A stretch of DNA of 47,870 nucleotides from Magnetococcales bacterium (GTDB lineage: Bacteria > Pseudomonadota > Magnetococcia > Magnetococcales > JADFZT01): assembly GCA_015232395.1 (NCBI GenBank), contig JADFZT010000035.1, positions 1-47,870 of the forward strand, in the 5' to 3' direction. The translations under genes were made by a program, and so were the position numbers. The notes under the pieces were generated by a model that did no database searches, was not told the DNA's origin, and was given only the letters and a program-made list of their open reading frames with translations. How positions within the stretch are numbered: position 1 is the first letter of the stretch; every line of letters begins with the position of its first letter. Of the stretch, positions 1-47,870 are shown in pieces.

Positions 1-77
1 CTCCCTGGATCCCCGCCTTCGCGGGGATGACGAGTCAGGGAAGAGTGTTCAATTTTGAGATAGAACTGCTATACCAA
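1..77. repeat. Left copy of 77-bp terminal inverted repeat
   Basis: Bases 1-77 are the exact reverse complement of 47794-47870; the match ends at base 78 (g versus a). The outer part holds a small palindrome (ATCCCCGC, 4-nt loop, GCGGGGAT) of the kind common in dispersed REP-like repeats of proteobacteria. The inner part is an AT-richer 40-bp tail ending in CTGCTATACCAA. Because the match is exact, reaches both window ends and has a length often used as an assembler k-mer, I read it as a multi-copy genomic repeat at which the contig was broken. A genuine transposon end is possible, but no transposase lies next to either copy. Confidence 0.9.
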
Positions 78-456
78 GTGCTGAATGGGGATGGATGCAT
101 ATTTGTGGAGAGTAAAAAACAACATTTGAATCAAGATGATATTGGAGATATTTAACGGATTATTTGCGAAGAGGGTGCAGTGATTCTATGATTCGAGCCT
201 ATATCAAGGCGTTTTGCATGGGAAGTTTGGATTCCGGGGAGATGGCGTAGGAAAAAAAAAGATCCTTGGGGTTCTTTCGGGCAGCGGGAAGTTTTGTAAG
301 GAATTATCTGTATAATTTTCTGATAAATCAATAGGTTTGCCGCATCATCCGTGCTTAGGGAAGTTTGTAAGGGGGGACGGGGAAACGCCCTCCTGAAACC
401 GTAGCCCTCTGTTTGATTTTGGCACTGGATGCGGCCATTTAAGGAAAGAGCCAGGA
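78..456. other. Non-coding leader region before the first kinase gene
   Basis: No credible coding sequence is seen in this stretch; the base composition is more AT-rich than in the neighbouring genes. A TATAAT hexamer at 311-316 is a possible -10 element for the gene starting at 457, but I cannot point to a convincing -35 box at the right spacing, so the promoter is only a suggestion. A purine-rich AAGGAAAG at about 440-447 is the ribosome binding site of the kinase gene. Confidence 0.5.
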
Positions 457-2784
457 ATGGGCGACTCCCCTTCCAAAACCAAACGAACCCCAGCCCTCTT
501 GGCTTCGGGTGGATGGTGGTCCCTGACCCGGCACTATTTGGCCCGGGTGGCGGGGTATAAACAAAACCATCCCACAGCCTATCGGCTGCTTTTTTATATT
601 CTGGTGATCAGTTCCCTGTTTACGCTGATGGGAACCGCCCTGCAGATCGGTTTTGACTATCGAAAGGATGTCTCTCTCATTAAAGAGAGAATGGACCAGA
701 TTCAGGCCAGCCATCTCCACGGTATCATCAACAGCCTGTGGGATATGAATGACAATCAAACCCGCACCCTGCTCAAGGGGATTTTGGAGCTGCCCGATGT
801 CTCCTATCTGGAGATTATTGAGGAGGATGGTACCCCCCTTTTCGTCATGGGCCTGCCCGTGTCGGGCCCCAGCATCACCAGCCATATTCCTCTGACCCAT
901 CTGCGTGTGAACGGTGTGCGGACCCCCCTGGGGGAACTTCGGGTGGTGGCTACTTTGGCCGGGGTTTACCAGCGGCTTCAAGAGCGGGTGTTGGTGATTT
1001 TGGGAGCCCAGGCGGTGAAGACCTTTATGGTTTCCGCTTTTATTCTCGCCATCTTTCACTATCTGGTTACCCGCCATCTCAATATCCTGGCCGCCTACGC
1101 CCGACGACTGAACCTGGACCGTTTGGACGAGCCTCTGATTTTGAAACGTTCTTCGGGAGAGTCTGCCAAGCCGGATGAACTGGAGCGGGTCGCCCAAGCC
1201 CTCAACGATATGCGCGTCGGCCTGCGGGAGGATATGGCGCTGCGGGAGGAAGCTGAAAGCGCCCTTCGCCAGAGTGAGGCCAAATATCGTCGCCTGATCG
1301 AAAACATGGGGGCCGGTTTTTTTCTCTATTCCCACGGTATCGACGGCATTTTTACCTATGTCTCTCCTTCCATCACACCGACCCTGGGGTATGGCCAGGA
1401 AGAATTTTTAAGTCATTTCGAAACCTATCTTACCGACAACCCCATCAACCAGGGGGTGGTGAGCCACACCCACCATTCCATCCGTGGTCGCAAGCAGAGA
1501 CCGTATGAGGTTGAGATTTATCATAAAAATGGCAACGTTCATCTGCTGGAGGTGGCGGAGGTGCCGGTGTTTGATGGCCGTGGGGAGGTGATTGCCGTGG
1601 AAGGGGTGGCGCGGGATGTGACTGCGAGCCTCCAGGCGGAGCGGGAGCGTCAGGCCCGGGAAGAGGCTGAGGAGGCCAACCGGGCCAAATCCAATTTTCT
1701 TGCCACCATGAGCCACGAAATCCGCACGCCCATGAACGGGGTTCTCGGCATGGCCAAACTTTTGGAGCAGACAGAACTGACGGTGCCCCAAAAGGAGTAT
1801 GTGGAAATTATTACCAAGTCGGGCAAGGCGCTTTTGGATTTGCTCAACGACATTTTGGATATTTCCCGGATTGAGGCGGGCCGGTTGGAGTTGCGGGCCG
1901 TAGATTTTTCTCCCGGCAAGATCATCACAGATTTGGTAGAGCTGATGTCCGTTCCGGCCCGTGGCAAGGGGGTTGATTTTACTGTTTCCCTGGAGGAGGG
2001 GCTTCCGACACATCTGAGGGGGGATGCGGGGCGGCTGCGCCAGGTGTTGCTCAATCTACTGAGCAATGCGGTCAAATTTACCGACCAGGGAGAGATTGAA
2101 ATCGGGGTTCGACGCATCCACCGGGACCAGGGGCGGGTGTGTCTGGAATTTTTTGTGAAGGATACCGGAATTGGTATTCCAGAGAGTGAGCTTGGTCGCC
2201 TTTTTAATGCCTTTACCCAGGTGGATGGTTCCGTCAGCCGCTCCCATGGTGGAGTTGGATTGGGACTGGCCATCTGTGAGCGATTGGTACGGGCCATGGG
2301 AGGGGATATCCAGGTATCGAGCCGGGTTGGGGAGGGGAGCCTTTTCTGCTTTAGTCTTTATTTCCAAATGGTTGAGCCACACAAACCCATGATGGCACCC
2401 ATGCCGGAGGTTAAGGGCAAGCCGCTCTCCATCCTTTTGGTGGAGGATGAACCGGTAAGCCGGATGGTGGCTGAAAGTTTGCTTCTGGCAGAGGGGCATC
2501 GGGTGCAAACAGCTGAAAACGGCCAGGAGGCTCTGGACCAGATCGAGGAACACCGTTTCGATATTATTTTGTTGGATATCCATATGCCGGGGATGGATGG
2601 CATGGAGGTGGCCCGGCAGATCCGTCTTCTGAACGATCCTCTGAAGGCGACCATCCCCATCATTGCTCTCACTGCTGACCTGGTTCGGGAAAATGTGAAG
2701 CGCTATCTGGCTGAGGGAATCGATTTTGTGGAGAGCAAGCCGTTGGACATGGAAAGATTGAACCGGGTGATCAGTGGTTTATAG
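457..2784 (+). CDS. Membrane-bound hybrid sensor histidine kinase (HAMP-PAS-HisKA-HATPase-REC)
   Basis: A 775-residue hybrid kinase that would sense a periplasmic or membrane signal and pass phosphate from its own His to its own receiver Asp. Visible in order: membrane segment at about 45-67, periplasmic domain to about 186, second membrane segment about 187-206, HAMP-like linker, a PAS domain about 275-395, the H-box SHEIRTPMNG with His420, an HATPase domain with GIGIPE and GVGLGLAI boxes, and a C-terminal receiver (about 657-775) with the phosphoacceptor in LLDIHMPGMDG at Asp707. All key catalytic residues are present. No output domain follows the receiver, so a separate phosphotransfer protein is expected, and none is in this window. 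Start chosen at ATG 457 after AAGGAAAG. It is followed at 2946 by a chemoreceptor in the same direction. The signal sensed is unknown. Confidence 0.93.
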   Translation: MGDSPSKTKRTPALLASGGWWSLTRHYLARVAGYKQNHPTAYRLLFYILVISSLFTLMGTALQIGFDYRKDVSLIKERMDQIQASHLHGIINSLWDMNDNQTRTLLKGILELPDVSYLEIIEEDGTPLFVMGLPVSGPSITSHIPLTHLRVNGVRTPLGELRVVATLAGVYQRLQERVLVILGAQAVKTFMVSAFILAIFHYLVTRHLNILAAYARRLNLDRLDEPLILKRSSGESAKPDELERVAQALNDMRVGLREDMALREEAESALRQSEAKYRRLIENMGAGFFLYSHGIDGIFTYVSPSITPTLGYGQEEFLSHFETYLTDNPINQGVVSHTHHSIRGRKQRPYEVEIYHKNGNVHLLEVAEVPVFDGRGEVIAVEGVARDVTASLQAERERQAREEAEEANRAKSNFLATMSHEIRTPMNGVLGMAKLLEQTELTVPQKEYVEIITKSGKALLDLLNDILDISRIEAGRLELRAVDFSPGKIITDLVELMSVPARGKGVDFTVSLEEGLPTHLRGDAGRLRQVLLNLLSNAVKFTDQGEIEIGVRRIHRDQGRVCLEFFVKDTGIGIPESELGRLFNAFTQVDGSVSRSHGGVGLGLAICERLVRAMGGDIQVSSRVGEGSLFCFSLYFQMVEPHKPMMAPMPEVKGKPLSILLVEDEPVSRMVAESLLLAEGHRVQTAENGQEALDQIEEHRFDIILLDIHMPGMDGMEVARQIRLLNDPLKATIPIIALTADLVRENVKRYLAEGIDFVESKPLDMERLNRVISGL

Positions 2785-2945
2785 GGAGATGTCGGGGAAG
2801 GTGATCCATTTTTCAGGCCGAATCAGATGTGGTGAAAAGATAAATCCTGTCCGAAGAGGGGTGATGGAGCTGTCAGGCTGGTCAGGCTTGGGGAAGGGGT
2901 GTGGGGTGGTGGGTATGGGATGTATTTCTCTGTGGAAAAAATAAA

Positions 2946-5555
2946 ATGAAGCTACTGGATCTGCTGGCTGACCTGAAAATCTGGATGAAAATTGCCCTTG
3001 CAGCGGGCTTGACGGGGCTTTTGTTCGTAGGGGTGGTGGTCCAATACCATCAGGCTCTGTTTCGCTCTATTGAGGATGGGGAACATCTGTTGCGGGTGCA
3101 TGAGGCGAAAAAGGCCCACTCCCTCAATATTCACCGTTACATGTTGGAAGCCCGACGGAGTGAAAAGGATTTTTTGGCCCGCAAACAGGAAAAATATGTG
3201 GCCCGTGTGGCTGGTGTGGTTGAGTCGGTTCGGCAGGAAGCGGGCAGGCTCCAGGCGATTGAATCCCTGGCTGGGGGAGCGCCGGCAGCCGAGGAGATTA
3301 TCCGTCTGATCGGGGCCTACCATGACGCTTTTCAGAAAATTGTCGCGGCCTGGCAGGAGAAGGGGTTGGACCACAACACGGGCCTCCAGGGACGTTTTCG
3401 CCAGGCCGCTCATGATATGGAAGGGATTTTAAAGGATTTCGATGTCTCCCAGCTGAAGATCGATTTGGGGGAGCTGCGCCGCAAGGAGAAGGATTATGTG
3501 GTGCGCAATCTGGATAAATATCTCCGGGGTTTTGAAAGCCGGATGGCTGCATTTGTGACCCATTTGCGGGGTTCCCGGCTTTCGGATGACTTCAAACGGG
3601 AAATCACCCAGGCGCTTTCAGATTATCAAAATGCCGTCACCGCCTTTGTTTTTGCCCGCCGGGGTGGGGCGGAACTCGATACGGCCAGTTCAACCTACCG
3701 CAACATGAGCAGCAAGGCCCATGTTCTGGAAAAGCTCCTCAATAGCCACTATATCCCCGGCATCTGGCTGGATCTGCTGATGGCCCGCCGTCACGAAAAG
3801 GATTATCTCCTGCGGGGATCAGCCAAATATGTGGAGAGGCTCCAGTTGGTGGTGGAGGGGATGAGAAAGCGTGTCGGTACCAGTGCCGTGGAACCTGTCA
3901 AGCAGAAGGCCATTGTGGAAAAGCTCAAAATTTATGAAGAGGCTTTTCTGGCTCTTGTCGCTCGCAACGATGAAATCATCTCCCTGACCGCCCACATGCG
4001 GGAAATGGTCCACAAGATCGAACCTTTGGTGGAGGCCAATGTGAAGGATTCAGTCATCCGGATGACTGAATCCGCCGAGGCCACCCGGGATTCCGCTGTG
4101 GGTAGTGCCTGGTTTGCTTTGGGAATCGCTTTTTTGGCGATCGCCTTGTGTGTGGGGCTGATCGTTGGTGTCACCCTGGTGATCACCCGCCCCATCGACA
4201 AACTGGTGCTCTTTGCCAATCGGCTCTCTGAGGGGGATTTGACCGCTTCCGGGGAGTTGGATCGACCGGATCGCCAGGATGAGGTGGGGACTTTGGGGCG
4301 GGCTTTGGAGGATATGGGCCGATCTCTGCGGACACTCCTCTCTACCATTGCCGGTAACGCCATGGAGCTGGATCTGGCCTCCATGGGGTTGGCTACGACC
4401 TCTACCCAGATGACCGGCAATGCCGATCATCTCAACCAGCAGGCGGTGACCACTGCGGCTTCGGGAGAGGAGATGAGCGCCAACATGAATGCCATCTCTG
4501 CGGCCATGGAAGAGTCCAACGCCAACATGCAAGCCATTGCTGCCGCCACCGAGCAGGCGAGTACCAACTTGAGCGGGGTGGCTGAAGGGGTGGATGAGAT
4601 CAGCGGTGTTTTCGGGATTGTGTCAGAAACCGCCGAGATGGGCAGTCGGGAGTTGCAGGGAGTCTATGTGGCCACCGGTCAGGCCAACGACAACATGAAA
4701 AACACCACCGGTGCCATCCGTGAGGTAACCGACTCTTTCGGGGCGGTGCGTCAACAGTGCGCCTCCGCTGAAAAGCACTCCCACGAGGCGGGAAAACATG
4801 TCCGTGAGACCTTTGGCGTTATGGAAGAGTTGAGTGGTTCCGCCGAGGCGATTGGGCAGGTGGTGGAGGTGATCAATGAAATTGCCGACCAGACCAACAT
4901 GCTGGCATTGAATGCCTCCATCGAAGCGGCTGGAGCGGGGGAGGCGGGCAAGGGATTTGCCGTGGTGGCCAACGAGGTCAAGACCTTGGCTCAAAAAACC
5001 AGTGAGGCCACCAAGATGATCGAGGAGCGGATCCAGGATATTCGGGATCGCTCCGCTGAAGCGACCCAGGGAGCCCGGGAGGTGATGGGCACCATCGAAG
5101 GGATCGGCAAGGCCAACTCGGAAATTTTGCAGGCAGTAGATCTTCAGACCGATGCCATCGATCAGGTTTCCGATGCCATGGGGGGGATGAGTCGAGAGAC
5201 TGAAGAGGTGAACGATAAAATGTTGCAGGCCACCACCGTTATGGAAAACATTTCCCAGCAGGTGGTGGATGCCTTCAAACAGGTTTTGGAGGTGAACAGC
5301 CAGGTGACCGAAGCCAATGAAGGATTGGGGGAGGTGGCCCGTAACGTGGTCGAAGCCACCGAAGGCAACAACGAAATCGCCCGCAACGTCACCGAAGCGG
5401 CTGGGGCTGCGGGGGAGGTAGCCCAGGCCATGACCCAGGTGAGTGGTAGTGCTGGGGAGATGGAGGGGTTGAGCCATTCAGTGGAGGAGAGTGCCCAGGG
5501 AATGGCCAAGACCGCAGCCGACCTTAAAGAGACCCTGACGCGATTTAAGGTGTGA
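2946..5555 (+). CDS. Methyl-accepting chemotaxis protein with helical (HBM-type) sensor domain
   Basis: An 869-residue transmembrane chemoreceptor. A first membrane helix (about 13-33) is followed by a long all-helical periplasmic region and a second membrane helix (about 384-415), then HAMP and a cytoplasmic signalling domain with the conserved hairpin tip ([20 protein letters not shown], then [12 protein letters not shown]). The periplasmic part contains three related motifs of the form RR-x-EKD-(Y/F)-x-x-R followed by KY (near residues 70, 180 and 282), which are characteristic of helical bimodular (HBM) sensors such as McpS; HBM receptors of known function bind organic acids. No C-terminal CheR-binding pentapeptide is visible. 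ATG 2946 gives a normal MCP N-terminus ([13 protein letters not shown]); a GTG at 2901 behind GGGGAAGGGG would add 15 residues and cannot be excluded. Ligand unknown. Confidence 0.93.
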
Positions 5556-5635
5556 GTGTGGGCATCTGAAGGGGCGGTGGGCTTGTGGGGGGACTTTTCT
5601 GGCCTGGGACGAGAGGCTTGAGGGCGTTCCCTGGA

Positions 5636-7195
5636 TCAGGATTGGCCGCTTTCCAGATTTCGAAGTGCTTGAGCCGCCCGATTGACGGCACTGCTCCACA
5701 CCTGGGGGCTCTCCTGGCGGAACAGGCGCATGCCGGGATACCAGGGGCTTTTGGTTCGCCAGGGGCTGCCGGGGCGATCTTCCAGCCAGCGCCACTCTGA
5801 GGCGGTGTGGAGGAGGGTCCAGGTGGTGGCGCCGATAGCGCCAGCCAGATGGACCACGGCGGTATCGGTGGAGATCAAAAGATCCAGATTTTTTAGCAGT
5901 CCGGCGGTTTCGCTGAAATCAGTCAGCTCCCGGTCCAGGTCGTGGATGGCGTGGGGCTCTTGCAGATTTCGGAGCTGCTGGGCGGGCTCTCCCTTCTGGA
6001 TGGAAAAAAAAGTCACATTCGGCACCGCCAGAAGGGGTTTCAGATCCATCAGGGTGCAGGCCCGGTGGCGGTTGACCGAGGCTTGGGGATTGCCTGACCA
6101 GGAGAGACCCACCTTGAGGCCGGGAATAGCAGCCAGCTTGTTTCGCCATTTGGCGACCACTTCCGGGTTGGGGGTGAGATAGGGAATGGTGGCTGGGAGA
6201 TTTTCCAGGGTGGTACCGAGCACTTCCGGCAGGCTCATCAAGGGGATGTGCAGGTCGTAGTCGAAGGGCGGGGGGGCGGTATCCTCCGTGTCCCGGGGGG
6301 TCACCTTTTCAGCCAAGCCGGAATGTTCAAACAGGCTTAGAAGCTGGGGCTTGCATTCCAAAAATATCCGCCCACCCAAGGCTTCCACCAGGGGGAGAAA
6401 CCGGGCAAACATGAGCGCATCCCCAAACCCCTGTTCCGTGTAGACATAGAGCCGCTTGCCGTTGAGGGGGGTTCCATCCCATCGGGGGACTGGGCAGATG
6501 CGGGGTGCATGGCGTTCCAGATGAAAGCGCCACTCATATTCCCGCCATCCCGGGGCGAACTCTTCCTGAATCAGATGGGAGAAGGATTTGCCGGTATGGG
6601 CCGGGGCAAAGTTGGGGGCCAGGGTGATGGCGGAATCAAAAAATCGCACCGCCTCCCGATGCTGGCCATACTCCTGGGCGATGACCCCGAGATTATAGTA
6701 GGGGGTTGATTGTCTGGGATCGAGTTCCAGAGCGGTCTGATAGTGGGCCACCGCCCCTGGATGGTCATCCAGGGTGAAGCGAATATTGCCCAGATTGATC
6801 ACCGCTTGGGCAAAATCGGGTTTTTGGTGGAGGGCGGCTTTGAAGAGCTGCTCCGCCTTCTGATACCTCTGCCGGGCCATCTCGACATTTCCCAGGTGAA
6901 AGAGAAACTGCGGATTGCCGGGGTTGCCCGCTACGGCTTTTTCCATGAGTCGGGCGGCCAGTTCCAGTTTGTCCGATTTTTGCGCGATCAGGCCCAGAAC
7001 ATGATAGGCAGCCGGGGTGTCGGGGTGGTGTTTGAGTGCGAGGCTGGCACATTTTCCCGCTTGGGAAAGGCGGTTGTGGTTGTAGTGATCAATCGCCTCC
7101 GTTATCAACCAATTGGCTTGTGCTGAAGGCTTTTCCGGCGTGGTTTCCCCCTGGCTGTGGGGTTTTTGCGGGGTCGGTTTTTGAGGGTCATTCAT
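5636..7195 (-). CDS. TPR protein with C-terminal glycosyltransferase-9-like domain (copy 1)
   Basis: A 519-residue soluble protein: a polar N-terminal tail, several tetratricopeptide repeats (about residues 30-210; for example AAYHVLGLIAQKSDKLELAA and the TPYYNLGVIAQEYG repeat), then a Rossmann-type domain resembling heptosyltransferases (GT9; about 240-510) with EQGFGDALMFARFLP, KVGLSWSGNP and DLLISTDTAVVHLAGAIG. The last motif is the nucleotide-sugar-binding end of GT9-like folds. Proteins of this TPR-GT9 design are common in flagellated proteobacteria and often sit near flagellin or glycan genes. Its neighbour at 7351-8892 is a paralogue with the same architecture, and a Maf flagellin glycosyltransferase is transcribed divergently. 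Likely role: glycosylation of flagellin or another surface protein; the acceptor and sugar are unknown. The start at 7195 has only a weak ribosome binding site. Confidence 0.87.
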   Translation of the reverse strand: MNDPQKPTPQKPHSQGETTPEKPSAQANWLITEAIDHYNHNRLSQAGKCASLALKHHPDTPAAYHVLGLIAQKSDKLELAARLMEKAVAGNPGNPQFLFHLGNVEMARQRYQKAEQLFKAALHQKPDFAQAVINLGNIRFTLDDHPGAVAHYQTALELDPRQSTPYYNLGVIAQEYGQHREAVRFFDSAITLAPNFAPAHTGKSFSHLIQEEFAPGWREYEWRFHLERHAPRICPVPRWDGTPLNGKRLYVYTEQGFGDALMFARFLPLVEALGGRIFLECKPQLLSLFEHSGLAEKVTPRDTEDTAPPPFDYDLHIPLMSLPEVLGTTLENLPATIPYLTPNPEVVAKWRNKLAAIPGLKVGLSWSGNPQASVNRHRACTLMDLKPLLAVPNVTFFSIQKGEPAQQLRNLQEPHAIHDLDRELTDFSETAGLLKNLDLLISTDTAVVHLAGAIGATTWTLLHTASEWRWLEDRPGSPWRTKSPWYPGMRLFRQESPQVWSSAVNRAAQALRNLESGQS

Positions 7196-7350
7196 GGGCT
7201 GTCCACGGCTTGGGTGTGGGGGGTCAAATGAATTTCATCCAAAACCCGTGCCGAATGAGCCCAAAACCGATACGGACAATCAGCTCGTGGGCCTGTTCAG
7301 ATCCCTTCATCCTCCCGGTTCATGGAGCAGGTGGTTCATTTTTCAGTCCG

Positions 7351-8892
7351 TTACAACTCCCCTGAACGGTGTTGATTGACCAGCTCCTGGAGCGTCTGGG
7401 CCAGGTGTTGGGTTAAAGGTTGCCAATCCTGGGGGGAGCCGTTCCAAAAGAGGCGCATGGTGGGATACCAGGGGCTTTTTTCCCCTTTGGGATACCAGCG
7501 CCAGTCCGCAGCTTGAGGCAGCATGGTCCACACCCGGGCACCCAGACCCCCGGCCAGATGCGCTACCGAAGTGTCGATGGTGATCACCAGATCCAGATGG
7601 TGGATGACCCCCGCCGTTTCGGCAAAATCACTCAGCTCCTGATCGAGATTTGTGATCTCCATGCCTTGGGGCGGCTGTTTCAGCTGTTGGGTGGCCTCTC
7701 CCTTTTGCAAACTGAAAAAACGCACCCCTTTGATCTGGCCCAACGGGGCGAGATCAGCCAGAGTACAGGAGCGCCGCCGCAGGGGGTCGTTTTTGTGCAG
7801 AGGCTTTCCTTCCCACACCAGACCCACCTTGAAAAAGTCCGGATCGCCAAGTCGTTCCTGCCATTTTTCCACCACTCTGCTGGGAGCGTGTAGATAGGGG
7901 ACGGTTTGGGGGATCGTCTCCAGGGTGGTGTCAAAAAGTTGGGGCAGGCTTAGGAGGGGGATGTGAAAATCGCACCCTTTGGCGGCCTCGCTGTCAGCGA
8001 TGCCAGCCATTTTTTCCAGCTGATCGATCCCGGCCATCTCCTGGTAGAGGGGGATCAGGGGGGCTGGGAGAGCCAGTATGATCTTTCCCATCCGGGATTT
8101 GACCAGGGGCAGATAGCGGATAAATTGCAGATTATCTCCATACCCCTGTTCCGCCAGGAGCAGGAGTTTTTTTTCGGGCTGCGGGGAGCCGTCCCAGAGG
8201 GGGGGGAGGGTTTTGGGGGAGGGGTGTTTATTCTGCAATTCCGGCAGCTGAAAACGCCATTTATAGGCCTGCCACCCTTCCCGGTAGCGGCCAGCCATCA
8301 GGAGGGTCATGGCCCGGTTGACGTGGGCGACGGCATTTTCCGGCTCAGCAGCGATTCCCTGGTCGAGGCAGGCGAGGGCCTGGTCGAGATCCATGCGTGC
8401 CTTGTGGCAGAGGCCCAGATTGATCCATGCCGCGCCAAAATTGGGCGCTTGGGAAATCGCTTGGGCAAAGTGGGTCATGGCCTCTTCCAGCTCTCCCTGG
8501 TCCATGGCCAGATCTCCCAGCTGAAAATAGGCCTGGGGGTGGCGAGGGTCGAGTTTGAGGGTCGCCAGGAAGCGCTCTTTGGCCGCTGGAATTCGTTTTT
8601 GGAGGAGCAAGGCCCGGCCCAGATGGTAGTGAAAACCGGCTGTTTGGGGTTCCCGGGAGATGGCGCGGCTGATCCAGTCGGTGGCGGCGGCCGGTTTGTC
8701 CACCTCCAGTAGCGCCAGCCCATAGCAAAACATCGCCTGGGGGGAGTTGGGATAGAGGGCCAGCACGTCCTGATAGATCTTGAGAGCTTGGTGGTTGCGG
8801 CCTTGTTTTTGCAGTTCTAGAGCCGCAGTAAATTTTTTTTGCAGCGGATTCGTATGGGTTCTTTGGGCTGGATCCGTAGCTGTAGCGGTCAT
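7351..8892 (-). CDS. TPR protein with C-terminal glycosyltransferase-9-like domain (copy 2)
   Basis: A 513-residue paralogue of the gene at 5636-7195. TPR repeats span about residues 20-215 (AAWINLGLCHKARMDLDQAL is a typical unit). The C-terminal domain repeats the copy-1 landmarks: AEQGYGDNLQFIRYLPLV, a DFHIPLLSLPQLFDTTLETI stretch, FKVGLVWEGKP, the FFSLQKGE motif and DLVITIDTSVAHLAGGLGAR. The two genes lie in tandem about 155 bp apart on the minus strand and probably arose by duplication; they may be co-transcribed from the divergent promoter region at 8893-8997. Function is inferred as in copy 1: a protein glycosyltransferase or a scaffold for one, probably for flagellar or surface glycosylation. 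No signal peptide is seen, so it should act in the cytoplasm. Confidence 0.87.
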   Translation of the reverse strand: MTATATDPAQRTHTNPLQKKFTAALELQKQGRNHQALKIYQDVLALYPNSPQAMFCYGLALLEVDKPAAATDWISRAISREPQTAGFHYHLGRALLLQKRIPAAKERFLATLKLDPRHPQAYFQLGDLAMDQGELEEAMTHFAQAISQAPNFGAAWINLGLCHKARMDLDQALACLDQGIAAEPENAVAHVNRAMTLLMAGRYREGWQAYKWRFQLPELQNKHPSPKTLPPLWDGSPQPEKKLLLLAEQGYGDNLQFIRYLPLVKSRMGKIILALPAPLIPLYQEMAGIDQLEKMAGIADSEAAKGCDFHIPLLSLPQLFDTTLETIPQTVPYLHAPSRVVEKWQERLGDPDFFKVGLVWEGKPLHKNDPLRRRSCTLADLAPLGQIKGVRFFSLQKGEATQQLKQPPQGMEITNLDQELSDFAETAGVIHHLDLVITIDTSVAHLAGGLGARVWTMLPQAADWRWYPKGEKSPWYPTMRLFWNGSPQDWQPLTQHLAQTLQELVNQHRSGEL

Positions 8893-8997
8893 GGTGGCCG
8901 AAGGTTGAGCTTTGCGTCAGGGTTATCTTCGATCTTCGAAAATAGGCGACAACCTTATGGAATTCAACCTGAATTCGAAAATGGGGATGTGTGGGTC

Positions 8998-11487
8998 ATG
9001 AGTGGTGGTGAGACGCTTCTGGGGCCGTTTCTGGTCAATCAGTATGGGGAACGCTATTTGCCCAGGATTAATGGGGAAATTTTTTCCAAAGATGGATCCG
9101 ACACCATTTTTCGCCGTCAATTTGGCGACTCTTTGGCCAAGGAGGATCATCTCTACCTTATTGTCGGCACGGACTCTGGCTTGTTTGTGCAATATATTTT
9201 GGACAAAGGTCTGCCCCTGGGCACCCGTTTTCTCTTTATCGAATTTCCCGAAATTATCGAGCGGTTGCAGGAGTGGCTTGATTTTGAATCGTTTCCCAAA
9301 AATCTCGCTATCGTTGCGCCGGACAAGTGGGAAGAGCAGGCTGCGGAATTTTCCCTCAAGGATTATTTTTATCTGCAACACATCGAGCGCCTGAAATCGA
9401 TGGCGGTGGTGGATGCCCACTATGACGCCTATCTGACTCTGCACAATGATGTTCAAGCGCGCATGACCCAATATAATATGGCCGTCAACATGGAGGTGGG
9501 CTCCAAGGTATTCATGATGAAGGGGCTGGAAAATCTCAGTGAAAATCGCACCCCCTCCACCGCTCTGAAAGATCTTTTTAAAGGCCAGACTGCTGTTCTC
9601 ATGGCGGGTGGCCCCTCCCTGGATGAATGTTTTCCCTGGGTAAAGGCCAACCGGGACAAGCTGGTGGTGCTGGCAGTCTCCCGTATCGCGCCCCAGCTGT
9701 TGCGGGAGGGGGTGGTGCCGGATCTGATTTTTTCCATCGATCCCCACACCATGATCTTTCACCAGTCCAAAGATATGTTGGCGTTCCACGAAGAGACCCT
9801 CTTCGTCAACATGTATCACGCCCATCCCGCCTTGGTGGGGCAGTGGCGGGGGCGTAGCGTCTATATGGGCAGCCTTTTTCCCTGGGAGACCGAACTCAAT
9901 CCGGACAACTATGTTTTCAGCGGTATCACCGTCTCTCACCAGGCCTTGGGGGTGGCGGTGAGGATGGGGTTTACCCAGCTGGTGTTGGGGGGATTTGATC
10001 TCTGCTTCAGCCGAGAGGGGTTTACCCACCTGAAGGGGAGTGTGGAGCGCGACATCGGGCCGTTTACCGAGTCCACTGAGCTGAGAGTGGAGACCAACGG
10101 TGGCTGGCAGGCGGAAACCCGCTACGATTTTTACAGCGCCATCCCCAGCATGGGGGTCATGGCTGAGGAAGCGGTGGTCGCGGGCTGTCGGGTGATCAAC
10201 CCTGCCCAAGGTGCGGCCAAAATTCCCCATGTGGAGCATCTACCCTGGGAAGAGGTGGCTCTGGAAAAACTGCCCCAGCCCCCCCGGGAGGTGCTTCGGG
10301 AAAAACTCCCCGAGGATCATCGGGAGAGCCGCCAAGCGCACTATGAGATGGTGGTGGGGGAGTTGCAGCGGGTTCGGGAGGAGGTGGAAAAAATCAAGGA
10401 ATTGACCGAGGAGGGGCTGGACTGCAATGCACGGCTTTTCGGACGCAAGGGAGAACTTCCTGATTTTAAATATAAAACCCGTATGGACGAGATCGAGGAG
10501 ATTCTCGATAATGAATATGGCGATATTTCAGCATTGGTTCGCAAATGGTCGGTTCGGGAATTTTTAAAGCTCTCCCGCCCGGACCGGGACCGGGAGTGGA
10601 GTGATGAGGAGATTGAGGAGACCGGTCGGCGCTATTATGAAAACTATTCCAAGAGTGCCGATGAGCTGATCAACCTCATGGGGGAGACGATTGAGCGGGT
10701 GGAAACACGCATGGAGGAGGAGCAGCGTGATCCGGACTATGAGCGCCTGGCTCGGCAGTGGCAAAAAGATGAACAGCCCGGGCGGATACATCTCTTTTTT
10801 GACCGCCAGGGGTGTGAGGTGGCCCAGTTGCCATCCCCTTGGGATGAGCGCTTTAGGGAGATTATGGCGGCCCATGAGGAACAGATGGCCGCCACCGAAA
10901 ACACCTATTCGGAGTTTTGCCTGCAGGATCAGGCGCAACCCGGGGCGGTCAAGTCGAAGGCTCTTACCCTCTATCGTCAGAAAAACATCCAAAAGCTCAA
11001 AGATTATCAGGAGGGGCTTGCTGAAAGCGGCATTGAAGGCAAGGAGCACTATGGCCACCTGATCCAGGGCTATATCGCCGAGCTGGAAGGAAATCTGGAT
11101 CGTGCCGTTCGTTGTTTCAGGCAGATTACCCTGGATTCCCTGATGCAGGAGGCGATGCAGCGCATTTTTTCCCTCTCTCTGCGCCAGAAGGATATGCTTG
11201 CTGCCATGGCCGTGGCCAAAAGATTGAGCAGCCGATCACCTTTATTCATCCCCTATTATGCCGACCTGTTGCGCCTTTCCGGGGATCGTGAGGGGGCGCT
11301 TGCGGTCTATTCCGACTATGTCAAAATTGTCAAAAAAGATTTCGTCACCCTGTTGAAGATCGGGCGGCTGAAGATGGAGATGAAAGATATTTCCGGGGCG
11401 ATGGCGGTGTTTAAGGAAATACTGGAAGAGGACCCGGACAACAAGGCCGCCAGGCTTTTTGTCGAGCAGCTGGCCAAGTTTGTCTGA
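8998..11487 (+). CDS. Maf-family motility accessory glycosyltransferase (MAF_flag10 / DUF115)
   Basis: About 829 residues. The central part carries the hallmark of the Maf / 6-hydroxymethylpterin pyrophosphokinase MptE-like domain: AVLMAGGPSLDECFPW, then LAVSRIAPQLLREGVVPDLI, FSIDPH, and LVLGGFDLCFS. Maf proteins transfer nonulosonic acids (pseudaminic or legionaminic) to flagellin in Campylobacter, Aeromonas and magnetotactic Magnetospirillum relatives. The C-terminal third is helical, rich in Glu/Lys, and ends in TPR-like repeats (about the last 100 residues). It starts the plus-strand pair with the sugar-nucleotide gene at 11506 (18-bp gap) and is divergent from the TPR-GT9 genes. Start: the open frame extends upstream into the divergent gene; ATG 8998 is the first Met outside the overlap, but its ribosome binding site is poor, so GTG 8989 or another start is possible. 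Confidence 0.85.
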   Translation: MSGGETLLGPFLVNQYGERYLPRINGEIFSKDGSDTIFRRQFGDSLAKEDHLYLIVGTDSGLFVQYILDKGLPLGTRFLFIEFPEIIERLQEWLDFESFPKNLAIVAPDKWEEQAAEFSLKDYFYLQHIERLKSMAVVDAHYDAYLTLHNDVQARMTQYNMAVNMEVGSKVFMMKGLENLSENRTPSTALKDLFKGQTAVLMAGGPSLDECFPWVKANRDKLVVLAVSRIAPQLLREGVVPDLIFSIDPHTMIFHQSKDMLAFHEETLFVNMYHAHPALVGQWRGRSVYMGSLFPWETELNPDNYVFSGITVSHQALGVAVRMGFTQLVLGGFDLCFSREGFTHLKGSVERDIGPFTESTELRVETNGGWQAETRYDFYSAIPSMGVMAEEAVVAGCRVINPAQGAAKIPHVEHLPWEEVALEKLPQPPREVLREKLPEDHRESRQAHYEMVVGELQRVREEVEKIKELTEEGLDCNARLFGRKGELPDFKYKTRMDEIEEILDNEYGDISALVRKWSVREFLKLSRPDRDREWSDEEIEETGRRYYENYSKSADELINLMGETIERVETRMEEEQRDPDYERLARQWQKDEQPGRIHLFFDRQGCEVAQLPSPWDERFREIMAAHEEQMAATENTYSEFCLQDQAQPGAVKSKALTLYRQKNIQKLKDYQEGLAESGIEGKEHYGHLIQGYIAELEGNLDRAVRCFRQITLDSLMQEAMQRIFSLSLRQKDMLAAMAVAKRLSSRSPLFIPYYADLLRLSGDREGALAVYSDYVKIVKKDFVTLLKIGRLKMEMKDISGAMAVFKEILEEDPDNKAARLFVEQLAKFV

Positions 11488-11505
11488 TTCCAAGGAAACC
11501 AATCG

Positions 11506-12705
11506 ATGTCCAAAGATCTTCTCAGTCGGGTTTTGGGTCGCGATGCCTCCCTTTTTGCCGAGGATATCGCGACCCATCAATCCCATCTTCGGGAAATCAT
11601 CACTGGCTCCCGGGTATTGATTCTTGGGGCGGCGGGTTCCATTGGTCAAGCTTTCGTCAAACAGGTGGTGGGTTATCAACCGGCGCTTTTGCATCTGGTG
11701 GATCCCAGTGAAAACAATCTGGTGGAGCTGGTGCGGGATCTAAGATCCTCGGTGCTGTCCGTGCCGGAGGCCTTTAAAACCGTAGCCATCGATCTGGGTT
11801 CTTCCTCTTTTGACCATTTTTTAAAAGCCTTTGGCCCTTACGACCATATCCTTAACTTTGCGGCTTTAAAGCATGTCCGCTCCGAGCGGGATCCCTATAG
11901 CCTGATGCGCATGTTGAACGTCAACGTCCGCTTTCTGGATCAACTGCTGGCCGGGCTTCGGGATCATCCCCCCCAGCGGTTTTTTTCGGTCTCATCAGAC
12001 AAAGCCGTACGCCCCCAAAGCCTGATGGGAGCCAGCAAGGCACTGATGGAAAAGGTGTTGTGGGACCATTCGGATCGGATTCATACCACCACCGCCCGCT
12101 TTGCCAACGTCGCTTTTTCCGATGGCAGCCTGCTCCATGGGTTTCGCTATCGCCTGGAAAAGGGGCAGCCATTGGCCGCCCCCAATGATGTCCGGCGCTA
12201 TTTTATTTCCCACCAGGAAGCGGGAGAGCTGTGTCTTCTGGCCTGTTTTTTGGGGGAGCGCCGGGATATTCTGTTTCCCGCCCAGGGAGAGGCTTTGCCC
12301 CCGGGGACTTTTTCAGAAATTGCCGAGCTGTTTTTGGAGAGCCAGGGGTATCGTCCCCGCCATTTTGAATCCGCCGAAGCGGCCCGGGCCTTCGCTGAAA
12401 CAAGAGATCCTTCCAGCCGTGAGTGGCCCTGTTTTTTTTCCCCCAGTGATACCACCGGTGAAAAACCCCTGGAGGAGTTTTATGAGCCGGGAGAGCGGAT
12501 CGATCTGGATCGCTATCGCACCATCGGGGTGTTGCACCAGCCGATTTTTAAAGAGAGGGAGGCACTTCGGGAGGCCCTCGAAGTGATAGCTGAAATTAAC
12601 GAATCGACTGATTGGTTTATTCCAGCTTTGGTAGAAGCGGTGAGATTGGCGGTTCCCGGTTTGCAACGGGAGGAAAAAGCCCACGATTTGGACCAAAAAA
12701 TGTAA
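11506..12705 (+). CDS. FlaA1/PseB/CapD-like nucleotide-sugar 4,6-dehydratase-type SDR
   Basis: A 399-residue extended short-chain dehydrogenase. The NAD-binding motif LILGAAGSIGQAF lies near residue 40, followed by ILNFAALKHVRSERDPY, which matches the conserved A-A-L-K-H-V of UDP-GlcNAc 4,6-dehydratases (PseB, FlaA1, PglF). The catalytic segment reads SSDKAVRPQSLMGASK, equivalent to the family's (T/S)DKAV..P...MGA(S/T)K, where Met replaces the Tyr of classical SDRs. It has no membrane part, as in the soluble short forms. It follows the Maf gene by 18 bp with a ribosome binding site (CAAGGAAACC), so the two are probably co-expressed and it may make the precursor of the sugar placed on flagellin. 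The exact substrate cannot be read from sequence. The C-terminal 130 residues are less typical of PseB than the core. Confidence 0.82.
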   Translation: MSKDLLSRVLGRDASLFAEDIATHQSHLREIITGSRVLILGAAGSIGQAFVKQVVGYQPALLHLVDPSENNLVELVRDLRSSVLSVPEAFKTVAIDLGSSSFDHFLKAFGPYDHILNFAALKHVRSERDPYSLMRMLNVNVRFLDQLLAGLRDHPPQRFFSVSSDKAVRPQSLMGASKALMEKVLWDHSDRIHTTTARFANVAFSDGSLLHGFRYRLEKGQPLAAPNDVRRYFISHQEAGELCLLACFLGERRDILFPAQGEALPPGTFSEIAELFLESQGYRPRHFESAEAARAFAETRDPSSREWPCFFSPSDTTGEKPLEEFYEPGERIDLDRYRTIGVLHQPIFKEREALREALEVIAEINESTDWFIPALVEAVRLAVPGLQREEKAHDLDQKM

Positions 12706-12807
12706 TTTATCGGTCATCCCCAAGTTAAAAGCTAGACCCGGGAGGCTGGATAGGTAGAATGATCAACAGGAATGTGGGGGGGGGAATAATGGAGACCAGA
12801 CTCGGTA

Positions 12808-14739
12808 ATGGATAAGACCCTCATTCTGGTAGTAGACGACGACCCCGCCATGCGGATTCCCATGCGTCACTTTTTGGCCCGGAGAGGCTATCAGGTGGCC
12901 GAGGCGGGGGACGGCGTTCAGGCACAGGAAGCCTTTCAAAAACAGATCCCCGATCTGGTGCTGATGGACGCCCACATGCCGGTGATGGATGGCTTTACCG
13001 CCACCGCCGAACTTAAATCCATGCCTGGGGGGGAGGATGTCCCCGTGGTGATGGTGACGGCGCTGGCCGATAGCGCTTCTGTGGAAAAAGCCTTCAAATC
13101 CGGTGCCGAGGAGTATGTTACCAAGCCCATCCACTGGGCGGTGCTGGCCCAACGTGTCGGGTTGCTTATCGAGCGCAAGCGCGCCGAGATGGCCCGGCGG
13201 GAGGGGGAAGCCCGTTTTCGTGCCATCACCGAATCCGCCAGTGACGCCATTATCTCCGGGGACGAGCAGAGCCGCATCACCTTCTGGAATCCCGGTGCCG
13301 AGTCCCTTTTTGGTTATACAGCCGAAGAGATTGTCGGCCAACCCATCCAACGCCTGATTCCCGAAAACCTGCGCGCAGCCCACGAAAAGGCCTACCAACA
13401 CGCCCTGGATACCGGGCGCACCTGGCTCTCCGGCAAAGCGGTGGAGATCATCGGCGTGCATCGGGATGGGCGGACCATCCCCATCGAAATTTCCCTCTCT
13501 ACCTGGCTTTTGGGTCAGCGTCGGCAATTTTCCGCCATCGTTCGGGATATCACCGAACGGGTGCAGGTGCGGGAGCGGGATGAGCGGGCCATGCAGTCCC
13601 AGATCGCTCTCAACGCCCTTCTGGAAACCGCTCTGGAACCCCTCTCCCTTTCCCAGCAGCTGAGGGTCTCTCTGGAGATTGTTCTATCGGTACCTTGGCT
13701 TGCCGTACAGTTCAAGGGGGCGATTTTTTTGATGGATGAGGAGAGCGGCAAGCTGAAAATGGCCGCGCAAAAAAATCTCGCTCCTCAACTACTTGAAAAG
13801 TGTGCCCTGGTTGCCCTCGGGCAGTGCCTTTGTGGTCAGGCCGCCGAGAGCCGAAAGACCGTTTTTTCCCACAACCTGGAGGATGAAAACCACACCATCC
13901 GCTTTGATGGGATGCAGCCCCACGGCCACTACTGCATGCCGATCATCTCCCGGGATAAATTATTGGGGGTGATCAACCTCTACCTGGTGGAAAACCACAG
14001 CCGCAACATCGAAGAGGATGCCTTCCTCACCACCATCTGCCACACCCTGGCAGCCATCATCGAAAGCCGTCGCATCGAGGAGCAACTCCAGAAGGCCCAC
14101 CAGGAGCTTTGGCAAACCCGACTGGATATCATTCATCGCCTGGGTATGGCTGCTGAATATCGCGATAACGATACCGGCATGCACATCATCCGCATGAGCC
14201 AGTTTGCGGCGGCCATCGGTCAGGCCGCAGGGCTCTCCTCAGAGCGATGCCAGGTGCTCCTGAATGCCACCCCCATGCACGACGTGGGCAAGATCGGCAT
14301 CCCCGATCACGTTCTCCTGAAGCCGGGGCGACTCACCGAGGGGGAATATAATCAAATCAAAAAACATCCCGTGATTGGCGCCAGAATGCTCCAGGGTCTC
14401 CATGTGGAACCCCTGGAAACGGCCTACCTGATCGCTTTGACCCATCACGAACGTTGGGATGGTGGAGGCTATCCCCACGGTTTGAGTGGTGAGGAGATTC
14501 CCATTGAAGGGAGAATCTGCGCCATTGCGGATGTGTTCGACGCCTTGACCAGCGTACGCCCCTACAAATCCGCCTGGAGCCCTGAAGCCGCTCTGGAGGA
14601 GATCGTACGCTGTTCGGGGACGTTTTTCGATCCAACCCTGGTGGAAGTGTTTAAAAAAATCTTCCCGGAGATTATCTCCATCCAGAAAGCCCACTGCGAC
14701 TCCCAGGCTGCAGGCAAGCGGGATGCCTCAGCTGCATAA
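12808..14739 (+). CDS. Response regulator REC-PAS-GAF-HD-GYP (c-di-GMP phosphodiesterase)
   Basis: A 643-residue cytoplasmic regulator. Domains in order: receiver (1-120) with phosphoacceptor Asp54 in LVLMDAHMPVMDG and the TKP Lys region near 110; PAS (about 138-255; SDAIISGDEQSRITFWNPG); GAF (about 270-415; CLCGQAAESRKT region); HD-GYP (about 440-620). The HD-GYP domain keeps the metal-binding His491-Asp492 in TPMHDVGKIGIPD, the HHERWDGGGYP box starting at His546, and DVFDALTSVRPYK, so it should be an active c-di-GMP hydrolase controlled by phosphorylation and by PAS/GAF ligands. It is flanked by non-coding DNA and seems monocistronic; no cognate kinase is adjacent, although the hybrid kinases nearby are candidates. 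The start at ATG 12808 has a weak ribosome binding site. Confidence 0.92.
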   Translation: MDKTLILVVDDDPAMRIPMRHFLARRGYQVAEAGDGVQAQEAFQKQIPDLVLMDAHMPVMDGFTATAELKSMPGGEDVPVVMVTALADSASVEKAFKSGAEEYVTKPIHWAVLAQRVGLLIERKRAEMARREGEARFRAITESASDAIISGDEQSRITFWNPGAESLFGYTAEEIVGQPIQRLIPENLRAAHEKAYQHALDTGRTWLSGKAVEIIGVHRDGRTIPIEISLSTWLLGQRRQFSAIVRDITERVQVRERDERAMQSQIALNALLETALEPLSLSQQLRVSLEIVLSVPWLAVQFKGAIFLMDEESGKLKMAAQKNLAPQLLEKCALVALGQCLCGQAAESRKTVFSHNLEDENHTIRFDGMQPHGHYCMPIISRDKLLGVINLYLVENHSRNIEEDAFLTTICHTLAAIIESRRIEEQLQKAHQELWQTRLDIIHRLGMAAEYRDNDTGMHIIRMSQFAAAIGQAAGLSSERCQVLLNATPMHDVGKIGIPDHVLLKPGRLTEGEYNQIKKHPVIGARMLQGLHVEPLETAYLIALTHHERWDGGGYPHGLSGEEIPIEGRICAIADVFDALTSVRPYKSAWSPEAALEEIVRCSGTFFDPTLVEVFKKIFPEIISIQKAHCDSQAAGKRDASAA

Positions 14740-14958
14740 GGGGGAATCCAGCCCTCTGGCAGCGACGCTCCCCCGCTTGGGCTTCCCTGTCAAAGCCGTT
14801 TTTTGTTCCTGCAAGCCATTTTGATCCTCTTACCTCTGATGGATCCCTTCCGCCGATCCTGATTTTTCTCTCGATGGCCATCTCTTGGTGCCTGATTTTA
14901 GTTTATTTCATCCAACAGCCCCTCTGATTTTGGCGGTTTTTCGCTGGTTGGAATAGGC

Positions 14959-15726
14959 TCAGAAATGGTTTCTCTTCTCCCTTAGAAAGGCAAAAACCGC
15001 TTCCGGTGGCTGCCCGGCCAGGTTTAAATGTCGGGCGAATTGGGGATCGTCACATCTGAGAAACGGATTGGACCGGCGTTCTCGGGCCATGGGTGTGGGG
15101 AGGGTGGGTTCGAGGTTGCGGGATTGGGTTTCCACTTGGGCCAGATGTTTCTCTATCTCTCTGGTCTCCCCTCCCAGCTCCAAGGTAAAACGCAGATTGG
15201 TTTCAGTATATTCATGGGCTGGAAAGAGCCACTGGGCTTCCTTTAGATCCCGCAATTTTTTCAGGCTGTCCCACATCATTTTGGGGTTTCCCTCAAACAT
15301 GCGGCCACAGCCGTGGCTGAAAATGGTATCCCCCACAAAAAGACAATCTTCGATCAGATAGGCGACGTGACCGATGGTGTGACCCGGTACCGAGAACACT
15401 TGGGCGGTTTGCTGACCCAGGTCGATATTTTGGCCGTCGGTGACCGGTTGATCCAGGGGGGGGAGGCGGTGGCGATCGGTTTCGCTGCCGATAATCCGTG
15501 CTGGGCTCTCCTGCTTGAGCCGGGCCACGCCCCCGGTGTGGTCGTTATGGTGATGGGTGAGCAAAATATGGGAGAGGGTGAGGTTTTGCTCCTGTAGATG
15601 TTCCAGTACCGGTTGGGCGGCACCGGGGTCGACTGCCCCGACTTGTCCGGGGCCGGTGGGAAAGAGCCAGATATAGTTGTCGCCCAGGGCATCGACCGGG
15701 GTGGTGGGGAGTCGGGGATGGGACAT
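14959..15726 (-). CDS. gloB: Hydroxyacylglutathione hydrolase (glyoxalase II)
   Basis: A 255-residue metallo-beta-lactamase-fold enzyme that hydrolyses S-lactoylglutathione to D-lactate and glutathione in methylglyoxal detoxification. The dinuclear metal motif THHHNDH is present (His58, His60, Asp62, His63), with the downstream metal His in GHTIGHVAY, the bridging Asp in the FVGDTIFSHGCGRMFEG stretch and the AHEYTETNLRF motif that binds glutathione. The length is standard. Start chosen at 15726 because a good AGGAG lies just upstream; the open frame could extend to 15810, but that part runs into the MITE-like element. The divergent methyltransferase at 16103 is a frequent neighbour of gloB in proteobacteria. 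Confidence 0.95.
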   Translation of the reverse strand: MSHPRLPTTPVDALGDNYIWLFPTGPGQVGAVDPGAAQPVLEHLQEQNLTLSHILLTHHHNDHTGGVARLKQESPARIIGSETDRHRLPPLDQPVTDGQNIDLGQQTAQVFSVPGHTIGHVAYLIEDCLFVGDTIFSHGCGRMFEGNPKMMWDSLKKLRDLKEAQWLFPAHEYTETNLRFTLELGGETREIEKHLAQVETQSRNLEPTLPTPMARERRSNPFLRCDDPQFARHLNLAGQPPEAVFAFLREKRNHF

Positions 15727-15780
15727 GGTGCTCTCCTGGTATGAATGGAACGATGGCGCGATTGGAGGGAGGTGGTTTAA

Positions 15781-15943
15781 CCTAAATCTGGCAGTTGGGC
15801 GTACGTACATGCCTCAGCCTCTTGATCCACCAAGCAAATCGGGAGAAAGTCTTGTGACCAATCAGGTGACAGCGATTTCTCCCAATTCACTATGCGAACC
15901 AATATTCTGCACCAGCCACATACGCCCAACTGCCGGATTTAGG
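15781..15943. mobile_element. MITE-like element, 163 bp, with 23-bp terminal inverted repeats
   Basis: The segment starts with CCTAAATCTGGCAGTTGGGC and ends with the reverse complement of the same sequence; the 23-bp ends (15781-15803 and 15921-15943) match at 22 of 23 positions. TTTAA occurs directly outside both ends (15776-15780 and 15944-15948) in the same orientation, fitting a 5-bp target-site duplication, although TTTAA is nearly palindromic, so the exact ends are uncertain by a base or two. The interior has no open frame long enough for a transposase, so movement would need a transposase in trans. It sits between the divergent gloB and methyltransferase genes. No second copy was seen in the window. 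Confidence 0.68.
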
Positions 15944-16102
15944 TTTAACGCATTCGGGCTGGACGAATCCCTTTCCTCTCCAAGGGCTGTAAGTTGGCAC
16001 GATCCTTTAATGTGTCTTACGGGATCTGGAAGGCTGCTACCGGTAGCCTCCCCATGGGATTGCTCTATCCATGAAAAACCCTCAACGCGTTTTTAAAATA
16101 CC

Positions 16103-16861
16103 ATGACCTTTGAAGCCATTCGATTGCAAACCTGGTATGCCACCCCTTTGGGGCAGGAAACATCCCGTCTGCTGGGGGATGCCATGGCGGGGTGGTTGGG
16201 GGAGCGAAAGGTGGAACGCACCTTCGGTTTTGGCTACACCCAGCCCTATCTCGACCGGATGCAGTATTGGACCGAAGGGTTGGTGGGGGCCTCTCCCGCA
16301 GAAATGGGTGTGGCTCCCTGGCCCAGATTTGGCGAAAACCGCATCGCCCTGGTGCGCCCCGACACCCTTCCTTTTGCTGACGAAAGCTTTGATCGGGTGG
16401 TGATGATCCACCTGCTGGAGGGGTCGCACTCGGCCAAAGTGACCCTGCGGGAGAGCTGGCGGATATTGCGTCCCGGGGGGCGGCTTTTGGTGGTGACCCC
16501 CAACCGGGGTGGATTTTGGGCCAGACGGGATGTGACCCCCTTTGGCTGGGGACGGCCTTTTTCTCCCCGGCAGCTTCAGGAGTTGCTCCAGGGGGGCTTT
16601 TTTTTGCTGCGCCAATCCCGCTATGCCCTTTTTTTGCCACCCCTTTCCGGGGAGCGTTGGATTAAGGCAGCCTCTGCCTGGGAACGGGCTGGAGAGCGTT
16701 GGTTTGCCCCTTTGGGGGGGGTGATTTTGTGTGAAGCGGAAAAGGTGGTCTATGCCACCACTCCGTTGACCAGTAGCAGTTCTGCCTTGGGGCGCCGCTC
16801 CATGCCGATGACGGTAACGGAAAATCGGGCAGGAAACAGGATCAAAAGGAGTAAACATTGA
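16103..16861 (+). CDS. gloB-linked class I SAM-dependent methyltransferase
   Basis: A 252-residue protein. The methyltransferase-11 pattern is visible as DTLPFADESFDRVVMIHLLE (post-motif II/III region) followed by ESWRILRPGGRLLVVTPN. Motif I is atypical: TFGFGYTQPYL stands where most members have an E-x-G-x-G loop, a form seen in the methyltransferases that commonly neighbour gloB in Alphaproteobacteria. The substrate is unknown. The stop overlaps the TTG start of xerD by 4 bp (TTGA), so the two are translationally coupled. An AT-rich stretch precedes the ATG at 16103, and no strong ribosome binding site is visible. Confidence 0.8.
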   Translation: MTFEAIRLQTWYATPLGQETSRLLGDAMAGWLGERKVERTFGFGYTQPYLDRMQYWTEGLVGASPAEMGVAPWPRFGENRIALVRPDTLPFADESFDRVVMIHLLEGSHSAKVTLRESWRILRPGGRLLVVTPNRGGFWARRDVTPFGWGRPFSPRQLQELLQGGFFLLRQSRYALFLPPLSGERWIKAASAWERAGERWFAPLGGVILCEAEKVVYATTPLTSSSSALGRRSMPMTVTENRAGNRIKRSKH

Positions 16862-17748
16862 CTGACGCTTATCTTATCCGTCGTTTTTTGGACGACATGC
16901 TGGTGGAGCATGGCTTGTCGGAAAATACCCTGGTGGCCTATCGAACCGACCTGGAAGGGCTGACCGGTTTTTTGGCCAAGCGGGCCAAGTCCATCTCTGA
17001 GGTGGCCCGGGAGGATCTGTCTGCGTGGCTTGGGGCTTTGGCCGGGGAGGGGTTGGCGGCGACTTCTGTGGCCCGAAAGCTGTCGGCGGTTCGGCGTTTT
17101 TTCAAATATTTGACTCTGCAAAAGGTGCGCAGTGACGATCCCACCCGACTTTTGGACTCTCCGAAGGCTCGGCGTCACCTGCCCCAGATTTTGAATGAAG
17201 CCGAAGTGGATTCGCTCCTCGCCTCCCCCGACCGAACGGCGGTCAGGGGGTTGCGTAATGCTGCGATGCTGGAGTTACTCTATGCCACGGGGTTGCGCGT
17301 GTCGGAGTTGGTCTCCATCCCCACGTATGGCATTGATCAGGAGTTTGGTTTTTTGCGGGTGACCGGTAAGGGGGATAAAGAACGGGTGGTGCCCATGGGG
17401 GAGGTGGCCGGGGAGTTGGTCGTCCGATACCAGCGGGAATCCCGCCCTCTCCTGCTGAAAGGCCGCCACGCCAATGCGCTGTTCCTGAGTAACCGGGGAC
17501 GGGCCATGACCCGGCAAAATTTTTGGTATATCATCCGGGATTATGCCCGGGAAGCGGGGATTTTAAAGCCCCTTTCCCCCCACCTGTTGCGCCACTCCTT
17601 CGCTACTCATCTATTGGATCACGGGGCGGATTTGCGTGCGGTTCAGATGATGTTGGGACATGCGGATATTTCCACCACCGAAATCTATACCCATGTGGCC
17701 CAGGAACGGCTGAAAAAACTCCATGGTCGCTACCATCCCCGGGGGTAG
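16858..17748 (+). CDS. xerD: Site-specific tyrosine recombinase XerD
   Basis: A 296-residue recombinase that, with XerC, resolves chromosome dimers at dif during division under FtsK control. The N-terminal SAM-like core-binding domain (about 1-90; LSENTLVAYRTDL, TSVARKLSAVRRFFKYL) is followed by the catalytic domain with the complete set: Arg147 (ATGLRVSEL), Lys171 (GKGDKERVVP), His242 and Arg245 (HLLRHSFATH), His268 (LGHADI) and nucleophile Tyr277 (IYTHV). The ending HGRYHPRG is XerD-like rather than XerC-like. TTG start at 16858, with AGGAG upstream, overlapping the methyltransferase stop. No dif site was recognised here. XerC is the alternative assignment. Confidence 0.92.
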   Translation: MTDAYLIRRFLDDMLVEHGLSENTLVAYRTDLEGLTGFLAKRAKSISEVAREDLSAWLGALAGEGLAATSVARKLSAVRRFFKYLTLQKVRSDDPTRLLDSPKARRHLPQILNEAEVDSLLASPDRTAVRGLRNAAMLELLYATGLRVSELVSIPTYGIDQEFGFLRVTGKGDKERVVPMGEVAGELVVRYQRESRPLLLKGRHANALFLSNRGRAMTRQNFWYIIRDYAREAGILKPLSPHLLRHSFATHLLDHGADLRAVQMMLGHADISTTEIYTHVAQERLKKLHGRYHPRG

Positions 17749-17847
17749 GTGGGGAGCTTAAGGGAGAGTGCCTGGAATGCATTTCGGGAAGAGGGAAGGT
17801 TGGGATGATGGCCAGGTTGGCAGTGGCAACATGACAAGGGATGGGCA

Positions 17848-19059
17848 ATGATGACGGAAAAGCAATCCAAGGGAGGCAAAAGCTTGGCAGGGAGCCTGTT
17901 TACCGTTCTCAAGGTGGGGATTGCCCTTTTTATTGCATTTCCTTTTATCGTGGTTTTGTTTCCCCTTTGGTATGTCTATCGCTGGAACGAGGTGCGGGAG
18001 GGGCGTCCGGAACCGGAGGCGCCTTGGGGCGTTTTGTTGAGTTCCCATCTGGGGGGAGCGGGTGGTCGCGGAAAAAGGGTTGGGGGATCTTCGCGTTTAC
18101 GCTACCTGGATGAGGGAGAGGCAGAGAAGGGCGGCCAGAGCAGTCAGGATGACAAATATGGTCAGGACGCTCCTTCTGGAGGGCACCCCAATTCACGGAG
18201 GGAAGGATTGAGCGACCGGGGTTCGGGGGCTCTTCAGGAGGGTGTGGGTCAGAAGAGGGAAGGGGTTGTTGGAAAAAGCCTGGAGCAGGGGTTGCCGGTG
18301 GTGGGGACGGGCCGGGTGGCTCTGGTGACGGGTGGAGGGCGGCGTCTGGGCGCGGAAATGGCTTTGATGCTGGCGCAAATGGGTTTTAAGGTAGGGATTG
18401 CCTACCATCGTTCCCGGGATTTGGCCGAAGAGGTGGTGGATCGCATTCGGGAGCGGGGGGGGGTGGCGGAATGTTTGGCGTTGGATCTGACCAATCCTGC
18501 CCGGATCGAGCGGTTTTTGAATGAATCGGAACGAAAATTGGGGCCAGCGGCGTTGTTGGTCAACAATGCCGCTCTGTTTCGACCCACCCAACCTGACGGC
18601 GGCTCCTGGGAGGGGCTGGAGCAGATGTTCAAAGTCAATCTGCAAGGCCCACTCTGGCTTTCTTTTAAAGTTGGCGCCAAAATGGTAGAGAGAGTTGGCG
18701 AGGGTGATGGTGAGAGCGGTGCTGGTGGTATGATCGTCAATGTGGGCGATATTTGGGGAGAGCGTCCCCTCAAGGATCATGCCGTATACAGCAGCGCCAA
18801 GGCGGGCCTGATCATGGCTACCCGCGCTTTGGCTCGGGATTTGGCTCCTGATGTGACGGTCAACGCCATCGCACCCGGTGCGGTATTGCCCCCGGACGAT
18901 CCATCGGACGGGGCAGGATTTCAGCAAATGTTGAACCGGACCCCTTTGGCACGCCATGCCAGTCCTGAGGCGGTTTTGCAGGCGTTGCGCTATCTTCTGG
19001 CAGCCCCCTATGTAACGGGTGAGGTGTTGCGTGTGGATGGTGGCCGCAATCTGGTCTGA
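17848..19059 (+). CDS. Membrane-anchored pteridine-reductase-like SDR
   Basis: A 403-residue protein made of a short basic N-terminus, one hydrophobic helix (about residues 15-45), a roughly 100-residue Gly/Ser/Glu-rich linker of low complexity, and a C-terminal short-chain dehydrogenase (about 153-403). The SDR has TGGGRRLGAEMA (the GRR form typical of NADPH-using pteridine reductases), VNNAALF, and a catalytic set in which Asp301 takes the usual Ser position: Asp301-Tyr314-Lys318. The Asp-x12-Tyr-x3-Lys spacing equals that of PTR1 (Asp181-Tyr194-Lys198) and resembles FolM. It probably reduces dihydromonapterin/dihydrofolate-type pterins. The anchor and linker are not part of the normal family, whose members are soluble and about 240-290 residues long. 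Start 17848 has CAAGGG 7 bp upstream. A gene fusion or an overlong N-terminus are alternatives; the hydrophobic helix is convincing. Confidence 0.78.
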   Translation: MMTEKQSKGGKSLAGSLFTVLKVGIALFIAFPFIVVLFPLWYVYRWNEVREGRPEPEAPWGVLLSSHLGGAGGRGKRVGGSSRLRYLDEGEAEKGGQSSQDDKYGQDAPSGGHPNSRREGLSDRGSGALQEGVGQKREGVVGKSLEQGLPVVGTGRVALVTGGGRRLGAEMALMLAQMGFKVGIAYHRSRDLAEEVVDRIRERGGVAECLALDLTNPARIERFLNESERKLGPAALLVNNAALFRPTQPDGGSWEGLEQMFKVNLQGPLWLSFKVGAKMVERVGEGDGESGAGGMIVNVGDIWGERPLKDHAVYSSAKAGLIMATRALARDLAPDVTVNAIAPGAVLPPDDPSDGAGFQQMLNRTPLARHASPEAVLQALRYLLAAPYVTGEVLRVDGGRNLV

Positions 19060-19082
19060 AACAAATCAAATTCAATCAACAA

Positions 19083-19121
19083 CCGCTACCTGATGGCCGT
19101 TCCATCTTCGGTCGGTAGCGG
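19083..19121. other. Two-part hairpin just upstream of the exchanger-like gene
   Basis: CCGCTACC at 19083-19090 pairs perfectly with GGTAGCGG at 19114-19121, and inside the loop GATGG pairs with CCATC (19092-19106). The structure starts 24 bp after the SDR stop and ends 24 bp before the next ATG. There is no T-run after it, so it is not a clear intrinsic terminator; it could be a Rho-linked 3' end, an mRNA stabiliser or a leader structure. Confidence 0.5.
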
Positions 19122-19145
19122 CTACCTGGTCTACGTCAAACGCTC

Positions 19146-19979
19146 ATGAAAGCTTTCATTCTCGACTCCATCGGTTTGACCGATGCCGTAGCCTGGGTGC
19201 TGACGGCGATATTTTTCTGTGGCTCCGCCTTTCTCTATCAGGGGGATTTGGCGATGTCCTTCCTGGGAGCCGGGGGAATTATTTTTACCATGTTTTTGGT
19301 GGGTACCTCGGTGGAAGTGTTGATCGAGACCATGAAAAATGTCCCGGGGATTGGCACCCTGACTGGCTTTCTCACCAACGGCCCGGAAGCGCTGGTGGTG
19401 ATTGTGGGGCTCATCAACGGTGATATCCTTTTTGCCAGTTCCACCCCGTTGGGCTCCAACTTTATGAACCCGGTATTGCTGCTTTGTGCAGGCCTTCTGA
19501 CCCATCGTCTGGTGGCAGTATGGCGGGTAGCCCCCCTCTATTTTACCCTCTCCATTGCCCTCACCGCAGCAGTGGCCGGCAGCTTTTATCTCATCACCAC
19601 TGAAATGTATTGGCTCTGGGTCGGGGTGCTTGCGCTTGTCTCCGGGGTGCTGTTTTATAAGCGGCCCAAGGAGGAGGAGATGCCGGAGGATGAGCTGGCG
19701 GTCTCTAAAATGTGGTTTGTGCCGGCGCTGTTGGTGTTGCTGGGGGCGGGTTATTTTCTCGATCCGGTGGTCAACTTTGCCTCCGATGCCTCCCAGGTGC
19801 CCAAAGGCATCATCGGTTTTTTGGTGCTTTCGACTCTCACCAGCTGGCCCGAGTTTAAATCCACCCTGGCTCTGTTGCGACGCAACCTGGCGGTGGCCGC
19901 CGTGCTCAACATTGTGGTGAGCAATATTACCAATTTATGGCTGGCTGGCGTGGGAGTTTTGGTGTTTCTACTCTTTTAA
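19146..19979 (+). CDS. Calcium/cation antiporter (CaCA) family-like membrane protein
   Basis: A 277-residue polytopic membrane protein with about 8-10 hydrophobic helices. Two inverted-repeat-like signatures support the sodium/calcium exchanger superfamily: the first reads TNGPEALVVIVGLINGD followed by PLGSNFMNPVLLL; the second reads STLTSWPEFKSTLALLRRN followed by LNIVVSNITNLWL. Both keep the central Pro-Glu pair and the later Ser-Asn of the alpha repeats, but the usual G-T-S before PE is replaced (TNG, TSW). It is also somewhat shorter than typical CaCA proteins of about 300-370 residues. Likely exchanges a cation across the inner membrane; the ion is not predictable. The two CNNM/CBS transporter genes follow in the same direction. 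Confidence 0.72.
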   Translation: MKAFILDSIGLTDAVAWVLTAIFFCGSAFLYQGDLAMSFLGAGGIIFTMFLVGTSVEVLIETMKNVPGIGTLTGFLTNGPEALVVIVGLINGDILFASSTPLGSNFMNPVLLLCAGLLTHRLVAVWRVAPLYFTLSIALTAAVAGSFYLITTEMYWLWVGVLALVSGVLFYKRPKEEEMPEDELAVSKMWFVPALLVLLGAGYFLDPVVNFASDASQVPKGIIGFLVLSTLTSWPEFKSTLALLRRNLAVAAVLNIVVSNITNLWLAGVGVLVFLLF

Positions 19980-20205
19980 CTTGGGAATAGCGGGGGTTTC
20001 CGTTATCCTGGTATAAGATTTTCCTGCTTTAGAGGGATACGTTCATTTCAGTTGACTGATCAATGGCATGCTTCCCACACGCACAACCACTGGACAGGCT
20101 GCTCACCCTGACGTGATCCAGCAGTCGCCCACCTTTATGTATCTAACCGTTCCCAATCATGCGCACGGGGGGAAGGAGAGCCCCTATTTTTACCTTTGAT
20201 ACGCT

Positions 20206-21747
20206 ATGGATATTGCCCTTCTTATCAAGCTGACTTTGTTTGTGGTGTTGCTGGCTTTTTCCGGTTTTTTTTCCGGCTCCGAAACCGCACTTTTTTCCCT
20301 GGGGCGCACCCAGCTTTCCCGGATGAAACGGGAGGGTCACAAGCGCTATAAGGAGATTCAGTGGCTTCTATCGGAACCCCGGCGCCTGATCGTCACCATC
20401 CTGATCGGCAACGAGCTGGTCAATGTGGCGGCCTCGGTGCTTTCAGCCAGCCTTATCATCCAGATCATGGGGGGAGAGGAAAAATGGTGGATCAACATTT
20501 TTGTCATGTTGCCCATCCTGCTGCTGTTTGGTGAAATCACCCCCAAAACCATCGCCGTGCGCAACAACGAGGCTTTTTCAGCCCTCATCTGTCGGCCCAT
20601 CGCCTTTTTTGCCTGGCTGATCACCCCTTTGCGCTGGATCATCCGTCTGATAGCGGATCGTCTGACCACCCTGATCGTCGGCAAGGCCCGGCCCCGGGGG
20701 GCGCTGGTCACCGAAGAGATGGTCCGCACCCTCGCCTGGGAGGCCACCCAGGATGGCAACCTGGATCGTCTGGAACGGCAGTTTATCGATAATATTTTTG
20801 ATTTCGGCAACCAAACCGTCAGAGAGGTGATGGTTCCCCGGGCCAATGTTTTGAGTCTGTCGATCAACACCCCCATCCCCGAACTGTTCGAGCAGGTCAG
20901 CAAGCTCACCTTCAACCGGCTACCCATTCATGGTCGGGATCGGGATGATGTGGTCGGTATTTTGCACATGCGCGACCTCCTCAATCCCGCAGCCCGCAAA
21001 AGCCTGGCGGAAAATCCCGGTCACCTGGAAAAACTTCTGCGCAAGCCCTTTTTTGTTTCGGAAACCCGAGATGCCATTGATCTGTTCAAGGTGTTTCACA
21101 AACGCCGCAAAACCTTTGCCATGGTGCTCGATGAGTATGGCGGGGTGACGGGTTTGATCACCATGGGCGATCTGCTCAACTCCATTTTCGGCTCTTTCCA
21201 GGGCACGCCAAGAATCTCCCAGGCCATCGTTGACAAGGACGAACGGGACGGCTCTTTTCTCCTGAAGGGGATGATGCCGGTGCCTCAGTTTAACGAACAG
21301 GTGGTGCCGGAGTTCAGCGATGCCCAGGCGCTTCTTTCAGAAGGGGAGGCGGAAACAGTCGGCGGGGTGGTGTTGCACCACTTTGGCGAGCTGCCGGAAG
21401 AGGGGGACGAAATTACCCTGGGCTCTTGGCGGTTTACGGTGAAGCGGGTGGATAAAAACCGCATCATGCAGGTGCGCTGCCTCTATCGGCGTACGGATTC
21501 CGGTGAGTTGATCGAAAAACCGGACATTGATGAGGTCCCCCTTGCAGTCGAAACGCCTGACCAGGCTGACGGCACGACGGCTGTCGGGGAGCAGGAGGAC
21601 GAAAAATTGGCGGATAAGGGGGATGAAACGGATAAGGGGGATGAAACGGATAGAGAGGCCACCGGGGGCGATCCAGCCGATGGTGTGCTTGAAAGCGATG
21701 ATGCCCCTGGCAAGAGTCCCGATAAACCGAGTGAGGGAGGTGTGTGA
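20206..21747 (+). CDS. CNNM/CBS-pair transporter of the CorC/HlyC type (first of tandem pair)
   Basis: A 513-residue inner-membrane protein. An N-terminal CNNM (DUF21) domain of about 190 residues begins with FSGFFSGSETALFSL and includes GEITPKTIAV. It is followed by two CBS motifs (about 205-325; REVMVPRANVLSL and FAMVLDEYGGVTGLITMGDL) and a CorC_HlyC domain (about 345-425; ETVGGVVLHHFGELPEEGD). CNNM proteins are linked to Mg2+/Co2+ export and Mg2+ homeostasis; older annotation as hemolysin is misleading. An unusual highly acidic tail (about 430-513) contains an exact 6-residue duplication encoded by an 18-bp tandem repeat. The stop overlaps the next gene's start by one base (TGATG). The AAGGAG nearest to ATG 20206 is too distant to be its ribosome binding site. 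Confidence 0.88.
   Translation: MDIALLIKLTLFVVLLAFSGFFSGSETALFSLGRTQLSRMKREGHKRYKEIQWLLSEPRRLIVTILIGNELVNVAASVLSASLIIQIMGGEEKWWINIFVMLPILLLFGEITPKTIAVRNNEAFSALICRPIAFFAWLITPLRWIIRLIADRLTTLIVGKARPRGALVTEEMVRTLAWEATQDGNLDRLERQFIDNIFDFGNQTVREVMVPRANVLSLSINTPIPELFEQVSKLTFNRLPIHGRDRDDVVGILHMRDLLNPAARKSLAENPGHLEKLLRKPFFVSETRDAIDLFKVFHKRRKTFAMVLDEYGGVTGLITMGDLLNSIFGSFQGTPRISQAIVDKDERDGSFLLKGMMPVPQFNEQVVPEFSDAQALLSEGEAETVGGVVLHHFGELPEEGDEITLGSWRFTVKRVDKNRIMQVRCLYRRTDSGELIEKPDIDEVPLAVETPDQADGTTAVGEQEDEKLADKGDETDKGDETDREATGGDPADGVLESDDAPGKSPDKPSEGGV
21613..21648 (+). repeat. 18-bp perfect tandem duplication inside the acidic tail
   Basis: GATAAGGGGGATGAAACG occurs twice without mismatch (21613-21630, 21631-21648), encoding DKGDET twice, and a third partial unit (GATAGAG) follows. 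It keeps the frame. This looks like a recent slippage event in a disordered acidic tail, which may vary between strains. Confidence 0.9.
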
Positions 21748-22979
21748 TGGATATTCCCTCGATTCTATTATTGATGCTTCTGTGTCTGGTGGTAGAGGGC
21801 TTTTTTTCCGGCTCTGAGATTGGCGTGGTGAGTGCTGATCAGATGAAGCTCCGCCACGAAGCCGCCAAAGGCTCCCGGGGGGCGAAGCTCGCCATGGAGA
21901 TGTTGAAAAAGCCGGAGTGGTTGCTCTCAACCACTCTGGTGGGGACCAATATCGCCATCGTCACCAACACCTCTCTGGCGACTCTGCTGGCGATTCGTCT
22001 TTTCGGCCCGGAGCAGAGCTGGATAGCCATCATGTTGGCGGCCCCTCTGATTTGGATTTTCGGGGAGATCGTTCCCAAATCGATCTTTCAGCAAAACGCC
22101 GACTATCTCACGCCCCGGATCATCTATGTGCTCAAAGGGGCTTCCTATCTTTTTTTCCCCCTTCTGTTCATCTTTGCCACCATCACCAAGATTTTTACCA
22201 AATTGCTGGGGGGGAATCGGGAAAACCCCTTCACCCTGCGGGAAGAGCTGCAGATGATGTTGCAGGAAGACGATGGTGGCGGGGATATTCTGCCTGTGGA
22301 AAAGGCCATGATTCGCCGCATGTTTCATTTCGGCGAGACCCGGGTGCGGGATGTCGCGGTACCCTTGGTGGATGTGGTCTCCATATCGGAGAGTGCCAGC
22401 TGTGGGGAGGCCTTGTCACTGGGGTGGGAAAAATCCCACACCCGGATTCCGGTCTATCAGGGGCGGGTCTATCAGATGGTGGGGTTTATCAACTGCCAGG
22501 ATCTGATGAACCAGGACGAACAAACCGCCATCAAGCCCTTCATTCGTCCGGTACGATTCGTTCCCGGGGCCATGCGCATTGAATCCCTCTTTTTGGAGTT
22601 TCACAAGGAGGGCAAGCGGGTGGCCATGGTGGTGGATGAGTATGGTGCGGCAGAAGGGATGATCACCCTTGAGGATATCATGGAGCGGATCGTCGGTGAG
22701 ATGGAGGATGAATATGACGTCAAGGAGGATCCTTCCCGGGTGATCGGCAAGCTGGGGGAGGGACGTTTTCTCCTCAACCCCCGCATCGATCTGATCGCTC
22801 TGGAAGAGGAGTTGGGGATCCATCTGGCTGACGGCAATTATGAAACTTTGGCGGGATTTTTGCTGGAAAAAGCCCGGGACATTCCCAAGGTTGGGGAGGT
22901 GATTCGCAGTGAGGGGGTTACTTTCCGAATTCAAAAAGTCTCCAAAAACGCCATTCTGGAGGTGGAAGCCCAGTTGTGA
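21747..22979 (+). CDS. CNNM/CBS-pair transporter of the CorC/HlyC type (second of tandem pair)
   Basis: A 410-residue paralogue of the preceding gene. It has a CNNM domain (EGFFSGSEIGVVSADQMKL, WLLSTTLVGTNIAIVTNTS, GEIVPKSIFQ), a CBS pair (about 195-320; RVAMVVDEYGAAEGMITLED) and a C-terminal CorC_HlyC domain (ETLAGFLLEKARDIPKVGE). It lacks the acidic tail of copy 1. ATG 21747 lies 8 bp after GGGAGG and shares one base with the upstream stop, so the two genes should be translated together and may form a heterodimer; CNNM proteins of known structure are dimers. Predicted role: divalent cation efflux or sensing at the inner membrane with adenine-nucleotide control through the CBS pair. Confidence 0.9.
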   Translation: MDIPSILLLMLLCLVVEGFFSGSEIGVVSADQMKLRHEAAKGSRGAKLAMEMLKKPEWLLSTTLVGTNIAIVTNTSLATLLAIRLFGPEQSWIAIMLAAPLIWIFGEIVPKSIFQQNADYLTPRIIYVLKGASYLFFPLLFIFATITKIFTKLLGGNRENPFTLREELQMMLQEDDGGGDILPVEKAMIRRMFHFGETRVRDVAVPLVDVVSISESASCGEALSLGWEKSHTRIPVYQGRVYQMVGFINCQDLMNQDEQTAIKPFIRPVRFVPGAMRIESLFLEFHKEGKRVAMVVDEYGAAEGMITLEDIMERIVGEMEDEYDVKEDPSRVIGKLGEGRFLLNPRIDLIALEEELGIHLADGNYETLAGFLLEKARDIPKVGEVIRSEGVTFRIQKVSKNAILEVEAQL

Positions 22980-23135
22980 GTCCGGAATGGTCGAAGAGAG
23001 GCATGATTTTGAAAAAACAGTGGGAATGGCGTTAACCCGCTTGCGATTTTGGTGGCTTTATCGCATCATTCGCTCGATAATTTTTATTCATCAGTATCCT
23101 AACGTTGCCATCATTCGGCTTTAGGGGAGTTTGAT

Positions 23136-23501
23136 ATGCCGACAACCAGTTTGACTGTGGACCTTCTCGCAGGGGAGAGCATGCGCGTCGTGGGTCCGGG
23201 TTCTGTAGAATTTACCGCTCCGGAAGTGATCCCTGCCATGAAGGGTGCTGCGGGCAAAACCATCGCCGGGCAAGGGGCTGTAGGCAAGGCTGCCGTTACC
23301 AAGGGCGGCATTGTTGCCGGTTCCGGTAAGGGCATGGCTGTTGCCGCCGCTTCTTCCAACACCATCTGGACCGGCAAAGGCTTGAGCCTGGGACTGGGAT
23401 TGGGCCTGGGGGCTTGGGGGCCGGTCATCGTGGTCTCTGCCGCTGCCGCAGGATATTATTATTGGAAAAAACAGCAAACCCCGAAACTTTGGCCCTTTTA
23501 G
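23136..23501 (+). CDS. Mms6-like magnetosome membrane protein (LG repeat)
   Basis: A 121-residue protein with a Gly/Ala/Lys-rich N-terminal half (about 36-70) and a hydrophobic segment starting IWTGKGLSLGLGLGLGAWGP (residues 77-96), then VIVVSAAAAGYYYW. From memory, this is nearly superimposable on the WTGKG-(LG)n-AWGP segment of Mms6 of Magnetospirillum, a tightly bound magnetosome protein that controls magnetite growth; MamD and MamG share similar LG repeats. Mms6 ends in an acidic iron-binding tail, but here the tail is short and basic (KKQQTPKLWPF), so the mineral-binding part is missing. Start ATG 23136 follows AGGGGAG. The next gene has the same WGPVI core plus an acidic tail. Magnetosome membrane location is inferred from homology; a silk-like unrelated membrane peptide is the alternative. 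Confidence 0.75.
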   Translation: MPTTSLTVDLLAGESMRVVGPGSVEFTAPEVIPAMKGAAGKTIAGQGAVGKAAVTKGGIVAGSGKGMAVAAASSNTIWTGKGLSLGLGLGLGAWGPVIVVSAAAAGYYYWKKQQTPKLWPF

Positions 23502-23633
23502 ATAGGAAGCTCTGGCCGCTGGAGAGTCTGCCAGGTGTTTGATATTGGGGATAAAACTGACCTATGCTCCTCACGGCGCCACCTGAGGGGGGATGGGTCA
23601 AAAAATGACTTGTAGAGCGATAGGGAGAGGGAT

Positions 23634-23906
23634 ATGGCCTTAGGTGCTGGCAAAGTGGGGACGGGAGTGGCTTTGCGTAAAGCCCAGATGAACATGCCCG
23701 GTGCATTGAAAGCCGCCGGTAGCAAGGGGATGCTGCCCATTGCCGCCAAAGGGGGATTCATGGGTGTGGCTTGGGGGCCGGTCATTCTGGTAGGTGTGTT
23801 GGCTGCAGTCGGAGTAGGCATTTACAACTATATGAACAAGCCTGGCCAGGAAGCTGTGGAAGAAGTCACCACTACTGAAATCGAGGCGGTGGAAGAGGCT
23901 GGCTGA
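23634..23906 (+). CDS. Small WGPVIL-core protein with acidic tail, Mms6/MamD-like
   Basis: A 90-residue protein with a Gly/Ala/Lys-rich N-terminus (1-44), a hydrophobic segment FMGVAWGPVILVGVLAAVG (42-60) and a strongly acidic tail (71-90) holding seven Glu. The AWGPVIL core matches the preceding Mms6-like protein and the same region of Mms6, and the tail resembles in charge the acidic, iron-binding C-terminus of Mms6. It has no LG repeat. It follows the first gene by 132 bp, has its own ribosome binding site (GAGAGGGAT) and is followed by a strong terminator at 24043, so the pair is likely one transcription unit. Role inferred: membrane peptide that contacts mineral or another acidic-binding partner. 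Confidence in coding is high; in function, moderate. Confidence 0.65.
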   Translation: MALGAGKVGTGVALRKAQMNMPGALKAAGSKGMLPIAAKGGFMGVAWGPVILVGVLAAVGVGIYNYMNKPGQEAVEEVTTTEIEAVEEAG

Positions 23907-24042
23907 CGCCCCTTGGGAAAAATGGACTGCGGCTGGCAGGTTCCGGTTTTTTGCCGGGTATGATACCAGCAGGTTTGATCCTCCGGGCCGGGATGTCGAA
24001 GGGTGGAACCAGAGAGTCGAAGTCATGGAAAGAAACGATTTG

Positions 24043-24064
24043 GGGGGCTTTATGCCCCCTTTTT
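24043..24064 (+). terminator. Intrinsic terminator after the Mms6-like pair
   Basis: GGGGGC at 24043-24048 pairs with GCCCCC at 24054-24059 around a 5-nt loop, followed directly by a run of five T. This is a textbook Rho-independent terminator. It separates the small-protein genes from the ParA gene that starts 60 bp later, so ParA should have its own promoter or depend on read-through. Confidence 0.85.
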
Positions 24065-24126
24065 CATGAATTTTTTTGGAGAGGGCTCTAGACTCATTCC
24101 AGAAAATACGATAAGAAATCGTGAGG

Positions 24127-25002
24127 ATGTATACGGTTTCCATTTTCAATAACAAGGGGGGCGTCGGCAAGTCCACCTTGACGGTCTTTATGGCCGACTT
24201 TTTGGCTACTCTGCGGGTACGGGAGCGGCACCTGCGGGTTTTGGTCATCGACATGGATGCCCAGGGCTCCTGTGCCACCTCCCTGCTGGGCTCCAGCCGC
24301 TCTTCTGAAGCCAAAAGGCAGGGGCATACCTTGGCGCGCCTAGCCAACGCCGTCAAACAGCCTCAGGCGGATATCACCCCTTACCTGATCAAACGCCCCC
24401 GTTCCCGTCCCAAAGGGCGCACCCAGCCCCTACCGGAGTTGTCGGTGGTGGTGCCGGATCGAGGGGAAATTTTCGCCTTTGAAGCCAACCCCCTCCATCA
24501 TCTCACCCTTCTGCGGGATCGTCTGATTCCGGCACTGGAACCCTATTTTGACTTTGTCCTGATCGACCAGGCCGGGAATGTTGATGCCAGGAATCTGATG
24601 GCCATCAACGGTCTGGTGATGAGCGATGCGGTGTTGGTGCCGGTAGAGCCCTCCCGGATCAGCTTGAACGCCATGCCCGACACCATGGAGACGATTCGCC
24701 ACGCTCGGGAACGGGGAGATGGTATTCATCCGGAGCTGTTGGGTCTGGTGCTTAACAAGGCCGACCGCCGCACCAAGCAATTCAAGCTGCATCTGCCCGA
24801 TATTCAGGAGCTGGCCCGGGCCCTTGAGACTCCCTGGTTTGAAAATCATCTACCCAACGCCCCGGGGCTGGCCAGCGCCACCGACGACAGCCTGGCCTTT
24901 GAATCACTCAGGGAGCGTTATGGCGGCTACTATGAGCAGATTCGCAAGGTGGTCAAAGAGGTCCTGGATCGTCTCCGCACGCTTCAGTCTCAGCACAGCT
25001 AG
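24127..25002 (+). CDS. Orphan ParA/Soj-family P-loop ATPase
   Basis: A 291-residue ATPase of the ParA/MinD superfamily. The deviant Walker A motif is clear at the N-terminus (FNNKGGVGKSTL, with the signature Lys in KGG), followed by LRVLVIDMDAQGSCATSLLG (Walker A') and FDFVLIDQAGNVDARNLMAI (Walker B region). ParA ATPases bind DNA or membrane as ATP dimers and position plasmids, chromosomes, carboxysomes or chemoreceptor arrays. No ParB, parS-like repeat or small ParB-type partner is seen beside it, so this is not a standard chromosome-partition pair. A 35-residue Arg/Lys-rich insertion (about 60-100) lies between the A' and B motifs. ATG 24127 gives the normal N-terminus; GTG 24121 is possible. 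Its cargo is unknown; the neighbouring Mms6-like genes make a magnetosome role conceivable. Confidence 0.87.
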   Translation: MYTVSIFNNKGGVGKSTLTVFMADFLATLRVRERHLRVLVIDMDAQGSCATSLLGSSRSSEAKRQGHTLARLANAVKQPQADITPYLIKRPRSRPKGRTQPLPELSVVVPDRGEIFAFEANPLHHLTLLRDRLIPALEPYFDFVLIDQAGNVDARNLMAINGLVMSDAVLVPVEPSRISLNAMPDTMETIRHARERGDGIHPELLGLVLNKADRRTKQFKLHLPDIQELARALETPWFENHLPNAPGLASATDDSLAFESLRERYGGYYEQIRKVVKEVLDRLRTLQSQHS

Positions 25003-25102
25003 TCTGCTCTGACGGTCATTCCGGGAGAAGTCTCCGCAGGGGCTGCTCAGATCCTTCAGAGTGAACTCCCTGTTAATCCAGAGTGATCCAGGGCGAATCA
25101 GT

Positions 25103-25483
25103 TCAATCCAGCTCTTTTTTGGCGGTCCAGGCCAGTGTGCCCCAGCCAAAAATAAAGCAAAAACCGCCGATGGGGGTGAGCCAGGCAAACGCTTTCACTC
25201 CGGTAAAAACCAGCAGATAGAGGCCGCCGGAAAAGAGGAGAATGCCCATCAGGAGCAGACGTCCTGCCCAGAGCAGACCCTTGGCATCGGGAAAGCGAAA
25301 CAGCAATCCACCAATCAGCATCAGCCCCAGGGCGTGGTGCATCTGATAGGTGACCCCCTTGCGGAAGGTGATCAGGCGCTCAGGGTCGATCTGATCATGG
25401 AGATCATGGGCTCCGTAAGCCCCTAAAATCACTGCCAGACCAGCTGCGACGGCACCCCAAAAAAGCAATCCCTTTGCGTTCAT
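25103..25483 (-). CDS. DUF423 family small membrane protein
   Basis: A 126-residue protein with four predicted membrane helices, matching the DUF423 / YgdD family by GAYGAHDLHD near the N-terminus, YQMHHALGLMLIGGL and FSGGLYLLVFTG. The biochemical role of the family is not established. It is encoded opposite to the flanking parA and tpiA genes. Start placed at 25483 because AGGAG lies 6 bp upstream; an in-frame ATG at 25501 would add six residues. Confidence 0.87.
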   Translation of the reverse strand: MNAKGLLFWGAVAAGLAVILGAYGAHDLHDQIDPERLITFRKGVTYQMHHALGLMLIGGLLFRFPDAKGLLWAGRLLLMGILLFSGGLYLLVFTGVKAFAWLTPIGGFCFIFGWGTLAWTAKKELD

Positions 25484-25616
25484 CGTCATCTCCTGAATCA
25501 TTTGGGTTGGCGGCTTCCACCGGATCCGGATTGCAAAGGCTTTTTTGGTTGGCTGGAGCCGGGGGTCAGGGGGTATTCTCCAGGAGCATCAAAGTCGGGT
25601 CAATGTTCGGCTGCCA

Positions 25617-25645
25617 TTGACTTTGACATCGTTTTGGCATGTTAT
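25617..25645 (+). promoter_or_regulatory. Possible sigma-70-type promoter for tpiA
   Basis: TTGACT (25617-25622) is followed after 17 bp by TGTTAT (25640-25645), about 135 bp before the tpiA ATG. The area also contains a small palindrome, GGCAT-GTTAT-ATGCC, over the -10 box (25636-25650), and an inverted repeat TCAATG/CATTGA just upstream (from about 25600). These could be an operator, but nothing identifies the regulator. Confidence 0.35.
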
Positions 25646-25781
25646 ATGCCGTTGCGCAGGGTTTTCTGTCTGATCCCCATGGGCTCCTTTGGGAATTCAT
25701 CCGGAGATTTCAGGCATCCGGCGCAAAGGGCTATCTGATCCATCCTGATCGACCACGTTGTTTATTGGAGGGGGCATCTCC

Positions 25782-26561
25782 ATGCTGCGCCGGGCTCTTA
25801 TTGTCGGTAACTGGAAGATGAACGGGCTGTTGGAAGGAGCTTTGGAGCTTGGAGAAGGCATCCAGGCCGGGCTTGCCGAGCGGGAAGGGCGCAAGGTGAT
25901 CTGCGAGGTGGTGATCTGCCCGCCGTTCATCGCGTTGCACCCCTTGAATGAACGGCTCGGAGGCTCCTCTCTCAAGCTGGGTGGGCAAAACATGTCCGCC
26001 GAGGGAATGGGCGCGCACACCGGTGAAATATCCGGGCTCATGCTGCGCAATGTCGGCTGTCGCTATGTCCTTTTGGGCCATTCCGAACGTCGGGAAATGT
26101 ATGGCGAAACCGATGCCCTGGTGGCTAAAAAAACAGCCGTCGCCTTCCAGGATGGTTTAAATCCCATCGTCTGTCTGGGAGAAAAAGAAGCCGAGCGGGA
26201 TGGGGGGCAAACCCTGGAGGTGGTGGCGGCACAGCTCGAAGCCGTGATACCAAGCCTGCCGGAACCCCTCAGTCAGCGGCAAAAACTGGTGGTGGCCTAT
26301 GAACCCGTCTGGGCCATCGGTACCGGTCGCAACGCCACCCCGGAGCAGGCCCAGGAGGTGCATGGCTTTTTGCGTGAACGCCTGGTGGATCTCCTGGGGG
26401 AAAAAGTCGGTAATCGCATCCGCCTGCTTTATGGCGGCTCCATGAAGCCCGGCAACGCTGCCGCTTTGCTGACGCAACCGGATGTGGATGGGGGGCTGAT
26501 TGGTGGGGCTTCCCTGAAGGTCAGCGATTTCTTGGCCATCATCGACGCGCTGCCCAGCTGA
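25782..26561 (+). CDS. tpiA: Triosephosphate isomerase
   Basis: A 259-residue TIM-barrel enzyme interconverting dihydroxyacetone phosphate and glyceraldehyde 3-phosphate in glycolysis and gluconeogenesis. The active-site residues are all visible: Lys12 (GNWKMNG), His100 (LGHSERR), Glu174 (AYEPVWAIGTG), and the phosphate-binding loop LYGGSMKPGNA near the C-terminus. Start at ATG 25782 after GGAGGGGG; the TTG further upstream is not needed. The following gene is secG, a common arrangement in bacteria (tpiA-secG). Confidence 0.97.
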   Translation: MLRRALIVGNWKMNGLLEGALELGEGIQAGLAEREGRKVICEVVICPPFIALHPLNERLGGSSLKLGGQNMSAEGMGAHTGEISGLMLRNVGCRYVLLGHSERREMYGETDALVAKKTAVAFQDGLNPIVCLGEKEAERDGGQTLEVVAAQLEAVIPSLPEPLSQRQKLVVAYEPVWAIGTGRNATPEQAQEVHGFLRERLVDLLGEKVGNRIRLLYGGSMKPGNAAALLTQPDVDGGLIGGASLKVSDFLAIIDALPS

Positions 26562-26678
26562 AAAAAAGAGCAGCCTTTGGCTAAGACACCGAGCCTTGGG
26601 CCAGGTATAACCTAAGACACTCAATCCATCGGAATCACCTCAAGCACCGATGGCTTAACGCACTGGAGTTGGTTGCAA

Positions 26679-27101
26679 ATGTCGCTGATCATCACTGTCA
26701 TACACATCATGGTTTCCGTGGCCCTCGTTTTTGTGGTCTTGCTGCAAAAAGGCAGTGGCGCCGACATGGGCTCCGCTTTCGGCGGGAGTTCCCAATCCGT
26801 TTTTGGCGCTCAGGGCTCTGGAAGCTTTCTGGGCAAGCTGACTGCCGGTTTGGCTACGATCTTTATGATTACCAGTCTCACTCTGGCCTTTTTCACCACC
26901 CAGGAAAGTGCGGGCATCTCCATTATGAGCGAGCCGGTGGTTGAGCAGAGCCAACCTGCTGATGATATGCCGACTCCCCCATCAGCTCCCCTTGCTCCAA
27001 CAGCTCCGGCTGCTCCAGCCGCTCCTTCCATACCCGCACCGGTGGAAATGCCTTCGGAGGGAGATGACTCCATTCCTTCCGTGCCCAAAGCGGGTGGATG
27101 A
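26679..27101 (+). CDS. secG: Preprotein translocase subunit SecG
   Basis: A 140-residue protein with the two SecG membrane helices (about 2-20 and 50-70) and the conserved loop LLQKGSGADMGSAFGG followed by SVFGAQGSG. SecG joins SecYE to stimulate protein export at the inner membrane. The C-terminal 60 residues are a Pro/Ala/Ser-rich extension, seen in other proteobacterial SecG proteins and probably disordered. ATG 26679 is preferred; TTG 26673 is closer to the GGAG but would give only two more residues. A strong terminator follows at 27252. Confidence 0.95.
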   Translation: MSLIITVIHIMVSVALVFVVLLQKGSGADMGSAFGGSSQSVFGAQGSGSFLGKLTAGLATIFMITSLTLAFFTTQESAGISIMSEPVVEQSQPADDMPTPPSAPLAPTAPAAPAAPSIPAPVEMPSEGDDSIPSVPKAGG

Positions 27102-27251
27102 GAAGAGCCTGACGAAATAAGAAGGGCAGGGGGGCCGTTGACCGTTGAAAGCTGTCCGCCTGGCCGACGCGTGGGTTTTGGGTCGGGGCTGGGGATTGGC
27201 TTGATGCCAGCTCACTTCCGATTGTGAAGATTTGGATGAAGATTCAAAAAA

Positions 27252-27290
27252 AAGCCCTTGGGGGGGAGATCTCCCAAGGGCTTTTTTGGT
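27252..27290. terminator. Intrinsic terminator between secG and ettA (convergent)
   Basis: AAGCCCTTGGG (27252-27262) pairs with CCCAAGGGCTT (27273-27283), with further pairing inside the loop, and the stem is followed by a T-run and another T7 tract. A run of A precedes the stem on the plus strand, so the same hairpin can terminate transcription from both directions, fitting its place between convergent genes. Confidence 0.92.
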
Positions 27291-27325
27291 TTTTTTGGAG
27301 GGTCTGGCGTCAATGCCGAAGGATT

Positions 27326-29005
27326 TTAGCGGGTAAATTTTTTGTAGTGCACCCGCTGAGGTTGATTGGCTTGTTCCCCCAACCGCTGGCGACGATCCGC
27401 TTCATAATCCTGATAGTTCCCCTCCCGGAATACCGCTTGGGAGTCTCCCTCAAACGCCAGAATGTGGGTGGCGATCCGGTCCAAAAACCAGCGATCATGG
27501 GAGACCACCACCGCACTGCCGGCAAATGAGAGGAGCGCTTCTTCCAAAGCCCGCAGGGTTTCGACATCCAGATCGTTGGTGGGCTCATCCAAAAGCAGGA
27601 GATTGCCTCCGGCCTTGACGATGCTGGCCAAATGAACCCGATTGCGCTCCCCGCCGGAAAGCTGGTTCATTTTTTTCTGCTGATCCGCTCCCTTGAAGTT
27701 AAACCACGAGACATAGGCCCGGGAGCTGACATCCCGTCCCCCCAGCTCTAGATTATCCTGACCTTCGGAGATGGTCTCCCAGACGCTTTTTTCCGGGTCG
27801 AGGCCGATGCGGTTTTGATCCACGTGGGCCAGTTTTACCGAATCCCCCAATTTGAGCGCGCCACCATCCGGGGTTTCCTCTCCGGTCAAAAGACGCAAAA
27901 AGGTCGATTTACCCGTACCATTGCCACCGATCACCCCCAAAATCGCCCCTCTGGGGAGCTTGAATGAGAGGTTTTCCATCAACAGACGCCCCGGAAACCC
28001 CTTGGAGAGGCCATCGGCTTCGATCACCAGCTCCCCCAATCGGGGGCCTGAGGGGATGAACAGGGAGTGGGTCTCCCGGCGCTGCTCTTTGGACTGGGCC
28101 GCCAGCTCCTCATAAGCTTTGACCCGGGCCTTGCTCTTGGCTCTTCGGGCGGATGGGGAGGCCTGCACCCACTCCAGCTCCCCTCGCAGCCGCTTGCGCA
28201 GGGCTTCATCGGAGCGTTTTTCCTGGGCCAGACGATTTTCCTTCTGCTCCAGCCAGCTGGAATAGTTGCCCTTCCAGGGGATGCCGTGGCCCCGATCCAG
28301 CTCCAAAATCCACCCGGCGACATTGTCGAGAAAATAGCGATCATGGGTGACCGCCACCACCATGCCGGGATATTCATGGAGATAGCGCTCCAGCCAAGCC
28401 ACTGATTCGGCATCGAGATGGTTGGTGGGCTCATCCAGGAGCAGAATGTCCGGGGCTTGCAGCAACAGCCGACAGAGTGCCACCCGTCGTTTTTCACCGC
28501 CGGAGAGATGGTTGACCTCCGACTCCCAGGGGGGCAGGCGCAGGGCATCAGCGGCGATCTCCAGGCGGTTTTCCAGGTTCCAGCCATCCAACCGGTCGAT
28601 CTCTTCCTGAAGCTCCCCCTGCTCCTCCATGAGGGCGTTCATCTCATCGTCGTCGGTCACCTCGCCAAACTTCATGGAGACTTCGTTGAAGCGGTCCAGG
28701 GCTCTCTTGACTTCAGCCACCCCCTCTTCAACATTGCCCCGCACATCCTTGTTGGGGTCGAGCTGGGGCTCCTGGGGGAGATATCCCGCCTGGATGCCGT
28801 CAGCGGGCCGGGCATCGCCGTCAAAGCTTTCATCGAGCCCAGCCATGATTTTCAGCAGGGAGGATTTCCCAGCGCCGTTCAGCCCCAGCACACCGATCTT
28901 GGCTCCTGGAAAAAAGGCCAGGGTGATGTTGGAGAGGATCACCCGTTTGGGGGGGACCACTTTGGTCACCCGATGCATGGTATAGACGAATTGTGGATCA
29001 GCCAT
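27326..29005 (-). CDS. ettA: Energy-dependent translational throttle protein EttA (ABC-F)
   Basis: A 559-residue ABC-F protein with two nucleotide-binding domains and no membrane segments. Domain 1: Walker A GLNGAGKSS (41-49), signature LSGGEKRRVAL and LLLDEPTNHLDAESV. Domain 2: GGNGTGKST, LSGGERNRVHL and LLLDEPTNDLDVETL. The interdomain linker is basic and helical, as in ABC-F proteins. EttA binds the ribosomal E site and gates the first elongation steps according to ATP/ADP. The start at the N-terminal MADPQFVYTMHRVTKVVPP matches the family. It is encoded downstream of ilvE on the same strand, separated by a hairpin. Confidence 0.96.
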   Translation of the reverse strand: MADPQFVYTMHRVTKVVPPKRVILSNITLAFFPGAKIGVLGLNGAGKSSLLKIMAGLDESFDGDARPADGIQAGYLPQEPQLDPNKDVRGNVEEGVAEVKRALDRFNEVSMKFGEVTDDDEMNALMEEQGELQEEIDRLDGWNLENRLEIAADALRLPPWESEVNHLSGGEKRRVALCRLLLQAPDILLLDEPTNHLDAESVAWLERYLHEYPGMVVAVTHDRYFLDNVAGWILELDRGHGIPWKGNYSSWLEQKENRLAQEKRSDEALRKRLRGELEWVQASPSARRAKSKARVKAYEELAAQSKEQRRETHSLFIPSGPRLGELVIEADGLSKGFPGRLLMENLSFKLPRGAILGVIGGNGTGKSTFLRLLTGEETPDGGALKLGDSVKLAHVDQNRIGLDPEKSVWETISEGQDNLELGGRDVSSRAYVSWFNFKGADQQKKMNQLSGGERNRVHLASIVKAGGNLLLLDEPTNDLDVETLRALEEALLSFAGSAVVVSHDRWFLDRIATHILAFEGDSQAVFREGNYQDYEADRRQRLGEQANQPQRVHYKKFTR

Positions 29006-29034
29006 CAGAAGAGGTTCCTGTTGTTCAAGGAGGG

Positions 29035-29067
29035 CACGCTCTCTGCCGTCAGGGGGCAGAGAGCGTG
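29035..29067 (-). terminator. Perfect 13-bp stem between ilvE and ettA
   Basis: CACGCTCTCTGCC (29035-29047) pairs with GGCAGAGAGCGTG (29055-29067) around a 7-nt loop. It lies between the ilvE stop and the ettA start on the minus strand. There is no T-run after it in the direction of transcription, so it may be a weak or Rho-aided terminator, or a processing or stability element that sets different levels of the two genes. Confidence 0.6.
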
Positions 29068-29098
29068 ATGATTATGGATAGGGGGTAGCTGCGTCGGA

Positions 29099-30031
29099 TC
29101 AGGCTTTGACCAGGGTGCGCCACTGGGGATAGTCCGACACCTTGCCTTTGACCACATCGAAAAACCGGCTCTGAATTTTTTCAGTGACCGGACCCCGGCC
29201 ACCGGCACCGATCTGGCGGCCATCAAGCTCCCGGATGGGGGTGACTTCCGCAGCGGTCCCGGTGAAAAAAGCTTCGTCGGCAATGAGAACCTCATCCCGG
29301 GGGAATCGCTGTTCCAGCACCTTCATGCCCATTTCAGCGGCCAACACCATCACCGTATCCCGGGTGATGCCGTTGAGGGCGGAATCCAGGGGCGGGGTGT
29401 GGAGCATGTTGCCTTTGACCAGAAAAATGTTTTCTCCGGGGCCTTCGGCCACATACCCTTCCGGATCCAGCAGCAGGGCCTCATCAAAGCCGCTGGCTTT
29501 GGCTTCAGTCTTGGCCAAAATGGAATTGGGATAGTTCCCTACCGCCTTGGCACGGGTCATGATGGTGTTGGGGTGGTGGCGGGTGTAGGAGGAGGTTTTG
29601 ATGCGAATACCGTTGATAAGCCCCTCATCCCCCAGATAGGTGCCCCACTCCCAGGCGGCCACGGTCACATGCACGTTGCAGGGCTCGGGGTTGAGGCCCA
29701 TGCTTTCGGCCCCCAAAAAAACCAGCGGGCGGATATAGCCGGATTGCAGTGCATTGGCCCGAATCACCTCCAGGCACGATTCCACCATCTCCTCACGGGA
29801 ATAGGGAATCTTCATGCCCAGAATATGGGCGGATTCGAAGAGACGTTTGATGTGTTCGTCCAACCGGAAGATCGCCGGTCCCTGGTCGGTTTCATAGCAG
29901 CGAATGCCTTCGAATACGCCAAAGCCGTAGTGCAGGGTATGGGTCAAGACATGGACCTTGGCTTCCCGCCAATCAACGAGTGTTCCGTCCAACCAGATTT
30001 TTCCATCCTTGTCCCACATGGCGTTGCTCAC
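29099..30031 (-). CDS. ilvE: Branched-chain amino acid aminotransferase
   Basis: A 310-residue fold-type IV PLP enzyme that makes valine, leucine and isoleucine from their 2-oxo acids with glutamate as amino donor. Typical features: the N-terminal WLDGTLVDWREAKVHVLTHT, HYGFGVFEGIRCY, the PLP lysine Lys162 in TRAKAVGNYPNS, and FLVKGNMLHTPPLDSALNG then FFTGTAAEVTPI near the C-terminus. The length is standard. It is preceded by a long non-coding stretch that should contain its promoter. Confidence 0.96.
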   Translation of the reverse strand: MSNAMWDKDGKIWLDGTLVDWREAKVHVLTHTLHYGFGVFEGIRCYETDQGPAIFRLDEHIKRLFESAHILGMKIPYSREEMVESCLEVIRANALQSGYIRPLVFLGAESMGLNPEPCNVHVTVAAWEWGTYLGDEGLINGIRIKTSSYTRHHPNTIMTRAKAVGNYPNSILAKTEAKASGFDEALLLDPEGYVAEGPGENIFLVKGNMLHTPPLDSALNGITRDTVMVLAAEMGMKVLEQRFPRDEVLIADEAFFTGTAAEVTPIRELDGRQIGAGGRGPVTEKIQSRFFDVVKGKVSDYPQWRTLVKA

Positions 30032-30551
30032 GGCCTTTTCCCCTTGATAGTAGCTGTGGATTTTTCAGTAAACCGCCTATTTTTAACCATTATCCTCCCC
30101 CAAGCCAACCCGGTTTGATCGTTTTTCGCTCTTTTTCAGGTGAGTAGGGGGGGATGGTGGCATCAGGATAGGTGAGTAGAGGTCGTGGAAGGTCGGTTCG
30201 TGATGAGTGACTGGAGAGTGAGATGAAGCAACCGGCAGAGCCCATCGGGTGCGGTTTTCCCGGATTAGAGGCTGGTTTCGTCGGAATTTTGGCGGGAAAG
30301 CAAAGAGGGATGGGTTGCATGGGGGGATACTTCGGGTTTTGACGTGGTTGGCCGTGAGTGTCAGGCTTTTCGGCTGTAGCGACGGGGGTTTGTTTTTGTT
30401 GGTATTATAATTGCAAAGTATCGACTGAGAAAAATGGTTGAAGAATAGAAGGCTATCGGGCTTGGGGCTTGAAATCGATAGGCCAGTCCAGAGGCCCATA
30501 CCGACCCTGGGAGCGGGTCCGCCGATCAGTAAAAGTTTGGAGATATGGGGC
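30032..30551. other. Non-coding region between divergent ilvE and the NPLQHLPVVS-motif gene
   Basis: No supported coding sequence. A TATAAT hexamer at 30406-30411 lies in an AT-rich patch and is also nearly readable on the other strand, making it a possible -10 element about 145 bp before the next gene; no good -35 is visible. The 10-mer AGGTGAGTAG occurs twice close together near 30138-30178. Nothing else was recognised. Confidence 0.45.
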
Positions 30552-31121
30552 ATGAGTGATCCCATCACACCAAGAACAGGGGGGATTCTTGAGTTTCCGG
30601 CCGGGGGCCAGGGACAAGAGGAAAAGTCAATCCTGTGGGAAGGCAAGCAGGCGGGCTTCGGGGATCTCCTCGATACGGTCAACCCCCTCCAGCACCTACC
30701 GGTGGTCTCCCAGCTTTATCGCCAAAATACCGGGGATAATATCGGAAATCTGCCAAAACTCTTGGGGGGGACTCTGGTAGGCACCCTGACCGGTAACGCT
30801 CCGATGGCTGCGGTTTCGGCTGTGGCGGATATTTTGGTCAAGGAGAGCAGTGGTCGGGATGTGGGTGAAAACATTCTCGCCCTGGTCACTCCCCCGACGA
30901 CCCCCCGGGAAAACTATACGGTGGTGGGGTCCGGGGTGCCGACGGCCAATCGCGAGGCCCCGGGAACAGCTGGTAACAGAACCGCTTATCAGCAGCATGG
31001 GTTTCAGATTTATGCCGGTGGCTCAAGTTATGCTGTTGCTGAAGCCACCAGCGGCTCATCGGTGGCGGGAAGTGGGGGCCTATCCGAGGAGGATGAGTCG
31101 TCACGGAATTCGTCAAATTAA
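30552..31121 (+). CDS. Conserved proteobacterial protein with NPLQHLPVVS..YR..TGD motif
   Basis: A 189-residue protein of unknown function. The recognisable part is residues 34-65, containing FGDLLDTVNPLQHLPVVSQL then YRQNTGDNIG and GGTLVGTLTGN; I recall a similar D-x-x-NPLQH-(I/L)-PVVS-x-x-YR-x-x-TGD pattern in many alphaproteobacterial hypothetical proteins. A slightly hydrophobic Gly/Ala stretch follows (about 68-95), and the rest is low-complexity and Ser/Gly-rich. No signal peptide. Start chosen at ATG 30552 because of GGAG 9 bp upstream; the open frame extends further 5'. The next gene follows by about 50 bp in the same direction. The possible role is unknown. Confidence 0.68.
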   Translation: MSDPITPRTGGILEFPAGGQGQEEKSILWEGKQAGFGDLLDTVNPLQHLPVVSQLYRQNTGDNIGNLPKLLGGTLVGTLTGNAPMAAVSAVADILVKESSGRDVGENILALVTPPTTPRENYTVVGSGVPTANREAPGTAGNRTAYQQHGFQIYAGGSSYAVAEATSGSSVAGSGGLSEEDESSRNSSN

Positions 31122-31172
31122 CGCAATATCGACCTGAACATACAACAAATCAACACCTTCGGGGTTACCATA

Positions 31173-31631
31173 ATGGTCCAGCTGTTCAAAATAAAAAAAA
31201 ATCAAAAATCCTCCCAAAATGAGCTTGGTCAAGGAGAGGGTGACAGCCCCCGGGTTGTGCTGGAAAACAGGCCTTTGACCCGGGGAGAGGTGAACGACCA
31301 TCTCAAGGATATCATTCGCCTGGCTCGGGAAGAGCGTCTGGAATGGGCCGTGCCCCTGGTGGAGTCCCTGCGAAAATCTCTGGCCCATGACAACATGACC
31401 GGTAACGTTCCACCAGGCACCCTGACGGTCAACGGCTGGATGCGTTTGTTGGCCGAATGGGAGCGTCAGATTGTGATGCTCAAGGAGCGGCAACGCCACT
31501 TCACCCTGCGTTTCTTTGAAGATTATCTTGAGCAGAGTACGGCTAGATCTACGCCGCTGGAACCGATTTTGGATCAGCTGCTGACCCTGATGGAAAAGGT
31601 ACACCTGGAAAAATCCCGGGAAGCGGCCTAG
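31173..31631 (+). CDS. Hypothetical protein, helical, unknown
   Basis: A 152-residue protein I do not recognise. A Lys/Asn/Gln-rich N-terminus (about 1-30) is followed by mainly helical sequence rich in Glu, Arg and Leu (LKDIIRLAREERLEWAVPLV, MRLLAEWERQIVMLKERQRH). No membrane segment or signal peptide. It lies 51 bp after the preceding gene and 180 bp before the AAA-SPOR gene, all on the plus strand; a shared transcript is possible. Codon use resembles the neighbours, so it is probably a real gene. Confidence 0.65.
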   Translation: MVQLFKIKKNQKSSQNELGQGEGDSPRVVLENRPLTRGEVNDHLKDIIRLAREERLEWAVPLVESLRKSLAHDNMTGNVPPGTLTVNGWMRLLAEWERQIVMLKERQRHFTLRFFEDYLEQSTARSTPLEPILDQLLTLMEKVHLEKSREAA

Positions 31632-31811
31632 GGGTGTGTTTTAACGGAACAGATCGTGGCTATTGGCGAGTTTGATGGCAGCGGTGTGGCGATAATGGGC
31701 GAGGGTTGGGGGAGTGGCGCCAAACGGCAACCCCCATCACTCATTGTTAGGATTCATTGACCCTCGGGGAAGGGATTCCCCGCCTGGAGCCTGTGAACCT
31801 TTGAGCTGATC

Positions 31812-33644
31812 ATGGAAGCATCAAAAAAAACAGGCTTCTTCCTGCAAGATGCCCCACGATCGCTTCAGCCCAACCCGGGACTGTTTTTCTCTGCCCCGAG
31901 TCATGAGCCGGTGTGGAAAGTGTTGCGCACCTCCCTGGTGCGTGGTGATGGGGTGATTGTCATCGGTGGCCATCCGGGGGTGGGAAAATCCCTTCTGCTG
32001 GTGCGGCTCCAGGGCATTCTTCCGGCCAATCGGGACATGACCCTCATTTCCGATCCCGACTCCGATCCCAATCAATTTTTACAGGAATTGATTCGGGGGA
32101 TTGGGCCTGTGGCTCCCTCCGACCCGGAAAAAGAACAAAACCTGACCCCTCAGGATCTGTTTGACGCACTGGAAAGGCGCGCAGCAGGCAATCGCAAACA
32201 GCTGGTCGCTGTGGATCAGGCGGAAACCCTCACTGCCAAACACCTGGAATATTTGAGCATGGCCGTCCAGTTTGCCGACGATGGCCAACGACCGGTACAG
32301 GTGCTCCTGACCGGGCGCTTCGAACCCACCGATTATATGTCCTCCCCTGCTTTTCGATATTTGGCGGGAGCTGTGGTTGGTTCAGGGGATTTGACCCCGT
32401 TGACATCTTCTGAAACCCGTGAATATGTTCGCTTTTATCTGAAAAAACGCCTGGGCCAGCCCCTGCGGGTGACCCGTCCAGGCATGAATGCCATCCACCG
32501 CTTCAGCCGTGGGCTTCCCGGTGAAATCAACTTGCTCATGCAGCGGCTGCTGTTGCGGGTGAAAGAGGGCAATCTCCGGTTTGTGGGGCGCTGGACCGTG
32601 CGTCGGGTGGTTTCCGATATTTTGGGAAAACCCAAAAAAACCAAAAAACCCAAAAAGAAAATCATCAAGCGCAATATCCCCTGGGCCTCCATTCTATTGG
32701 CTCTGCCCATCGTGGGTTTTCTCATTGGTCAGGTGCTTTCCTACAAGCCTTCTCCGACACCCACGGAGACGCTTTTGGAGAGTGAAAAAAATCTCAACAT
32801 GGAAACAGTCGAGATTATACAACCTGCCCGGAAGGTTCTGAAACCGAACGAACCGGCGACCCAGGAAGCGGAAGAGAAGTGGAATTGGGAAAACAAGATC
32901 ACCCCCCCCAGTGAGTCCGCCTCTCCCCAGGTGAGCACACCAGTCAAATCTGCTGTTAAGGCTCCCCCACAGCCAGTGAACGCCAAACCCCGACTCAAGG
33001 GAAGTTTGAGGTCATCCAGCAGCGCCAAAAAAACCATCGCTCCCCGGAAAAAAAGCGTCCCTACCGCCAAACCCCAGAAGAGCAGCTCCTCCAGCCTGAG
33101 CTGGCAAGCCAACACACCAGCTAAAAAGCACCCCCAGACAAGCCCCATTGTCAGCCAACCGATCGCGGTGATTCCTCAGACCGAAGACGAGGGGATAAAC
33201 TGGTCCACCCCGGCCTCCTCTCTGGGGAGTGTTGAAGAGAGCATGGCGCCTTCTGAGTTGGAAATAACCGAAAGCCAAACCAGAGGCGTTCCATCCAGGG
33301 ATTCCCGGGAAAGCAGTCAAAATAGTGTCGCCATTCCCAAGGCGCTTCCGGTGGTTCCCAGGGGGAGCCCGGTGCTTGCCACCGAAGAGACTTTGCGTGC
33401 CAAGGGGCTCATCTATGTGGTTCAGATCGGTTCATATATCAATCGAGCCAATGCCGAACAGGTGGCTTTGGGGTTGATGGCCAAAGGGCTTCATCCCTAT
33501 GTTCATCTCTTCCAGCGGGGCAATAAACGTTGGTATTCGGCCCGTTTGAACTATCGTGACCGGAACATGGCGGACCGGATGGCCCAGGAGATCAAAAGGC
33601 AGGAAAAATTGCCGGTTCAGGTGATCCCGCTTTATTACGAGTAA
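31812..33644 (+). CDS. AAA ATPase (ExeA/MshM-like) fused by a membrane helix to a SPOR domain
   Basis: A 610-residue protein. The N-terminal cytoplasmic AAA domain (about 25-265) has Walker A GGHPGVGKS (52-60) and a Walker B-like KQLVAVDQAETL, where Asp-Gln stands in place of Asp-Glu. A Lys-rich stretch leads into one membrane helix (about 289-310), followed by a long Pro/Ser/Lys-rich periplasmic linker (about 311-530) and a C-terminal SPOR domain (about 534-610; YVVQIGSYINRANAEQVALG). SPOR domains bind denuded glycan strands at the septum; ExeA-type ATPases assist secretin or peptidoglycan remodelling. It could link cytoplasmic ATP hydrolysis to septal peptidoglycan, like a DamX with an ATPase domain. 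The exact role is unknown. Confidence 0.83.
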   Translation: MEASKKTGFFLQDAPRSLQPNPGLFFSAPSHEPVWKVLRTSLVRGDGVIVIGGHPGVGKSLLLVRLQGILPANRDMTLISDPDSDPNQFLQELIRGIGPVAPSDPEKEQNLTPQDLFDALERRAAGNRKQLVAVDQAETLTAKHLEYLSMAVQFADDGQRPVQVLLTGRFEPTDYMSSPAFRYLAGAVVGSGDLTPLTSSETREYVRFYLKKRLGQPLRVTRPGMNAIHRFSRGLPGEINLLMQRLLLRVKEGNLRFVGRWTVRRVVSDILGKPKKTKKPKKKIIKRNIPWASILLALPIVGFLIGQVLSYKPSPTPTETLLESEKNLNMETVEIIQPARKVLKPNEPATQEAEEKWNWENKITPPSESASPQVSTPVKSAVKAPPQPVNAKPRLKGSLRSSSSAKKTIAPRKKSVPTAKPQKSSSSSLSWQANTPAKKHPQTSPIVSQPIAVIPQTEDEGINWSTPASSLGSVEESMAPSELEITESQTRGVPSRDSRESSQNSVAIPKALPVVPRGSPVLATEETLRAKGLIYVVQIGSYINRANAEQVALGLMAKGLHPYVHLFQRGNKRWYSARLNYRDRNMADRMAQEIKRQEKLPVQVIPLYYE

Positions 33645-33842
33645 GGTTTTGACAGCTAAAAATATTTGGTCTGTTTGGTGGGCTCTCTGGAGGCGGGATG
33701 TTCGGTAGGGTGAGGTCGATCATTTGGCCTTGAAAAAAAGTTTCTCTGGGCGAGGATTCAGGCACCTTTTTATAAATAATCTGTCATAATCAATATATAT
33801 GGCTGGACTGGATCGAGACCTTCGATTAGCGGATCAAAGACC

Positions 33843-34058
33843 ATGAACCTGCTGAAGGAGTATGCAAAGCGCTTTACCCCCGGGTTTTTCCTGTCCGGGG
33901 AGGTGATTTCCGTTAAAGGCAAACGGGTCCGGGTCGGTACCCGGTATGGGGTTTTGGAGTTTCCGGGAAAAGGTTTGAAGCCGGAGGATCAGGTGGTGAT
34001 CATTGACGGCGTTGCCGTCAAGAAAAAACCTCGCCACGATATTGGATTTCGAGTTTGA
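33843..34058 (+). CDS. Small hypothetical protein (71 aa)
   Basis: A 71-residue, basic, probably all-beta protein (SGEVISVKGKRVRVGTRYG, DQVVIIDGVAVKKK), perhaps a small barrel, but no family is recognised. It lies 4 bp before the hemerythrin-like gene, which suggests coupling. An AT-rich stretch at about 33770-33800 upstream may hold the promoter. Coding is supported by good codon use, the tight spacing and a clean alternation of hydrophobic and polar residues. Confidence 0.6.
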   Translation: MNLLKEYAKRFTPGFFLSGEVISVKGKRVRVGTRYGVLEFPGKGLKPEDQVVIIDGVAVKKKPRHDIGFRV

Positions 34059-34062
34059 GCCA

Positions 34063-34482
34063 ATGAAAAAGAAAATCAAATTGTTTCGAAAGCAGCATCA
34101 AGAGCTGCTGGTTTTGGTGGGTGAGATTTCCGAACTGCTGGAAAAAGAGGGCGGGGAGTGGGAGTCGGAGCGTATTTTTACCCTGCTGAAAAAATTGAGT
34201 CGGGAAGTCAAAGGGCATCTGGCTACCGAGGATATGGAGCTTTATCCCAAGCTCCTGGCCCGTAAGGACACCAACATCCGGCGGATTGCCTTGGATTTTT
34301 TTTGTGATATCAGTGAGCTGGGTTTTGTCTTTGAGCAATATCAAAAAAAATGGTCTGGTGAGGAGTTGATTCGGCTTAATCCCAAGACCTTTACCCAGGA
34401 GAGCCGAAAGATTTTTGAAGCGCTCAACGAACGCATCCAAAATGAGGAGAGTGCCTTCTTTCCTCTCTTCGACAAAAATTGA
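34063..34482 (+). CDS. Hemerythrin-like (HHE) domain protein
   Basis: A 139-residue helical protein of hemerythrin-like size. Helix-1 metal-ligand-like FRKQHQELLVL, a second element VKGHLATEDMELYPKL and a final RIQNEESAFFPLF correspond to the H..., H-x-x-x-E... and (H/E)E-x-x-x-F-P pattern of cation-binding HHE domains. In the last helix an Asn-Glu-Glu stands where His-Glu is common, so the di-iron site may be altered. Such proteins bind O2, NO or iron. Start at ATG 34063, 4 bp after the preceding stop; no strong ribosome binding site, so coupling is likely. Confidence 0.72.
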   Translation: MKKKIKLFRKQHQELLVLVGEISELLEKEGGEWESERIFTLLKKLSREVKGHLATEDMELYPKLLARKDTNIRRIALDFFCDISELGFVFEQYQKKWSGEELIRLNPKTFTQESRKIFEALNERIQNEESAFFPLFDKN

Positions 34483-34556
34483 AACCACGTCGAAAATATC
34501 CCCCGGGGATCCGCTACACTCTCTCCCTTCCCCCCACGCTATCGGAGGACTGAGGT

Positions 34557-35084
34557 ATGGCGGAAATCATCGAACTCTCCCAGTGGCGCTGGGAACAGTT
34601 GGCCAAGGAAAAAGCCCAGCGGCAGGCTCTGGTACTCCAGGCGGAAGTGTTGGCTGAAACCGGGGAGTTGCGTGGGGCAACCCGGAATATGCGCAAGCTG
34701 ATGAGGAGTTGGGAAGAGGTGGCGCTGGATGTCAGCCAGGAAGGGATTGGACCCGATGCCCTTCAGGAGGAGAGACAGCTGTTGGAACGGCTGCAGGCAG
34801 CCCGACAGCGGCTGATGGATCGCAGAGCCAAACACTATGAGGATAACAATCGGGTTCACCAGCAACAGATACTCAACGAAATCCAGGCCCATCAGGGTCA
34901 GATCAGGCAGTTGCGTCTTGCTTTGAGCCAGGATTATCGGCAGGTGGAGGCGCTGACGGCCCAGGATGAGCCCTCCTCCGATTCAGTAGAGACCCTCAAG
35001 CGCTCCATCGCCCTCAAAGAGCAGCGTATCAAGGATATCTCCCGCTTGATCACCGATCTGGAGGCTCGAACCCACAATTTGTAG
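34557..35084 (+). CDS. Coiled-coil hypothetical protein
   Basis: A 175-residue protein, almost entirely helical and rich in Gln, Glu, Arg and Leu, with long heptad-like stretches (about 8-60 and 75-170; for example ERQLLERLQAARQRLMDRRA). No domain is recognised; FliJ-like or PspA-like coiled-coils were considered, but nothing specific supports them. Start ATG 34557 with GGAGG 8 bp upstream. It lies 75 bp after the hemerythrin-like gene and is followed by a perfect hairpin at 35135. Confidence 0.65.
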   Translation: MAEIIELSQWRWEQLAKEKAQRQALVLQAEVLAETGELRGATRNMRKLMRSWEEVALDVSQEGIGPDALQEERQLLERLQAARQRLMDRRAKHYEDNNRVHQQQILNEIQAHQGQIRQLRLALSQDYRQVEALTAQDEPSSDSVETLKRSIALKEQRIKDISRLITDLEARTHNL

Positions 35085-35134
35085 CCTCTTCCAGTCTGCT
35101 TCCTGCCAACACTCTCACCGGTCCAAAGCTAAAG

Positions 35135-35172
35135 AGGAGCTGTCAGGAACCTCCCTGTTTCTGACAGCTCCT
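35135..35172. terminator. Perfect 12-bp hairpin between convergent genes
   Basis: AGGAGCTGTCAG (35135-35146) pairs without mismatch with CTGACAGCTCCT (35161-35172) around a 14-nt loop. It sits between the coiled-coil gene and the convergent DUF302 gene and probably acts as a bidirectional 3'-end signal, though there is no clear T-run on either side. Confidence 0.65.
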
Positions 35173-35262
35173 GCTGGTCATATCTGCTTCCAAAAGGGAG
35201 AGCGTTTTCCCTGCCTGCCAAAGCCATTTTCACAGGCCTGACTGGATAGCGTGCCGATCAAA

Positions 35263-35670
35263 TCAACGGCCAGGCAGGGCATCCAGAGCGGCGCGAATTT
35301 TTTGATCCACCTCGCCAGCAACAGCCGTTACTTCCGGATTGTCGATCACCCGGCCCATGGCCTTGGGATCCATCGCGGACACTTCCACCCCCTGGGCGCT
35401 CTCCCGGATGACGACGTTACAGGGCAGGAAAACGGCAATGTCAGGCACAGCTGTGGTGGCTCGAAGGGCCATGGGGGGGTTGCAGGCACCGAGAATCAGG
35501 GTGCGGGGGGTGTCCGCTCCCAGTTTATTCTTGAGGGTGGCTGCCACATCGATTTCGCTCAAAATACCAAATCCCTGATCAGCCAACGCCTTGCGTGCGG
35601 CTTCCACGGTCTCTTCATAACTGCCTGCAACGGCTTTGACGATGGCATAATCGATTGGTGCTTGGCTCAT
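35263..35670 (-). CDS. DUF302 domain protein
   Basis: A 135-residue cytoplasmic protein matching DUF302: the SYEETVEAARKALADQGFGI helix, then EIDVAATLKNKLG, LILGACNPPMALRA and FLPCNVVIRE, including the conserved Cys residues in GACNPP and LPCNV. DUF302 proteins are widespread and of unknown function; they often occur near thiol or stress genes. Start at 35670, just after GGGAG; an in-frame start at 35757 would add 29 residues without similarity to the family and is less likely. Confidence 0.9.
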   Translation of the reverse strand: MSQAPIDYAIVKAVAGSYEETVEAARKALADQGFGILSEIDVAATLKNKLGADTPRTLILGACNPPMALRATTAVPDIAVFLPCNVVIRESAQGVEVSAMDPKAMGRVIDNPEVTAVAGEVDQKIRAALDALPGR

Positions 35671-36098
35671 GATTTTTCTCCCTTGATCACAACATGATGG
35701 GTGGAGGCGGGGGCTGCCATCCTCCGGATCTGTTTCGGCACCCCTGAAAGGTGCCATGGCTTCAGGTCAAAAGGAGGCTTGGATGGTTTGGTGAATGACC
35801 TCTGGTTTCCAGGAGGGCTGCCGATCCAACGCCCCGGCCCATTTTCTTCACTTAATCCCTGCCACCTGCTTGATTTCCATCTGTTTTGTTTGATTCGATG
35901 CTTTGTTGGTCCAATTCCTTTGAACAAGAGCAGGAGGCCCATGCCAAATAGGGTGGAGGTGATTCCAAGTGATATCTCATCCACCGAAGTGGTGATCTCC
36001 TGAGTGATCAAAATAGAGGGATCCCGGGGAGATTTAACTCCAAACACTGATTTAAGGGAGCCCCGGTTAGCCAGAAAAGTTCCTGGGAGTTGGCACGA
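35671..36098. other. Non-coding region between DUF302 and the TPR gene
   Basis: About 430 bp with no supported gene. Open frames exist on both strands, but their products are rich in Pro/Arg/Ser with no domain, and neither has a good ribosome binding site. The promoter of the DUF302 gene should lie at the left side. The 13-mer AGTTGGCACGATC near 36090 also occurs near 15990; this is probably chance. Confidence 0.45.
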
Positions 36099-37649
36099 TC
36101 ATGGGTTTAAATCCTCAGGCATCAGAGGTGGAAGATGGTTTAAGACCTGATTTAGAGCCTCCTGGGTGACATAGTGGCTTGGGTTGAGGCCCATTTTTTT
36201 TTGAAAGGCGCGGATGGCGATCAGGGTGTTGGGGCCGGGCAGTCCATCTGCCGGGCCGGGATCGATTCCCAGGAGCGTTAGGCGGCGTTGTACCTCTTTG
36301 ACGGTCTTTCGCAGGGAGTTGATGTCGCTGCGGTGCAGGCCGTTTTGCTCCTCCAGCTGTCGGATCAAATGGGCGTGTTCCTCCCGGGCTGCCACCGAGC
36401 GGGGATTGTCCGCTCCCAGGTCTGCTACGAAAATGGCCAGGGCCGTGCGTAGATTTTCTTCAGCCAAAATCTCTTTTTCCTGAGCGATCAGACAGCGGCC
36501 AAGGCCACTTTTAAGGCGTCCCAAGCGGGCATCCCGGGGATGTTCAGCCTGCTGCCACAGGAAGGTTGCCCGGGAGAAAAGTTCCTGGGCGGGGGTGTGT
36601 TGATTTTCCATATAGTGGTTTTCTGCCAGGCTCACCATCGCCAGAATGGTGCGAGGATCTTCGGCACCATAAATTTTTTCCAGAAGTGCCAAGGCTCGCT
36701 GAAAAACAGGTCGGCCATGGGCAGGATTGTTGAGTAGCTGGTGGGCCGTGGCCAGGCGGGAGAGAATCGGTATCAGGTCGGGGTGTTGTGTGCCGTTGAT
36801 GTTTTCAGCAATGGCCAGGGCTGTCTTGAGTTGCTCCAGGGATTTTTCAGGATTTCCCGCCAGATTTTCCAGCTTGGCCATCTCTACCAGCACACCTACC
36901 CGCAGGGGATGGTAGGGGCCGGGGGTTTCCATGAGGATTTTTTGAGCCTGTTCGTAGAGCGGTGCGGCTTGGTTGGGATTTTCGGAGTGGGCTAAAATTT
37001 CCGCCTCCCGGATCAGATGGACAGCCAGGGCGGGGTTGTCGGATTTTTGCTTTTTTTGCTGGATTTGATAGCTTCTTTGCCGATAGCTGTGGGCCTTTTG
37101 GGGCTCTTCGACAGCTTCAGCGGCTTTGGCCAGTCCTGAAAGAGCCGGTTCCAGAAAAAGATGTTCAGGGCCATGGCTTTTTTCCAAAATGGACAGTGCC
37201 CGGGCAAACTGTTCAGCGGCCTCTTGGGGCTGGTCCAGGGTCAGGCGGATTTTGCCCAACTCCACCAACGGATTGGCGAGCAGAGGGTGATCTTCCCCCA
37301 GGGATTTTTCTTGTAGCAGAATAGCCCGGGTGAGGGGGGATGCGGCCTTTTGGGGTTGGTGATGGCTTTGATAAAACCGGGCAATCTGAAAAAGACTCCA
37401 GGCCAGACGGGGGTTTTCCGGGCCCAGCCTTTCCCCTTCCCGAACCAACGCCGCAAACCGTTCTTCAGCCTCCTCCAGGGGGATCTCCCGGGTGATGCTG
37501 AAAGCCTCTTGGGCGCGCTCCTGCCAAGCTTTTTCAGCCGCAGGGATGGGCGTGGTCCAAAGTGATGCGATGAGCCATCCGGCCAAAAGGAGCCCGGGTC
37601 TGTTTCTCATCAGACCATCGCCAGAGTGCTTGGTGGAAATCTCCGCCAT
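36099..37649 (-). CDS. Secreted TPR-repeat protein with C-terminal peptidoglycan-binding domain
   Basis: A 516-residue protein. A hydrophobic signal peptide (residues 14-38: MRNRPGLLLAGWLIASL, cleaved near AA-EKA) is followed by TPR-like repeats of the kinesin-light-chain type (about 45-420; RAILLQEKSLGEDHPLLANP, RALALLEKIYGAEDPRTIL), a coiled-coil-like segment, then a PG_binding_1 domain (about 445-505; VQRRLTLLGIDPGPADGLPG and AIRAFQKKMGLN). It is probably periplasmic, bound to peptidoglycan, with the TPRs binding a partner protein. Start uncertain: ATG 37649, or ATG 37610 which starts directly at the signal peptide. Both neighbours are on the same strand but separated by more than 300 bp. 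Confidence 0.82.
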   Translation of the reverse strand: MAEISTKHSGDGLMRNRPGLLLAGWLIASLWTTPIPAAEKAWQERAQEAFSITREIPLEEAEERFAALVREGERLGPENPRLAWSLFQIARFYQSHHQPQKAASPLTRAILLQEKSLGEDHPLLANPLVELGKIRLTLDQPQEAAEQFARALSILEKSHGPEHLFLEPALSGLAKAAEAVEEPQKAHSYRQRSYQIQQKKQKSDNPALAVHLIREAEILAHSENPNQAAPLYEQAQKILMETPGPYHPLRVGVLVEMAKLENLAGNPEKSLEQLKTALAIAENINGTQHPDLIPILSRLATAHQLLNNPAHGRPVFQRALALLEKIYGAEDPRTILAMVSLAENHYMENQHTPAQELFSRATFLWQQAEHPRDARLGRLKSGLGRCLIAQEKEILAEENLRTALAIFVADLGADNPRSVAAREEHAHLIRQLEEQNGLHRSDINSLRKTVKEVQRRLTLLGIDPGPADGLPGPNTLIAIRAFQKKMGLNPSHYVTQEALNQVLNHLPPLMPEDLNP

Positions 37650-37982
37650 ATTTCAGCCCCATCTCCCGTTCATCCCGTCACGCGTCACAGTCAGGGGTGA
37701 GATGGAGAAAAAAATCGGTGCGGGATCGCCGCGTAAGGTTTTCATGATTCGAAAAGGTGCTCTGATACCCAAGTCGGGGAGTGTCGGCCAGGAAAAAAAG
37801 AGATTTTGCTATCGATCCTGCCTGAATGGTGCAGCCAAACTCTATTTGGTATCAACGCCACACGCTGTTGGCAAGGGGTTTGGAACCTATTGCGGGATAA
37901 TTGCCTTGGTTTGAGTGGCAAGTGTTGAGGTGAAATGGGGAATGATGAGTGACAGGGAGGGGGGTGGGATGGTCTTGGCCGA
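37650..37982. other. Non-coding region upstream of the TPR/PG-binding gene
   Basis: About 330 bp without a supported gene. It should contain the promoter of the minus-strand TPR gene and the 3' end of the EAL gene. I see no convincing -10/-35 pair, hairpin or repeat. Confidence 0.4.
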
Positions 37983-40900
37983 TCAAGCGGTGGATGAAAA
38001 TTTAAATTTTTCTTCCTTCAAAAGGTGGATAAAATCCTCTTCGGTCAACGGCGGGCTGTAATGGTATCCCTGGATTTCGTCGCAGCCGTTTACCCGTAAA
38101 AATTCCAGCTGGTCCGCATTTTCGACCCCTTCGGCGACGACCTTGAGATGCAGCCCTCTGGCGATGGCGATGGTGGCGGAAACAATGGCGGCATCCTCTG
38201 AATCATCGGGCAGGTGCATCACAAAGGAGCGGTCGATCTTGAGGGTGTGGATGGGAAATTGTTTCAGATAGCTCAAGGAGGAGTAGCCGGTGCCAAAATC
38301 ATCCACCGAAATGAAAACCCCCATGTCGTTGAGCTGCCCCATGGTGGCGATCACTTGTTTCACATCCACCATGGCGGTGCTTTCAGTGATTTCCAGCTCT
38401 AACAGTTGTGCCGGAATACCGCTTTTGGCCAGGGTGGCTTCTACGGTTTCCAGGAGATCCTCCTGTTGAAACTGCCGGGCGGAAAGGTTGACCCCAACCC
38501 GTAAGGGTCCCAGCCCCAGGTCCATGCAACTGCGGGCCATCTGGCAGGCTTCCTTGAGAATCCACAGCCCCAAGGGCACGATCAGTCCGGTCTCTTCAGC
38601 CAGGGGGATGAAATCCAGGGGGGAGACAGTTCCCACCTTCGGCCTGTTCCAGCGGACCAGTGCCTCCATGCCCACAATACGACCAGAGGTGAGATCCACC
38701 TTGGGCTGGTAGTGGAGGAGATATTCCTGACGCTCCAGGGCCTGACGCATATCCCCTTCCAGGACCAGGCGGTTTTCTGCCTGCTCCCCCATCATCCGGG
38801 TATAAAACTGACACTGGTCCCGACCGGCATTTTTGGCGCGGGTCACCGCAATTTCGGCGTTTTTGATCAGGGTTTGGGCGTTGTCCCCGTCATCCGGAAA
38901 CAGGGAGACGCCGATGCTGGCGGTGAGAAACAGCTCCCGGGCTTCGAATCGGTAGGGGCGTGAGAGGGCGGTGACCAGTTTGCGCACCACGTGGACCGTA
39001 TCGGTATATTCCTTGATGTCCCGTATGATCAGAGCAAAGGAGTCTCCCGAAAGCCGTCCGGTGGTGTCCCCCTCTCTGAGCACCCCTTGAAGTCGGGAGG
39101 CGGTTTCCTGTAGCAGCATATCGCCACTGGCAAAGCCCAGGCTGTTGTTGACATCCTTGAACCGGTCCAGGTTGAAGACCAGAATCATGATTTTTTCCTG
39201 GTCCCGGTGGGCGTGACGTATGGCCTGTTGCAAGCGGTCTTGGAAAAGATTGCGATTGGGCAGGCTGGTCAGGGTGTCGTGAAAAATGGTGTAACGCAGC
39301 TCTTCTTCGCTACGCTTGATATCGGTGAGGTCGTGAAACAGCCCGACAAAGTTGGTGATGGTCCCGTTTTTGTCCCGAATGGCGGTGATGGTGAGGCTCT
39401 GGGGAAAGGCCTCCCCATCTTTACGGCGGTTCCAGATCTCTCCCTGCCATTGACCCTGGTTGGTGATCTGATCCCACATTTCCCGGTAAAAACCGCTCTC
39501 CTGACGACCTGATCGGAGCAGTCGGGGATTTTTGCCGATCACCTCCTGGGGGGTGTAGCCGGTAATGGCGCTGAAAGCGGGATTGACCGATTGGATCATG
39601 CCTTCACTGTCGGTCACCATCACCCCTTCGATGGCGTTGTCAAACACCTGGGTGGTGATTTGGATGTGGTCTTCGGCCAGATGCATGGCATCGTTGAAGA
39701 CCCGGGTGGCGATTTTGAGCTTGTTTTCCGCTTCCCGGCGTTCGGTTATGTCCAGGAGGGTGCAGAGCATGCGTACCGGACGGCCCTTGGCATCCCGGTC
39801 CACCTCGCCCTGGGAGAGGGTAAAACGAACCGAGCCGTCCGGGCGGACCATGCGGTGTTCCAGGTTGAACGCCTGTTTTTCAAAGAGTGCGGCATCCAGG
39901 GTTCTTTGAAAATGATCCCGGTCTTCGGGGTGGATGGCATCCAAAAAAGAGCCCTGATTGGGAAGATGCTCACCGATGGGTAGATCAAGGATTCGAAACA
40001 CCTCATCGGACCAAAGGCTGGTGCCCGCCGTGATGTCCCACTCCCAGTTGCCCAAATGGGCAATTTCTTGGGCCTTGGCCAGTCGCTGTCGGTTGTTTTC
40101 CAGAGCGGCTTCGGCTTTTTTTCGTTCGGTGATGTCCTGGATGATGGCAGAAAAAAAGCGGGCACCGTCGGAAATACCGGTGCCCAGGGAGATGGAGACT
40201 GGAAATTCAGTGCCATCCTGGCGCTGGGCATAGGTTTCGAAGGTTTTTTTCGGGGTGAAGGGGTGTCTGGCGCGGCTGACCTCTCTCAAACCATTGATAT
40301 GGTCCTGCCGATAGCGCTCGGGCATCAGCCGGGTCAGGGGTTGGCCCAGGATCTCTTTTTCCTGAAAGCCGAAGATCGCCTCAGCCCCCAGATTCCAAAA
40401 GGTGACGAGCCCCTCTTCGTTGGCGGCGATGATGGCGTTGGTGGCGGATTGGGCCAAGGCCCGAAACCGTTCCTCACTCTTTTCCAGCGCCCGTAGATCC
40501 CGATAAGCCCGCAGGCAGACCATCACCGTTGAGATCAGTTTTTGATCCGAAAGATCGGTCTTTTCCTTGTAGTCGTTGATATCGTACTGGGAGATCACCG
40601 ACATTTCCGGCGCCTGACCCGGTTGACCGGTTCTCAGGATGATCCGCACAAAGGGATTTTTCAGCTCCTGGCGGATGTAGCGGGCCACTTCCAGGCCAGC
40701 ATCATCGGTCTCCATCACCACATCCAGGAGCAGGATAGCCGTATCCGGGTGTTCCGCCAGCATCCGTTTGGCATCGGCCCCGGAGTAGCCGCTCAACAGG
40801 TTGAGATCCAGCCCGTCAAAGTGAATGCCCCGGAGGATAACCCGGGTCAGGGCGTGGATATCCACATCATCGTCGATGATCATCACTTTCCAGGGGGATT

Positions 40901-41045
40901 GTTCTTTTCTGGAAAGAGAGTCGGTGGGCAGGTTGGCTCTTTCAGACGGCTCCTCTTCATCCGCGAAGGCGAGTTCGTCTTCGGGATGGGGGGGGGGGTG
41001 GGCGAGAAATACCCGTTTATCAGAGGTAGCCATGGGCCGTATCAT
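37983..41045 (-). CDS. REC-PAS3-degenerate GGDEF-EAL regulator (c-di-GMP phosphodiesterase)
   Basis: A 1020-residue cytoplasmic protein. Domains: receiver (about 52-190) with Asp108 in LLLDVVMETDDAG and an extended segment IILRTGQPGQAPE then YDINDYKEKTDLSDQ; three PAS domains (about 200-310, 325-440, 460-580) with PAC-like ends (IIQDITERKKAE, LLDITERREAE); GGDEF-like domain (about 590-755); EAL domain (about 770-1015). The cyclase signature reads SGDSF (666-670) instead of GGDEF, so cyclase activity is unlikely. The EAL motif (Glu794) is intact, with ELEITES, VDDFGTGYSSLSYLKQFP, KIDRSFV and VVAEGVE all present, so it should be an active c-di-GMP phosphodiesterase. Its receiver closely resembles that of the HD-GYP regulator at 41350. 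Start ATG 41045 after GGGA. Confidence 0.93.
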   Translation of the reverse strand: MIRPMATSDKRVFLAHPPPHPEDELAFADEEEPSERANLPTDSLSRKEQSPWKVMIIDDDVDIHALTRVILRGIHFDGLDLNLLSGYSGADAKRMLAEHPDTAILLLDVVMETDDAGLEVARYIRQELKNPFVRIILRTGQPGQAPEMSVISQYDINDYKEKTDLSDQKLISTVMVCLRAYRDLRALEKSEERFRALAQSATNAIIAANEEGLVTFWNLGAEAIFGFQEKEILGQPLTRLMPERYRQDHINGLREVSRARHPFTPKKTFETYAQRQDGTEFPVSISLGTGISDGARFFSAIIQDITERKKAEAALENNRQRLAKAQEIAHLGNWEWDITAGTSLWSDEVFRILDLPIGEHLPNQGSFLDAIHPEDRDHFQRTLDAALFEKQAFNLEHRMVRPDGSVRFTLSQGEVDRDAKGRPVRMLCTLLDITERREAENKLKIATRVFNDAMHLAEDHIQITTQVFDNAIEGVMVTDSEGMIQSVNPAFSAITGYTPQEVIGKNPRLLRSGRQESGFYREMWDQITNQGQWQGEIWNRRKDGEAFPQSLTITAIRDKNGTITNFVGLFHDLTDIKRSEEELRYTIFHDTLTSLPNRNLFQDRLQQAIRHAHRDQEKIMILVFNLDRFKDVNNSLGFASGDMLLQETASRLQGVLREGDTTGRLSGDSFALIIRDIKEYTDTVHVVRKLVTALSRPYRFEARELFLTASIGVSLFPDDGDNAQTLIKNAEIAVTRAKNAGRDQCQFYTRMMGEQAENRLVLEGDMRQALERQEYLLHYQPKVDLTSGRIVGMEALVRWNRPKVGTVSPLDFIPLAEETGLIVPLGLWILKEACQMARSCMDLGLGPLRVGVNLSARQFQQEDLLETVEATLAKSGIPAQLLELEITESTAMVDVKQVIATMGQLNDMGVFISVDDFGTGYSSLSYLKQFPIHTLKIDRSFVMHLPDDSEDAAIVSATIAIARGLHLKVVAEGVENADQLEFLRVNGCDEIQGYHYSPPLTEEDFIHLLKEEKFKFSSTA

Positions 41046-41349
41046 TTATCAATTCCCGCTTCTCTGGCAAGGCCTTCCATGTGGCTGTTTCCTTGAATGG
41101 CAGCTGTTGTATCAATTGAATTTAATTAATTCATTGATTATCAAGAAATATGTTTGGCTTGAATAGTGGTTTTTCATCTGTTGGGTTTTGGGATGATTTA
41201 TCCCGCAATTTGGTGGTTGAGGGAGGGGGCGATTGTTTTTGGTTGTATGGTTGCTTTCATCAGTGGCTACAACAGATGGGCCGGGCGGGCAAACGGCTCC
41301 AGGAGAGCTGTTTCGACCTTGATGAGAAAGAAAAAAGATACCTCAGTGG
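41046..41349. other. Non-coding region upstream of the EAL gene
   Basis: About 300 bp between the HD-GYP gene stop and the EAL gene start. It is AT-rich near 41100-41150 (TTTAATTAATTCATTG), a plausible promoter zone for the EAL gene on the minus strand, but no clear box pair can be fixed. No coding sequence is supported. Confidence 0.4.
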
Positions 41350-42948
41350 TTATTCTGACGACTGGGTATCCTGATACTCTTCCTGGATGGTAAGGAATGA
41401 GTCCAGATTGTCCATGAGCAGATCCACCAGGCGGGGATCAAAGCGTTGGCCCCGCTCCTCTTTGATCAGGGAGACGATTTTGTCCATATCCCACGCCTCC
41501 CGATAGCAGCGGTCGTGGAGCAGGGTGTCGAAAACATCCAGCAGGGTGGTGATTCGGGCGTGAATGTGGATCTCCTCCCCTGAAAGTCTCTTGGGGTAGC
41601 CATTGCCATCCCAGCGTTCATGGTGCTGTTCAGCAATGACGGCAGCCACCTGAAACACCTTGCGATTGGATTTTTCCAGGATTTTACGCCCCATTTCCGC
41701 ATGACCCTGCATCACTTGCCACTCGTCGTCCGTCAATTTGCCGGGCTTGTTGAGGATCTGATCGGGTACGCCGATTTTACCCAGATCGTGCATGGGGGAG
41801 GCCAGCCAGAGATCTCTGGCGGCATTTTCGGAGAGCCCTGCCAGGCGGGCCAGCCAGCGGGAGCTTTCCGCCACCCGGCGTACATGGTTGCCCCCCTCCT
41901 GGGAGCGAATGTCGATCACCTCTCCCAGGGTGAAGGAGACATCCCGCTGGGTATGGAGGATTTCCCGGTTGAGATAGAGATTGTCGAAAGCAAATCCCAC
42001 GTTGGTGGAAAAAAGTCGGATCAGGGTCTGGTCGGTTTCGGTGAGGGCGTGGCGGCCCTTGAGATAAATCAGGTTTTCGGAGCCGTTATGGGTGCGGAAA
42101 TAACCCACGAAGGTATCCCCCGAAAAAAGATCCTGGCGGGAGGTGGAAACCTGCTGCAGTTGATCCAGAATGCCGTTGGCCACCACCTCTTCCATGGACT
42201 TGCCGATGTGACTGCCATAGCTGCCGTTGGCGGCATAGAGGATATATTTACCCTCTTCGTTGGTGGCGGCGAAACCGGAAGCGGGTTGAACGTAGAGGGA
42301 ACTCTCCTCCAGATTCAACAGGGCAGCCAGCTGGGTGAGAACACCCGTCGCCAACTGTTTTAACGAGCGGATTTCAAAGAGGCTGCCTGTGGCCTGAACC
42401 ACCTTTTCCAGACCCTTGCGATTTTTTTCGATGTTGAGCAGATCCCGATAACCCCGCAGGGAGGCGGTAATCACGGTGATCATCTTCTGATCGGTGATAT
42501 CGGTCTTTTCCTTGTAGTCATTGATATCATACTCGCTGATGACCTCAGGCTCCGGGGCCTGGCCGGGCTGGCCGGTACGCAGCACGATACGGATAAAGCG
42601 GTTTTTCAGGGTTTCCCGGACATAACGCACCACATCGAGACCAGCGGTTTCGGTCTCCATCACCACATCCAGCAGCAAGACTGCGATATCGGGGTGGGCC
42701 TTGACCAGTTTTTGGGCTTCTTCACCGGAGTGGGCACTCAAAAAGCTGAGTTTTGCCCCCTCGAAGGCAAAATTTTTCAGCACCAGTCGGGTCATGAGAT
42801 GGACTTCGGGCTGATCGTCGGCGATGAGAATTTTCCAGGGGGCGGGAGCTTTTTCCTCACTGGAGCTTGAGGGGGAATCAGTCGTGGGTTCGTCGGCGAA
42901 CAGGAGTTCTTCGTTGGAGATGTTGTCGGTCTCATCGTGGCTGTTCAT
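41350..42948 (-). CDS. Response regulator REC-DUF3369-HD-GYP (c-di-GMP phosphodiesterase)
   Basis: A 532-residue regulator. After an acidic/Ser-rich N-terminal tail comes a receiver (about 37-185) with Asp94 in LLLDVVMETETAG and the extended RTGQPGQAPEPEVI then YDINDYKEKTDITDQK stretch. A GAF-like DUF3369 domain (about 195-355) follows, and then HD-GYP (about 360-520), with His387-Asp388 in SPMHDLGKIGVPD and HHERWDGNGYP starting at His442. All hydrolase residues are present. It is the third gene of a probable operon with the periplasmic binding protein and kinase upstream; the 105-bp gap to the kinase is small. Likely output of that kinase: controlled hydrolysis of c-di-GMP. Start ATG 42948 with GAGG 6-7 bp upstream (a GTG at 42951 is adjacent). 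Confidence 0.93.
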   Translation of the reverse strand: MNSHDETDNISNEELLFADEPTTDSPSSSSEEKAPAPWKILIADDQPEVHLMTRLVLKNFAFEGAKLSFLSAHSGEEAQKLVKAHPDIAVLLLDVVMETETAGLDVVRYVRETLKNRFIRIVLRTGQPGQAPEPEVISEYDINDYKEKTDITDQKMITVITASLRGYRDLLNIEKNRKGLEKVVQATGSLFEIRSLKQLATGVLTQLAALLNLEESSLYVQPASGFAATNEEGKYILYAANGSYGSHIGKSMEEVVANGILDQLQQVSTSRQDLFSGDTFVGYFRTHNGSENLIYLKGRHALTETDQTLIRLFSTNVGFAFDNLYLNREILHTQRDVSFTLGEVIDIRSQEGGNHVRRVAESSRWLARLAGLSENAARDLWLASPMHDLGKIGVPDQILNKPGKLTDDEWQVMQGHAEMGRKILEKSNRKVFQVAAVIAEQHHERWDGNGYPKRLSGEEIHIHARITTLLDVFDTLLHDRCYREAWDMDKIVSLIKEERGQRFDPRLVDLLMDNLDSFLTIQEEYQDTQSSE

Positions 42949-43053
42949 CACAAACCTCTGCTCTCATTCAGTGGGATTCCGGGCAGTAAGTGCTTTGTTG
43001 GCTGACAATTCAGTCTGTTTTGGTCAGCACTTTTACAAGTCGGCCCTGGGATT

Positions 43054-45024
43054 TTATTCGGTCAACTCTTCACACTCTTCCCTGGAAAAGGGGATTCGAA
43101 TATCAAACTGAGCCCCCCCATCCGGTGCATCCAGACAGAGGATGGTGCCCTTTAGATTACGGGTGATCAGGTTATAGACGATATGCATCCCCAGGCCGCT
43201 CCCTCCCTGGCCCCGTTTGGTGGTAAAAAAAGGTTCGAAAATACGATGTTGGAATTCTTTCGGGATACCCATGCCGTTATCCTGGTAGCGTATCAGGATC
43301 TCTTCCCCCTGGGGAATCACCACGAGCTTAATGTGGCCCCCTTCGTTGGATTGAAAGCCGTGGTTGAGGGAGTTGATGACCAGGTTGGTGATGATTTGGG
43401 AAAAAGCCCCGGGCCGACTTTTGATCAGCAATTTATCGTCACAAACAATATCGAAGGTGTGCCTGGTTTTTTTAAGCCGGGGGCCCAGGCTGATCATGAT
43501 TTTGTCGATATATTCCCGCAACAGGAAATCCCGGCAGTCGTGGGTTGATTGATCCACAGCGACCTGTTTGAAGGAGCGGATCAGATCGGCTGCCCGTTGC
43601 AGGTTGGTGAGAATCATCTCTGTGGATTCGGTGGCTGTTTCAAAATAATTTTCCAGGTCCGAGCGCTTCATGGTGCCGTGTTGATAAAGATCGGCACACT
43701 CCTGGGTTTTGCGCTCCAGATGGGAGGCTGCTGTCACGCCGATGCCTACCGGGGTGTTGATTTCGTGGGAAATGCCAGCTACCAACCCCCCAAGAGCTGC
43801 CATTTTTTCCGATTGCACCAGTTGGGTCTGGGTGCGCTTGACCATCTCCAGGGAGGAGCGCAGGGCCTCATTGGAATCCTTCAGCTGTTGGGCCTGATCG
43901 GCGTCTTTTTGTCGGGCGGTGAGGAGTTCACTTGTCAGGGTTTGAAACTGGTCTCCCATGAGTGCCAGCTGATCCCCCTGGAGGGAGGCGGTGGACTTGA
44001 GGCCCAGATGATCGTAGGCAAAGGTCACCATGGAGCGGGTAAATTTTTCGATATTGTGGGCGATCCAAAATACGATAATGAAAAAGACCGAAATTAAAAA
44101 CAGCTGGCTGGTTGCACGCCAGGTACGGGTCTGGGTGCGGATGGAAGCTTCCAGGTTTTTCAAACGGGTGGCAGGGATCAGGGTGGCAAAATGGAGGATG
44201 GTTTCCGAGTAAAAGCCGTAATCGAGAAACTCCTTGCCGAGGAGATAATACTCTTTTTCCAACGTGGCCAGTTCAGTCCCGCTCGGGATGAGATCCGGTC
44301 GGCTGCTGGCCAAAATTTGCGTGGCATCTCTCTTGATGAAGACCACGATTCCCTGGGTGTGAAAGCGGTGTTCGAAGGAGATTAAAAAGTCGTTGTCCAG
44401 GGGAGAGACCAGCGCAAGCCACCCACGGGGGAGTTGATTTTCCCCCCTCAGGGCGGCAGTCGTGATCAGATAGGGCTTGTCATCATATTCCAAAATGGCA
44501 TTGGCACTATCCATACCCACGACTTCTGAGATCGCCCCTTCGAGAAAGGCGGTGGGAAGGGGGGGGCGACTGACTTGATAGGCTTCCCGAACCCGTTGCA
44601 GGGGATCCAGAAGGAGAATGTAGGGGATGTGGGCATTTCCCCGCAGCAGGGAGGAGGGGGGGAGCCATCGGGTTTTGCGGTTGTGGTAAACAATTTCAGG
44701 CTGGGGCGTGTCAACCCAGCCCTCTGTTTCCCGGGTAGCCACATACGCCTCGAAAGCCTTTTGTCCAGCCAACAGCCGGGCCATTTGGCTCCTGTCCCGT
44801 ACGGCATTATCCAGATGGATCCGATCCTCTTTGGCCTTTTCGTCCAGTTCCGCCAAACGGTGCTGGGTGAAAAGCCGTTCCAGGCGGTCCCCTTCCCAGA
44901 GATCCAGGAGGCCCCAAGCCATGAGACCTCCCAAGGCGGTCAAAATCAGCGCCTTCAGGGTGATGGGGACTCCCTTGCGCCACCGGTCGAGCAGGGAGGA
45001 AGAAGCGGGTTTCCCCTGCTTCAT
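43054..45024 (-). CDS. Sensor histidine kinase with large periplasmic domain
   Basis: A 656-residue kinase. Membrane helix 1 (about 22-42) is followed by a periplasmic domain of about 260 residues, membrane helix 2 (about 305-325), a short HAMP-like/coiled-coil linker, and a kinase core: H-box GISHEINTPVGI with His420, the N-box in LVINSLNHGFQ and the G-boxes DNGMGIPKEF and GQGGSGLGMHIVYNL. It has no receiver, so phosphate should go to the HD-GYP regulator encoded next. The start codon overlaps the stop of the PstS-like gene (ATGA), strong evidence for joint sensing: the binding protein may present its ligand to the periplasmic domain. The HEINTPVG-type H-box is common in kinases with this non-redundant domain order. 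Ligand unknown. Confidence 0.92.
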   Translation of the reverse strand: MKQGKPASSSLLDRWRKGVPITLKALILTALGGLMAWGLLDLWEGDRLERLFTQHRLAELDEKAKEDRIHLDNAVRDRSQMARLLAGQKAFEAYVATRETEGWVDTPQPEIVYHNRKTRWLPPSSLLRGNAHIPYILLLDPLQRVREAYQVSRPPLPTAFLEGAISEVVGMDSANAILEYDDKPYLITTAALRGENQLPRGWLALVSPLDNDFLISFEHRFHTQGIVVFIKRDATQILASSRPDLIPSGTELATLEKEYYLLGKEFLDYGFYSETILHFATLIPATRLKNLEASIRTQTRTWRATSQLFLISVFFIIVFWIAHNIEKFTRSMVTFAYDHLGLKSTASLQGDQLALMGDQFQTLTSELLTARQKDADQAQQLKDSNEALRSSLEMVKRTQTQLVQSEKMAALGGLVAGISHEINTPVGIGVTAASHLERKTQECADLYQHGTMKRSDLENYFETATESTEMILTNLQRAADLIRSFKQVAVDQSTHDCRDFLLREYIDKIMISLGPRLKKTRHTFDIVCDDKLLIKSRPGAFSQIITNLVINSLNHGFQSNEGGHIKLVVIPQGEEILIRYQDNGMGIPKEFQHRIFEPFFTTKRGQGGSGLGMHIVYNLITRNLKGTILCLDAPDGGAQFDIRIPFSREECEELTE

Positions 45025-46028
45025 TCAGGTTCTCCGATCAGCTCGTTGCCCCGAAACTGCCAGCCATTTTTGCGCAAGGATAGTGTCGGAACCAGATGGA
45101 ATCCGGAATCGATCCGGTTGAGGTTTTTTTCCAGGTGTTTCACCAGTTCCGTAGCGCGTTCATTGGCTATCCCGGAGGCAGACCAGGAGGTGATGTTGTA
45201 AGTGCGGTAAAAGGGGTAGCGGCCCGCTGCCAGATCCAGGCTGGAAAAGGGGGAGAGGCCGTCGATTTTGATCGGTTTGGTGCGACCCTTATCCCGATAA
45301 CGGTTCATATCCCAGATCACTTCATAGCCGATGGCCCCTTTATAATCACCCACCGAGGCGATCATTTCCGGAATGGTGCCCACCTCCGATATTTGGGGTC
45401 CGTAGAGGTTTTCATTGTCCAGAATCAAACGCCAGTGGCCGGGGCGGGTTTTGCAGTGGAGTCGGGCCACGGGCTTGATGGGGATCTCCCCCAGGGATTT
45501 TCCGGAAGGGGTGGGGATATCGGACCATTTGGAGATATGGCCCTGAAAGATATCCTCAACCTGGCTTCGGGTGAGTGACTCCACAGGGTTGTCCGGATGG
45601 ACCAGGATTGCCAGGGAAGCGATACCCATGGTGTGAAACGTCAGGCCCGGCATGCGGTCTCCCAAGCCAGGCGGGCAACAAAAACCGGCAATATCGACTT
45701 TTTTTTGATTCAACATGCCCTGGGAAGTGCCGCAAGTCCCTTCCTTGACCGCGATGTCCCATTTTTTTTCACGGGCAAAGGTTTGGATCATGGGGAGCAG
45801 GGCTGGATAGAGATGCTGGTCGAGTACCGCAGCCATATCCGCCTTGTCGGCCCAGTCGGCATATTGAATGGGGCGTTTGCTCCAGGCGGCGGATTTGGGC
45901 AGGGTCAGGTCGGGGTCGGTAAAAGGGGCACCTTGTAGGGTGTCACGCCCTTGGGCAGGCAGGGGCAGGGCTGTCAGAAGTGCCAACGTGAATAGCAGAA
46001 ACGGGAGGGACGGTTTGGAAAGGTCCAT
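45021..46028 (-). CDS. PstS-like periplasmic substrate-binding protein
   Basis: A 335-residue secreted protein with a clear signal peptide (LPFLLFTLALLTALPLPAQG). The mature part resembles phosphate/PBP-like type II binding proteins (KEGTCGTSQGMLNQKKVDIA, FHTMGIASLAILVHPDNPVE, LTRSQVEDIFQGHISKWSDI), the last being the conserved LT-x-x-Q-V-x-x-I-(F/Y)-x-G-x-I-x-x-W of PstS-like proteins. There is no ABC permease nearby; the stop overlaps the start of the sensor kinase instead. So it probably acts as an input subunit for signalling rather than for uptake. Cys residues in GTCGTS and GFCCPP are unusual for PstS and may form a disulfide. The ligand could be phosphate or another anion; not certain. 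Confidence 0.88.
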   Translation of the reverse strand: MDLSKPSLPFLLFTLALLTALPLPAQGRDTLQGAPFTDPDLTLPKSAAWSKRPIQYADWADKADMAAVLDQHLYPALLPMIQTFAREKKWDIAVKEGTCGTSQGMLNQKKVDIAGFCCPPGLGDRMPGLTFHTMGIASLAILVHPDNPVESLTRSQVEDIFQGHISKWSDIPTPSGKSLGEIPIKPVARLHCKTRPGHWRLILDNENLYGPQISEVGTIPEMIASVGDYKGAIGYEVIWDMNRYRDKGRTKPIKIDGLSPFSSLDLAAGRYPFYRTYNITSWSASGIANERATELVKHLEKNLNRIDSGFHLVPTLSLRKNGWQFRGNELIGEPE

Positions 46029-46813
46029 GGTCTGGCCTCCACAAGTTGATCTTATGCATGGTTACATTTTATTGCATGTTAACACCTCATTTAGTCAACG
46101 AGTGAGGGTTTTTTTATTCGGACAGCTCCAGGAGATCCGGGTGTGGGGCTTGTCAGACTGTTTTTGCATCATTTGTAGGCATTTTTTTGGGTTGGCAGGT
46201 TAGATAGGATGCGTTTTGCTTAAATATTGGGCGTTTTCTCCGTTTTGTTTCTCTTCGTAACAACCCCGCCAGATTGTTCTTTTCCCTTCCTGAACATGCT
46301 TTTTTATCGGTTGGTCCTCGAATTGCGGAAAGGGGGTGTTTGGAATATCCGTGGCAACCAGGGAGCTGAGAGGCTCCTGGAAGTCGTTTCGAGAGCCTGG
46401 GGAAAGGATCGGTCAGGAATGAAATGGATCGTTGCCATCATCAAGCCAAGGAATAGAGGAGTGATAGCGCTGGCTGAAGGCTGTTTATCTGGCTGAAGGC
46501 TATCTATAAAGATCAAGCGGAAGGTTTTGTCGATTTTTCCGCCGATGAAAAGGGAATCCTGCCCGACAGGCTCTCCTTGCGGTTAACGAAGTGCCCGGTG
46601 ATGGGGCGGACGTCAGAGAGGGGCGTCAACCGTGAAGGAGAAGAAACAATTCCCTTAACGCCGTCGATCAGGCTATCCTGGTAAAATGGGGAGGCTCGGT
46701 CGGCGGCGTTTTTGTCTCCAATCCCCCCCCAAAAAAAAATCCAAACGCCCCAAGTCGGCCCGTCCACTGTTGGGTAGGCCAGTCGCCACAAAAAAATTCA
46801 GGGAGCCTTTTTT
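46029..46813. other. Long non-coding region with a possible decayed coding fragment
   Basis: About 785 bp without a supported gene. The left 60 bp should hold the promoter of the minus-strand signalling operon. A 12-mer TGGCTGAAGGCT occurs twice in direct orientation at 46471 and 46490. From about 46490 to 46682 one plus-strand frame stays open and reads as protein-like sequence (…GILPDRLSLRLTKCPVMGRT…), but it has no start codon with a ribosome binding site and is interrupted upstream by the 19-bp duplication; it may be a remnant of a lost gene. Homopolymers C9 and A9 lie near 46725-46740. No riboswitch or tRNA fold was recognised. Confidence 0.4.
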
Positions 46814-47746
46814 ATGAATTTCCGCTTCTCATTCCTTCTCCTGTTGTTGGTCACCTGCTTCTGGTTGACCCCTGCATCGATCCAGGCCGAAAGCAAAAAA
46901 TATGGCCGCTGGACCCCTGCCGAGGAACAAGTGGACCGCACCCAGGAGATGGTCCGGGAGTTGACCGCCATTGTCGAGGAGGGGACCGAGGATCAGGCGG
47001 CTCACCCCTCCTTTCTCAAGGATTTGCGGCGACTCATCCAAAAATATCAGACAACGACTCTCAAACGGCTCTTTTTTGATGATTTTTCCGACGGCAACTA
47101 TACCAAAAATCCCGTTTGGAAGGTGACCGAAGGGGTTTTTCGTATCAATCGTTCCGGTGTTTTGGTGCCCCGCTTCAAGTCCAGCAGTCGCCGCTCCCAA
47201 AACAGCAGCTCAGGGGATCGTAAACTGGAGATCATCCTGGGGGTGGTGGGGGCGCTCTCCGGCCAAAATGCCGAGAAGGATTCCGGTGCGGTGGAGGCGG
47301 AAATCATCGACAACACCCCGGCAGCCATTCACACCAAGGCGAATTTGCCCGGTGCCTTTGATCTGCGTTTTCAACTCCAGGCGGAGAATCGCTCCGGGGA
47401 GACCACCATCGGATTTTTCCGGGGTCGGAGTCGCACCAGTGGCTACCGGTTGGAGCTGCCCTGGGACTTTGCCACCGGCGGCACATTGCGCCTGGTCAAG
47501 GTGGTGCGGGGACAGCCCTATCTGGTAGCGGATGCCCCCACCCGGGCTACCGACCTGGACCGGGGCTTGACCCACTCCATTCGTTGGCAGCGTGACGATG
47601 AAGGGCGGATGGTGATCCATATGGATGGTGAGGAAATTTTAAAGACCAAGGACTATAGCCGCTGGGGGGACTATGACGGTCTCTCCATCGTCGCCAAGGA
47701 AGGGGTGTTTGGTTACGACAATCTGGAGATCTATGAGGTCCAGTGA
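46814..47746 (+). CDS. Secreted protein with C-terminal jelly-roll-like domain, unknown function
   Basis: A 310-residue exported protein. The signal peptide is clear (FSFLLLLLVTCFWLTPASIQ, cleaved near AE-SK). A helical segment (about 27-85) is followed by beta-rich sequence starting FFDDFSDGNYTKNPVWKVTE, with a final YDGLSIVAKEGVFGYDNLEI, which recalls LamG/concanavalin-type or DUF1080-like folds that describe a low-level sugar-binding jelly roll. No catalytic motif is visible. A Ser/Arg/Asn-rich low-complexity loop lies near residue 125-140. It is preceded by GGGAG at about 46801 and is the last gene before the right inverted repeat. Confidence 0.75.
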   Translation: MNFRFSFLLLLLVTCFWLTPASIQAESKKYGRWTPAEEQVDRTQEMVRELTAIVEEGTEDQAAHPSFLKDLRRLIQKYQTTTLKRLFFDDFSDGNYTKNPVWKVTEGVFRINRSGVLVPRFKSSSRRSQNSSSGDRKLEIILGVVGALSGQNAEKDSGAVEAEIIDNTPAAIHTKANLPGAFDLRFQLQAENRSGETTIGFFRGRSRTSGYRLELPWDFATGGTLRLVKVVRGQPYLVADAPTRATDLDRGLTHSIRWQRDDEGRMVIHMDGEEILKTKDYSRWGDYDGLSIVAKEGVFGYDNLEIYEVQ

Positions 47747-47793
47747 TCGACTGATTCGAAGAGGGATGGGACTGAAGAGGGCGCTGTTTTGGT

Positions 47794-47870
47794 TTGGTAT
47801 AGCAGTTCTATCTCAAAATTGAACACTCTTCCCTGACTCGTCATCCCCGCGAAGGCGGGGATCCAGGGAG
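47794..47870. repeat. Right copy of 77-bp terminal inverted repeat
   Basis: Exact reverse complement of bases 1-77; the match begins at TTGGTATAGCAG and runs to the last base. The 47 bp between the last stop codon and this repeat hold nothing recognisable. See the left copy for interpretation. Confidence 0.9.

Follow-up and report, generated by a model that had tools for sequence, protein, structure and literature searches.

Two adjacent open reading frames, here called A and B, in a genome of the Magnetococcales probably encode paralogous accessory proteins of the magnetosome membrane; the genes are situated outside the main magnetosome gene clusters, and the acidic tail of B may tune the crystals. 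Judged by sequence, A is a common protein of magnetotactic cocci and of a known kind, B is a short MamD-like protein whose LG repeat is gone, and each belongs to one of two paralogous classes found together in many cocci; B is most likely new as a variant, A of known kind. The window, i.e., the whole stretch of 47,870 nucleotides that was analysed, corresponds to contig C35 of a genome of 4.94 Mb that is 99% complete.

Gene A (positions 23136..23501, forward strand, ATG start) encodes 121 aa and is classified as a basic-tailed LG protein of the Magnetococcia (WPF class). Gene B (23634..23906, forward strand, ATG start) encodes 90 aa. Both ribosome-binding sites, as read from the forward strand, are purine-rich (AGGGGAG at 23123..23129 for A; AGGGAGAGGG at 23622..23631 for B). 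The genes share a strand and are separated by a spacer of 132 bp. Codon preference per codon was +0.19 for A and +0.35 for B in the given frames; no other frame exceeded +0.01, and the spacer stayed at -0.28 or lower in its forward frames. A promoter-like site between the genes (23539-23568) scored at chance level. A terminator-like hairpin of the rho-independent type, followed by a T-run, is located 3' of B on the forward strand (24042..24060). Both reading frames and a terminator-like element after the pair, as proposed in an earlier note on this DNA, are thus borne out. The identified flanking genes are general cellular ones (two CNNM/CorC-type transporters, ParA-like, tpiA, secG, ettA and ilvE), and the claim that the window holds no mamAB-type genes stands as far as the flanking genes and the genome profile matches cover it. 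An orphan ParA/MinD-like ATPase gene (24121-25002) is found immediately beyond the terminator of B; it was considered as a part of the A-B unit and rejected, as it lies past the terminator and has no relative in the 20 A-type loci compared.

Protein A starts with a motif that is conserved in its family (LTVDLLAGESMRVVGPGSVEFTAPE, 23136..23225, forward strand), followed by the LG core IWTGKGLSLGLGLGLGAWGP (23364..23423, forward strand; seen in the translation, the profiles and the alignment) and a basic-aromatic C-terminal tail, KKQQTPKLWPF (23466..23498, forward strand), which is conserved as KKxxxxxWPF, WWPL or WSF in 25 genes; the hydrophobic LG core and basic tail described earlier are therefore present in the translation. 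The AlphaFold model predicts a single helix, probably a membrane helix, at residues 95-117 (23418..23486, forward strand) and is of low confidence elsewhere (mean pLDDT 51.6 for the whole protein, 77 for the best block), including two short N-terminal strands at residues 16-20 and 22-26. The similarity to the Mms6-type core was computed with profile HMMs. Against NCBIfam, A matched MamD (2e-16, 60.1 bits, profile positions 219-301 of 318), Mms6 (1.4e-13, 51.4 bits) and MamG (9.2e-13, 48.3 bits), B matched MamD only, and all scores were below the curated cut-offs (200 bits for Mms6, NF040917; 100 bits each for MamD, NF040916, and MamG, NF040985). The Pfam search gave no accepted match for A or B. 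Against PDB sequences, the LG/membrane segment was paired weakly with Rieske subunits (E about 0.006); these matches were set aside as compositional.

Full-length A-type proteins were found in 23 of the 48 genomes of the class (including G010, where the protein was recovered in two pieces). In a 21-sequence alignment of the family, L10, G13, E14, G20, P21, G22, F26 and W119 are invariant and the LG core is kept; the conserved parts are an N-terminal motif LxxGExxxVxGPGxxxF, the LG core and the tail KKxxxxxWPF (variants WWPL and WSF), and A itself has all three. Of 398 Pseudomonadota genomes searched with the family alignment profile, 45 gave LG-core matches; every one of these belongs to the Magnetococcia, and none of the 350 other Pseudomonadota genomes of an even phylum draw was matched, so that the spread over non-magnetotactic bacteria that would have spoken against the earlier note was not seen; this restriction to Magnetococcia applies to the present profile and draw, which may not include magnetospirilla. 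A contig scan with peptide patterns of A, which were overly specific, returned one named Magnetococcales contig. All 48 class genomes carry a magnetochrome domain, so the A family follows the magnetosome genes. The context of individual members agrees with this: the host genome has a second A-type copy on contig C5 beside mamF-like and mamK genes, the gene order in family f14 is MamD-like, MmsF/MamF-like, A (the MamF/MmsF-like names being based on mutual similarity and position), and in the MC-1-like genome G037 the gene adjoins MamH- and MamE-like reading frames. In family f12, the A-type genes lie apart from any magnetosome gene recognised with a small reference set (L094, L096, L098 and L103, from genomes G022-G025); at L094 and L103 the gene comes after a large reading frame of over 1000 aa. 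With the basic tail kept family-wide and the f12 genes apart from recognised magnetosome genes, neither the tail nor the out-of-cluster site is peculiar to the host.

Protein B, which carries VAWGPVILVGVLAAVGVGIYNYM in its translation, consists in its C-terminal part of a MamD-like membrane segment (AWGPVILVGVLAAVGVGIYNYMN, 23769..23837, forward strand) and an acidic tail with seven Glu and one Lys (KPGQEAVEEVTTTEIEAVEEAG, 23838..23903, forward strand); it lacks the LG repeat, and its AWGPVIL core and seven-Glu tail are confirmed by the translation. The match to the NCBIfam MamD profile (4.5e-6, 26.1 bits over positions 237-309 of 318) is below the cut-off, and the Mms6 profile gave no match. 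For classification, the LG proteins were sorted by simple sequence patterns, and B shows the AWGPxxLVG..AVGVGxYxYM membrane segment of the MamD-like class. An HMM of 35 MamD-like C-terminal segments, gathered with a pattern that demands the LG repeat and so leaves B out, aligned to the membrane segment of B with 42.8 bits, compared with 12.3 for the corresponding A-type model (23 segments); in 2000 shuffles of B the maxima were 11.1 and 8.1, respectively. The best tblastn matches of B were the C-termini of long MamD-like proteins, and B aligns only with the C-terminal 75 residues or so of proteins that mostly measure 240-340 aa. Many proteins of the MamD-like class have an acidic tail (ELEEAIS and the like). 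Among the 47 other Magnetococcia genomes, all from bacterial families other than that of the host, no stand-alone B was detected.

The earlier note had advised a search for mam genes elsewhere in the genome bin. Contig C54 encodes MamB, MamM, MamA and MamQ together with a MamO-type protein; MamH and MamI are located on C6, which has a MamE-like end, a MamE-type protease on C3 and MamT on C83. Since these contigs carry magnetosome genes, the bin is not one devoid of them, which would have counted against the note. MamK is encoded on C5 and again on C36; these two actins (L004:9028-10065 and L005:4359-5387, respectively) each have LG-family genes nearby. Contigs C36 and C47 each encode a full MamD protein; the two scored 304-306 bits against the MamD profile and contain both the LG core and the acidic tail in one protein. 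More LG-family proteins of the genome are encoded on C73, C5, C2 and C8.

In A, a flexible Ala/Gly linker joins the LxAGExxxVxGPG motif to the LG core, and a single predicted membrane helix and the KKxxxxxWPF tail follow. If A behaves like Mms6 (PMC11332177), its LG core and helix would seat it in the magnetosome membrane, and LG packing would allow both self-assembly and assembly with other LG proteins; the Lys/Trp-Pro-Phe tail may then lie at the membrane surface and contact a partner protein or the head groups of lipids. B retains a MamD-type membrane helix and has an enlarged acidic tail, whereas the LG repeat and the large N-terminal part are missing; its tail may bind to iron or to the surface of the crystal and thereby tune crystal growth. 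In Mms6 of AMB-1, whose topology is disputed, the GL/membrane region is required for reaching membranes, conditional localisation is governed by the N-terminal domain, localisation does not need the acidic end, and a fragment of the membrane segment and acidic end alone stays diffuse (PMC11332177). By this analogy A would reach the magnetosome membrane unaided; because the fragment is diffuse, B may not arrive there alone and could need an LG partner. Deletion of the mms6 and mamGFDC genes leaves crystals that still form, with changed size and shape (PMC3197154), so accessory, crystal-shaping roles would be the expected effect of A and B.

The earlier note had taken the pair for a split Mms6, a single functional unit to which A would contribute the LG/membrane half and B the acidic half that binds iron. 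The genes are neighbours with the same orientation and a gap of 132 bp, and their products have complementary tail charges. In two loci of family f6, basic- and acidic-tailed LG genes also lie close together: in G010:C69 a basic-tailed WPF gene is located 6 bp from an acidic-tailed MamD-like LG gene (KQDDDGEES), and in G011:C57 a WPF gene is located near a MamD-like gene with an acidic tail (RAEDAEEAE), with one small LG-family gene between them. However, the basic WPF/WPL/WSF tail is conserved throughout the A family (23 magnetococcal genomes), which means that no acidic end has been lost from A; B falls into the MamD-like class rather than into that of A and is without an Mms6 profile match; the linked MamD-like protein of f14 has a basic tail (KRKA/KRKG); the same genome encodes intact proteins with LG repeat and acidic tail (MamD on C36 and C47); and B is absent from the 47 other genomes. 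A split Mms6 is thus quite improbable. What stands of the Mms6-like pair is that both proteins are of the LG family (Mms6/MamD/MamG) in a magnetosome-bearing genome; that they are halves of one Mms6 does not, and the check on conservation of the pair, advised in the note, found it in no other genome of the 48-genome class set. The side-by-side basic and acidic LG genes of f6 leave room for a partnership, and a heteromeric, charge-complementary pair in which the LG-bearing A carries the LG-less acidic B to the magnetosome membrane is unlikely. If it were true, membrane targeting and mineral binding would be supplied by two separate proteins, and A-B would be one case of a wider coccal pattern of basic-aromatic-tailed beside acidic-tailed LG genes.

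It is also rather unlikely that B is a degenerating, functionless MamD-like remnant, its front part and LG repeat lost, beside a working A. B does match only the C-terminal part of long proteins, has no orthologue and has lost the repeat, but it retains its own ATG, a strong ribosome-binding site and an open frame, its codon usage is on par with that of the neighbouring genes, its acidic tail is extended rather than eroded, and translations of the 132-bp spacer contain no readable MamD remnant. That A and B are general membrane peptides unrelated to magnetosomes, rich in LG and Ala by chance, would fit their low-complexity composition and their site among general cellular genes; it is made highly improbable by an A-family profile that matches only Magnetococcia, all with magnetosome markers, by other family members in mms6-type clusters beside MmsF, MamD or MamK, and by the 2000 shuffles, none of which attained the score of B. 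Accessory proteins of the magnetosome membrane thus remain the preferred reading of the pair.

Magnetotactic cocci, although abundant, are difficult to study, and the names of their crystal-shaping proteins derive from weak similarity to Magnetospirillum. At least four related classes of small proteins are now apparent, i.e., WPF-tailed, SFF-tailed, those with the N-terminal motif only, and MamD-like. The SFF-tailed class of the Magnetococcia shares the N-terminal motif of A, but SGKVLGxSLGAxNPWxLLG replaces the LG core; its members (L111:8156-8530 in G000:C8, L112, L113, L114, L118, L125 and L128) have a basic-aromatic end, KKKRFSFF/SIL, and no Pfam match. Further small proteins (L015:8692-9036 in G000:C2, L088:2997-3359 and L102:9036-9368) have just the LxxGE..GPG motif plus a membrane segment, and often adjoin MamD or MmsF-like genes; the one checked gave no family match. 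A basic-aromatic tail is conserved where Mms6 carries an acidic one. As a natural protein with an acidic tail and no LG repeat, B can be used to test the need for the repeat in magnetosome targeting, a question left open in PMC11332177.

Compared with Mms6 of Magnetospirillum (NF040917), A is alike in its small size, LG core and single membrane segment, and B in the acidic tail that follows its membrane segment. In A the LG repeat leads into a single membrane segment, whereas B lacks the repeat, and neither unites an acidic C-terminus with an LG repeat, since A ends basic and B has no LG. A further differs from Mms6 by its basic WPF tail and its LxAGE..GPG N-terminal motif, and B by the missing profile match. 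Neither reaches 200 bits, a cut-off attained by no protein of six cocci. With MamG (NF040985), A has in common that it is a small LG protein (9.2e-13), although the N- and C-termini differ and the score is under 100 bits. With MamD (NF040916) and the coccal MamD-like proteins beside MmsF, B shares the AWGPVILVG..AVGVGIYxYM segment and the acidic tail, and A shares the LG core with MamD; neither has the long N-terminal part (the profile is matched from about position 219 on in A and 237 on in B), and both score below 100 bits. The MamD-like proteins of Magnetofaba australis IT-1 and Magnetococcus marinus MC-1 (PMC3934378) are probably the versions of A in these organisms, although their genes are inside magnetosome gene regions and that of A is outside. 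Locus 2822 of IT-1 was reported to show 42% identity to the MC-1 protein at 97% coverage (E 1e-18; PMC3934378); the A-type pair from G039 and G037, putatively IT-1 and MC-1 judging in part by gene order, shows 43% identity over the full length (E 1.8e-20), values that match the published comparison, so that the published 'MamD-like' proteins most likely belong to the A family.
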